From positions 1 through 39,862 of the forward strand of contig JAUWPW010000008.1 of assembly GCA_030611415.1 (NCBI GenBank): a stretch of DNA of 39,862 nt, in the 5' to 3' direction. This DNA comes from Candidatus Bipolaricaulota bacterium (GTDB lineage: Bacteria > Bipolaricaulota > Bipolaricaulia > UBA7950 > UBA9294). A model generated the notes under the pieces. It was given only the letters and a program-made list of their open reading frames with translations. It had not been told where the DNA came from and made no database searches. Shown in pieces: positions 1 through 39,862 of the stretch; the stretch's first letter is position 1, and each line of letters begins with the position of its first letter. A program made the position numbers and the translations under genes.

Positions 1-681
1 TGCTACGCGTGTCCCCTCTCGGTAACGATCTGCCCGATCGGGTTGATGCAAAACCTCGTGATCTACGGGGCCGTGCCTTACTTCTGGATCGGAATGATTG
101 TTGCGTATGGCCTTGCTGCCGGGCGCGGTTTCTGCGGCTGGTTCTGTCCTTTCGGCATGTTGAACGACCTTCTCTCGTTCAACAAGACACGCATCAGTAA
201 GAGTTTCTCCTACTCTAAGTACGCGGTGCTCGTGGGGACGATCGTTACTGCGTGGGCGTTCGCCGACACGATGTTCTGCAAACTGTGCCCGGCCGCATCG
301 ATCGAGGCGTCGATACCTTATCTCTTGATGGGGGTAGCGCACGTAAATCGACCGTTCATCATCCACATGATCTCCCTCGGGGTTGTCCTTGTAGGGATGC
401 TACTCATTGCGCGATTCTGGTGTCGTTACCTGTGCCCGATGGGGGCGGTCCTGTCACTCTTCAACAGGGTCAGCTTCCTGCACCTGAAGCTCGACAGCAG
501 TCGGTGCTCGCGCTGTAACGCGTGCGCTGCAGCCTGCCCGATGGGCTTGAAGCCGTATGAGGAATACGATAGCCACAACTGCATAAAGTGTGGCAAGTGT
601 ACCACTGCGTGCTCGCTCGACGCACTTACGTTGACCTTCTCACCCCAGCTACTGCCTCGATCCGCTCACCCTCTCGCATAG
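1..681 (+). CDS. Membrane 4Fe-4S binding protein, 5' end cut by window edge
   Basis: The reading frame is open from base 1, so the start lies outside the window; 226 residues are visible. It resembles NapH/NosR/CcoG-like membrane iron-sulfur proteins, which pass electrons between membrane and redox partners. Several Cys motifs alternate with hydrophobic segments: CYACPLSVTICP at the visible N-terminus, then CGWFCPFGML, CKLCP and CRYLCPMGA. A C-terminal double-cluster ferredoxin module follows, with CSRCNACAAACP and CIKCGKCTTACS, enough for two [4Fe-4S] clusters. At least three hydrophobic stretches look transmembrane. Base composition is richer in G+C than the genes after 4900. The electron donor or acceptor cannot be told from this fragment. 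Family call is firm; specific function is unknown. Confidence 0.85.
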   Translation, partial: CYACPLSVTICPIGLMQNLVIYGAVPYFWIGMIVAYGLAAGRGFCGWFCPFGMLNDLLSFNKTRISKSFSYSKYAVLVGTIVTAWAFADTMFCKLCPAASIEASIPYLLMGVAHVNRPFIIHMISLGVVLVGMLLIARFWCRYLCPMGAVLSLFNRVSFLHLKLDSSRCSRCNACAAACPMGLKPYEEYDSHNCIKCGKCTTACSLDALTLTFSPQLLPRSAHPLA

Positions 682-684
682 CCA

Positions 685-1299
685 TCACTCGTGATTTCGC
701 CTAACGCCGCCCATCACGCGCGGGTACCGCGTCGCGTGCATGGGCTGATTCGCTACCTCTTGCCATTCTTTTTTCAGGATACCGTATAGTTCAAGGTCTT
801 CGTACTTGTCCCATTTCCTTGCGTGTTGCCTACGTGTACCTTCGTGTCGCATGGCCAGTTTCTGCATGACTCGACCTGATGCCGGATTCCGGGTGAAGTG
901 GGAAGCATGGACCCGAAGCAAGGCGAGTTCTGTGAACGCATATCCTAGGAGGGCTTGTCCCGCCTCGGTACAGAATCCGTGGTTCCAGTACGGCTTTCCG
1001 ACCCAGTAGCCAAGTTCGGCCTGATGACCTTTGGCAATGCCCATCAAGCTGATTGCTCCCACGAGAGAACCATCCGACTTACGGGTGACCGCAAACGTCA
1101 GCCCTTGCTCTTTGGCGAATGCGTCTCGATGCGTGGAAATCCATTCTTCAGCCATCCCGTCCTTGTACGGGTGTGGGATGTTGAGTGTAGTGTCGGCGAT
1201 GGCCCTGTCTCCGGCGAGACGCTGAACTTCCGCCGCGTCGTGAAGTCCAAAGGGGCGGAGCGCCAATCGTTCAGTTCCGAATGTCGGCATCTCTTTCAT
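685..1299 (-). CDS. GNAT-family N-acetyltransferase (RimJ/RimL type)
   Basis: This 204-residue protein has the Acetyltransf_3 layout. It opens with TERLALRPF, has an acetyl-CoA-facing region around LGYWVGKPYWNHGFCTEAG, and ends the fold with NPASGRVMQKLAMRHEG, all typical of RimJ/RimL-like enzymes that acetylate protein N-termini or small molecules. The substrate cannot be read from sequence. The last twenty or so residues (from about NQPMHATRYP) are encoded by the attC-like repeat at 699-750, and the stop codon lies beyond that repeat's GTTAGGC box. The natural C-terminus may therefore be shorter, or cassette insertion may have extended it. A second ATG at 1290 is an alternative start. A 39-bp repeat lies just upstream of the start. 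Confidence 0.88.
   Translation of the reverse strand: MKEMPTFGTERLALRPFGLHDAAEVQRLAGDRAIADTTLNIPHPYKDGMAEEWISTHRDAFAKEQGLTFAVTRKSDGSLVGAISLMGIAKGHQAELGYWVGKPYWNHGFCTEAGQALLGYAFTELALLRVHASHFTRNPASGRVMQKLAMRHEGTRRQHARKWDKYEDLELYGILKKEWQEVANQPMHATRYPRVMGGVRRNHE
699..750 (-). repeat. attC-like hairpin element, copy 1
   Basis: Read on the minus strand this element runs from AGCCCATGCACGCG, through a short variable loop, to CGCGTGATGGGC and then GGCGTTAGGC. The arms pair along 12 bases with one extra unpaired G, and the end matches the integron core site GTTRRRY (GTTAGGC). It sits at the 3' end of the acetyltransferase gene, where a cassette attC belongs. The partner 5' box (expected RYYYAAC) is degenerate, GCGAATC. 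A second copy with compensating base changes lies at 4254-4306. The integron assignment is inferred from this geometry. Confidence 0.55.
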
Positions 1300-1323
1300 T
1301 CTCGCATTTCATTCGAACAATGG

Positions 1324-1362
1324 TTATCGTACGAATCTGCACCATAGCGCCTACGGGCCCCG
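1324..1362 (+). repeat. 39-bp direct repeat, left copy (DR1)
   Basis: This stretch matches 2571-2609 at 36 of 39 positions in the same orientation; shared cores include ACCATAGCGCCTACGGGC. The inner segment can form a short hairpin around GCC-CGTA-GGC. The copy lies between the nuclease stop and the acetyltransferase start. It is followed at 1362-1372 by GGTTAGCCCGC, whose inverted copy is at 2500-2510. The family is unknown. Confidence 0.8.
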
Positions 1363-1373
1363 GTTAGCCCGCG

Positions 1374-2450
1374 CTACCTTTCTTTGTGGTGTTCCAGGTA
1401 TTCCCGGCCGAAGTCCGTTTTGAGTTCTACCCACATTGGAAGATGGTCGGACATCTGATATGTGCGCCAATACGTCCGATAGTACCCACTTCTTTGCGCT
1501 GCACTCCGTTTCTTCCCTTTCGATGTCACAAGATAGCCTTGCCCCATCTGGTCGATATACAACGCTTCGTCACCGTCGGTGTAGACGACCTTGAAAAAAT
1601 CAAATACCCCCGCTCTCCCCGTAGGCTCGAGTTTTCGTCTCTTCGGCAAGAACGCTACCTGGTCATAGTAACGCTTCTTCTTGCCCGTGTTTGTCGGCGG
1701 TAAACACTGCAGTTCCTTTGGCACCTGGAACCCGGCCTCCGAGATCTTCCGCATTGTTATGTCCTCGGGACTGAATATGTTGAAATCACCAAGTAAGATG
1801 ATGTTGCCCGACCAACTGTTCGCTTCCTCGAATCGCCGAACAAGAAACTCCGCAATTTGTTGTATTTCTTCGGCCCTGCGGGGGTCATCAGCTTTGTCCT
1901 CCCCAAACATGATGTGCACCGTGCATAGCATGAAAGTTGACCATCCCGCTTTGAATCCACAAAGAAAAGGGGTCCGGTATAGCTGATTCGACGGACTGAA
2001 CGTTGTCTTCTTGCCTTTCACTTTCTTCTCGATCGGTGGAATCACAACTTCACCTGCTACATTGCCAAACTTGACTCGGCGAGAATCATAGAGAAAGGCC
2101 ATCCGTTCTCGATTTCCCCGTGCCCCCTCCGTAACATCAGTGACAATGTATTTCCACCATCCGCCAAGAATACTCCTCACCCGTTCAAGAGCCTGCAAAT
2201 CTTCTCGAACCTCCTGCACTGCAACAAGATCAAAATGCGATACTATCTCCCCGATATAATAGAGGGGTTCAATATCTCTCTCTCCGTACGCCGGAGAGTC
2301 AAACTCCCTGATATTCCATGTTGCTAGGATTATCGTGCCTTCACCTTTCGGTGGTATTCCTTCTTCACTTTCAAGGGCGTCCTTCAAAGACAGAAGTCGC
2401 TCCGCCATGCGTTTGCCTTTGTCATCGCCAGGGATCTTGGTATAGTACAT
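1374..2450 (-). CDS. Endonuclease/exonuclease/phosphatase (EEP) family protein
   Basis: A 358-residue protein with all the hallmark blocks of the EEP fold (DNase I, exonuclease III and lipid or nucleotide phosphatases). They are TWNIREF with metal-site Asn46, LVAVQE with Glu80, TVHI with His179, LLGDFNIF with Asp222 and Asn224, DQVAF near residue 263, and SDHLP with Asp335-His336. The first 36 residues are a short charged extension. There is no signal peptide or membrane segment, so it is probably cytosolic. The catalytic set is complete, so a metal-dependent phosphodiesterase or phosphatase is likely, but DNA, RNA and small-molecule substrates cannot be told apart. The gene is bracketed by direct repeats (1324-1362, 2571-2609) and inverted 11-mers, so it may be a mobile unit. 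Confidence 0.85.
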   Translation of the reverse strand: MYYTKIPGDDKGKRMAERLLSLKDALESEEGIPPKGEGTIILATWNIREFDSPAYGERDIEPLYYIGEIVSHFDLVAVQEVREDLQALERVRSILGGWWKYIVTDVTEGARGNRERMAFLYDSRRVKFGNVAGEVVIPPIEKKVKGKKTTFSPSNQLYRTPFLCGFKAGWSTFMLCTVHIMFGEDKADDPRRAEEIQQIAEFLVRRFEEANSWSGNIILLGDFNIFSPEDITMRKISEAGFQVPKELQCLPPTNTGKKKRYYDQVAFLPKRRKLEPTGRAGVFDFFKVVYTDGDEALYIDQMGQGYLVTSKGKKRSAAQRSGYYRTYWRTYQMSDHLPMWVELKTDFGREYLEHHKER

Positions 2451-2510
2451 ATTCAGCTCCCTACCTTTCTCCGGTTTGATTCGACTTGCGTTGCTCCGAG
2501 CGGGCTAACC

Positions 2511-2534
2511 AGCAGCAGATTGAAATCCGCTGCT
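2511..2534 (-). other. Leader hairpin upstream of the EEP gene
   Basis: AGCAGCGGAT, a four-base loop and ATCTGCTGCT form a near-perfect stem (one G-T pair) on the minus strand, 60-85 bases before the EEP start codon. It may sit in the 5' untranslated region. No U-tract follows, so it is not an obvious terminator. Its role is unknown. Confidence 0.5.
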
Positions 2535-2570
2535 CGATGGAGCATGTGCGTAGCGTCCTCGCAATAATGA

Positions 2571-2609
2571 TTATCGTGCGAATCTGTACCATAGCGCCTA
2601 CGGGCGCCG
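2571..2609 (+). repeat. 39-bp direct repeat, right copy (DR2)
   Basis: This is the right-hand partner of the repeat at 1324-1362 (three mismatches, same orientation). Its inner part GCGCC-CGTA-GGCGC on the minus strand forms a perfect 5-bp hairpin. On the minus strand it contains a GATAAT element that could serve as a -10 box, but no convincing -35 is seen. The two copies bracket a 1.25-kb unit carrying the EEP gene. Confidence 0.8.
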
Positions 2610-2692
2610 TTCGCAGCTACTTCCGTTCCCGACCGTTCTAACCTTCCTTTCCTCATATTGACATTGCTATTCGTGCATGACATCGTACAGCA

Positions 2693-2974
2693 ATGAAGCT
2701 GTTCGAGCAAATGCATCGGGCCTGCCGAGTAAAGCACTACTCCCCACGAACGGAGCAAGCCTATGCGCGCTAGATCGAACGGTTCCTGCGCTTCTGTCAC
2801 GACAAGGCTGAACGCTGGACCCACATTAAGGAGATACTTGCTGCTAATGTGGATTCATGCCTCACGTGCGTACGGCTTGGTGTCGAAAGAAACCTTTGTA
2901 AGAGAAAGATGCTGGAAACGGTCTTGGAACGGGGTTCCTCAGCCCATCACAAAACACCAAGAATAAAAGTCTGA
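2693..2974 (+). pseudogene. Decayed integron-integrase-like tyrosine recombinase, N-terminal fragment
   Basis: Reading from the ATG at 2693 gives MKLFEQMHRACRVKHYSPR followed by TEQAYAR, an in-frame TAG at 2771, then IERFLRFCHDKAERWTHIKE and, further on, VDSCLT and GVERNL. The pattern HYSxRTEQAY-x-x-W-I-x-R-F-x-x-F-H matches the N-terminal core-binding (SAM-like) domain of IntI integrases and close relatives. The catalytic domain with the R-H-R-Y residues is missing, and the frame ends at 2972-2974. This is a relic interrupted by a stop, not an active enzyme. It lies on the strand opposite to the cassette-like genes, as intI usually does. Related non-integron recombinases share this domain, so IntI itself is probable but not certain. 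Confidence 0.7.
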
Positions 2975-2977
2975 CCC

Positions 2978-3004
2978 CTGCCACCTGTGCTACCACCGTG
3001 GCAG
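2978..3004 (-). terminator. Possible terminator hairpin downstream of the OsmC gene
   Basis: CTGCCAC and GTGGCAG form a 7-bp stem with a 13-base loop, about 60 bases past the OsmC stop on the minus strand. It is followed by GGGTCAGACTTTTATTC, with a short T-run set back from the stem. The T-run is too distant for a textbook intrinsic terminator. The trailing GGGTCAGACTTTTATTC looks like a repetitive motif of mobile-element remnants; this is only an impression. Confidence 0.3.
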
Positions 3005-3062
3005 CTGCAGTCAGTATTGAACTGATCATTAGCCAGGAGTGTGGGCCAGTAATCTTCTGCAA

Positions 3063-3476
3063 TTATGGTTCGATTACATAGCTTGATGTTATCTCTGCTA
3101 TTCCAGCGAGGCTATTGGCAACTGGGCAGTACTTGGCGAGGGAGAGATCGATCGCCTTCTTCAGGTTCGCCTCAGACACTTCCCCGGTTACGTAGTATCT
3201 CAAGTGAAGCTTCGTGAGGACCTTGGGATATTCTGTTGCCCGCTCATCTTCAATCTCTATCTTCAACGATTTAGGCTCTGTCTTCATCTTGCGCAAAATG
3301 GAGACAACATCCATTCCGGTGCACCCTCCGAGGGAAGCGAGGAGGGCCTCCATCGGTGGCGCCGCGCTGTCGCTCCCACCGGATGCAGGGGCACTATCCA
3401 TCATTACCGAGTGCCCGCTCTTCCCTTGAGCGACAAACTTCATCCCTTCGACAAGCTTTACCACAGTTCTTCCCAT
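3063..3476 (-). CDS. OsmC/Ohr-family protein
   Basis: This 137-residue protein has the OsmC-family layout. The N-terminal region is followed by APPMEALLASLGGCTGMDVV, which carries Cys52, and AKYCPVANSL, which carries Cys117. These two Cys are the peroxidatic and resolving residues that let family members reduce organic hydroperoxides with thiols. It is closest in style to YhfA-like OsmC proteins, whose substrates are poorly known. It should act in the cytosol in oxidative or thiol stress defence. A clear GGAGG lies just before the start codon at 3476. A perfect palindromic operator (3489-3506) lies in the promoter, and a broken ArsR gene is divergent to it, so the gene was probably once ArsR-controlled. 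Confidence 0.92.
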   Translation of the reverse strand: MGRTVVKLVEGMKFVAQGKSGHSVMMDSAPASGGSDSAAPPMEALLASLGGCTGMDVVSILRKMKTEPKSLKIEIEDERATEYPKVLTKLHLRYYVTGEVSEANLKKAIDLSLAKYCPVANSLAGIAEITSSYVIEP

Positions 3477-3488
3477 CTCTCCTCCAGT

Positions 3489-3506
3489 TATTCATATGTA
3501 TGAATA
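3489..3506. promoter_or_regulatory. Palindromic operator, ArsR/SmtB style
   Basis: TATTCATA-TG-TATGAATA is a perfect inverted repeat with 8-bp arms and a 2-bp centre. It lies between the OsmC start and a divergent ArsR-like pseudogene. A minus-strand TTGTCA just upstream could be the -35 element, which places the palindrome over the promoter spacer, a classic repressor position. ATTCATA-type palindromes are typical of ArsR/SmtB repressor sites; assigning it to ArsR is inference from family knowledge and the neighbour. Confidence 0.65.
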
Positions 3507-3591
3507 TGTGACAAATCTGAACACTAGTGGAGAATCTTACGCTAATGAAAGGGAATAGGCAAGCTGTGATTGACAACGAGAGACAGCAAAA

Positions 3592-3772
3592 GTGGAGCAG
3601 GTTTTCTCCGCACTGGCTAGCGATGCCCGTCTGCGGATTGCAGGATTGCTGCTCGGCAGAAGCATGAAGTGCCAGGAGGATCCTAGGCCGACAGAACTTG
3701 AGCCGATGGGCGATTTCCTATCACATTGGGAAACTCGAACGCAGCGGCAAATCATTTGCTGTTTACAGATAG
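3592..3772 (+). pseudogene. Frameshifted ArsR-family transcriptional regulator
   Basis: The first frame gives VEQVFSALASDARLRIAGLL, the start of the winged-helix domain of ArsR-type regulators (compare the common FKALADPTRLRIL block). The frame then becomes nonsense, while the next frame over, from about 3716, reads SYHIGKLERSGKSFAVYR and stops at 3770-3772. This is the recognition helix and wing start (family pattern vSxHLxxLxxAGl). A frame change between about 3680 and 3716 therefore splits the domain, and the C-terminal part is missing. It is divergent from the OsmC gene and faces the palindrome at 3489-3506. No Cys metal site is visible in what remains. The assignment as a relic is firm; the inducer is unknown. 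Confidence 0.72.
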
Positions 3773-3778
3773 GCTGAA

Positions 3779-4243
3779 TCATTGCTTTAGTGCTTTGCCA
3801 GTCAATGTATTGATGGAGATCTTAAATACTCTAGTCTTCTCTCTTAGGCTCTCGATATATTCTATCCCATTGTCAAAGAATTCCGGAGAGTACTTATGCA
3901 ACAGTCCTTCCAAGGCTATCTGTTTATTGCTATCAAGTACTTCTTCGACCTCTCCTGAAACTATTACGCTTTCATACTTTGTGGTGAATTTATCAGGTAA
4001 TATCTTTGTATTTCCAACAGCGCAAAATGAGACAGAGCTGTTCTGTTTGATATTGTCAATCTTCTGTCCTTCAACGGCACAGTGGAAATATATACAACGA
4101 TCAATGATACAGAAGTTCAGAGGCACTCCATAAGGTTCTCCGTTTTCAGAAATGGTCGATAATACTCCATATTCCGCCTTGTTTAGTATAGCTATTGCTT
4201 CCTCTTGGGGAATAGCGCGATCCTTTCTGCGTAGCTGTTTCAT
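3779..4243 (-). CDS. Pyridoxamine 5'-phosphate oxidase-like flavin-binding protein (NimA-type)
   Basis: A 154-residue protein of the PPOX-like split-barrel family. It starts MKQLRRKDRAIPQEEAIAIL, then GVLSTISENGEPYGVPLNF and IYFHCAVEGQKIDNI, the usual FMN-contacting blocks of NimA-like proteins linked to nitroimidazole reduction and other flavin or haem chemistry. The His at about residue 54 (YFHC) lies where NimA relatives carry a conserved His. The substrate is unknown. The gene is visibly richer in A+T than the acetyltransferase and EEP genes nearby, in keeping with separate acquisition. Its start codon lies only about 10 bases after the GTTAGGC box of an attC-like element, exactly as in an integron cassette. 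No attC is visible at its own 3' end. Confidence 0.87.
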   Translation of the reverse strand: MKQLRRKDRAIPQEEAIAILNKAEYGVLSTISENGEPYGVPLNFCIIDRCIYFHCAVEGQKIDNIKQNSSVSFCAVGNTKILPDKFTTKYESVIVSGEVEEVLDSNKQIALEGLLHKYSPEFFDNGIEYIESLREKTRVFKISINTLTGKALKQ

Positions 4244-4253
4244 TTGTCATACC

Positions 4254-4306
4254 GCCTAACGCCGCCCATCACACGTGGCTCTTAGCCGTCGTGTGCATCC
4301 AGCCTG
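4254..4306 (-). repeat. attC-like hairpin element, copy 2
   Basis: On the minus strand: GGCTGGATGCACACG, then a nested stem CGGCT/AGCC, then CGTGTGATGGGC and GGCGTTAGGCG. Compared with copy 1 (699-750) the 3' arm and box are nearly identical. Where copy 1 pairs CACGCG with CGCGTG, this copy pairs CACACG with CGTGTG, a compensating change on both arms. The unpaired G in the 5' arm is also kept. The GTTAGGC end faces the PPOX gene start. This supports a folded element such as an integron attC. Confidence 0.55.
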
Positions 4307-4326
4307 TTCTGTGCTTTCTCGTGTCC

Positions 4327-4335
4327 ATTATATCA
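4327..4335 (-). promoter_or_regulatory. Extended -10 promoter ahead of the cassette-like block
   Basis: TGATATAAT on the minus strand is a perfect extended -10 element (TGnTATAAT); no good -35 hexamer is seen at 17 bp. Transcription from about 4320 would run through the attC-like hairpin into the PPOX gene (start 4243), in the position of a cassette promoter (Pc). Confidence 0.45.
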
Positions 4336-4431
4336 GAACTTGTGGGGCAACCCATTCATCCAATCTATCCGGTGGGGAAGAGATCCACAAAGCCGTGAAG
4401 TGTACCAAAACTGCCCGAAACACGGGGAAAT

Positions 4432-4475
4432 AGAAAACCCCGTCTACCCAGAGTTCTACTCTGAAAAGGCGGGTT
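4432..4475 (-). terminator. Probable terminator of the tmRNA gene
   Basis: About 14 bases past the tmRNA 3' end, a perfect 6-bp hairpin CAGAGT-AGA-ACTCTG is enclosed by an outer pairing AACCCG/CGGGGTT. TTTTCTATTT follows on the minus strand. A second small hairpin CCCG-TGTTT-CGGG lies further on before CAGTTTT. The arrangement fits factor-independent termination, although the outer stem is imperfect. Confidence 0.45.
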
Positions 4476-4488
4476 GTCTACGTAGGAC

Positions 4489-4848
4489 TGGTGGAGGTGG
4501 CGGGATTTGAACCCGCGTCCGAAGATAGTGCCACTTGGCATCTACAAGCTTAGAGTCGTATTTTAAGTTCGGCCGATGCCCTCCTACGACCAGGATGACA
4601 CCTGTCTAGCTTCCGAAGATTCATCGTGTCCGCGGGAAGCACGGGGCGCGATATACCCGCTTTTTTGACGCCTGGTTGAAGCTTGCGGGCAGCTCCAGCA
4701 GACGGCCTGCCTAGTTTAAACTAGATGCAGGAACAGAAAATGCGTAGTTATCTTCCGCATTTAGTTGTTTTGTTCGCTAGTTTTGGGAGATAGCGAGAGC
4801 TCCGCTTGCAGCCTTGCTTTACTAACTCCGTCGAATCCATTCACCCCC
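4489..4848 (-). ncRNA. ssrA: Transfer-messenger RNA (tmRNA)
   Basis: The 360-base gene ends with a tRNA-like T-arm, GACGCGGGTTCAAATCCCGC, then CACCTCC-A-CCA, so CCA is encoded. Its 5' end GGGGGTG pairs with CACCTCC to form the 7-bp acceptor stem and is followed by the typical AATGGATTCGACGG. tmRNA with SmpB rescues stalled ribosomes and tags the unfinished protein. The best tag frame begins at GCG (4758-4756) and reads AEDNYAFSVPASSLN before TAG at 4713-4711. The (E)DNYA block matches usual tags, but the end differs from the common ALAA. A 14-bp palindrome, CTAGTTTAAACTAG, spans the tag stop. The gene is one-piece (not permuted). Confidence 0.96.
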
Positions 4849-4867
4849 ATGTCAATGATCCACTTCC

Positions 4868-4896
4868 ATTATATCCTTTCTCGCGGCGCCTGACAA
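4868..4896 (-). promoter_or_regulatory. Promoter of the tmRNA gene
   Basis: TTGTCA (4896-4891), a 17-bp spacer and TATAAT (4873-4868) form a near-consensus sigma70-type promoter. The predicted start near 4861 leaves a roughly 12-base leader before the mature tmRNA 5' end at 4848, which RNase P would remove. Confidence 0.8.
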
Positions 4897-4904
4897 GGGA
4901 GTAG

Positions 4905-4910
4905 TATAAT
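4905..4910 (+). promoter_or_regulatory. -10 element for comEC, back to back with the ssrA promoter
   Basis: TATAAT lies 20 bases before the comEC ATG. No good -35 hexamer is seen 17 bp upstream, because that DNA is occupied by the spacer of the opposing tmRNA promoter. The two promoters overlap within about 40 bp. Confidence 0.45.
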
Positions 4911-4930
4911 GTGTTATCATGTGAACAGAG

Positions 4931-6448
4931 ATGAACTATGTATTAGTCATTATTGCTCTTGTGTTTGCGGGTGGAATCGGGCTGGGCATGATGCTTCCAG
5001 GCACCTGCAGTTTGTCGTTTCTCTACTGGCTAGCAGTGGGAATAGCGGGTTGCTGCATGATGTTGGCTCGCTGGAAGGGGTTTTTCGTGGTTGGTTCGCT
5101 TGTTGTGGTTGCGATCTTAGGGCTGATGCGCTTCCGGTCAGCGGAGCAATCGTTTGAAAGGCTTTATGAACGAGCATCGCATCTTCATGAAGTTATTGGA
5201 ACAGTTGTTTCGTATCCTAACATAAGCGAACAATACATTTCGTTCACATTTGATCCAGACGATATCCCAGCCAAGATCCGCGTAACATGGTTTGGAGAAG
5301 CGAAGCATCTGGCGGAACAGAGCGTTTATTATGGTGATCGTCTTCGACTAATTGGGAGGATAAGGGCGCCAGAGCAATTTGCCGATTTCGATTATCGCGG
5401 TTACCTTGCCCGTCAAGGTATCTTTGCAACCATGACGATCGGTGAAGGTAAGGACGAAGTAGAGAAATTGGGTGTTGGGAAAAGTTATCTATTACGTCTT
5501 GGAGATCTGGTTCGACATCGTTTGTTGGCAAGGCTTGACCGAAGTCTCTCCCCGGCTGAATCAAGTTTGGCGCACGGACTTCTGCTTGGGGATCGTACCG
5601 CTCTTCTTCCACAAATAGAGGAGAGCTTTCGCCAGACCGGATTGATGCATTTGCTTGCTGTTTCCGGCCTTCACCTTGGGGTTTTCATTGCTGGGTTGTG
5701 GTTTGCTCTGCGAATGCTGAGGTTGCGGCCAGCGGTTAGCTATCCCATTGTTGGACTAGCTGTTGTTGTAATTGTGTGGGTCATCGGCCCTCGCGTCAGT
5801 TTATTGCGTGCGGGTATCCTTTTTATTTTTGTAGGCATGGGAAGTGTGCTTGCAGATTTGGGAATTATACTGCGGCGTTGGGTGAATCCACTTCAAGGGC
5901 TTGCTGCAGCCGCTCTAGTCATTCTTGGTTTCAGACCCAATTCATTGTGGGATGCTGGTTTTCAATTGAGTTTTTCTGCCACCGCGTCAATTATCCTTGT
6001 TTGTAACCCAGAATTTGGCTTACAGAACTGGATACATCGTGTAGCAGAACGTGTTCCGTTCTTCTCCAAGCCTGTGAGGTATATCCTTACCCTTTTAGTT
6101 GTGTCGGTAGCGGCTCAAGCTGGTACCGCGCCTGTTCTTGCATATCACTTTGGCACGCTCTACCCGTTTGTCCTTCTATCAAACCTTATTGCCATTCCGC
6201 TTGCCACTTGTGTGCTTTGGATAGGGCTTTCCTTTAGTATTCTTCTCTTGCCACAACTGCTCTCACCGGTAAGTAAAATGCTTCAATTTACTTTGGGTCT
6301 ACTAATTGATGTGGTGGAAGCGCTTTCCCACATTCCACTAAGTGCTCTTGTTGTTCCCGCTTGGATGGGGATGTGGCTTGTTGGGCTTGTGTTTTTCTTG
6401 TTCGAGGTGGCGGTTTACTCCTGTGATGAAGTTTCTTCGACGTGGTAG
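4931..6448 (+). CDS. comEC: ComEC/Rec2-family DNA uptake channel protein, lacking the C-terminal hydrolase domain
   Basis: This 505-residue protein has many hydrophobic segments. Its N-terminal part is the DUF4131/OB-like region (about 30-190). The competence channel domain follows and includes the hallmark GLMHLLAVSGLHLG at about residues 237-250 and the later GFQLSFSAT block. ComEC carries single-stranded DNA across the inner membrane during transformation. Full-length family members of about 750 residues end in a metallo-beta-lactamase-like nuclease domain; this one stops after the membrane part. Other short ComECs are known, with the hydrolase supplied elsewhere. No strong ribosome-binding site is visible before ATG 4931. 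dprA, which loads RecA on incoming DNA, lies just downstream, supporting a role in natural transformation. Confidence 0.92.
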   Translation: MNYVLVIIALVFAGGIGLGMMLPGTCSLSFLYWLAVGIAGCCMMLARWKGFFVVGSLVVVAILGLMRFRSAEQSFERLYERASHLHEVIGTVVSYPNISEQYISFTFDPDDIPAKIRVTWFGEAKHLAEQSVYYGDRLRLIGRIRAPEQFADFDYRGYLARQGIFATMTIGEGKDEVEKLGVGKSYLLRLGDLVRHRLLARLDRSLSPAESSLAHGLLLGDRTALLPQIEESFRQTGLMHLLAVSGLHLGVFIAGLWFALRMLRLRPAVSYPIVGLAVVVIVWVIGPRVSLLRAGILFIFVGMGSVLADLGIILRRWVNPLQGLAAAALVILGFRPNSLWDAGFQLSFSATASIILVCNPEFGLQNWIHRVAERVPFFSKPVRYILTLLVVSVAAQAGTAPVLAYHFGTLYPFVLLSNLIAIPLATCVLWIGLSFSILLLPQLLSPVSKMLQFTLGLLIDVVEALSHIPLSALVVPAWMGMWLVGLVFFLFEVAVYSCDEVSSTW

Positions 6449-6819
6449 TCAACGTCGATTATGTCTTCTTTATTGGGCTTCGAGATATGAGCTTGTTTGA
6501 TTCTGAGGTGCCAGAAAAGCAGCATGATTCCGCAGGCATCGCTAAGGAGACCGGGAATAATTAGAAGGACGCTAGCAAGAGGAAGGATAAGTTCCTGCTG
6601 CATGAGAACCGTCTTGAGCGAGAAGTTCCCCTTCAAGAATAGCATGAGCATTGCGGAGAAAGCAGGTCGTTGACTGAGCCTGATGATAACCAGCCCAAGA
6701 ACAGCGGTAAGCAGGATTATCCCCAGCACTGAACCACTACCAATTGCTTGGCCAATCTTGATGAGCGCGGCAAGTTCGACACACGCAAAAAGAAATACGA
6801 TAACTGACATCTTCTTCAC
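6415..6819 (-). CDS. fxsA: FxsA-family membrane protein
   Basis: A protein of about 134 residues with the FxsA pattern: two or three N-terminal hydrophobic helices, the ELAALIKIGQAIGSG segment, a conserved-style GLVIIRLSQRP turn, and LLLIIPGLLSDACGIMLL. FxsA is an inner-membrane protein that in E. coli relieves phage T7 exclusion by F plasmid; its normal role is unclear. The soluble acidic tail (KEDIIDVDYHVEE) resembles that of many relatives. The GTG at 6819 lies about at the predicted transcription start; ATG 6810 with AAGGTG ahead is the alternative start. The gene converges on comEC and overlaps its 3' end by 34 bases. Confidence 0.88.
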   Translation of the reverse strand: MKKMSVIVFLFACVELAALIKIGQAIGSGSVLGIILLTAVLGLVIIRLSQRPAFSAMLMLFLKGNFSLKTVLMQQELILPLASVLLIIPGLLSDACGIMLLFWHLRIKQAHISKPNKEDIIDVDYHVEETSSQE

Positions 6820-6827
6820 CTTGGACG

Positions 6828-6856
6828 ATCATAGCAGAAGAAACTACGGCTCACAA
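6828..6856 (-). promoter_or_regulatory. Promoter of fxsA
   Basis: TTGTGA (6856-6851), a 17-bp spacer and TATGAT (6833-6828). The predicted start at about 6821 is only one or two bases from the GTG start at 6819, which implies a very short or absent leader. Confidence 0.6.
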
Positions 6857-6890
6857 GATTGATGATTTGGCATGAGAGGGCCTGAAAATG

Positions 6891-6919
6891 TTGTCTATAT
6901 GTACACATTCGTCTAAGAT
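6891..6919 (+). promoter_or_regulatory. Promoter of the dprA operon, apparently leaderless
   Basis: TTGTCT (6891-6896), a 17-bp spacer and TAAGAT (6914-6919). Transcription would begin at 6926-6928, on the ATG of dprA itself (6928). No Shine-Dalgarno sequence precedes that ATG, which fits a leaderless message. Confidence 0.55.
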
Positions 6920-6927
6920 TCTAGGCA

Positions 6928-8025
6928 ATGAAAAGAACAAATTCTCAATACTTAGTTGGGCTTAACCTAATTGTTGAACTTTCACCGCGAAGGCTAATCA
7001 CCCTTCTTGATCACTTCTCATCTCCAGAAGAGATTTGGCTTGCCTCGGTCAACGAGATATCGAGTCTGCCTGGTTTTCGTAGTGTGGCGGGAGAGGTTGC
7101 CAGTGGACGTAGCGAAGAAAAGCTTGATAATGAGCTCGAGCTGGCAAGAAAACTAGAACTAGATATAACTACACTTGTTGATCCAGATTACCCGGTATTG
7201 CTGCGTGAAATTGAGGTGCCACCAGCTGTGCTCTATATGAAGGGGCGCAAGAGAATCGACACTGCTCGTACGATTGCCGTTGTAGGAACACGGCGCAGCA
7301 GTGGGTATGGAAGAGCTATTGCCAAGCGACTGGCGCGTGAATTGGGGGCCATGGGGCTTGTTATCGTGAGCGGTCTTGCTGTAGGGATTGACACTGCAGC
7401 CCACCGCGGTGCCCTGGAGGCAAATGCTCACACTGTTGCTGTTCTTGGTTCGGGTTTTCGCCATATATATCCGGCGGCAAATGTAAAACTAGCGGAGAAA
7501 ATTGGCGAGACGGGGACACTTGTAAGCGAGTATCCCGTGGATACTAAGCCAGCAAAGTGGACTTTCCCACAGCGTAATCGAATACTTTCCGGTCTCTCGC
7601 GAGGAGTAGTGGTAGTTGAGGCTGGTGCGCGAAGCGGCGCTTTGATCACGGCGCGTTTTGCGCTGGAGCAAGGGCGTGAAGTACTTGCTGTACCTGGCAA
7701 TTTGACTAGCGCATCGAGTGTTGGGCCAAACCGTCTGATCAAGGATGGGGCTAAGCTTGTGGAAACCGTGGATGATATTGTCCAGGAATTCCCTGATTTA
7801 TGTTGCTTAAATGAGAAGCGGCGAGTCAAGGAAAGAAAAAGGATTTCACTTTCCGAGGCACAGCAACGTGTTTACGACCTTATCGGGCTTGAAGCGATGC
7901 ATATTGACGATATCATTGATCGAGGGAATCTTTCTCTGAGTGAGGCTTCGTATATCCTTCTCGTGCTACAAATGGAGAATTTGATCCAGGAAGTAGAGGG
8001 AAGGCGTTACATTAGAGTTCGATAG
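6928..8025 (+). CDS. dprA: DNA-processing protein DprA
   Basis: A 365-residue DprA/Smf protein that binds incoming single-stranded DNA and loads RecA during transformation. The N-terminal helical (SAM-like) region spans about 1-75. The Rossmann-like core shows IAVVGTRRSSGYG (about 116-128), VSGLAVGIDTAAHRGAL, GSGFRHIYP (about 173) and FPQRNRILSGLS (about 212), ending in GARSGALITARFALEQGR. The C-terminal winged-helix domain (about 305-365) is present. Length and motifs are canonical. It heads a co-directional operon with ndk 15 bases downstream. The ATG at 6928 was chosen because the body of the family begins immediately; the absence of a Shine-Dalgarno and the promoter position suggest leaderless translation. 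Confidence 0.96.
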   Translation: MKRTNSQYLVGLNLIVELSPRRLITLLDHFSSPEEIWLASVNEISSLPGFRSVAGEVASGRSEEKLDNELELARKLELDITTLVDPDYPVLLREIEVPPAVLYMKGRKRIDTARTIAVVGTRRSSGYGRAIAKRLARELGAMGLVIVSGLAVGIDTAAHRGALEANAHTVAVLGSGFRHIYPAANVKLAEKIGETGTLVSEYPVDTKPAKWTFPQRNRILSGLSRGVVVVEAGARSGALITARFALEQGREVLAVPGNLTSASSVGPNRLIKDGAKLVETVDDIVQEFPDLCCLNEKRRVKERKRISLSEAQQRVYDLIGLEAMHIDDIIDRGNLSLSEASYILLVLQMENLIQEVEGRRYIRVR

Positions 8026-8039
8026 GAGGTACTAGCGAG

Positions 8040-8489
8040 ATGAATGCACAGCGTACACTGGTTTTGTGCAAGCCAGATATCGTTCAAAGGCAACTTATAG
8101 GAAGAGTGATTTCGCGCTTGGAGAAAAAAGGACTAAAGATTATTGGAATGAAAATGCTGCGTGTCGATGAGGATCTTGCGCGACAACACTATCAGGAGCA
8201 TGTCGAGAAAGCATTCTTTTCTGATCTTGTGTCATTCATAACTGTTTCTCCGGTTGTGGCGATAGCTATTGAGGGAAACAACGCAGTTGAAGTTGTGCGT
8301 CGGCTGATGGGTGCAACCAACCCACAAGACGCCGCGGCAGGAACGATTCGGGGTGATTTTGGTCTTAATCTTACAAGAAATGTGGTCCATGGGTCCGATT
8401 CACTTGGTTCAGCCAAGCGTGAACTAGCCCTCTTCTTTTCCCAAGAGGAGTTGCAGGATTATTCCCTTGAGGTTGAGGCATGGCTGTAG
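8040..8489 (+). CDS. ndk: Nucleoside diphosphate kinase
   Basis: This 149-residue enzyme transfers the gamma-phosphate from ATP to nucleoside diphosphates. It begins QRTLVLCKPDIVQRQLIG with the substrate Lys. The active-site block RNVVHGSDS carries the phosphorylated His117, and the Kpn-loop/GATNPQDAAAGTIRGDFG region is intact. It lacks the extra C-terminal residues of some eukaryotic forms. GGAGGT sits about 10 bases before the ATG. It lies in the dprA-ndk-valS run, and its nucleotide role is general housekeeping. Confidence 0.97.
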   Translation: MNAQRTLVLCKPDIVQRQLIGRVISRLEKKGLKIIGMKMLRVDEDLARQHYQEHVEKAFFSDLVSFITVSPVVAIAIEGNNAVEVVRRLMGATNPQDAAAGTIRGDFGLNLTRNVVHGSDSLGSAKRELALFFSQEELQDYSLEVEAWL

Positions 8490-8526
8490 GTTGATGAGCT
8501 GTAGTTAGTGAAGTAAGGAGGAGTTG

Positions 8527-11145
8527 ATGGAGCTCTCCAGGCGCTATGATCCGACAGAGGTAGAAGAGAGACTTTGCCGTTTCTGGGAAGACGGAGGATT
8601 CTTTCACGCGGATGTAGATCTAACACAGGAGAAACGGTTTTCCATGGTGATTCCACCGCCGAATATTACCTCAGCCATGCACATAGGCAACGCCCTTCAA
8701 TATACACTACACGATGTAATAGTTCGCTATAAACGAATGGATGGTTATGTTACGTGCTGGTTCCCTGGCATGGACCACGCCGGAATTGCCACTCAAAATG
8801 TGGTAGAACGTGAGTTGGCCAAGAAAGGGATCACCCGGCATGACCTTGGTCGCGAGGAGTTTGTAGAACGCGTATGGGAATGGAAAGAGCGTTACGGTGG
8901 GCACATTCGAGAACAGATGAGAGCGCTTGGCACTTCACCTGATTGGCGTCGAGAGCGATTTACTCTTGACGAAGGACTCTCCCGCGCTGTGCGCGAGGTG
9001 TTTGTCCGCCTCTATGAAGAGAACAAGATCTATAGAGGAGAGCGGATGATCAATTGGTGCCCACGTTGTCAGACAGCTCTGTCTGATATTGAGGTAATAC
9101 ATTACGAAGAACCAGGAAATCTCTACACCATCCGTTATCCATTGGCTGGACCGGGCGAGGCAATTGAGATTGCCACCACGCGACCGGAGACAATGCTTGG
9201 AGATAGTGGTATAGCAGTCAATCCTAGCGATCCTGCACACGCTGGATTGATTGGAAAAATAGCTATCCTTCCCCTTTTGGGGCGCGAGCTCCCAATTGTT
9301 GCTTCTGAGGAGATCGACCCTCTGTTTGGAACAGGGATCCTTAAGGTGACACCTGGGCATGATCCAGTTGATTTTGGGATTGGCCAGCAGCACCATCTGC
9401 CCGCAATAAACATATTGAACACTGATGGAACGCTCAACGAGAATGCTGCTTCGTACGCAGGGCTTACTGTAAGCGAGGCACGAAAACGTATCGTAAAGGC
9501 TCTTCAGGCATCTGGGCTGCTCGTAAAGGTGGAGCCATACCCGCACTCTATCGGGCACTGCCAGCGCTGTGATACCCCGGTCGAGCCGCTGATTTCTAAG
9601 CAATGGTTTGTAAAGATGAAGGAACTCGCGACCCCAGCAATCAAGGCTGTTGATTCCAATGAGGTACAGTTTATCCCCAAGCGTTGGGAGAACGTGTACT
9701 TCGAATGGATGGAAAACATAAAAGACTGGTGTATCTCGCGGCAGCTGTGGTGGGGTCACCAGATTCCGGTATGGTACTGCCAGAGTTGCGGAGAAACAGT
9801 TGTCTCACGGGAGGATCCAACCTGTTGTCCAAGATGCGAGAGCAGGAAGCTTGTGCAAGATCCAGATGTTCTGGATACATGGTTTAGTTCAGCCTTGTTT
9901 CCATTCTCGGTCATGGGATGGCCTGAAAAGACCCCTGAACTTGAGTATTTCTATCCGACCTCATTGTTGATCACGGGGTTTGACATCATCTTCTTCTGGG
10001 TAGCACGAATGATTATGATGGGAATTCACTTTATTGATAAGGTCCCATTTCGTCAAGTTTACATTACACCCCTTGTCGAGGATGAGCACGGGATAAAGAT
10101 GAGTTCATCCCGTGGAAACATAATTGATCCCTTGGAAGTGAAAAAGATCTATGGGATGGATGCACTTCGCTTTACCTTGGCTCAATCTTCCTCCAAGGGA
10201 CGCGGAATGCGAGTAGAGATACGTAATATTGAAGCAAGTAGAAACTTCTTGAACAAGATCTGGAACATGGCTCGGTTTGTTCTCATGAACTTGGATGATG
10301 AACGACCGCAGTTGCCCGAAGATGTGAGTGAGCTTGAAGATCGGTTTCTTCTGTCTCGACTTGCTGAAACGATTCAGCTGGTTCGTAATAACATCGAGTC
10401 ATACAACTTCAATCTGGCGAGCGAGGAATTATATTCCTTTATTTGGCACGATTTCTGTGATTGGTATCTTGAGCTTGCAAAGGTAAGGCTTACGTCACGC
10501 GAGGACCACACAGTAAAGGCCGTCCTTTATCATGTTCTAAAAACAATTGTGAAACTCTCGCATCCATTTGTTCCATTTATCAGTGAGGAAATCTGGCACG
10601 TTCTTGGCGAGAAACCCGCATCTGTTTCCATTACATCATTCCCAAAGGCTACTGCAAGGGACGAGGATGCAGAAGCAGAAATGGCGGTTTTCCAAGAGGT
10701 GGTAAATGCTGTGCGGATGATTCGATCTGAGCTAAACGTTCCGCAAGATGCATCAATTGAAGTATTGATTAAGAGTGATAGCACCAAGGTGAGAAATCTT
10801 GTCAATCAGAAGACGCAAGCTCTGCGTGCACTGGTATGTGCCAGGACAGTAAAGATTTCGGACGAGCTTGTACCACCTGCAGGAGCGGCACGGAAAGTCC
10901 TTTCAGTGGCGGAAGTGTTCATTCCACTAAAGGGATTGATTGATGTTGATGTGGAGCGCGCTCGTCTTCGCAAAGAATTAGCGCAGATGCTGGCTAAGCT
11001 TAAAAAGGTGGAGAGAAATTTAACAAATGAAACCTTTCTTAGCCGAGCGCCAGAAGCAGTTATTGCGAAGGAACGGGCAAAGCAAGACGAATTCTCCTCT
11101 AGATTGAGTCGATTACGTGAAAACCTGGTTGCAATAGACTCGTAG
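8527..11145 (+). CDS. valS: Valyl-tRNA synthetase
   Basis: An 872-residue class I synthetase charging tRNA-Val. The HIGH motif appears as PPPNITSAMHIGNAL (about 44-58). The CP1 editing domain contains TTRPETMLGD. A zinc-type CxxC...CxxC set lies near 417-440, and the KMSKS loop reads KMSSSRGNIIDP near 524. The anticodon-binding domain and the C-terminal coiled-coil arm (about 805-870) typical of ValRS are complete. The second lysine of KMSKS is replaced by Ser, a variation that occurs in class I enzymes. The ATG at 8527 was preferred to the TTG at 8524 because the GGAGGAG site (8517-8523) then has normal spacing. folC begins one base after its stop. Confidence 0.97.
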   Translation: MELSRRYDPTEVEERLCRFWEDGGFFHADVDLTQEKRFSMVIPPPNITSAMHIGNALQYTLHDVIVRYKRMDGYVTCWFPGMDHAGIATQNVVERELAKKGITRHDLGREEFVERVWEWKERYGGHIREQMRALGTSPDWRRERFTLDEGLSRAVREVFVRLYEENKIYRGERMINWCPRCQTALSDIEVIHYEEPGNLYTIRYPLAGPGEAIEIATTRPETMLGDSGIAVNPSDPAHAGLIGKIAILPLLGRELPIVASEEIDPLFGTGILKVTPGHDPVDFGIGQQHHLPAINILNTDGTLNENAASYAGLTVSEARKRIVKALQASGLLVKVEPYPHSIGHCQRCDTPVEPLISKQWFVKMKELATPAIKAVDSNEVQFIPKRWENVYFEWMENIKDWCISRQLWWGHQIPVWYCQSCGETVVSREDPTCCPRCESRKLVQDPDVLDTWFSSALFPFSVMGWPEKTPELEYFYPTSLLITGFDIIFFWVARMIMMGIHFIDKVPFRQVYITPLVEDEHGIKMSSSRGNIIDPLEVKKIYGMDALRFTLAQSSSKGRGMRVEIRNIEASRNFLNKIWNMARFVLMNLDDERPQLPEDVSELEDRFLLSRLAETIQLVRNNIESYNFNLASEELYSFIWHDFCDWYLELAKVRLTSREDHTVKAVLYHVLKTIVKLSHPFVPFISEEIWHVLGEKPASVSITSFPKATARDEDAEAEMAVFQEVVNAVRMIRSELNVPQDASIEVLIKSDSTKVRNLVNQKTQALRALVCARTVKISDELVPPAGAARKVLSVAEVFIPLKGLIDVDVERARLRKELAQMLAKLKKVERNLTNETFLSRAPEAVIAKERAKQDEFSSRLSRLRENLVAIDS

Positions 11146-11146
11146 A

Positions 11147-12427
11147 ATGAATTACACGGATGCTCGCCAAATCCTGCAAAGACTGCCTTCTCTTGAGGTG
11201 AAGCCAGGATTGGCTAGAACTGAACATCTTCTTGCCGCTATTGATCACCCTGAGAACTCATTTCCAGCAGTCCACGTGGTTGGAACAAATGGGAAAGGGT
11301 CGGTGGTGGCCATGCTGGCAAGCGTTCTTAGCCGTGCTGGCTACCGGGTGGGATGTTTTACCTCCCCTGATCTTGTTGATTTTCGTGATCGCATCGTGAT
11401 CGATGATAAGTGGATTAGCAAGGAGGAACTAGCTAGGATCGTGGAGCAATTGCACCCGCAATTGGTTGAGGGGGATTGTCCGACGTTATTTGAGGCGATG
11501 ACAGCAATAGCCTTTGAACACTTCTCTCGCAACAAGGTTGACATTGCTGTTGTTGAAGCCGGACTTGGTGGTCGATTTGACGCAACAAACGTCGTGACCC
11601 CAATCCTTTGTATACTGACTAATGTTGGCCGTGATCACCTCCAAGTATTGGGAAGCTCCCTTCTACAGGTCGCCTGGGAGAAGGCGGGGATCGGAAAACC
11701 TCAGGTTCCGTTTCTTGTTGGGAAGCTTCCCTCTGATGTTGAGCAAGTTGTGATAGAAGAATGTCGACGCAATGAAGCAGTGCTCGTGCAGCTTGAGGAG
11801 CCTGAGATAGAACGGATTGCCTTTGACTGGGAACATGTTAGCTATAGGATAGGTAAAGGAGACTTGCCCAGAAGGATTGATTCTCCGCTCTTGGGCGGTT
11901 GTCAACTGGAGAACCTGAGAATCACCTTACAGGCGATTGAACTTATGAGAAAGGCAGGCTTTACTATTCCTAACACTGCCATAGTTTGTGGATTGGCTGA
12001 GGTGCACTGGCCTGGTCGATTTGAGGTGGTGCAGCGGAGCCCAACAATTGTTCTTGATGGAGCTCATAATCTTCCCGGTGTACTTGCGCTGCGCGAGGAT
12101 GTAAGGCGCTACGTGCCGGAGAAAGAACACCGCCACTTGCTGTTTGGCGTTCTTGCCGACAAGGAAGTGATCCCTATCTGCAATACCCTGTTTCCCAGCT
12201 TTGAGACGGTTACCCTGACCCAATCACATAGTGCTCGTGCGGCATCGGTGAAGGACTTGGCTCAGCTGGCCTCTTCATTGAATTCTGTGGTTGTGGAGTC
12301 AGCCGATGTGAAGAATGGAGTGTCTGTGGCTTGTGCGTCGCTAGGCACAGAAGATTTCCTTCTTATTACCGGATCGATTACTATTGTCCGTGAAGCGAGA
12401 CCATTCTTCTTGGGGGGTGCTGTGTGA
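11147..12427 (+). CDS. folC: Folylpolyglutamate synthase/dihydrofolate synthase
   Basis: This 426-residue Mur-ligase-family enzyme adds glutamate to folates (and may also make dihydrofolate from dihydropteroate). The P-loop is VVGTNGKGSVVAML (about 44-57). The Mg/substrate blocks EAGLGGRFDATN and NVGRDHLQVLG and the C-terminal VLDGAHNLPG are all present. The start codon follows the valS stop by one base with no separate ribosome-binding site, so translation is probably coupled. Its 3' end overlaps the GTG start of uppS by four bases. The length is normal. Confidence 0.95.
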   Translation: MNYTDARQILQRLPSLEVKPGLARTEHLLAAIDHPENSFPAVHVVGTNGKGSVVAMLASVLSRAGYRVGCFTSPDLVDFRDRIVIDDKWISKEELARIVEQLHPQLVEGDCPTLFEAMTAIAFEHFSRNKVDIAVVEAGLGGRFDATNVVTPILCILTNVGRDHLQVLGSSLLQVAWEKAGIGKPQVPFLVGKLPSDVEQVVIEECRRNEAVLVQLEEPEIERIAFDWEHVSYRIGKGDLPRRIDSPLLGGCQLENLRITLQAIELMRKAGFTIPNTAIVCGLAEVHWPGRFEVVQRSPTIVLDGAHNLPGVLALREDVRRYVPEKEHRHLLFGVLADKEVIPICNTLFPSFETVTLTQSHSARAASVKDLAQLASSLNSVVVESADVKNGVSVACASLGTEDFLLITGSITIVREARPFFLGGAV

Positions 12428-13164
12428 TCGGGATTGAAGAGGTGAAAGCGCGAGGGCTTCCGTATCACGTAGCTATTATTATGGACGGAAACGGGCGCTG
12501 GGCCAAACGGCGAGGACTTGTACGTACTGCCGGTCATCAAGCCGGTGCTCAAGCCGCCGAGCGCTTGATCCGCTTTGTGGTCAGGCAATTGGGTTTGAAA
12601 TACCTAACTTTATTTACTTTCTCTGTTGAAAACTGGGATCGACCAGCGGCCGAAGTGGATTTCCTAATGGATCTTCTAGAGCGATTCATCTCAGAGAAGT
12701 TGCAGGAGTTTATTAGCGAAGGAGTACATCTTTGCGTATCCGGCGATGTGAAAGGACTCCCAGTTCGTGTACGAGAGACCGTTGCTCGCGCAATTGGAGA
12801 GACAGCGAAGAATGATCGTCTGTATCTGAACATTGCGTTGAATTACGGTTCGAGACAAGAAATCGTTCGTGCCTGTCAGGTGATTGCTCGAGCGGTACAG
12901 CTGGGAGAGCTTGATTTGAAGCTGCTTGACTCAAAGGCATTCTCTAAGTTCTTGTATAGCAAGGACATTCCTGACCCTGACCTTATTATTCGCACAAGTG
13001 GAGAAATGCGGCTGTCCAACTTCCTTCTCTGGCAAGCCGCATATTCAGAGCTTTACTTCACAGATACTTTGTGGCCGGATTTCGCTCCAGAAGAGCTGTT
13101 GAGCGCCATTGCCGTCTATCAAGAGAGAGATCGTCGATTTGGTGCTGTGCCTGGGGAAAAATAG
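12424..13164 (+). CDS. uppS: Undecaprenyl diphosphate synthase
   Basis: A 246-residue cis-prenyltransferase that elongates farnesyl diphosphate to the C55 lipid carrier for peptidoglycan and glycan export. HVAIIMDGNGRWAKRRG carries the Mg-binding Asp21 and the start of the P-loop. FSVENWDRP and the C-terminal IIRTSGEMRLSNFLLWQ and ELYFTDTLWPDF match family signatures. The start is GTG at 12424, overlapping folC by four bases (GTGA). It is followed one base later by cdsA, the classic uppS-cdsA pairing of envelope lipid genes. Confidence 0.97.
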   Translation: MIGIEEVKARGLPYHVAIIMDGNGRWAKRRGLVRTAGHQAGAQAAERLIRFVVRQLGLKYLTLFTFSVENWDRPAAEVDFLMDLLERFISEKLQEFISEGVHLCVSGDVKGLPVRVRETVARAIGETAKNDRLYLNIALNYGSRQEIVRACQVIARAVQLGELDLKLLDSKAFSKFLYSKDIPDPDLIIRTSGEMRLSNFLLWQAAYSELYFTDTLWPDFAPEELLSAIAVYQERDRRFGAVPGEK

Positions 13165-13165
13165 T

Positions 13166-13999
13166 ATGAACGTAGTCAAGCGAAGTGTGAGCGGTGTGCT
13201 CGGCGGAGGAATCGTTTTTGCGATTCTCTATACTGGGTCTCGGTTTGAGATAGAGTGGATCGTAGGAATCTTGATTCTCATTGTTGCGTATCCTGCTGGG
13301 ATAGAATACCTGCAACTAATGAAGAAGATAGGGATCTCAGTAGCACAGCCGGAATTCCTGGTCTGGATCCCGCTTCTAGTTTTTGGGTACGTTGCTCTAG
13401 ACGGTCGTTACGGTGATGTGGTTCTCTTTTTGGCAATGAGTTACCAGGTGTTACGCTATCTTGGCAAGCTTCCGCATCGGACCGGCTTCATGCAGGCAAT
13501 AGCCGGAGTATTCGGTCTGTTGTACATTCCCTGGTTACTCAGCTTTTTTTATCTGATCTACAGCCATCTTGGCGTTTCATACACGCTTATCCTCTTGCTC
13601 ATGGTTTGGGGGTACGATACAGGCGCTTACATATTGGGAAGCCTTATTGGTCGTCATCAAGCCTTTCCATATGTTAGTCCTGGAAAGACCTGGGAGGGAG
13701 TGATCGGAGGATTTGTAATGACAGTCATTGGAGCACTATTGGGTAGCTCAATTGCACTAGTGTGGGAGGAGGCTGCTTTTTGGACAGGATTTCCCCATAT
13801 CATTGCCTCGTCGTTTGTTGTAGGAATGGCTGTTCAGCTTGGGGATGTTTTTGAGTCTAAGCTCAAGAGAGCAGCTGGGGAGAAGGATTCAGGAACCTTT
13901 CTTCCTGGGCATGGCGGCACACTTGACCGAATCGATGGACTGTTGTTTGCTTTGCCTGTTTTCTTTTTCTATTGCCACTATATTCTTCATCTCATGTGA
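13166..13999 (+). CDS. cdsA: Phosphatidate cytidylyltransferase
   Basis: This 277-residue polytopic membrane enzyme makes CDP-diacylglycerol from phosphatidate and CTP, the entry step to phospholipids. The C-terminal signature SKLKRAAGEKDSG followed by PGHGGTLDRIDG gives the conserved KR, KD and HGG-DR-D residues. Several hydrophobic helices precede it. The ATG at 13166, one base after the uppS stop, fits the family N-terminus; a longer in-frame extension from 13109 would overlap uppS and is unlikely. In many bacteria dxr and rseP follow here; in this window prsW does instead. Confidence 0.95.
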   Translation: MNVVKRSVSGVLGGGIVFAILYTGSRFEIEWIVGILILIVAYPAGIEYLQLMKKIGISVAQPEFLVWIPLLVFGYVALDGRYGDVVLFLAMSYQVLRYLGKLPHRTGFMQAIAGVFGLLYIPWLLSFFYLIYSHLGVSYTLILLLMVWGYDTGAYILGSLIGRHQAFPYVSPGKTWEGVIGGFVMTVIGALLGSSIALVWEEAAFWTGFPHIIASSFVVGMAVQLGDVFESKLKRAAGEKDSGTFLPGHGGTLDRIDGLLFALPVFFFYCHYILHLM

Positions 14000-14048
14000 A
14001 TAGAGTTGAGCCAGCTGATGGCCACTAGTAGTTTGGGTGGAGGTTAGT

Positions 14049-14966
14049 GTGAGCTTATTTGTACAGTCAGTTTACCTTTCTGCCGGCTTGTCACTGCTCT
14101 ATGTTTTCGTGCTCTACCGTAGCAATCCATTTCGGCGGCTTCCATCTATTACCGTGACGCTGGTCTTTGTATTGGGAATGCTTGCCGTAATCCTGGTTGA
14201 TGTGATCAATGGCCTTGTCCCGTTGCCGCAAAGTACGGGTGCTTTCTCTAGCCACATAGGCACCGGATTGCTTGAAGAGGGAGTCAAGTTCCTGCTAATG
14301 ATAGCCACAATCTGGCGGTTCAGGTTTTCCGATGTAGCTGAACCAATGGATATTGCAATCTATTTTGGAATCCTGGGAGTTGGCTTTGGCGTATATGAGG
14401 ATTTCCGTTATATCTTTCATGGCAGCTATCCGCTGTGGACAGCGGGGGAGATCGATCGCTTGCAAGAGGCATTACACTCGATTGCGTTGGCGCGCGCTTT
14501 TCCCGGGCATGTCTTGTTTGATGGGCTTGCTGGCTACCTTATTGGGAAAGCTCGTTTTTCTACGGGGCAGCTCTTGCGACTGGTCTGGTTCTGCAGCGGA
14601 TTCGTTCTTGCGGTGGTCCTGCATAGTCTATTCAACGTAATTGCAGATGTGGGCGGGGAGACTCCTCTTCTCATATATATAGTCTTCCTTATAGGCTTGT
14701 TTCTTGTATTCCGACAGCTTGCGATAGGCCGATCTCCATTTCGAGCACTTATCCTCATGATAAGCGAGAATATGGAACAGCGATGGGATCATCCATGGCC
14801 GCCAATTAGGTACCTGTTTGCAGATGGGTTTGCTTGGCCCGGGAAGAGAAAGAAGGAAATGTTTCAAGTATTTCCACTTGCCTTGTCACTTGTTATTCTG
14901 TATCCACTATTAGTGATGATAGTCTACGTGGTAAATCGAGCGATTGTGCGGTTTCTTCCAGGATAA
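14049..14966 (+). CDS. prsW: PrsW-family intramembrane metalloprotease
   Basis: A 305-residue multi-pass membrane protein with the four motifs of the PrsW/RCE1-like glutamyl protease clan: EEGVK (Glu76-Lys80), YEDFR near 117, HVLFDG starting at about His154, and HSLFN with His192 and Asn196. In Bacillus PrsW cuts the anti-sigma factor RsiW at site 1; the target here is unknown. The GTG at 14049 was chosen because GGAGG (14039-14043) lies five bases upstream. The frame also permits GTG 14037. It is the last gene of the dprA-to-cdsA run and is followed by a strong hairpin. Confidence 0.88.
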   Translation: MSLFVQSVYLSAGLSLLYVFVLYRSNPFRRLPSITVTLVFVLGMLAVILVDVINGLVPLPQSTGAFSSHIGTGLLEEGVKFLLMIATIWRFRFSDVAEPMDIAIYFGILGVGFGVYEDFRYIFHGSYPLWTAGEIDRLQEALHSIALARAFPGHVLFDGLAGYLIGKARFSTGQLLRLVWFCSGFVLAVVLHSLFNVIADVGGETPLLIYIVFLIGLFLVFRQLAIGRSPFRALILMISENMEQRWDHPWPPIRYLFADGFAWPGKRKKEMFQVFPLALSLVILYPLLVMIVYVVNRAIVRFLPG

Positions 14967-14972
14967 GGTTCA

Positions 14973-15004
14973 AGGGCGATCAGGCCGGAGTGCCTGGTCG
15001 CCCT
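14973..15004 (+). terminator. Strong hairpin after prsW (terminator-like)
   Basis: AGGGCGATCAGGC and GCCTGGTCGCCCT form a 13-bp stem with one G-T pair and a six-base loop, seven bases after the prsW stop. No U-tract follows, so it may act as a 3' stabiliser or depend on other factors. Confidence 0.5.
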
Positions 15005-15100
15005 CTCCGGGTGGTGAAAAAAGATGAGGGGGTCTTACACCCTAACTTAGAGACTATAGCACCTCGCATGTGATTTGTCGGTAATAAGGATAACATCTCT

Positions 15101-15124
15101 CCCCCCTCCCCCTAGATCCCTCCC
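15101..15124 (-). other. G-quadruplex motif in the 3' region of the rubredoxin transcript
   Basis: On the minus strand the sequence is GGG-A-GGG-ATCTA-GGGGG-A-GGGGGG. This satisfies the four-G-run motif with loops of 1, 5 and 1. It begins 44 bases after the rubredoxin stop on the transcribed-like strand, so the RNA could fold into a quadruplex that marks or protects the 3' end. The motif is direct; a function is conjecture. Confidence 0.5.
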
Positions 15125-15167
15125 TTGTCACTGTTTGGGATAACTGTGGACAAGAATTCCAGACACA

Positions 15168-15326
15168 CTAGATCATTTCGAAGGTGTCCTTCTCTGCACC
15201 ACACTCGGGGCAAGTCCATTCATCGGGAAGGTCATCAAATGGTGTTTGTGGGTCTATTGCAGTGGCGGTGTCGCCAGTCGCAGGATCGTATATGTGACCA
15301 CAAACTGTACATTCCCATTTCTCCAT
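15168..15326 (-). CDS. Rubredoxin
   Basis: A 52-residue one-electron carrier with a single Fe(SCys)4 site. It starts [19 protein letters not shown], giving the first CxxCG knuckle (Cys6, Cys9). The second knuckle is [13 protein letters not shown] (Cys39, Cys42). The YDP and [11 protein letters not shown] blocks are textbook. GGAGGTGA lies just upstream of the ATG. It follows scpB in the same direction after 24 bases, so it may be cotranscribed with smc-scpA-scpB. Likely partners are anaerobic detoxification enzymes such as rubrerythrin or flavodiiron proteins, or PFOR-linked electron transfer; none is encoded next to it. Confidence 0.96.
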
Positions 15327-15350
15327 TGTCTCACCTCCGTGCGTTCCAGG

Positions 15351-15899
15351 TTATTGCCCGTCATTGCTTGACAAGGGGGTAGCAACATGAAAGGGGGTAG
15401 CAACATGAAAGCGGAATTCCTCAGCACTACTGAGGTCGAAATAGTGTAAGAAGTTGTCAGTTATGTGCAAGAGGAGCGTACGGCCTTGTTTATCGGCGTG
15501 AATAAGATCTCTATTGATCAATTCTCGGACATGTTCGTAGGCCTTATTCCCGCGTGCCTTTACTAGGTCAGACTGGGTCATAGGATGATTATAGGCGATC
15601 ATTGCCAGGCTCCGTAGAATGGGTCGAGGAATATCCTGATGGCGAGCAAGGTGAGCAACAGCATCGACATAGCCATGTTTCACGCGTAATAGGGCTTTCT
15701 CTTCGTTTATTGACAACTCAACTCCGTGTGCATCGGAGTTGAGGTCATTTTGAAGTTCACTCAGGAGATCTCTAGTGCAGTGGGCAGAATCAGAGCCAAG
15801 AATTCTTGCCAACTCTTTGACTGAAAGAGGCCTATCAGCAAGGAATAGGGCCGCTTCCAACAACCCCTTGTCATGTGGCTTTTGTATATTTGCACTCAA
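15351..15899 (-). CDS. scpB: Segregation and condensation protein B
   Basis: This 182-residue winged-helix protein dimerises and joins ScpA on SMC to form the bacterial condensin. The first winged-helix (LLEAALFLADRPLSVKELA) and second (LRSLAMIAYNHPMTQSDLVK, ARGNKAYEHVRELINRDLI) are typical. The end carries a perfect in-frame six-codon duplication, with FHVATP appearing twice before the Ser-rich tail; the DNA shows two identical 18-bp units at 15375-15410. The start is TTG at 15899, with GAAGGAG overlapping the scpA end. It is the third gene of smc-scpA-scpB. Confidence 0.94.
   Translation of the reverse strand: MSANIQKPHDKGLLEAALFLADRPLSVKELARILGSDSAHCTRDLLSELQNDLNSDAHGVELSINEEKALLRVKHGYVDAVAHLARHQDIPRPILRSLAMIAYNHPMTQSDLVKARGNKAYEHVRELINRDLIHADKQGRTLLLHITDNFLHYFDLSSAEEFRFHVATPFHVATPLSSNDGQ
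15375..15410. repeat. 18-bp perfect tandem duplication inside scpB
   Basis: The unit GGGGGTAGCAACATGAAA occurs twice in tandem (15375-15392 and 15393-15410). It adds six residues to the ScpB C-terminus without shifting the frame. The perfect identity suggests a recent slippage or replication event. Confidence 0.95.
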
Positions 15900-15902
15900 A
15901 CC

Positions 15903-16628
15903 CTAAACTCCTTCCTCGATACTAATCAGAATGTCGCCGAGAAACTCCTCTTGCTCACAAGAGATCTTTCCCTGAGCAATGAGATGTAGAACCTCGAGGA
16001 ATCTGCGTACCCTTTCTTCCTTATCTCCTTGTCTCAGCAAGCGGAAAAAACTCAGAGTCTTTCTGCCCGAGAGCATTTTCCTAATAGTCGAGAAAAGGCC
16101 GTACAAGCGCTCTGAGATATCTTCATCTTCAGCTTGAAGATAGCTAAGATCGTCCTCATCTTCTTCCCCTTGATGACGCTGTATTCGGCGACGTGTTACT
16201 TTGATTGCATTGCTAAGGGCAATCCGCAGGTCGGTAATGGTGACGTGTCGTCGTGTATAACGCCGTAACGGAAGGGAGAACTCTGGGGGTACAAGAGGTT
16301 CCTCCCATTCGCTAGCTGCTTCCTCGACTGCTTCCTCTAGTTCATCAAGTAATTCATTTCGCTCAGCGGGGCGGCCCATTTCGAGAAGGATGTCTGACTT
16401 CATGCGCAGCAAGATTGAGCAAGTCAGAACCATTTGCCCCGAGACTTCGTAGTGGAGTTGACTTAATGACGCGATGTAAGAGCGATAGCGCTGAGCAAGT
16501 TGCGCTATGTCGATGCTCCACGGGTCCATATCTGCAGTTAGGCAGGCCAGGACCTCTTGCCAGCTCTTACCTACCAGCTCATCAACTGGGATCTTGGTGA
16601 TTGATACTTGTTTCATCATTTTCTTCAA
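15903..16628 (-). CDS. scpA: Segregation and condensation protein A (kleisin)
   Basis: A 241-residue kleisin that bridges the SMC heads and binds ScpB. It opens with a short N-terminal helical region that would touch the SMC neck (DMDPWSIDIAQLAQRY, matching the family DPWDIDI block). A helix-rich segment, an acidic middle (EELEEAVEEAASEWEEP) and a C-terminal winged helix (LRQGDKEERVRRFLEVLHL) follow. The start overlaps the smc stop by four bases (TTGA; start TTG 16628), so translation is coupled. Two methionines at residues 4 and 5 are alternative starts. Confidence 0.93.
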   Translation of the reverse strand: MKKMMKQVSITKIPVDELVGKSWQEVLACLTADMDPWSIDIAQLAQRYRSYIASLSQLHYEVSGQMVLTCSILLRMKSDILLEMGRPAERNELLDELEEAVEEAASEWEEPLVPPEFSLPLRRYTRRHVTITDLRIALSNAIKVTRRRIQRHQGEEDEDDLSYLQAEDEDISERLYGLFSTIRKMLSGRKTLSFFRLLRQGDKEERVRRFLEVLHLIAQGKISCEQEEFLGDILISIEEGV

Positions 16629-19153
16629 TTTAACTTAAGGGCCAGAATCTTGGAGACTCCATTCTTCATTGTTACTCCGTAGGCTCGGTCTGCATGGCGA
16701 ATTGTTTCATCATTGTGTGAGACAACGATCACCTGAATACGCTCGGCGTAATATCGCAACATTCGCCCGAGTCGCGTGATGTTTACGAGATCTAGTGCAG
16801 CGTCGATCTCGTCCAGAATGAAGAGCGGTGCTTGCTGATATTCCTGCAAGGCGAAGATAAATGCTGTTGCAACTAAGGTTTGCTCCCCGCCAGATAGTGA
16901 ATCAATCAGGTCTGGTTCCTTGTCTGGTGGGTTTGCTTTGATCAGGAGTCCCGAATTGATATTCTCTGGCTCTTCAAGTTCCAGTGACGCGGTGCCACCT
17001 TCGAATAACTCATGGAAGATACGCTTAAACTGCTCATTGATCTGCGTTAGAGTGGAAAGGAAGAGCTCTTTCTTGCGCTGCTCAATCTGGCCAATGAGTA
17101 TTTCTATCTCGTGTTTCTCAGTCTGAAGGGCGGTTACACGCTCGCTAAGTAGGTCGAATTCCTGTTCATAGGCTTTGTATTCGTCGATTGCGCGCATATT
17201 TATGGGTTCCAATCCCCGGAGCTCTTTTCTATTCTTTTGGGCTAGTTGTTCTAGTTGTCTTAAGGAGTCTTTGACATAGTAAGAATCATCTTGTTCTTCT
17301 TTTCCAAAGGCTTCTAATTCTGCTCTTGCCTGTGCTTCCTCGCGCTCGTAACGTGTAAGACCACGTCGCATGTTTTCCAATTGACGATACGTTTCTCGGC
17401 GCTTGTCGCGCAACGCGTGCAGATCGTCGCTACGTGTAGTTGTTTCGCCCTTTGCTAGGGTGGATTGCTGTTGCTGTCCGGAGAGTTCCTGCTCTTTGCG
17501 CTGGAGCTCGTCAGTCAACTCCTCGATCTTTTCCTCTAGGTCGATGATCTCTCTTCCTATTTTGGAGATTTGTTGACGCTTCCTTGCCGTATCAAAAGTT
17601 GAATCTGCGGGTACTCTTATCCCTGGTTTCTCTTTCTTTGTGCTTATTCGCGAGCCACCAGTAAGTGCTCCTCCCTTACTCTGCAAGTCGCCGTCCAGGG
17701 TTACTGCACGTACTCCATCGATATCTCGCAGTGCTTCAAGGTTCTCACTGACTACTGTATCGTACAGTATGTATTCAAATGCACGGCGGTATTTGGGATC
17801 GAAATCAACGAGGTTGATTGCGTAATCGATAATTCCTGGTAGCCTAAGGGCATCGGCTGAGGCAAGGCTTTTGGGTCGTGTGACTAGCCTGCGCAATGGG
17901 AGGATGCGTACACGGCCAAGATTATTCTCCTTCAGATAGTTGATACAGTTGATTGCTGTCTCACGTGAGTCAACAACGATGTCGTTCAGGTGGCCTCCAG
18001 CTGCTGTCTCAAAAGGTATCTCGAAACCGGAATTGGGTCTTGCGATTGATGCAATGGTTCCGTAGACTCCGCTACGCTTGTGCTCAAGTATGGCTTGCAC
18101 AGCACCACTGCGTCTTGCTGCTGTTTTGGTCCGTGCCTCTTCGGCGGCTTTGATCCGTGCTACTTCATCTATCATCTGCTGGAGATTAGTGGCTTGCTGG
18201 CGTTTCAAATCGATCTCCCCCTGCTTTCGTGAGAGTTCCGATCGCAGGTGCTCAACTTCCTTAATCAGATCAATTTGTCCGTCGTTTTCCAGCTCTTCTT
18301 GAACGCTTTCAAGTTCCCACTCCTTATTCTCAATTTGGAGATCAAGTCTCTCTACCTCTTCCTGTAGCGTCCTTATGCGCCCTGAGATTTGAGCGCATTC
18401 CTTTTCGGAGAGAAGGAGCTTCTCCTCGGCTTTCTTTCGCTTTGAGTATCGGATGGATGCTTCTAAGCGATCCAATTCTTGAGTCATGCGTTGATATTCC
18501 AGTGCTGCATCCCGTTCCCGTGAAAGAGAGAGGAGTCGGCGGCGGCGTTCCGCCAGAATGATACGGTGGGTATTTAGCTTAGATTTCACTTCTTTGAGTT
18601 CAACGATCGCCTTCTTTCGTTTCTCGTCATAGGTAGCAATACCACAGATGTCATCGATGATTTGGCGGCGTGTTACTGCGTTGTCTTTTATCACTTTGGT
18701 GAGTGTTCCTTGGGCGATCAGCTGTTGTCCATCAGGGTCTATTTTTGCTTGTACCAATACTCGGTCAATCATTGCTCGCGAGCAAGCCTTACCCATGAAG
18801 TAATAGGAAGAAGCGCCATGGCTGATACGACGGCCGATAGTGATTTCTGGTGGGGAATCACCATTTGTAAGGAGGTGATCGAATACATGATCGGTGTTGC
18901 TAAGATGAAGAATAACTTCGGCGGCTTGGGCGGGAGAATATTTTTCTCCACCATTGAAAATCAGGTGTTCCATTCTATCGGATCGTAACTGCGAAGATCT
19001 CCTTCCCATAACAAAACTGATAGCGTCAAAGAGATTTGACTTCCCAGAACCGTTTTCTCCAACAACAGCGGTCAGACCGTCGAAGAATGGGACTACTGTT
19101 TTCTTCCGAAAGGATTTGAACCCTGTGAGGGCCACGCGATTGATTCTTGTCAT
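16625..19153 (-). CDS. smc: SMC chromosome-condensation ATPase with short coiled-coil arms
   Basis: An 842-residue SMC: Walker A VGENGSGKSN (about 31-40), N-head ending near 178, first coil about 180-345, hinge about 355-505 with the KGGALTGGSR end, second coil about 520-700. The C-head has signature LSGGEQTLVATAFIF (753 on), Walker B LFILDEIDAALD (777 on) and VVSHND. Heads and hinge are complete, but each coil is about 165-180 residues, roughly half the usual 330, so the protein is about 340 residues shorter than standard SMC (about 1180). Both arms are shortened alike, which argues against a simple truncation. It starts the smc-scpA-scpB operon and should organise the chromosome; an arm length near half normal would alter its reach. 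Confidence 0.95.
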   Translation of the reverse strand: MTRINRVALTGFKSFRKKTVVPFFDGLTAVVGENGSGKSNLFDAISFVMGRRSSQLRSDRMEHLIFNGGEKYSPAQAAEVILHLSNTDHVFDHLLTNGDSPPEITIGRRISHGASSYYFMGKACSRAMIDRVLVQAKIDPDGQQLIAQGTLTKVIKDNAVTRRQIIDDICGIATYDEKRKKAIVELKEVKSKLNTHRIILAERRRRLLSLSRERDAALEYQRMTQELDRLEASIRYSKRKKAEEKLLLSEKECAQISGRIRTLQEEVERLDLQIENKEWELESVQEELENDGQIDLIKEVEHLRSELSRKQGEIDLKRQQATNLQQMIDEVARIKAAEEARTKTAARRSGAVQAILEHKRSGVYGTIASIARPNSGFEIPFETAAGGHLNDIVVDSRETAINCINYLKENNLGRVRILPLRRLVTRPKSLASADALRLPGIIDYAINLVDFDPKYRRAFEYILYDTVVSENLEALRDIDGVRAVTLDGDLQSKGGALTGGSRISTKKEKPGIRVPADSTFDTARKRQQISKIGREIIDLEEKIEELTDELQRKEQELSGQQQQSTLAKGETTTRSDDLHALRDKRRETYRQLENMRRGLTRYEREEAQARAELEAFGKEEQDDSYYVKDSLRQLEQLAQKNRKELRGLEPINMRAIDEYKAYEQEFDLLSERVTALQTEKHEIEILIGQIEQRKKELFLSTLTQINEQFKRIFHELFEGGTASLELEEPENINSGLLIKANPPDKEPDLIDSLSGGEQTLVATAFIFALQEYQQAPLFILDEIDAALDLVNITRLGRMLRYYAERIQVIVVSHNDETIRHADRAYGVTMKNGVSKILALKLN

Positions 19154-19678
19154 TGCTTAACAAACCCTTTCCGCATCCTTGGTGAATAGGTTTGACTGAT
19201 GGATTGGTTTGCCATAACTCGCTTAGTCCATCCTTGTACTAGTCGGAAACGCTGTAGCCGCTCTCCTGGATTGTTCATAGTGATTGTACTCCGAGTAGTT
19301 TACTGACATAGCTTCTGCTACACAACAAGGCAGAGAAGAAAAGCATCGCATCCCATACCCTGTGATGCTGATTTCGTGGCCCAAATAAGAGGGACAACGG
19401 CAAGAATTCCGCAGTGCACACATCACTGTTTCTCCTTGGTAGATACATTTATCCCACAAGCTTAAGGCTAGAGATGTAGACACCATTGCAAAGGACGTGT
19501 AGGCGGGGAGCACAGATCTTTTGTCGCTTGTTCTTAGGACAGGTGTCTGTTTGCGAGCATTGTGTGTTAGTGTGAAGAGAGAGAAGCTTATTTTGCTGCG
19601 TGCAGAAAGCTTATCAATACTCGCATAGGCAAGCGAGCGAAAACGAGTCTGGTGTTAACTCGGAATAGACAAGCAGCG
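19154..19678. other. Long gene-free stretch between smc and hppA
   Basis: No convincing protein frame is seen; the longest candidates have atypical composition and no recognisable motif. Several small inverted repeats are visible, such as CTCGC-ATAGGCAA-GCGAG near 19622, AAGCTT flanking TGCTGCGTGCAG near 19590, and GCATC/GATGC near 19345. A structured RNA or regulatory DNA is possible, but I do not recognise a known family. Confidence 0.4.
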
Positions 19679-19707
19679 TTGAACCCACCTAGATCATGTA
19701 GTAGAAT
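19679..19707 (+). promoter_or_regulatory. Promoter of hppA
   Basis: TTGAAC (19679-19684), 17-bp spacer, TAGAAT (19702-19707). The start near 19714 leaves an 80-base leader that contains a hairpin TTTGTTAG-AGAC-CTAGCAAA at 19737-19756, with no strong Shine-Dalgarno directly before the ATG. Confidence 0.6.
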
Positions 19708-19794
19708 GACTCAGTTTTTTGTACTAGGAGTGGCTCTTTGTTAGAGACCTAGCAAACGATAAACTCACTCTAAAAGAGGGGTGTATGTAGTGAG

Positions 19795-21999
19795 ATGACT
19801 GTTCTAATTGTCATACCGGCTGCAATATCGGTATTGGCGTTGGTAAGCGCTTTCTTGTTTAACCGCTCGGTGGTGGCCAAAGCACGGGGCACTGATCGGA
19901 TGAAAGAAGTGCAGGGGTATATTCGTTCAGGTGCGTTTACCTTCATGCTGGAGGAGGCACGCGTAATGGGAATTACTATCCTCATTATTGGTGCCATATT
20001 GTGGATCTTGTTCTATTGGGAGATTGCGGTAGCGTTCTGGATTGGATCTATCCTTTCGATGGCTGCGGGATTCATTGGAATGAACGCGGCAACCCATGCC
20101 AACGCTCGTACAACGCACGCGGCGCGTACTTCGTTCAGGGATGCGCTCAGTGTTGCATTCTGTGGTGGAAGTGTTATGGGGTTATCTGTAGCTGGATTAG
20201 CATTGGCCGGTCTTGTTATTGTTGTAGTTGTATTTAGGAAGTGGTATGACCCGGTCTCACTGCACATCGAGACGAGATACCTCTTTGGAGTGAAGTCACT
20301 GGGAGTCAACTTTATTCGCGGGGCACTGATCGTTAGTGCCTACTCGATGGGGGCGTCGTTGGTTGCCTTATTCGACCGTGTTGGAGGCGGAATTTACACA
20401 AAGGCGGCTGACATGGCTGCCGATATGGTTGGGAAGGTGGAAATGCACATTCCTGAGGATGATCCCCGGAATCCGGCAACAATTGCGGATAATGTTGGTG
20501 ACAACGTGGGCGATGTTGGAGGATTAGGAGCCGATCTTCTGGAATCGTTCATCGGAGCTATTATCTCGGTAATTGTCATGGCTCTTTATATCTTTGTTGG
20601 GCGTGAGAATGAGAGTATCCAGGGACTCATTCGGCATCTTGGACTTAGTGCAGGCTTGAATGAGACAACATACTGGTGGGTTTTTATTGCTCCATTGATG
20701 ATCGTTGCCGGGGGGTTGTTTTCGAGTTTATTGGCGATGCTCTATATTCGATTCAGTAAACGCCAAGAAGGAATGGAACAGGTGTTGATGAACGCGACGC
20801 GCTTAGCTGCAGCTATTACTGCGCTAACAACATTCCTTTTCTGCTGGTTATCACCGCTAGGTTGGAATATTCTCGGCGAGGTAATCCTCGGCCTTGCTGC
20901 TGGGATCGCAATTGGTTTCTTCTCCGAATACTTCACATCAACTAGCTATAAGCCAACACGTGAGCTTGCGAGAATGAACCAGGACGGGCCGTCGGTAGCG
21001 GTTACCGAGGGAATGGCACTGGGAATGATGAGTACCTTCCTGCCAGTGCTCACTATTGCTGCAGCTACGGTAATCTCTTATGAGCTGGGCGGACTGTTTG
21101 GAGTGGCGTTTACAGCGATGGGTATGCTTTCGTTTGTTGGAATGACTGTTGCCGTAGACACCTATGGCCCAATAGCCGATAACGCAGGTGGGATTGCTAC
21201 AATGGCTGAACTTCCGCCCGAGGTTCGGGAACGAACGGATAAACTGGATTCGATAGGAAATACGACAGCTGCAATTGGAAAAGGATTTGCCATCGGATCG
21301 GCCGCTTTCGCTGCATTGGGTCTAATTGCTGCATTTATGTGGTCGGCTATTGGCACCGCAGACAAAGTTGTTCAACCGCAGCTACCGATTGTGGGGCAAA
21401 TAGCTGCTCAGTTTTCTCCATCCGGGAGTCCGATCATGGTTGGAGCGTATGTTATCGCTGGCTTGATGCTTGGAGCAATGGTTCCATATGTATTCTCCGC
21501 TCTCCTTATTCGCGGAGTGAGCCGTACGTCTGCGATCCTTGTTGAGGAGATTCGGCGTCAGTTTAAGGAGAATCCAAAAATCATGAGCGGTGAAGCCATG
21601 GCTGACCACAAACGCTGCATCAGTATTACCGCGCATGGGGGACTCCATAAGATGTTCCTTCCAGCGCTAATCGCTGTCCTAACTCCGATTGTATTTGGGT
21701 TGATTTTTGGCCGCTATGCCCTTGGTGGGTTCTTAATAGGTGCCCTTCTGTCGGCTATCCAGCTGGCTATTTTTTGCGGGAATTCTGGTGGCGCGATGGA
21801 TAACGCTAAGAAGTATATTGAAGAGGGTCATTTTGGAGGCAAGAATTCCGAAGCGCATGCGGCGAGTGTCATTGGTGATACCGTTGGAGATCCATTGAAG
21901 GACACAGTTGGCCCATCACTTGACATCTTGATAAAGCTGATGTCAGTAATCTCACTTGTATTTGCTTCGCTGTTCCCGATTTTCCCTATCTTTGTGTAA
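19795..21999 (+). CDS. hppA: Membrane-bound ion-pumping pyrophosphatase, K+-dependent type
   Basis: This 734-residue protein of about 15-16 membrane helices couples pyrophosphate hydrolysis to H+ or Na+ export. The substrate loop is ADNVGDNVGDVGGLGADLLE, with the Asp residues that hold Mg-pyrophosphate; the usual DCAGMGADLFES is altered here to DVGGLGADLLES. The K+ site reads SIGNTTAAIGKGFAIGSA; Ala in place of Lys is the mark of K+-dependent enzymes, including all known Na+ pumps. A third signature, SVIGDTVGDPLKDTVGPSLD, lies near the C-terminus. The ion pumped cannot be settled by eye. It would recover energy from biosynthetic pyrophosphate in an energy-limited anaerobe. No ribosome-binding site is well placed; GAGGGG lies about 14 bases upstream. 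Confidence 0.96.
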   Translation: MTVLIVIPAAISVLALVSAFLFNRSVVAKARGTDRMKEVQGYIRSGAFTFMLEEARVMGITILIIGAILWILFYWEIAVAFWIGSILSMAAGFIGMNAATHANARTTHAARTSFRDALSVAFCGGSVMGLSVAGLALAGLVIVVVVFRKWYDPVSLHIETRYLFGVKSLGVNFIRGALIVSAYSMGASLVALFDRVGGGIYTKAADMAADMVGKVEMHIPEDDPRNPATIADNVGDNVGDVGGLGADLLESFIGAIISVIVMALYIFVGRENESIQGLIRHLGLSAGLNETTYWWVFIAPLMIVAGGLFSSLLAMLYIRFSKRQEGMEQVLMNATRLAAAITALTTFLFCWLSPLGWNILGEVILGLAAGIAIGFFSEYFTSTSYKPTRELARMNQDGPSVAVTEGMALGMMSTFLPVLTIAAATVISYELGGLFGVAFTAMGMLSFVGMTVAVDTYGPIADNAGGIATMAELPPEVRERTDKLDSIGNTTAAIGKGFAIGSAAFAALGLIAAFMWSAIGTADKVVQPQLPIVGQIAAQFSPSGSPIMVGAYVIAGLMLGAMVPYVFSALLIRGVSRTSAILVEEIRRQFKENPKIMSGEAMADHKRCISITAHGGLHKMFLPALIAVLTPIVFGLIFGRYALGGFLIGALLSAIQLAIFCGNSGGAMDNAKKYIEEGHFGGKNSEAHAASVIGDTVGDPLKDTVGPSLDILIKLMSVISLVFASLFPIFPIFV

Positions 22000-22030
22000 G
22001 ACGCTTAGCAAGCATATGGCGTAATAGTAG

Positions 22031-22059
22031 CGGGCTCTGCTTAGTAGTGGCAGAGCCCG
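22031..22059 (+). terminator. Terminator-like hairpin after hppA
   Basis: CGGGCTCTGC and GCAGAGCCCG pair perfectly over 10 bp with a 9-base loop, about 30 bases past the hppA stop. Only TTGTCAT follows, a weak U-tract. Confidence 0.55.
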
Positions 22060-22143
22060 TTGTCATGTAAGGGGTGAAGGAACGGGAATCGTGGCACCGG
22101 AGCGGACCAAATGTGTGGCTCCAAGGCGGGTGACAAGAAGACA

Positions 22144-22172
22144 TTGCTATCCCAACAAGCTTTCTGTAACAT
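22144..22172 (+). promoter_or_regulatory. Possible promoter for the ABC exporter operon
   Basis: TTGCTA (22144-22149), a 17-bp spacer and TAACAT (22167-22172) lie about 70 bases before the ATPase start. The spacing is ideal but the -10 is weak. Confidence 0.35.
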
Positions 22173-22243
22173 CCTAACTGTGAAGGTATCGTAAGGATGG
22201 AGTCTTTGCCACCGAAGATGTCTCTCTTGATGGAAAGGAGGTT

Positions 22244-23191
22244 ATGGATCAAGTGAAGCAAGAACAGTGCAGCGTGATCCAAACAGAGCACCTTACGCGA
22301 AACTTTGGCGCCATAGCAGCGATGAATGACCTCGATTTAGAGGTGAATAAGGGTGAGGTATTCGGGTTTCTTGGACCAAACGGCGCCGGCAAGACTACTA
22401 CTGTGCGCATGCTTTCGGGATTGATCGCCCCAACTAGTGGCAAAGCAACTATCGTTGGATTAGAGATTGGGCGCGACAATCGGGCAATTCGCGAACGGGT
22501 TGGCGTTCTGACTGAAACACCAGGCTTATACAAGCGCCTCTCAGTAGTAGATAACCTACTCTTCTTTGCCAAGCTGTATGCTGTAAGGGATCCAGAAAGA
22601 CAAACGGAACAGTACTTACGATTGTTCGAGTTGTGGAATCGTCGGGATGATCTTGCCGGGACTTTGTCCAAAGGGATGCGCCAGAAACTTGCGATTGCGC
22701 GGGCACTTATTCATGAACCACAGGTCCTTTTCTTGGACGAGCCAACCGCGGGCCTTGACCCTGAAGCGGCATTAATGGTGCGTAAGTTGATCGAGACCTT
22801 GCGCACAAAGGAACGAACGATCTTCCTGTGTACACACAACCTTGATGAAGCCGATCGATTGTGTGATCGTGTGGCATTATTCAAAGGACGGCTCCTCGCG
22901 GTGGGTGACCCACGCGAACTAAAGGAGCGCTTGTATGGTCGACGGACTGTAATCCACCTTGCCGAAGCGCATGCTGGACTCGAAGACGCGATCAAGCTTC
23001 CATTCATCAAGAAGGTAGAGCGAATGGATAATACGCTTGTCATTTCGTTGTCCAATCCAGAGAAAGAGAATCCGTTGCTTGTAAATCGGCTTGTTGAATT
23101 AGGGGCAGAGATCCAGTTTGTTAAGGAATTGCGAGTATCACTGGAAGATCTCTATCTTGACTTGATGGAGGAGAACGATGCAACGGATTAA
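22244..23191 (+). CDS. ABC-2-type transporter ATP-binding protein
   Basis: A 315-residue ATPase. Walker A is GPNGAGKTTT, the signature LSKGMRQKLAIARAL is in the expected place, and Walker B is VLFLDEPTAGLDPE, followed by a switch His in CTHNLDEADRL. The C-terminal extension of about 90 residues is typical of exporter ATPases of the NatA/CcmA style, which drive drug, lipid or ion efflux. AAGGAGG lies just upstream of the ATG. The gene overlaps the permease start by 14 bases. The substrate is unknown. Confidence 0.93.
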   Translation: MDQVKQEQCSVIQTEHLTRNFGAIAAMNDLDLEVNKGEVFGFLGPNGAGKTTTVRMLSGLIAPTSGKATIVGLEIGRDNRAIRERVGVLTETPGLYKRLSVVDNLLFFAKLYAVRDPERQTEQYLRLFELWNRRDDLAGTLSKGMRQKLAIARALIHEPQVLFLDEPTAGLDPEAALMVRKLIETLRTKERTIFLCTHNLDEADRLCDRVALFKGRLLAVGDPRELKERLYGRRTVIHLAEAHAGLEDAIKLPFIKKVERMDNTLVISLSNPEKENPLLVNRLVELGAEIQFVKELRVSLEDLYLDLMEENDATD

Positions 23192-23894
23192 GGTGATTGT
23201 GTTCAAAGAGTGGCGGGAGTCACTGCGTAACAAGATGATCCTGTTAGGAGCCATCTTTCTGCCGCTAGTTATGGTTGGCGCATCATTGGTGATGGTGTAT
23301 CAAGGAAGAGCGATCGAGGTGCCCGGAGCACAGGTTGCCTTGTTTAACACAGCACTTATGTACTTCTTGATCATGCCTGCAATCATACCGGTTGCTATCG
23401 CAGCCTATTCCATCATTGGGGAAAAAGAGCAAGCAAGCATGGAGCCACTGTTGGCAACGCCGATTAGTGACAGCGAACTTTTCTTGGGGAAGGCTCTGGC
23501 AAGTGTAATCCCTGCTATAGGGCTTACATGGGCAAGCTTTGGTCTATTTCTTGGTGTGTGCATTCTGCTTGTTGGAGAGATCCCGCCGCATGTCCTTAAT
23601 CCTCCTTGGATAGCTGTCATCTTTGGGATATCCCCTCTCCTATCTCTGTTCTCAGTTGGGGTAACATTGCTTGTTTCATCGCGGGCAACTGATGCCCGTG
23701 CTGCTTACCAGTTTTCAACCTTTGGCATTCTACCGGCGCTTATCCCGCTTATTGTCTACACCAGCAAGAAGACACTGGTTAACCTGTGGCTTGTAGGGGT
23801 AGAAGGAGTGCTGTTGATCGTTGCCAGTGTAATCGTGCTATACTTTGCCATTAAGGTGTTCAGTCGGGAGCAGATTCTCACGCGCTGGAAGTAA
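23178..23894 (+). CDS. ABC-2-type transporter permease
   Basis: This 238-residue membrane protein has about six hydrophobic segments and the ABC-2 pattern: a short basic N-terminus (RIKVIVFKEWRESLRNKM), an early helix, then AAYSIIGEKEQASMEPLLAT, the conserved amphipathic EKExGT/L-like connection, and LFLGKALASVIPAI. It would pair as a dimer with the ATPase encoded immediately upstream, from which it starts within the last 14 bases. It is followed by an anchored hydrolase gene 10 bases on. The exported compound is unknown. Confidence 0.9.
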   Translation: MQRIKVIVFKEWRESLRNKMILLGAIFLPLVMVGASLVMVYQGRAIEVPGAQVALFNTALMYFLIMPAIIPVAIAAYSIIGEKEQASMEPLLATPISDSELFLGKALASVIPAIGLTWASFGLFLGVCILLVGEIPPHVLNPPWIAVIFGISPLLSLFSVGVTLLVSSRATDARAAYQFSTFGILPALIPLIVYTSKKTLVNLWLVGVEGVLLIVASVIVLYFAIKVFSREQILTRWK

Positions 23895-23904
23895 GGAGGG
23901 AGAG

Positions 23905-25647
23905 ATGCTAGAAAAGGCGGTCTTGATTGTGTTTGCGATAATTGGTGCAAGCTTTCTCTATGGCCTGGTCACGCCAACCCCTATAACTGAGCCTGTGCTA
24001 GCACAGGAAGAACTGATCGAGGCAGGTCGGTTTGTCGTTGAACAGGGGGGAAAACAACTACTTGAAGAGAGCTATACCTTGTTTTTTGCTGCTGAAGAAG
24101 GATATATGCTCATTTCTCAAACGAGGGCACCTACTCTGGGAGATAGCGTTACGCTGGCACAACAGTACCAGCTCGATCCCGGGTTTACTCCAATTGCATA
24201 TCACGTTGCTGTTGATGCATCATCCGGCTTACAGATTGTCTCCGCGCAGTGGAGTAACCTTGTAGTTCATATGGAGCTCTTGACCAGTGAAGGCGCTCAG
24301 TCAGCTAATGTTCTTCGAACGAGCAATGAAATCATTCTCGATAACAACTTGATCAGTCAGTACGTTCTATTAATCCTAGCAATGAAGGCGGGTGAAATCG
24401 AACGCGATTTCACGGCTATTGTTCCTCAGGCACTATCATCATTTGCCTCACACTTGGATGAACCAAGCGTTGTTGAGTTTACGTCTGGGGGAAAACAGTA
24501 TGAGGGAGGGCTTTACAGGTTGCACATTGGTGATCTGCTGGTCTTGATGGTTATTCACGGTGGCCGACTTGCGGGACTGCAAATCCCACAACAAGCAATC
24601 TGCGCATATAATGCTTTGCTATTTCCAAAGGGAATATCACTTGGCTTAGAGGGAACTGCTGATGTTATTCCAAGTGGTATAGAGGAGCATGAGGTAACCT
24701 TCAATAGTAATGGAATTACCCTCACAGGAACGCTTACGCTTCCAGCGCATGCACCTAAGCCTGTCCCCGCTGTCCTGTTTGTTCACGGATCAGGCCCGGT
24801 TGATCGAAATGAGAACGCGCCTGGATTAGAGACAAATATATTCCGGGATCTGGCTCGCTCTCTTTCGCAGGCAGGAATCGCATCGCTGCGCTACGACAAA
24901 CGCGGAACGGGTGAAAGTGAGGGAGTGTTTAGTGATAGTTCAATGAATGACCTGCTTGCGGATGCGCGTATCGCTCTTTCCGCGTTGCAAGCATGTGATA
25001 AGATCGACCGTCATTCATGCTTTCTTATTGGCCATAGCGAAGGCGGAATCCTCGCTCCGATCATAGGCAGTGAGGGAAATGACTTAGCGGGAATTGTAAT
25101 TATTGCTGGAGCGGCTCATTCGCTTGATGTAATTATCCGCGGACAGGTGGAACGTCTCAATCGCGGTTCGGGAATGAGTGAGAACCAACTTCAAACAATG
25201 CTTGAGCAAGAGGATCAGTATCTGTCCTTTGTACGACGAAGCACAGGAGAATGGTCCAGCTACTCCTTTGCTGAACTCAAGAAAGCAATGCCATGGCTCA
25301 CCGAAGAGAAGTATCATGAGGTTACAGCGCTATCGCTCACTTGGTTGCGTGAGCATTTCCAGCACGATCCCCTTGCTACGATCGCTCAGGTAAGTTGCCC
25401 GGTACTGATAATTCAAGGAGAAAAGGACTTGCAGATCCCGGCGAAGGAAGCAAAGCTTCTTGCAGCGGGCCTTGCTGGAGGAGGGAATAGTGATGTAACA
25501 CTTGACATTTTTCCTGATCTCAATCACCTTCTACGTTATCACCCCGAGGAACCAAATCTACTCAACCGTCATCTCGACTCACTAATTGACCTTCGAGTTA
25601 CTACAGCGATTACTACCTGGTTACTTGACCACAATGTACCTCGCTGA
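23905..25647 (+). CDS. Exported or membrane-anchored alpha/beta hydrolase
   Basis: A 580-residue protein with an N-terminal hydrophobic signal/anchor (VLIVFAIIGASFLYGLV). A region of about 250 residues of unknown fold follows, and then an alpha/beta hydrolase domain from about 280. LFVHGSGPVDRNEN is the oxyanion strand, LIGHSEGG carries nucleophile Ser378, GEKDLQIP Asp508 and DLNHLL His541, a complete catalytic triad. Such proteins act as esterases or peptidases outside the cytoplasm. The ATG at 23905 follows GGAGG by five bases; a longer in-frame frame from 23845 overlaps the permease and is unlikely. It forms an apparent operon with the ABC exporter and overlaps ksgA by 14 bases. The specific substrate is unknown. 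Confidence 0.85.
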   Translation: MLEKAVLIVFAIIGASFLYGLVTPTPITEPVLAQEELIEAGRFVVEQGGKQLLEESYTLFFAAEEGYMLISQTRAPTLGDSVTLAQQYQLDPGFTPIAYHVAVDASSGLQIVSAQWSNLVVHMELLTSEGAQSANVLRTSNEIILDNNLISQYVLLILAMKAGEIERDFTAIVPQALSSFASHLDEPSVVEFTSGGKQYEGGLYRLHIGDLLVLMVIHGGRLAGLQIPQQAICAYNALLFPKGISLGLEGTADVIPSGIEEHEVTFNSNGITLTGTLTLPAHAPKPVPAVLFVHGSGPVDRNENAPGLETNIFRDLARSLSQAGIASLRYDKRGTGESEGVFSDSSMNDLLADARIALSALQACDKIDRHSCFLIGHSEGGILAPIIGSEGNDLAGIVIIAGAAHSLDVIIRGQVERLNRGSGMSENQLQTMLEQEDQYLSFVRRSTGEWSSYSFAELKKAMPWLTEEKYHEVTALSLTWLREHFQHDPLATIAQVSCPVLIIQGEKDLQIPAKEAKLLAAGLAGGGNSDVTLDIFPDLNHLLRYHPEEPNLLNRHLDSLIDLRVTTAITTWLLDHNVPR

Positions 25648-26482
25648 TGTTGACTCGCGCGATGTAGTCTCATCGATACTTCGGAAAGCAGGGATTAGAC
25701 CAAACAAACAGCTTGGACAGAACTTCCTTGTCGATCGCTCAGTGGTTGCAACAATAATTGCTTGTGTCAAACAACTTAATCCACAAGAAATTCTTGAAAT
25801 TGGCACTGGTTTGGGAACAGTTACAACGGAGCTTTCGAAGATTGCCAGGCGCATTGTTGGTGTTGAGATTGATTCACGGCTGGCTGATCTGGCTAAAGAA
25901 AGGCTAAGTCGGCTGAAAAACGTTGAGATCGACCGTCAAGATATTCTTAACTTCGACCTCCTTCGGTGTTTTGGGAATACCAAGATTGTTGTGGTGGGGA
26001 ATATTCCCTATCGTATTACCGCTCCCATCCTGAGATACCTTGTCGAGAATCGAAATTCCATCAGTGAAGCGCTCCTTCTAACACAAGTGGAAGTAGTCCA
26101 GAAAATTGCGAGAAGCCCAGGAAAGGATGGATCCGGGCTAGGTGTTTTCGTGCAAGCATATGCAGATATTGCTGTAATCAAGCACATTTCCAAACACTCT
26201 TTTTATCCTGTTCCGCAGGTCGATTCAGTTCTCTGGAAGCTCTCTTTTCTGAGGGGACCGCGATTTTCGTCTGCGCGCGAAATCTTTTTTAGGGTGGTGC
26301 GAACGATTTATGGCAAGCGGAGGAAGATGATTCGAGTTGCATTGCGAGATGTGCTAAACGCAGAACAAATAACACTAGTGCTAGATAAGGCTGAGATCGA
26401 TCCATGCATTCGGGGAGAAAGCTTATCGTTTGAGGCGCTGGACCGGCTAGCACTGGAAATAGGGAGAATTGATACATGTTAA
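25634..26482 (+). CDS. ksgA: 16S rRNA dimethyladenosine transferase (KsgA/RsmA)
   Basis: This 282-residue methyltransferase dimethylates two adjacent adenosines in helix 45 of 16S rRNA, a late step and checkpoint in small-subunit assembly. KQLGQNFLVD opens the fold, ILEIGTGLGTVTTEL is the SAM-binding motif I, and NIPYRITAPIL is the NxPY catalytic motif. FYPVPQVDSVLWKL in the C-terminal half is family-typical. The ATG at 25634 lies inside the end of the hydrolase gene (14-base overlap) with no clear Shine-Dalgarno, so translation is probably coupled; upstream in-frame codons are unlikely. Confidence 0.94.
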   Translation: MYLADVDSRDVVSSILRKAGIRPNKQLGQNFLVDRSVVATIIACVKQLNPQEILEIGTGLGTVTTELSKIARRIVGVEIDSRLADLAKERLSRLKNVEIDRQDILNFDLLRCFGNTKIVVVGNIPYRITAPILRYLVENRNSISEALLLTQVEVVQKIARSPGKDGSGLGVFVQAYADIAVIKHISKHSFYPVPQVDSVLWKLSFLRGPRFSSAREIFFRVVRTIYGKRRKMIRVALRDVLNAEQITLVLDKAEIDPCIRGESLSFEALDRLALEIGRIDTC

Positions 26483-26658
26483 AGTTGGTCTTTCCTGGCT
26501 GCATGAGGCGCAATTTGCTGGTCTGTACTGGGCAGAGAAAAGAGGTCTATAGAAGAAGGTCCTAGCAAGGGCAGACCGCAGGATGTATGTTGAGAAGAGA
26601 AAAGGCGTGGAAGGTTGCAGTGGGAAAGAAGGCTAAGACTCAGGGTAACGTTGAGGGT

Positions 26659-28413
26659 CTACCAACCGCCTCCGCCACCGCCACCAAACCCTCCGCCGGA
26701 AAACCCTCCGCCGAACGAACTACTGCCGCCCCAGGCAGAGTGCCCCCCTGAGCTTGCTCGTGGGGCTGAGACAAATGTACGCTCCATCCCTGTGGAAATG
26801 TGCATGATCGATAAGGCAAATAGATGCGCACTGAAGACAGGGCTTACTCCAACGTACCACTCTGGAGGTTGTTCAAACATTCCCTCAAACTGCTTGGTCC
26901 AGATAGAGGTTAGGTTAAGAGCCATAGCGTAGGGAAGAAGTTTCTCAAATAGCTTTGGGTTCTTCTTTGGCGCGTCATGAAATTCCATTTTCTCTATCTC
27001 GGCACGGCCAATATACTCAGAAAGGCCTAGAAGATCCTGTAATACATTAACACCTTTCCTGGTCTTCCGCGGCATAATTGGAGAAAAAGCAAGGATAACC
27101 AAGCCAGAAATAGCAATAGCTGCTCCCATGTACAAAGAGGAAAGGACAACACCAAGAGCAACCCCACCAAAGAGAATCATCATTCCGAAACCCATGTATG
27201 AACGGCGTGTACGCTCCGGGTTGTGCGGGTAGTACCCCTTGTTGATAAGTCCGGTATACAGATCTGACTTGATCTTGGGAAGGACCTTGTAGAACTCGTT
27301 TTCCAGCGTGGATAGGGTCCGCTCCTCTGAGTGAGCATCATCAAAAATGCTTGTAAGCAGGGTTTGTTCGACTTTGGACAACTGGGTATCCGCCTCTTTG
27401 AGCCTGATGAAGTCGTAGTCAAGTGGTGCGCTACGGCCAAATAGCCCCTTTACTTTTGAGACAACTCCTAGTTCGTCTTCGGCAATCTCTTTGATCTTGA
27501 GGTATCCTTTTACCGCTAGGCTAATTACCATTGCTGAGATGTCGCGCAAGTCAGCACGATCGTCAATCAATACTCCAGCCTCACCGGCGTGCATTCCGGG
27601 AGGTGGAGCAAAGCGTGGAGCAATGGTGCCTTTGACTGGATCTTTCCCCTTGGTGAACCACAGGAAAGCCATTGCAATGAGCGTGACGAGCGGTAGGGCG
27701 GCGTACTTGTTTGCAGACAGAAACCACAGACTGCGCTGCCATGTTGTTGGTGCAGGAATCCCGACCGCTTTTCGCGGGATTGCAACATCAATTGTCAGTC
27801 CTTCGCCAGGAGAAAGATCTACCGCTGTAAACAGGAAGCGGCCTTTAGCATCCAAGGTAGCTGGTCCTCCTCGCGCGATGGTGCCGTAGTAGCCAACATA
27901 AGAGGTGGTTGAGACTTCATCTAGCGGTACACCAGGAGGGAGCTGAACACTGGCACTAACACGATTGATCGGGATGGTCCACTTGTTTCCGGTGACATTC
28001 CAATAGAGCTGGATATAGTCTTCTTTGAACAAAAGTGCGCGGTTGACAGAGTAACAAATTGTGTAGGTATGCGTACCTGTGACTGTCACATTTGGGTCAC
28101 CGATACGAATGAGCGTATTTCGTCCATGTCTTTGTGTTGTGTAATGAGCTTTTGTGGCATCGCTTTCGATTGATGTAATGTTAAGGTCAATAGTAAGGTT
28201 TTCTCCGGTTGGGCGACGGTAGGATATAGGAATCTCACGCTCTATTCCATGGTGAGGGCTGTAGAAAATAACTGTGAGGGTTTCTTTGATGTTGAGCGTC
28301 CCTGTTTCATCAAGTGCGATATCTGCACGGAAGTCGGTTATCCGTAGAGTTGCAGACCCGGTGACGAAAAGGGTACAAAGCAAAACGATGGAAACAAGAG
28401 TTTTCCGGATCAA
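26659..28413 (-). CDS. DUF2207 membrane protein with Gly-rich C-terminus
   Basis: A 584-residue protein. The N-terminal signal-like segment leads into a DUF2207-type extracytoplasmic domain (ADIALDETGTLNIKETLTV, YYSPHHGIEREIPI and similar). A membrane helix around 230-255 follows, then a cytosolic-looking region from 280, two adjacent helices near 400-445, and a tail ending SSFGGGFSGGGFGGGGGGGW. This is the domain order of YciQ-like proteins. The biochemical role is unknown. The start is TTG at 28413, overlapping the lemA stop (TTGA) by four bases. lemA and DUF2207 genes are commonly paired, so the two proteins probably act together in the membrane. Confidence 0.9.
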   Translation of the reverse strand: MIRKTLVSIVLLCTLFVTGSATLRITDFRADIALDETGTLNIKETLTVIFYSPHHGIEREIPISYRRPTGENLTIDLNITSIESDATKAHYTTQRHGRNTLIRIGDPNVTVTGTHTYTICYSVNRALLFKEDYIQLYWNVTGNKWTIPINRVSASVQLPPGVPLDEVSTTSYVGYYGTIARGGPATLDAKGRFLFTAVDLSPGEGLTIDVAIPRKAVGIPAPTTWQRSLWFLSANKYAALPLVTLIAMAFLWFTKGKDPVKGTIAPRFAPPPGMHAGEAGVLIDDRADLRDISAMVISLAVKGYLKIKEIAEDELGVVSKVKGLFGRSAPLDYDFIRLKEADTQLSKVEQTLLTSIFDDAHSEERTLSTLENEFYKVLPKIKSDLYTGLINKGYYPHNPERTRRSYMGFGMMILFGGVALGVVLSSLYMGAAIAISGLVILAFSPIMPRKTRKGVNVLQDLLGLSEYIGRAEIEKMEFHDAPKKNPKLFEKLLPYAMALNLTSIWTKQFEGMFEQPPEWYVGVSPVFSAHLFALSIMHISTGMERTFVSAPRASSGGHSAWGGSSSFGGGFSGGGFGGGGGGGW

Positions 28414-28964
28414 AATCTTGCCCTAGGAGCTTCTCTTTGTTCCTCGTTTGGTAGCATGTAGAACTCTCGCTTCTGAAAGTGAAACATGTTAGCGATGACG
28501 TTCTGAGGGAAAATACGAATGCGGGTGTTGAAATCACGTACTACTGCGTTGTAATACACGCGTGAACGCTGGATGGTATCTTCTACTTGCTCGAAGCTCC
28601 GTTGAAGCTCGAGGAAGTTTTCATTGGCTTTCAATTCAGGGTAGTTCTCTACTACGGCAAATAGTGACTTAAGAGTATTCTTAAGGCCTTCTTCGGCAAG
28701 TGCCTGTTCTTTTGGAGAAGACGCGTTGATCGCCTGCGTGCGAGCAACGGTCACTTGTTCAAATACTTTCTTTTCATGAGAGGCATAACCCTTAACTGTT
28801 TCTACTAGATTTGGGATAAGGTCGTAACGGCGCTTGAGCTGGACATCAATATCTTGCCACGATTCCTTAGCACGCACCTGTAATTTGACGAGTCGGTTGT
28901 AGTTTAGAATAGCCCACGCAGCAACAGCCACAACAATTAATAAGACATAAACGCCAGCACTCAT
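28410..28964 (-). CDS. lemA: LemA-family protein
   Basis: A 184-residue protein with a single N-terminal membrane helix (VLLIVVAVAAWAILNY). A long helical bundle with the family block WQDIDVQLKRRYDLIPNLVE, then GYASHEKKVFEQVTVAR and YYNAVVRDFNTRIRIFPQNV, follow. LemA proteins are widespread but their function is unresolved; in Listeria a relative yields an antigenic peptide. GGAGG lies upstream, and a strong promoter (28992-29020) is seen. It is translationally coupled to the DUF2207 gene. Confidence 0.95.
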   Translation of the reverse strand: MSAGVYVLLIVVAVAAWAILNYNRLVKLQVRAKESWQDIDVQLKRRYDLIPNLVETVKGYASHEKKVFEQVTVARTQAINASSPKEQALAEEGLKNTLKSLFAVVENYPELKANENFLELQRSFEQVEDTIQRSRVYYNAVVRDFNTRIRIFPQNVIANMFHFQKREFYMLPNEEQREAPRARF

Positions 28965-28991
28965 ACTTCCTCCTTATGTAAACTTGGGATG

Positions 28992-29020
28992 ATTATACGC
29001 TGAACATAAGCATTGGCCAA
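28992..29020 (-). promoter_or_regulatory. Promoter of the lemA operon
   Basis: TTGGCC (29020-29015), a 17-bp spacer and a perfect TATAAT (28997-28992) lie about 28 bases before the lemA start. The likely start is near 28985. Confidence 0.75.
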
Positions 29021-29064
29021 ACCAGAGGCATGGGAAATCCGCTTTTCTTGTGGCTAGATTGTTA

Positions 29065-29093
29065 TTGCAAAAGGAAAATCTGGCCGTTACAAT
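29065..29093 (+). promoter_or_regulatory. Promoter of the serine operon
   Basis: TTGCAA (29065-29070), a 17-bp spacer and TACAAT (29088-29093). The likely start is near 29100, giving a leader of about 29 bases that contains AAGGAGG before the aminotransferase ATG. Confidence 0.7.
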
Positions 29094-29128
29094 CTGTCTT
29101 ACAGCCTTACTATTGCAAGGAGGTAATC

Positions 29129-30196
29129 ATGCATAAGCGGCTTTTTACCCCTGGTCCGACTGAAGTCAGGGCCGACATTCTAAAGGAACTCTCAACTCCA
29201 CAAATTCATCATCGGTCTCCTGAATTTGGTGAGCTCTACGCTGGAATTCAAGTGAAATTGAAGCAACTCCTGTTTACGGAGAATCCTGTCTTCTTGTTCA
29301 CCTCTTCGTCAACTGGGGCCATGGAATCGGCAGTGACAAATCTTGTTGGTAAACGCTGTCTTAGTTTGGTGAATGGCGCGTTCTCGAAGCGATGGCACGA
29401 AATCACACAGGCAAATGCTGTTCCGTGTGATGCTTTCTCAATCGATTGGGACAAGGCACTCAAGCCAGAAATGGTCGAGGAGCAGCTAGAAACGGGGAAA
29501 TATGATGCTGTGACCTTGGTGTTGAATGAAACCTCTACAGGTCTTCTGAACCCAGTTGCCGACATTGCCGAGGTAGTTGCTTGCTATCCGGATGTGTTTC
29601 TTCTTGTTGATGCAGTGAGTGGAATGGCAGGGGTAAAGATCGACACCGATGCCTGGAAGCTTGACTTTGTCCTTGCGGGGGTGCAGAAGGCATTTGCGCT
29701 TCCTGCAGGTCTTGCTGTAGCAGCCGTGAGCGAGCGAGCGCTTGCTCGGTCAGAGCACGTTCCACCACGTAGTTACTACTTTAGCCTGCCCAATATGTAC
29801 AAGGCACACAAGAAGAACCAAACTCCATCAACGCCAGCGATTCCACATCTGTTTGCACTGGACGCACAGCTTACGAACATGCTTGCCGAGGGTTTGGAGG
29901 AGCGATTTGCGCGTCACGAAAAAATGGCGAAAGTGGTGCAGAACTGGTCAAAGAAATACTTCGATATTTATCCTGAAGAAGGTTACTGGTCGAAAACTCT
30001 TACCTGCATAAAGAATACGCGCGGAATCTCAATTAGTGAGTTGGTTGATAACCTGGCCAACGATTACAATCTTCGGATATCGAATGGCTATGGCTCTATC
30101 AAGGAGAAAACATTTCGTATTGCCCATATGGGAGACACTCAGCTTGACGAAATCGAGGGCGTCCTAAAGGCAATTGAGACGGTAGTTAACCTGTAA
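29129..30196 (+). CDS. Class V aminotransferase, serine-pyruvate/phosphoserine type
   Basis: A 355-residue PLP enzyme of the alanine-glyoxylate/serine-pyruvate subgroup. FTPGPTEVRADIL at the start and TSSSTGAMES bind cofactor phosphate. FLLVDAVSGMAG provides the Asp near 162 that contacts the pyridine nitrogen, and AGVQKAFALPAG carries Schiff-base Lys187. Next to serA it probably makes phosphoserine from 3-phosphohydroxypyruvate (SerC role), as AGXT-like enzymes next to serA are thought to do in other thermophiles and anaerobes. A glyoxylate role cannot be excluded. The ATG at 29129 has AAGGAGG just upstream; an in-frame extension to 29030 is unlikely. Confidence 0.9.
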   Translation: MHKRLFTPGPTEVRADILKELSTPQIHHRSPEFGELYAGIQVKLKQLLFTENPVFLFTSSSTGAMESAVTNLVGKRCLSLVNGAFSKRWHEITQANAVPCDAFSIDWDKALKPEMVEEQLETGKYDAVTLVLNETSTGLLNPVADIAEVVACYPDVFLLVDAVSGMAGVKIDTDAWKLDFVLAGVQKAFALPAGLAVAAVSERALARSEHVPPRSYYFSLPNMYKAHKKNQTPSTPAIPHLFALDAQLTNMLAEGLEERFARHEKMAKVVQNWSKKYFDIYPEEGYWSKTLTCIKNTRGISISELVDNLANDYNLRISNGYGSIKEKTFRIAHMGDTQLDEIEGVLKAIETVVNL

Positions 30197-30209
30197 GGAA
30201 GGAGGGAGA

Positions 30210-31130
30210 ATGGGATTAAGGGTGCTTGTGTCAGATCCATTGGCTGATGACTCTGTTGCAGCAATGCGACAAGCCGGCCTTAGTGTGGATGTGAAGACTG
30301 ATCTTTCGCCAGATGAACTAGCCAAAGAAATTGTGAACTATGATGTGATTGTTGTTCGTAGTGCAACCAAACTACGTGGTCCAATTATCGATAGTGCCAG
30401 CAATCTGCGCCTCATTGTCCGTGCTGGTGTTGGCATGGATAACATCGATGTAGACTATGCAAGATCAAAACACATTGAGGTGCGTAACACGCCGGCAGCA
30501 AGTTCAAGCTCTGTTGCAGAACTTGCCCTGGGTCACCTTCTTTCGCTAGCCCGGTACATTGGACGTGGTACAGTTTCCTTAAAAAACGGAAGCTGGGAGA
30601 AGAAGGCCCTAAAAGGCGTGGAGATTGAGGGAAAGACGCTTGGCATCATCGGGATCGGACGCATTGGGCAATTGCTGGCCAAGAAAGCGAAAGCTTTGGG
30701 CATGGAAATAGTTGCGTTTGATAAGTTCATTAACGAGAGCCCTTTAGCTGAACTGGTGACAATGGTGTCATTTGATAGGTTACTCAAAGAAAGCGATTTC
30801 ATCTCGCTACATATCCCATTTGATCCCAAAGAAGGGGCAGTAATTGGAAGGGATGAATTTGCGTTGATGAAGGATTCCGTGAGGATTATTAACTGTGCTC
30901 GAGGAGGAGTGATCGATGAGGTGGCGTTGGCTGACGCTTTGGCATCGGGACAAGTGGCTGGTGCGGCCCTCGACGTGTTTGCGGCTGAACCGCCAGATGT
31001 GAACGATGCATTGTTTTCCCAACCGAGCTTGTCCCTTACTCCACACATTGGAGCAGCCACTGTTGAGGCACAAGGGCGTGTAGGGAAGGAGGCAGCCGAG
31101 ATCGTTATTGAATTCGCCAAATCCAATTAA
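30210..31130 (+). CDS. serA: D-3-phosphoglycerate dehydrogenase, short form
   Basis: This 306-residue D-isomer-specific 2-hydroxyacid dehydrogenase has the NAD-binding motif LGIIGIGRIGQLLAKKA near 145. Catalytic Arg lies in RVAGVGMDNID-type and RIINCARGGVIDE blocks, and the catalytic His in LTPHIGAATVEAQ. It lacks the C-terminal ACT domain of E. coli SerA, so it may not be serine-inhibited by that route. It would oxidise 3-phosphoglycerate to 3-phosphohydroxypyruvate, the first step of serine synthesis. GGAGG precedes the ATG. It lies 13 bases after the aminotransferase and 9 bases before the DUF1015 gene. Glycerate/lactate dehydrogenase activity is an alternative, made unlikely by the neighbours. 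Confidence 0.9.
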   Translation: MGLRVLVSDPLADDSVAAMRQAGLSVDVKTDLSPDELAKEIVNYDVIVVRSATKLRGPIIDSASNLRLIVRAGVGMDNIDVDYARSKHIEVRNTPAASSSSVAELALGHLLSLARYIGRGTVSLKNGSWEKKALKGVEIEGKTLGIIGIGRIGQLLAKKAKALGMEIVAFDKFINESPLAELVTMVSFDRLLKESDFISLHIPFDPKEGAVIGRDEFALMKDSVRIINCARGGVIDEVALADALASGQVAGAALDVFAAEPPDVNDALFSQPSLSLTPHIGAATVEAQGRVGKEAAEIVIEFAKSN

Positions 31131-31139
31131 GGGGGCGTC

Positions 31140-32429
31140 ATGTCACGGATCATTCCATTTCGTGGTATTCGTTACAATAAGGACGAGATCGACGATTTGG
31201 CTACAGTTGTAACACAGCCATACGATCGAATCGATGGGCCTGAGCAAAAGGCGTACTACGAGCGTAGCCCATACAATATCGTGCGTATCATAAAGGGCAA
31301 GGCAGCTCTGCCTGGTGATGTTTACGCTAGCGCAGCTTCCTTCTTCTTGGACTGGCTAAATGAAGGTATCCTGAAGCGTGACGAGACACCTTCTCTCTAT
31401 GTCTATCACCAGGAATACACCTACGCCAATGAACGTCTAACTAGAAAAGGCTTTATTGCTTTAGGGAAGCTTGAGCCGGAACAGGTACATGCTCACGAGC
31501 GTACCTTAAGGGGACCTAAAGAGGATCGCCTGCGGTTAATGCGGGCTACAGAGGGAAACTTCGGTCAGATTTTCATGCTGTATTCTGATCCAAAACGCGC
31601 AGCTGACAAAGAACTGGAGGCGGCAATTAATGAGAGGCCACCTATAATATCGCTAAAGGATGACCTTGGAAACCGACACCTGGTATGGCAAGTCATGGAC
31701 AAGAGAGTGATTGGTGAAGTTCAGGCTGCCATCGCCGACAAGGATCTGTACATTGCTGATGGGCATCATCGCTATGAAACGGCAGTTAACTTTATGGGTG
31801 AGTGCAAGAAACAGGGATGGAAACCGACTGCGCTAGAGTCATTCGATTACCGCATGATGACTCTATTCAACATCGATGAGCCAGGAATGACGATCCGACC
31901 AATTCATCGATTGATACACGGCTTGCCTGATTTCGACCCGCAGTTGTTTCTCACAAAGCTGGAGAAGGATCTTGCCGTAAAGCGGTGTTCAACGCTAGCG
32001 GAAATGGAGGCAGCGTTAAAGGCAGGGCAAGACCATCATACCTTTGGGTGCTACACAGGTGGAATCTTCAGCACGCTCACTGTGCGTGATGAGAACTTGA
32101 TCGATCGACTAGTCACTGTTGAGCGATCGATGGATTGGAAACGCCTCGATGTCTCCGTCTTGCACATTGCCATTCTGGAGAGACACCTCGGGATTGATGC
32201 TGCAGCACTTGAGGAGGAGCGAAACATTACCTACAGTCATGATGCACTAGATGCTGTAGACAGGGTTGATCAAGAAGATGAGCAGATCTTCTTTTGCTTA
32301 AACCCGACGAGTCCGGATGAAGTACGACGGGTGGCAGATCATGGAGAGAAAATGCCTCAAAAATCAACCGACTTCTACCCAAAACTTCTGACGGGTCTTG
32401 TTCTTAGCAGAATGGAAATACAGAAATAG
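31140..32429 (+). CDS. DUF1015 family protein, possible serine kinase-like enzyme
   Basis: A 429-residue DUF1015/COG4198 protein. It starts IIPFRGIRYNKDEIDDLATV, has a TQPYDRI block (24-31), an ERSPYNIVRI block near 41-50 and an HERT block near 119. At 203-215 it reads LYIADGHHRYETA. That DGHHR motif resembles the ParB/sulfiredoxin-like motif of serine kinases such as archaeal SerK and staphylococcal SbnI, where the His and Arg contact phosphate; this comparison is from memory of the families. It is cotranscribed with the aminotransferase and serA. A role in serine or phosphoserine metabolism is therefore inferred, perhaps interconverting serine and phosphoserine. No serB is seen in the window. 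Confidence 0.9.
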   Translation: MSRIIPFRGIRYNKDEIDDLATVVTQPYDRIDGPEQKAYYERSPYNIVRIIKGKAALPGDVYASAASFFLDWLNEGILKRDETPSLYVYHQEYTYANERLTRKGFIALGKLEPEQVHAHERTLRGPKEDRLRLMRATEGNFGQIFMLYSDPKRAADKELEAAINERPPIISLKDDLGNRHLVWQVMDKRVIGEVQAAIADKDLYIADGHHRYETAVNFMGECKKQGWKPTALESFDYRMMTLFNIDEPGMTIRPIHRLIHGLPDFDPQLFLTKLEKDLAVKRCSTLAEMEAALKAGQDHHTFGCYTGGIFSTLTVRDENLIDRLVTVERSMDWKRLDVSVLHIAILERHLGIDAAALEEERNITYSHDALDAVDRVDQEDEQIFFCLNPTSPDEVRRVADHGEKMPQKSTDFYPKLLTGLVLSRMEIQK

Positions 32430-32513
32430 TACAGGGCCCTGCTTATGTAGTTGGGTTTGACGTCGTGCGCATGTCTGGAGCGCGCGAGGAGGCTGTCTAA
32501 TCTTGGCGGTGAT

Positions 32514-33185
32514 TTAGCGCTGTTCAGCGTGCTCACCAAGCCCAGGAATCCTTGCCCGGTGTTCCAGCAATCGCAATAGTTGGGAGATGATAAAGACCAG
32601 TACCAGGTAGAATAGGGCCACAACAACAAATACCTCGAAGTAGCGGAAGTTGCGCGCAGCAATCCGTTTTCCAACACCCATCAAGTCGAGCAATGTTACC
32701 GAGAAGACGATGGAAGAGTATTTTACCATCAAGATTAGTTCATTCGACCATGACGGGATAACAATACGAAATGCCTGTGGTAGTACGATGTAACGAATAG
32801 CTTGTGGTAGGCTCATCCCAATTGCACGTGCGGCCATGAGTTGGCCTTGGTTGACGGCTTGGATTGCCCCACGCAGGTACTCTGCTTGGTATGCTCCTGT
32901 GTTGAGCCCTAATGCGAGAACTCCGCTGATGAATGCGGACGGGTAAATTCCCCAGCTTGGAAGACCGTAATAAACCATGAGTAGCTGTACCAATAGCGGT
33001 GTGCCGCGGAAGATCTGGATATAGATACTGCATGGAGTGGAGATCAATCGGTTTCCGTAAACACGCCCCAATGCGAGCAGAATTCCAAGTACAATTCCCA
33101 TTGCGATACATGCTGTCGTAATTTGCAGGGTCAGAAGAAGGCCCTGCGTGAGCTGTGGAAGCCACGCTAAGTCAAATACCATCAC
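32514..33185 (-). CDS. Polar amino-acid ABC transporter permease (second)
   Basis: A 223-residue membrane subunit of the HisM/GlnP type. It has five or so helices, the N-terminal LTQGLLLTLQITTACIAMGI, and the conserved EAA-like loop ending in IGMSLPQAIRYIVLPQAFRI, followed by IPSWSNELILMVKYSSIVF. Its 5' end overlaps the ATPase gene by four bases. It is the last gene of the binding-protein, permease, ATPase, permease unit and with the other permease would form a heterodimeric channel. Confidence 0.93.
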   Translation of the reverse strand: MMVFDLAWLPQLTQGLLLTLQITTACIAMGIVLGILLALGRVYGNRLISTPCSIYIQIFRGTPLLVQLLMVYYGLPSWGIYPSAFISGVLALGLNTGAYQAEYLRGAIQAVNQGQLMAARAIGMSLPQAIRYIVLPQAFRIVIPSWSNELILMVKYSSIVFSVTLLDLMGVGKRIAARNFRYFEVFVVVALFYLVLVFIISQLLRLLEHRARIPGLGEHAEQR

Positions 33186-33931
33186 TCCGTCTCCCCGTAC
33201 AGCTCTGTGATCTTGTTCAGGAATTCTCCTGTCCGCGGATGCTTTGGGGCGGAGAACATTTGCTGTGGGTTGCCCTGCTCGACAATGACTCCGTGTTCCA
33301 TAAACACAATTTCGTCGGCAACTGCACGGGCAAAACCCATTTCATGTGTAACGACCAGCATTGTCATTCCATCCTTAGCCAGCTTGATCATCACCTCGAG
33401 AACCTCGCCAATCAGTTCCGGGTCAAGGGCCGAGGTTGGCTCATCAAACAGTATTAGCTTTGGCTCCATTGCTAGAGCCCTGGCAATAGATACACGTTGT
33501 TGCTGGCCGCCGGAAAGCTGTGCCGGATAGGCATCAATTTTGTCATCGAGCCCAACTCGTTCTAGCTCTTTCATTGCGAGCTTTCTTGCGTCTTCCTTTC
33601 TTATTCCCTTTACCTTAGTAAGGCCAATGCTCACATTTCGCAGTGTGTTCAAGTGCGAAAACAGGTTAAAATCTTGAAAGACGAAGCCCATTTGAGCGCG
33701 TAGTCTGTTAATGTTGCATTTAGGGTGTGTAACTTCAACTCCATCCAACCAGACCCGGCCTTTGTCTGGTGGGGTCAACTGATTAATACAGCGAAGGAAT
33801 GTGCTTTTCCCGGTTCCAGATGGGCCAATCACAACCATGGTTTCGCCGCGTTCAAGCTCCAGCGAGACCCCCTTTAAAACCTCCTCCTTCCCATACCTTT
33901 TGTGGATATTCTCAGCCTTTAGTAGACTCAT
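33182..33931 (-). CDS. Polar amino-acid ABC transporter ATPase (GlnQ-like)
   Basis: A 249-residue ATPase with Walker A GPSGTGKSTFLRCIN, the Q-loop in MGFVFQDFNLF, signature LSGGQQQRVSIARAL, Walker B LILFDEPTSALDPE and switch His in VVTHEMGFAR. The block DFNLFSHLNTLRNV is typical of HisP/GlnQ. It energises uptake of an amino acid through the two flanking permeases. It overlaps both permease genes by four bases on each side. Confidence 0.95.
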   Translation of the reverse strand: MSLLKAENIHKRYGKEEVLKGVSLELERGETMVVIGPSGTGKSTFLRCINQLTPPDKGRVWLDGVEVTHPKCNINRLRAQMGFVFQDFNLFSHLNTLRNVSIGLTKVKGIRKEDARKLAMKELERVGLDDKIDAYPAQLSGGQQQRVSIARALAMEPKLILFDEPTSALDPELIGEVLEVMIKLAKDGMTMLVVTHEMGFARAVADEIVFMEHGVIVEQGNPQQMFSAPKHPRTGEFLNKITELYGETE

Positions 33932-34578
33932 TTGTTTTGGGTTCCTCCCTTCATCTGTAGGCCAGGTATTCGTAGTCGTCCTTCAAGCCACCCCAGGCTT
34001 CGGTTACCGCTGTAGGTCAATACAAAAAAGATCACTGCTACAGCTAAGTAAGCAAGCATTGCCAGCTCATAGTGTCGATCCATAATAATGCGTGCGTGAC
34101 GCAGGACCTCATTTAACCCTACCACGTAGGCGAGTGTGGTGTCTTTTACCACAGATGAGAACTCGTTTGACCAGCCAGCAAGAGAAAGACGAAGAGCTTG
34201 AGGAATGATGATTGTAATAATTCCTTGTAGTCGACTCATTCCCATCGAGCGTGCAGCCATCATTTGCCCCTGCGGAATGGCCTGGATAGCTCCACGGAAG
34301 ATTTGTGATTGATACGCGGAAGAACGAATTCCAAGAGCAAGGGTTGCAGCAATAAAAGGTGGGATATTTACACCAAATTGTGATGGTCCAAAGTAGAACA
34401 AGAACAACAGAACAAGGGCAGGAATACTGCGAAAGACCCAGGCATAGCCTGCGGCAAGTGTACCGGCAAAACGTCCTCCATAAACTTGCAGCAGGGCAAC
34501 AACAGTTCCTAGAAGCAATCCTAGGAACAACAAAGCAAACAATAGTTCAATATTGATCAACGTGGCACGTAAGAGCAT
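33928..34578 (-). CDS. Polar amino-acid ABC transporter permease (first)
   Basis: A 216-residue HisQ/HisM-type permease with about five helices and the conserved IPQGQMMAARSMGMSRLQGI loop. ATG 34578 is the only usual start in this frame, yet the clear GGAGG near 34621 is about 42 bases upstream. The open frame continues up to an in-frame TGA just before that site. A start at the ATA at about 34614 or ATT at about 34605 would give residues IEGIVTIAKSFP ahead of the family N-terminus. Either the ATG is used with a weak site or a rare start is used. It follows the hairpin after the binding-protein gene. Confidence 0.9.
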   Translation of the reverse strand: MLLRATLINIELLFALLFLGLLLGTVVALLQVYGGRFAGTLAAGYAWVFRSIPALVLLFLFYFGPSQFGVNIPPFIAATLALGIRSSAYQSQIFRGAIQAIPQGQMMAARSMGMSRLQGIITIIIPQALRLSLAGWSNEFSSVVKDTTLAYVVGLNEVLRHARIIMDRHYELAMLAYLAVAVIFFVLTYSGNRSLGWLEGRLRIPGLQMKGGTQNK

Positions 34579-34637
34579 GGGGAAGCTCTTTGCAATAGTA
34601 ACAATGCCTTCTATGGGATGCCTCCTTCACTAACTAC

Positions 34638-34677
34638 AAAGAACCTCCCTCCAATCCTTATAGGAGGGAGGTTCTTT
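34638..34677 (-). terminator. Hairpin between binding protein and permease genes
   Basis: AAAGAACCTCCCTCC and GGAGGGAGGTTCTTT pair perfectly over 15 bp with a 10-base loop, 28 bases after the binding-protein stop. TTCTTTGT continues as a modest U-run. Such hairpins between a binding protein and its permeases usually let part of the transcripts stop or stabilise the upstream message, giving excess binding protein. Confidence 0.65.
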
Positions 34678-34705
34678 ACAACTTGGATATTATGTATGAA
34701 TCAGA

Positions 34706-35632
34706 TTACTTACTTGCTTCCTCAGCCATTGCTTTCGCAAAGGCATCTACATCCCTGTCTACCAGGAGAAGGTCCTTACAAACAAGCCAAGCTGCTTCGA
34801 GCTTGTCGTTCGGTGGACCAAAGTAAGCCTTGAGTAGATTATCCCAAGGGCTTCCGGGAGTAACGACTAGTGTTTTTGCCCCTCCCGGTGCCTCAACAAC
34901 CTTAAGGCCTAATTCACTTACTCCTTCATTGATTCTAGGGAGTAGTCCTTCTGGGTCTCCGGGTGCGACGATGAACCCGAAATACTCGTAGGTATTAATT
35001 ATCCCGGCGATCGTAAGTAGATCTGGATAGGCGGAGATGGAAGACTGTGAAGCAGGCTCATCTTGGATCACTGCGTCGAGTCGTCCACTAACTAAATCAA
35101 GGATTGCTGTTGGGTAGAATTCGTACCCTTTTGGCTCGATGTCAAGCCCCGCTCCTTTCAGTTCGTCTTCTACGTAGTAGAAACCTGTCGTTCCATTCTG
35201 AGCTCCTATTGCCTTTCTCGGTCCAAGCCCAGCCATTGCGGTGATAATGTTCAATCCGGAATCCTTGCGTATCACAACCGCCTGATTGGACAAGTAATAC
35301 GGCTCAGAATAATCAATCGTTTTTTCACGCTCAGCGGTGATGGTAAACCCGGACACGCCTAGATCGGCCTTCCCTGTAATCACGTTTTGGATAATCACGT
35401 CAAAGCCAGTGTTCAAGATCTCAACCTCGAAGCCAGCAACAATTGCAATCATACGTATTGCGTCAAGGTCAAATCCAAAGAATTCACCATTGACAGTAAC
35501 CATCTCAAATGGCGCCCACGGGATATCCGAAGCGACTATGTATTTGTCCTTTGCTACAACCAGTCCACCACTAGCAATCAGCACTATCATTGTTAAGACT
35601 ACTACCCCAGCCATCGCCCTATGAATTTTCAT
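34706..35632 (-). CDS. Amino-acid ABC transporter substrate-binding protein
   Basis: A 308-residue periplasmic-type binding protein with an N-terminal signal peptide (MKIHRAMAGVVVLTMIVLIA and a following VVAKDKY cleavage region). There is no lipobox Cys, so it should be a soluble secreted protein. The SBP_bac_3 blocks are DIPWAPFEMV, FFGFDLDAIRMIA, GKADLGVSGFTITAEREKTI and DYSEPYYLSNQ, with an Arg in the ligand-site block. RLDAVIQDEPA marks the second domain. The ATG at 35632 has AGGAGG at 11 bases' spacing; GTG 35644 and CTG 35641 lie in the same frame upstream. The likely cargo is a polar or basic amino acid. Confidence 0.92.
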   Translation of the reverse strand: MKIHRAMAGVVVLTMIVLIASGGLVVAKDKYIVASDIPWAPFEMVTVNGEFFGFDLDAIRMIAIVAGFEVEILNTGFDVIIQNVITGKADLGVSGFTITAEREKTIDYSEPYYLSNQAVVIRKDSGLNIITAMAGLGPRKAIGAQNGTTGFYYVEDELKGAGLDIEPKGYEFYPTAILDLVSGRLDAVIQDEPASQSSISAYPDLLTIAGIINTYEYFGFIVAPGDPEGLLPRINEGVSELGLKVVEAPGGAKTLVVTPGSPWDNLLKAYFGPPNDKLEAAWLVCKDLLLVDRDVDAFAKAMAEEASK

Positions 35633-35663
35633 ACTATACAGCACCTCCTATGTAAAGTTATTC

Positions 35664-35693
35664 AATATAGCACGAATGTGGACGGTAGGTCAA
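35664..35693 (-). promoter_or_regulatory. Promoter of the amino-acid transporter operon
   Basis: TTGACC (35693-35688), an 18-bp spacer and TATATT (35669-35664), about 25 bases before the binding-protein gene. The spacer is one base longer than in most promoters of the window. Confidence 0.6.
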
Positions 35694-35706
35694 GTTGGCT
35701 CCAGGT

Positions 35707-35880
35707 TCAGTGAATTCGCAAGGTGAATAGACAGGCCAATAGAAAACCCAATGAAAAGCCAGCGAGGATGCCAACCGGTGGACTACCAAATACTGCACCA
35801 ACTACTGCTCCCACAGATAGTCCTAATGGAAGAAGAATCACAAAATGTTTGGGCCGTGAATGAAAAAGTCTGTTTAGCAT
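35707..35880 (-). CDS. Small membrane protein, glycine-zipper-like
   Basis: The likely product is about 57 residues (MLNRLFHSRPKHFVILLPLG onward), with two hydrophobic segments separated by a short Gly-Ser-Pro turn (VGAVFGSPPVGILAG). The frame stays open upstream to 35985, but that longer form would overlap the promoter of the pyruvate oxidoreductase gene, and the start cannot be fixed. The two helices with GxxxG-like spacing resemble small helper or hairpin-membrane proteins. No family is recognised. It is transcribed toward the amino-acid importer and is divergent from the oxidoreductase. Confidence 0.45.
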   Translation of the reverse strand: MLNRLFHSRPKHFVILLPLGLSVGAVVGAVFGSPPVGILAGFSLGFLLACLFTLRIH

Positions 35881-35957
35881 CTTCTTTCTCAAGAACATCA
35901 AAAACAGTTTTTTGCACGAGGTCTGCGATTGAATTTTATTCCTAGCCAAGTTGTTCA

Positions 35958-35986
35958 TTGTAGCACCAATAGAATCTCGGTACAAT
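35958..35986 (+). promoter_or_regulatory. Promoter of the pyruvate:ferredoxin oxidoreductase gene
   Basis: TTGTAG (35958-35963), a 17-bp spacer and TACAAT (35981-35986). The start is expected near 35993, about 50 bases before the ATG, which has GAGGAGG upstream. Confidence 0.65.
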
Positions 35987-36027
35987 AATCTGACTGCGCA
36001 AATCTATTACGCGCTGTCTGCATTTGA

Positions 36028-39597
<3,570 letters not shown>

Positions 39598-39656
39598 GGC
39601 AAAATCTAGTTCACGATACATGAACCGCGGATAGACACGGATGAAGAGAGTCTATA

Positions 39657-39743
39657 GAGTTCGTTGCCCCATGGGAATACTATTCCACGGGGCAGGAGTT
39701 CGTTGAGTTCATTGGGTTCATAGAGTTCATTGGGTTCGTTGAG
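39657..39743. repeat. 9-bp tandem repeats after the pyruvate oxidoreductase gene
   Basis: From 39696, units of the form G(A/G)GTTC(A/G)TT repeat more than five times in tandem with slight variation. A further GAGTTCGTT at 39657-39665 is separated from them by the hairpin at 39665-39694. The period of nine is a multiple of three, but no start codon or family link suggests the run is coding. Confidence 0.8.
39665..39694 (+). terminator. Hairpin after the pyruvate oxidoreductase gene
   Basis: TGCCCCATGGGAA and TTCCACGGGGCA form a stem with one bulge and one mismatch, about 70 bases past the stop. The following T-rich 9-mers are not a clean U-tract, so it is a terminator only by position. Confidence 0.35.
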
Positions 39744-39862
39744 TTAGAAAACAGTGATGCGTAATGAGAGTCTCATGGCTAGTAGCCGGTGGCTCGTAGT
39801 GGCGCATGATCTGTGAACCTACAGCACATGAAAGCGTTACTCACGTCGTTCTTCTTTAACTA

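Follow-up and report, generated by a model that had tools for sequence, protein, structure and literature searches.

A bacterial DUF1015 protein encoded beside serA, probably a serine kinase with a predicted SerK-like fold

A three-gene serine operon and its products

The window, that is, the whole stretch of DNA analysed, comprises 39,862 nucleotides from a Candidatus Bipolaricaulota bacterium. At 29129-32429, it carries a serine operon of three genes on the plus strand in the order aminotransferase, serA, and DUF1015 (Table 1). Recomputed from the coordinates, the gaps are 13 bases (aminotransferase to serA) and 9 bases (serA to DUF1015), in agreement with the preliminary description. The motif AAGGAGG is found just 5' of the ATG at 29129, which makes a longer open reading frame from 29030 less likely. 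A scan for promoters and terminators gave no more hits than in shuffled sequences. Beside the operon lie ABC transporter genes, including one for a family 3 binding protein, and pyruvate:ferredoxin oxidoreductase.

Table 1 Features of the operon and of the DUF1015 protein (window coordinates)
Feature	Position	Strand	Basis
Class V aminotransferase, likely phosphoserine aminotransferase	29129..30196	+	Aminotran_5, 73 bits (Pfam)
serA, short D-3-phosphoglycerate dehydrogenase, 306 aa	30210..31130	+	2-Hacid_dh, 2-Hacid_dh_C (Pfam)
DUF1015 protein, 429 aa, proposed SerK-type serine/phosphoserine phosphotransferase	31140..32429	+	PF06245, predicted model
N-terminal extension, residues 1-83, with P27-Y28-D29	31140..31388	+	Outside SerK/SbnI matches
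His119-Glu120, aligned with SerK His29-Glu30	31494..31499	+	Three MAFFT strategies agree
DGHHR, residues 207-211, aligned with SerK D69-R73	31758..31772	+	49/49
Arg257, invariant	31908..31910	+	49/49
KSTDFYPK, residues 408-415; K408-S409-T410 aligned with SerK K221-T222-T223	32361..32384	+	Alignments

In NCBIfam, the aminotransferase is matched best by BhcA (210 bits) and also by serC_3 (73 bits), both below the cut-off. The top match of SerA is PGDH TIGR01327 with 355 bits (cut-off 454), covering 302 of the 525 positions. The third protein belongs to PF06245 (292.7 bits, cut-off 25.8), a family to which Pfam gives no function. No NCBIfam model matched it at E ≤ 1, and at the same threshold neither Pfam nor NCBIfam contained a HAD or SerB match.

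Some work on a pyrophosphate-dependent serine kinase may exist, and we do not claim this activity as unpublished. Literature searches with "pyrophosphate-dependent serine kinase" and with SerK, serine kinase, and Thermotoga gave no match. No title on a serine kinase of the DUF1015 family or on a bacterial PPi-linked one was among the matches listed, most subscription journals lying outside the search. DUF1015 is already listed among ParB-fold proteins in a 2025 PNAS paper, in which we saw no function for it.

COG4198 is taken here to be the same family as DUF1015. A 2007 paper (PMC2211319) describes glycine riboswitches before five COG4198 genes. An Rfam scan of the window, eight loci of a plasmid collection, and 72 of 80 genome loci (L105-L112 left out) gave no glycine riboswitch at the gathering level. 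One cobalamin riboswitch was seen, in L026.

Predicted fold and conserved residues

The AlphaFold model of the DUF1015 protein has a mean pLDDT of 95.5 and a pTM of 0.92 (95.6 and 0.90 for residues 84-429 modelled alone). With the full model, ten Foldseek matches reach E ≤ 0.001. Nine of them belong to SerK, to 1vk1 (the SerK relative from Pyrococcus), or to SbnI; the other is 1wdt, with a probability of 0.18. For residues 84-429, all nine matches at this threshold are SerK, 1vk1, or SbnI. With VIA and residues 84-429, SerK and 1vk1 reach Z values of 15.4-13.6 and SbnI 12.8-11.7 over 209-230 aligned residues, followed by sulfiredoxin (6.3-5.5) and ParB (5.8). Hence, the predicted model has the two-domain fold of SerK and matches SerK and SbnI far above all else, as the structural check proposed earlier had asked. 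ParB rows appear in the second structure comparison with residues 84-429 and are absent with the full model.

At the sequence level, the relationship is distant. Identity to SerK is 13-14% in the structure alignments, and no PDB sequence closely matching the DUF1015 protein was found. A profile of 49 DUF1015 sequences, the window protein included, gave four matches at E ≤ 10 among 177,635 PDB sequences (best E 0.004), namely, three SerK entries and 1vk1, which is 88% identical to SerK. In hhalign, residues 201-411 were paired with SerK 63-224, with a probability of only 54%. Three MAFFT strategies agree in placing SerK 28-30 at residues 118-120, D69-R73 at 207-211, and K221-T223 at 408-410, and one control with a reversed SerK sequence did not reproduce this correspondence. 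All conservation counts below refer to the alignment of the 49 sequences.

Glu120 is kept in 48/49 sequences (Ser in the relative L078), and the adjacent His119 in 49/49. We take the equivalent Glu30 to be the catalytic base of SerK. The PDB titles of SerK entries name the mutants E30A and E30Q. The match of Glu120 with Glu30 is a correspondence by sequence alignment, not by residue-level superposition. It rests on the multiple alignments because a profile of residues 84-262 is weak, with zero PDB matches and hhalign joining it to SerK over only 15 columns around DGHHR.

DGHHR lies within LYIADGHHRYETA (residues 203-215), the segment in which a likeness to serine kinases had been noticed at the outset. 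Both this motif and the glutamate are conserved, as the check proposed earlier had asked, and align with SerK.

Lys408 and Thr410 are each found in 49/49 sequences, as are Pro414 and Lys415. The Lys-Thr-Thr of SerK reads K-S-T in the window protein.

Pro27 and Asp29 are conserved in 49/49 sequences and Tyr28 in 47/49. All structure matches begin at residue 84 or later.

The predicted shape and the aligned active-site residues are those of enzymes that phosphorylate free serine, so DUF1015, an unnamed family widespread in bacteria, is probably a serine kinase, although a fold in common with a kinase does not by itself establish the activity. ParB-fold proteins can also be switches, and a PDB record of SbnI names it a bifunctional transcriptional regulator/O-phospho-L-serine synthase. 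A purely regulatory or other non-enzymatic ParB-fold protein is nevertheless very improbable, as Pfam detects neither an HTH nor any further credible domain in the 49 members, the two-domain match goes to SerK and SbnI instead of ParB, and Glu120 is almost always retained. The initial suggestion that the protein regulates the pathway therefore finds little support; a second role, as in SbnI, may exist.

Gene neighbourhoods and the distribution of serB

Of the genomes sampled, 51 of 68 in the phylum of the window and 102 of 151 in the Thermogemmatispora phylum carry DUF1015; judged by record titles, its range covers many groups of bacteria as well as some archaea. The operon is conserved in relatives, with serA directly upstream of DUF1015 in 48 of the 51 genomes and the order aminotransferase-serA-DUF1015 in 20/20 loci. 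Two genomes, G009 and G007, have long open frames that suggested a SerA-DUF1015 fusion; this was rejected because SerA and DUF1015 lie in different frames. A supposed extra gene between them in L009 consists only of small overlapping ORFs.

Among 80 distant loci, only five have the serA cluster, and four the aminotransferase cluster, at a distance of up to five genes from DUF1015, and many neighbours look unrelated. Others use O-phospho amino acids, and we count them for a serine phosphotransferase: cysteine synthase in 3/3 loci of Poribacteria, an SbnA-like gene (TIGR03945 as best match, below the cut-off) one gene away in Streptomyces, where the two genes and a transporter gene stand in a row of three, a cobD cluster in divergent orientation in Thiodictyon, and serC-serA in Parabacteroides, Enterococcus, and Listeria. 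A role in cysteine synthesis was dismissed for the window's own genome, as its four PALP matches include no cysteine synthase. They comprise one threonine synthase, one protein like Ser/Thr dehydratases, and a D-cysteine desulfhydrase-like protein whose two pieces lie on two contigs.

At least for certain branches, some of the neighbours would suit a kinase whose substrate is a different small hydroxy acid, threonine or homoserine for example. The cobD neighbourhood needs threonine phosphate, and homoserine dehydrogenase follows DUF1015 in L078 and, together with thrB and aspartate kinase, in Monoglobus pectinilyticus. In the lineage of the window, however, the partners are serA and the aminotransferase, and we regard this alternative as improbable.

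The reported lack of serB in the window extends to the genome (assembly 93% complete), which has no TIGR00338 match over the cut-off. Its one SerB candidate, a HAD protein that may still act on phosphoserine, was not accepted as a clear SerB, with 89.5 bits against a cut-off of 144.15. Motif I of SerB is DxDST; in the candidate, it is DLDGT. D-[LM]-D-G-T is found in 19 of 20 such HAD regions from the phylum, this one included, and the remaining region, in G057, is the sole one over the cut-off. Similar HAD matches also occur in G059-G061, three genomes without a SerA match at E ≤ 1e-40.

Among genomes with DUF1015, serB over the TIGR00338 cut-off was found in 0/51 of the same phylum, 0/102 of the Thermogemmatispora phylum, and 0/50 from the distant loci (201 distinct genomes, as two are counted twice by coordinates). 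This count favours a reading in which DUF1015 mainly converts O-phosphoserine to serine in place of SerB. The serB-free set includes a Nitrospira (L083), presumably an autotroph that must make serine, and serC-serA-DUF1015 resembles a serine synthesis operon. With PPi as partner (phosphoserine + Pi → serine + PPi), this direction could be feasible provided that PPi stays low, whereas with ADP or ATP as product, it is strongly uphill. Mutual exclusion was not accepted as proof of replacement. It is not significant (Fisher p 0.09, pooled); serB is also absent from most of the sampled genomes that have no DUF1015 (present in 2/66). Of three control genomes carrying DUF1015, two, Bacteroides ihuae and Methanosarcina acetivorans, break it, as they have serB over the cut-off. 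The step could also be done by a non-HAD phosphatase or a low-scoring HAD protein. Overall, we judge replacement of SerB in the serine-making direction to be unlikely.

Proposed reaction and closest known systems

The interconversion of serine and phosphoserine proposed in the preliminary description is supported by the predicted model and the alignments, and the likely chemistry is phosphoryl transfer to or from free serine, of the SerK/SbnI type. We infer catalysis, substrate, donor, and direction from the predicted fold, the aligned residues, their conservation, and the operon. In the proposed mechanism, Glu120 would deprotonate the hydroxyl group of serine, and the phosphates and the substrate would be kept in place by DGHHR together with Arg257, Lys408, Thr410, and Lys415. 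Phosphoryl transfer between serine and ADP, ATP, or pyrophosphate as the donor would yield O-phosphoserine. With the adjoining aminotransferase and SerA, serine and 3-phosphoglycerate could thus be interconverted via O-phosphoserine and 3-phosphohydroxypyruvate.

Granted this chemistry, there is about an even chance that serine is phosphorylated and fed back to 3-phosphoglycerate, by analogy with the proposal for SerK. The opposite direction, making serine in place of SerB, would then be a tentative possibility, and another amino-acid substrate or another role in the operon would be rather unlikely. Serine assimilation would be of little use in autotrophs such as Nitrospira. Its plausibility, which we place somewhat below even when the chemistry itself is left in question, comes from the SerK paper, with the same three kinds of gene and the same proposal for Thermococcus, and from the setting, as the transporter and oxidoreductase genes adjoin the operon and the genome encodes SHMT. 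If true, serine kinase activity of DUF1015 could explain the handling of phosphoserine in many genomes without a recognised serB.

A pyrophosphate-linked serine phosphotransferase replacing SerB in many lineages (phosphoserine + Pi → serine + PPi) is a still more doubtful variant. If true, this last step of serine synthesis would conserve energy rather than waste phosphate. The reaction needed is that of EC 2.7.1.80, diphosphate-serine phosphotransferase. That activity is known from Propionibacterium, and to our knowledge, no gene is assigned to it; DUF1015 would supply such genes. A pyrophosphatase beside DUF1015 was considered and dropped. The upstream HAD protein of L035 has an inorganic diphosphatase as its nearest model (156 bits against a cut-off of 245), but for the HAD proteins of L027, L054, and L086, different models come closest.

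Compared with known systems, the DUF1015 protein matches no HAD or SerB family model. It differs from canonical ParB, a CTP-dependent DNA clamp, in having no HTH, as DUF1015 is the sole Pfam domain detected in the window protein. The catalytic-Cys box of sulfiredoxin is GGCHR; the DUF1015 box, DGHHR throughout the alignment, has no Cys. SbnI, which we take to be the serine kinase of staphyloferrin B synthesis, shares the fold (5uje, 6nr6, 5ujd) at low identity, and the Streptomyces DUF1015 gene lies near an SbnA-like gene. SerK (TK0378; PDB 5x0b), an ADP-dependent kinase of free serine, has 242 residues against 429, and DUF1015 is extended at the N-terminus and carries an insertion ahead of DGHHR. 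Hence, donor or substrate may differ from SerK. According to the SerK paper, serA and aminotransferase genes lie close to serK in three Desulfurococcales, and bacteria have no clear-cut SerK homologues. If true, serine kinase activity of DUF1015 would extend the chemistry of SerK, which has been described as archaeal, to much of the bacterial world. The predicted fold is shared over nearly the whole SerK chain, with Glu30, DGHHR, and Lys-Thr-Thr each aligned with their counterparts in DUF1015.

The aminotransferase-serA-DUF1015 operon

The three genes lie head to tail with intergenic gaps of 13 and 9 bases, and the assembly holds a single DUF1015 match. The ABC transporter encoded in the window presumably takes up polar amino acids as its cargo.

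Features of the window by position
Feature	Position	Strand	Remark
tmRNA gene	4489-4848	-	175.8 bits
Gene pair, DUF2207 membrane protein and LemA	26659-28964	-	
Class V aminotransferase	29129-30196	+	first gene of the trio
D-3-phosphoglycerate dehydrogenase (serA), 306 aa	30210-31130	+	second gene
DUF1015 protein, 429 aa	31140-32429	+	third gene
ABC transporter genes (permease, ATPase, family 3 binding protein)	32514-35644	-	convergent with the operon
Pyruvate:ferredoxin oxidoreductase	36043-39597		

DUF1015 was present in 25 of the 30 genomes searched, and all 20 loci returned had the order aminotransferase-serA-DUF1015 on one strand (own genome included in both), with a serA-DUF1015 spacing of about 315-380 bases in L009 and L012. 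A sample of 68 phylum genomes (completeness at least 85%, own included) gave DUF1015 in 51; 48 of the 51 carry a serA (identity 50% or more) immediately upstream on the same strand. Two of the three exceptions have the DUF1015 match near a contig start (G014 and G066), and the third does not (G062). A serA of this identity occurs in 51 phylum genomes, 49 with DUF1015 and two of the 17 without it; the Fisher p of 4e-11 for this association is only a guide because the genomes are related.

Predicted fold and conserved residues

The AlphaFold model of DUF1015, built from 49 aligned sequences, has a pLDDT of 95.5 and a pTM of 0.92. With the full model, the top Foldseek ranks were the Thermococcus serine kinase SerK, its Pyrococcus relative 1vk1 and the staphyloferrin B serine kinase SbnI (E 4e-8 to 9e-4); a single match of low probability, 1wdt (0.18), stood amid them. 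VIA-align Z scores were 14.1-12.8 for SerK and 1vk1 and 12.2-10.9 for SbnI, followed by human sulfiredoxin at 4.8. Residues 1-83 fall outside the SerK/SbnI matches. For residues 84-429, modelled from 40 sequences, the Z scores were 15.4-13.6 for SerK and 1vk1, 12.8-11.7 for SbnI, 6.3-5.5 for sulfiredoxin and 5.8 for ParB, and all nine Foldseek matches at E<=0.001 were SerK, SbnI or 1vk1. The RMSD of the structure matches is 4-6 angstroms, hence the domain arrangement is somewhat different.

A PDB search with a single DUF1015 sequence gave no meaningful match. The profile of the 49 sequences matched four PDB sequences at E<=10, namely 1vk1 (E 0.004; 88% identical to SerK) and three SerK (E about 0.04). 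The matches form two colinear stretches: DGHHR, which the preliminary description had likened to the active-site motif of SerK and SbnI, and a C-terminal stretch ending Lys-Ser/Thr-Thr. Both stand in a single hhalign alignment of residues 201-411 to SerK 63-224 (probability 54%). Limited to residues 84-262, the profile matched no PDB sequence and met SerK by hhalign only around DGHHR. Three MAFFT strategies paired SerK Pro28-His29-Glu30 with residues 118-120 (Ala-His-Glu in the window protein), D69-R73 with 207-211 and K221-T223 with 408-410; these pairings did not arise with one reversed SerK as control. SerK Glu30 reportedly acts as general base. The same residue is the one altered in the PDB entries titled E30A and E30Q.

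All 49 sequences keep H119, DGHHR and R257 and, towards the C-terminus, K408, T410, P414, K415 and G419; E120 and R130 are each kept in 48. The odd sequence at the Glu120 column (locus L078, 6001-8577) reads His-Ser, then Glu; a homoserine dehydrogenase gene lies downstream of this DUF1015.

A link of DUF1015 to the ParB fold is already in print, as a survey of the ParB-CTPase fold published in 2025 (PMC12704722) lists 'DU1015' among the domains fused to it. The survey also chose this domain for nucleotide-binding tests, and the section on those tests does not name it among the binders. The literature searched assigned no serine kinase activity to DUF1015; one paper places serC, an NAD(P)-binding protein gene and DUF1015 as neighbours in Porphyromonas, and a second lists the family.

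Distant relatives and the distribution of serB

By record titles, DUF1015 is spread over many bacterial groups and some archaea (at least 581 confirmed stretches). Among the best 80 of these, the serA cluster lies within five genes of DUF1015 in five loci and the aminotransferase cluster in four; thus the serine operon is a strong trait of the window's phylum and patchy elsewhere. Phosphoserine can be used by cysteine synthase B and SbnA. In all three Poribacteria loci among the 80, cysteine synthase is directly upstream of DUF1015, and the two synthases scanned best matched cysKM or cysM (299-312 bits, below the cut-offs of 344-394).

In a plasmid-collection sample (8 of 17 records with DUF1015), serC-serA-DUF1015 occurs in Parabacteroides, Enterococcus and Listeria, and serA is upstream of DUF1015 in Prevotella (tblastn); the Nonomuraea locus has no annotation. 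On a Streptomyces plasmid (L030, 1427-5170), an SbnA-like gene (253 bits against a cut-off of 350), an MFS transporter and DUF1015 form a cluster, possibly a 2,3-diaminopropionate-type pathway in which DUF1015 stands in for SbnI. In Thiodictyon (L026, 205-5266), DUF1015 is transcribed away from a group of cobalamin genes (cobyrinate synthase, bluB, cobD), and a cobalamin riboswitch lies in the interval; CobD uses threonine phosphate, and this DUF1015 may be a threonine kinase for cobalamin. In Monoglobus (L025, 3107-7927), homoserine dehydrogenase, then thrB and aspartate kinase, lie downstream. Other scanned neighbours (sigma-54 regulator, polyprenyl synthetase, amidase, methyltransferase, sugar epimerase) had no evident link to DUF1015.

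No match to the serB model TIGR00338 over its cut-off was found in the own genome. Such matches occur in 1 of 68 genomes of the phylum and in 1 of 151 of the Thermogemmatispora phylum, which we take to be Chloroflexota (DUF1015 in 102 of 151), each time in a genome without DUF1015. Pooled, serB is found in 0 of 153 genomes with DUF1015 versus 2 of 66 without (p 0.09). The genomes of 50 of the 80 distant loci have serB over the cut-off in none and below it in four. The coordinates show that two samples share G105 and that G073 and G041 are one genome, which leaves 201 distinct DUF1015 genomes with the own one counted. None of these 201 has serB over the cut-off, the three DUF1015 control genomes being counted apart. 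Two of the controls, Bacteroides ihuae and Methanosarcina acetivorans, do have it, which counters a strict exclusion of serB and DUF1015; Thermotoga maritima gave no serB match at 1e-10. The absence of serB is compatible with DUF1015 replacing SerB, a fit rather than a proof.

Separately, a HAD phosphatase is conserved in many phylum genomes, some of them without serA; its motif I reads D-[LM]-D-G-T in 19 of 20 fetched (L021 1489-2154 and L113-L132), and its nearest models are SerB.

Proposed chemistry and comparison with SerK

Free-serine phosphotransferase chemistry is the simplest account of the predicted fold, the aligned residues and the partner genes. Predicted fold and residues place DUF1015 within the SerK/SbnI kind as a large and divergent branch, mostly bacterial and with a putative activity. 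The opposite direction, from phosphoserine to serine, needs a low-energy donor product; on free energies, ATP/ADP is implausible and pyrophosphate possible. The own genome encodes SHMT and cysteine synthase was not found in it, so phosphoserine is probably not used there for cysteine by the known route.

The SerK paper gives ADP, not ATP or pyrophosphate, as the donor of the Thermococcus enzyme, proposes from deletion data that serine is returned to 3-phosphoglycerate, and states no clear-cut bacterial homologues. It also notes that in three Desulfurococcales serK lies close to serA and to genes for aminotransferases; in the window, serA, an aminotransferase gene and a SerK-like gene stand together as an operon.
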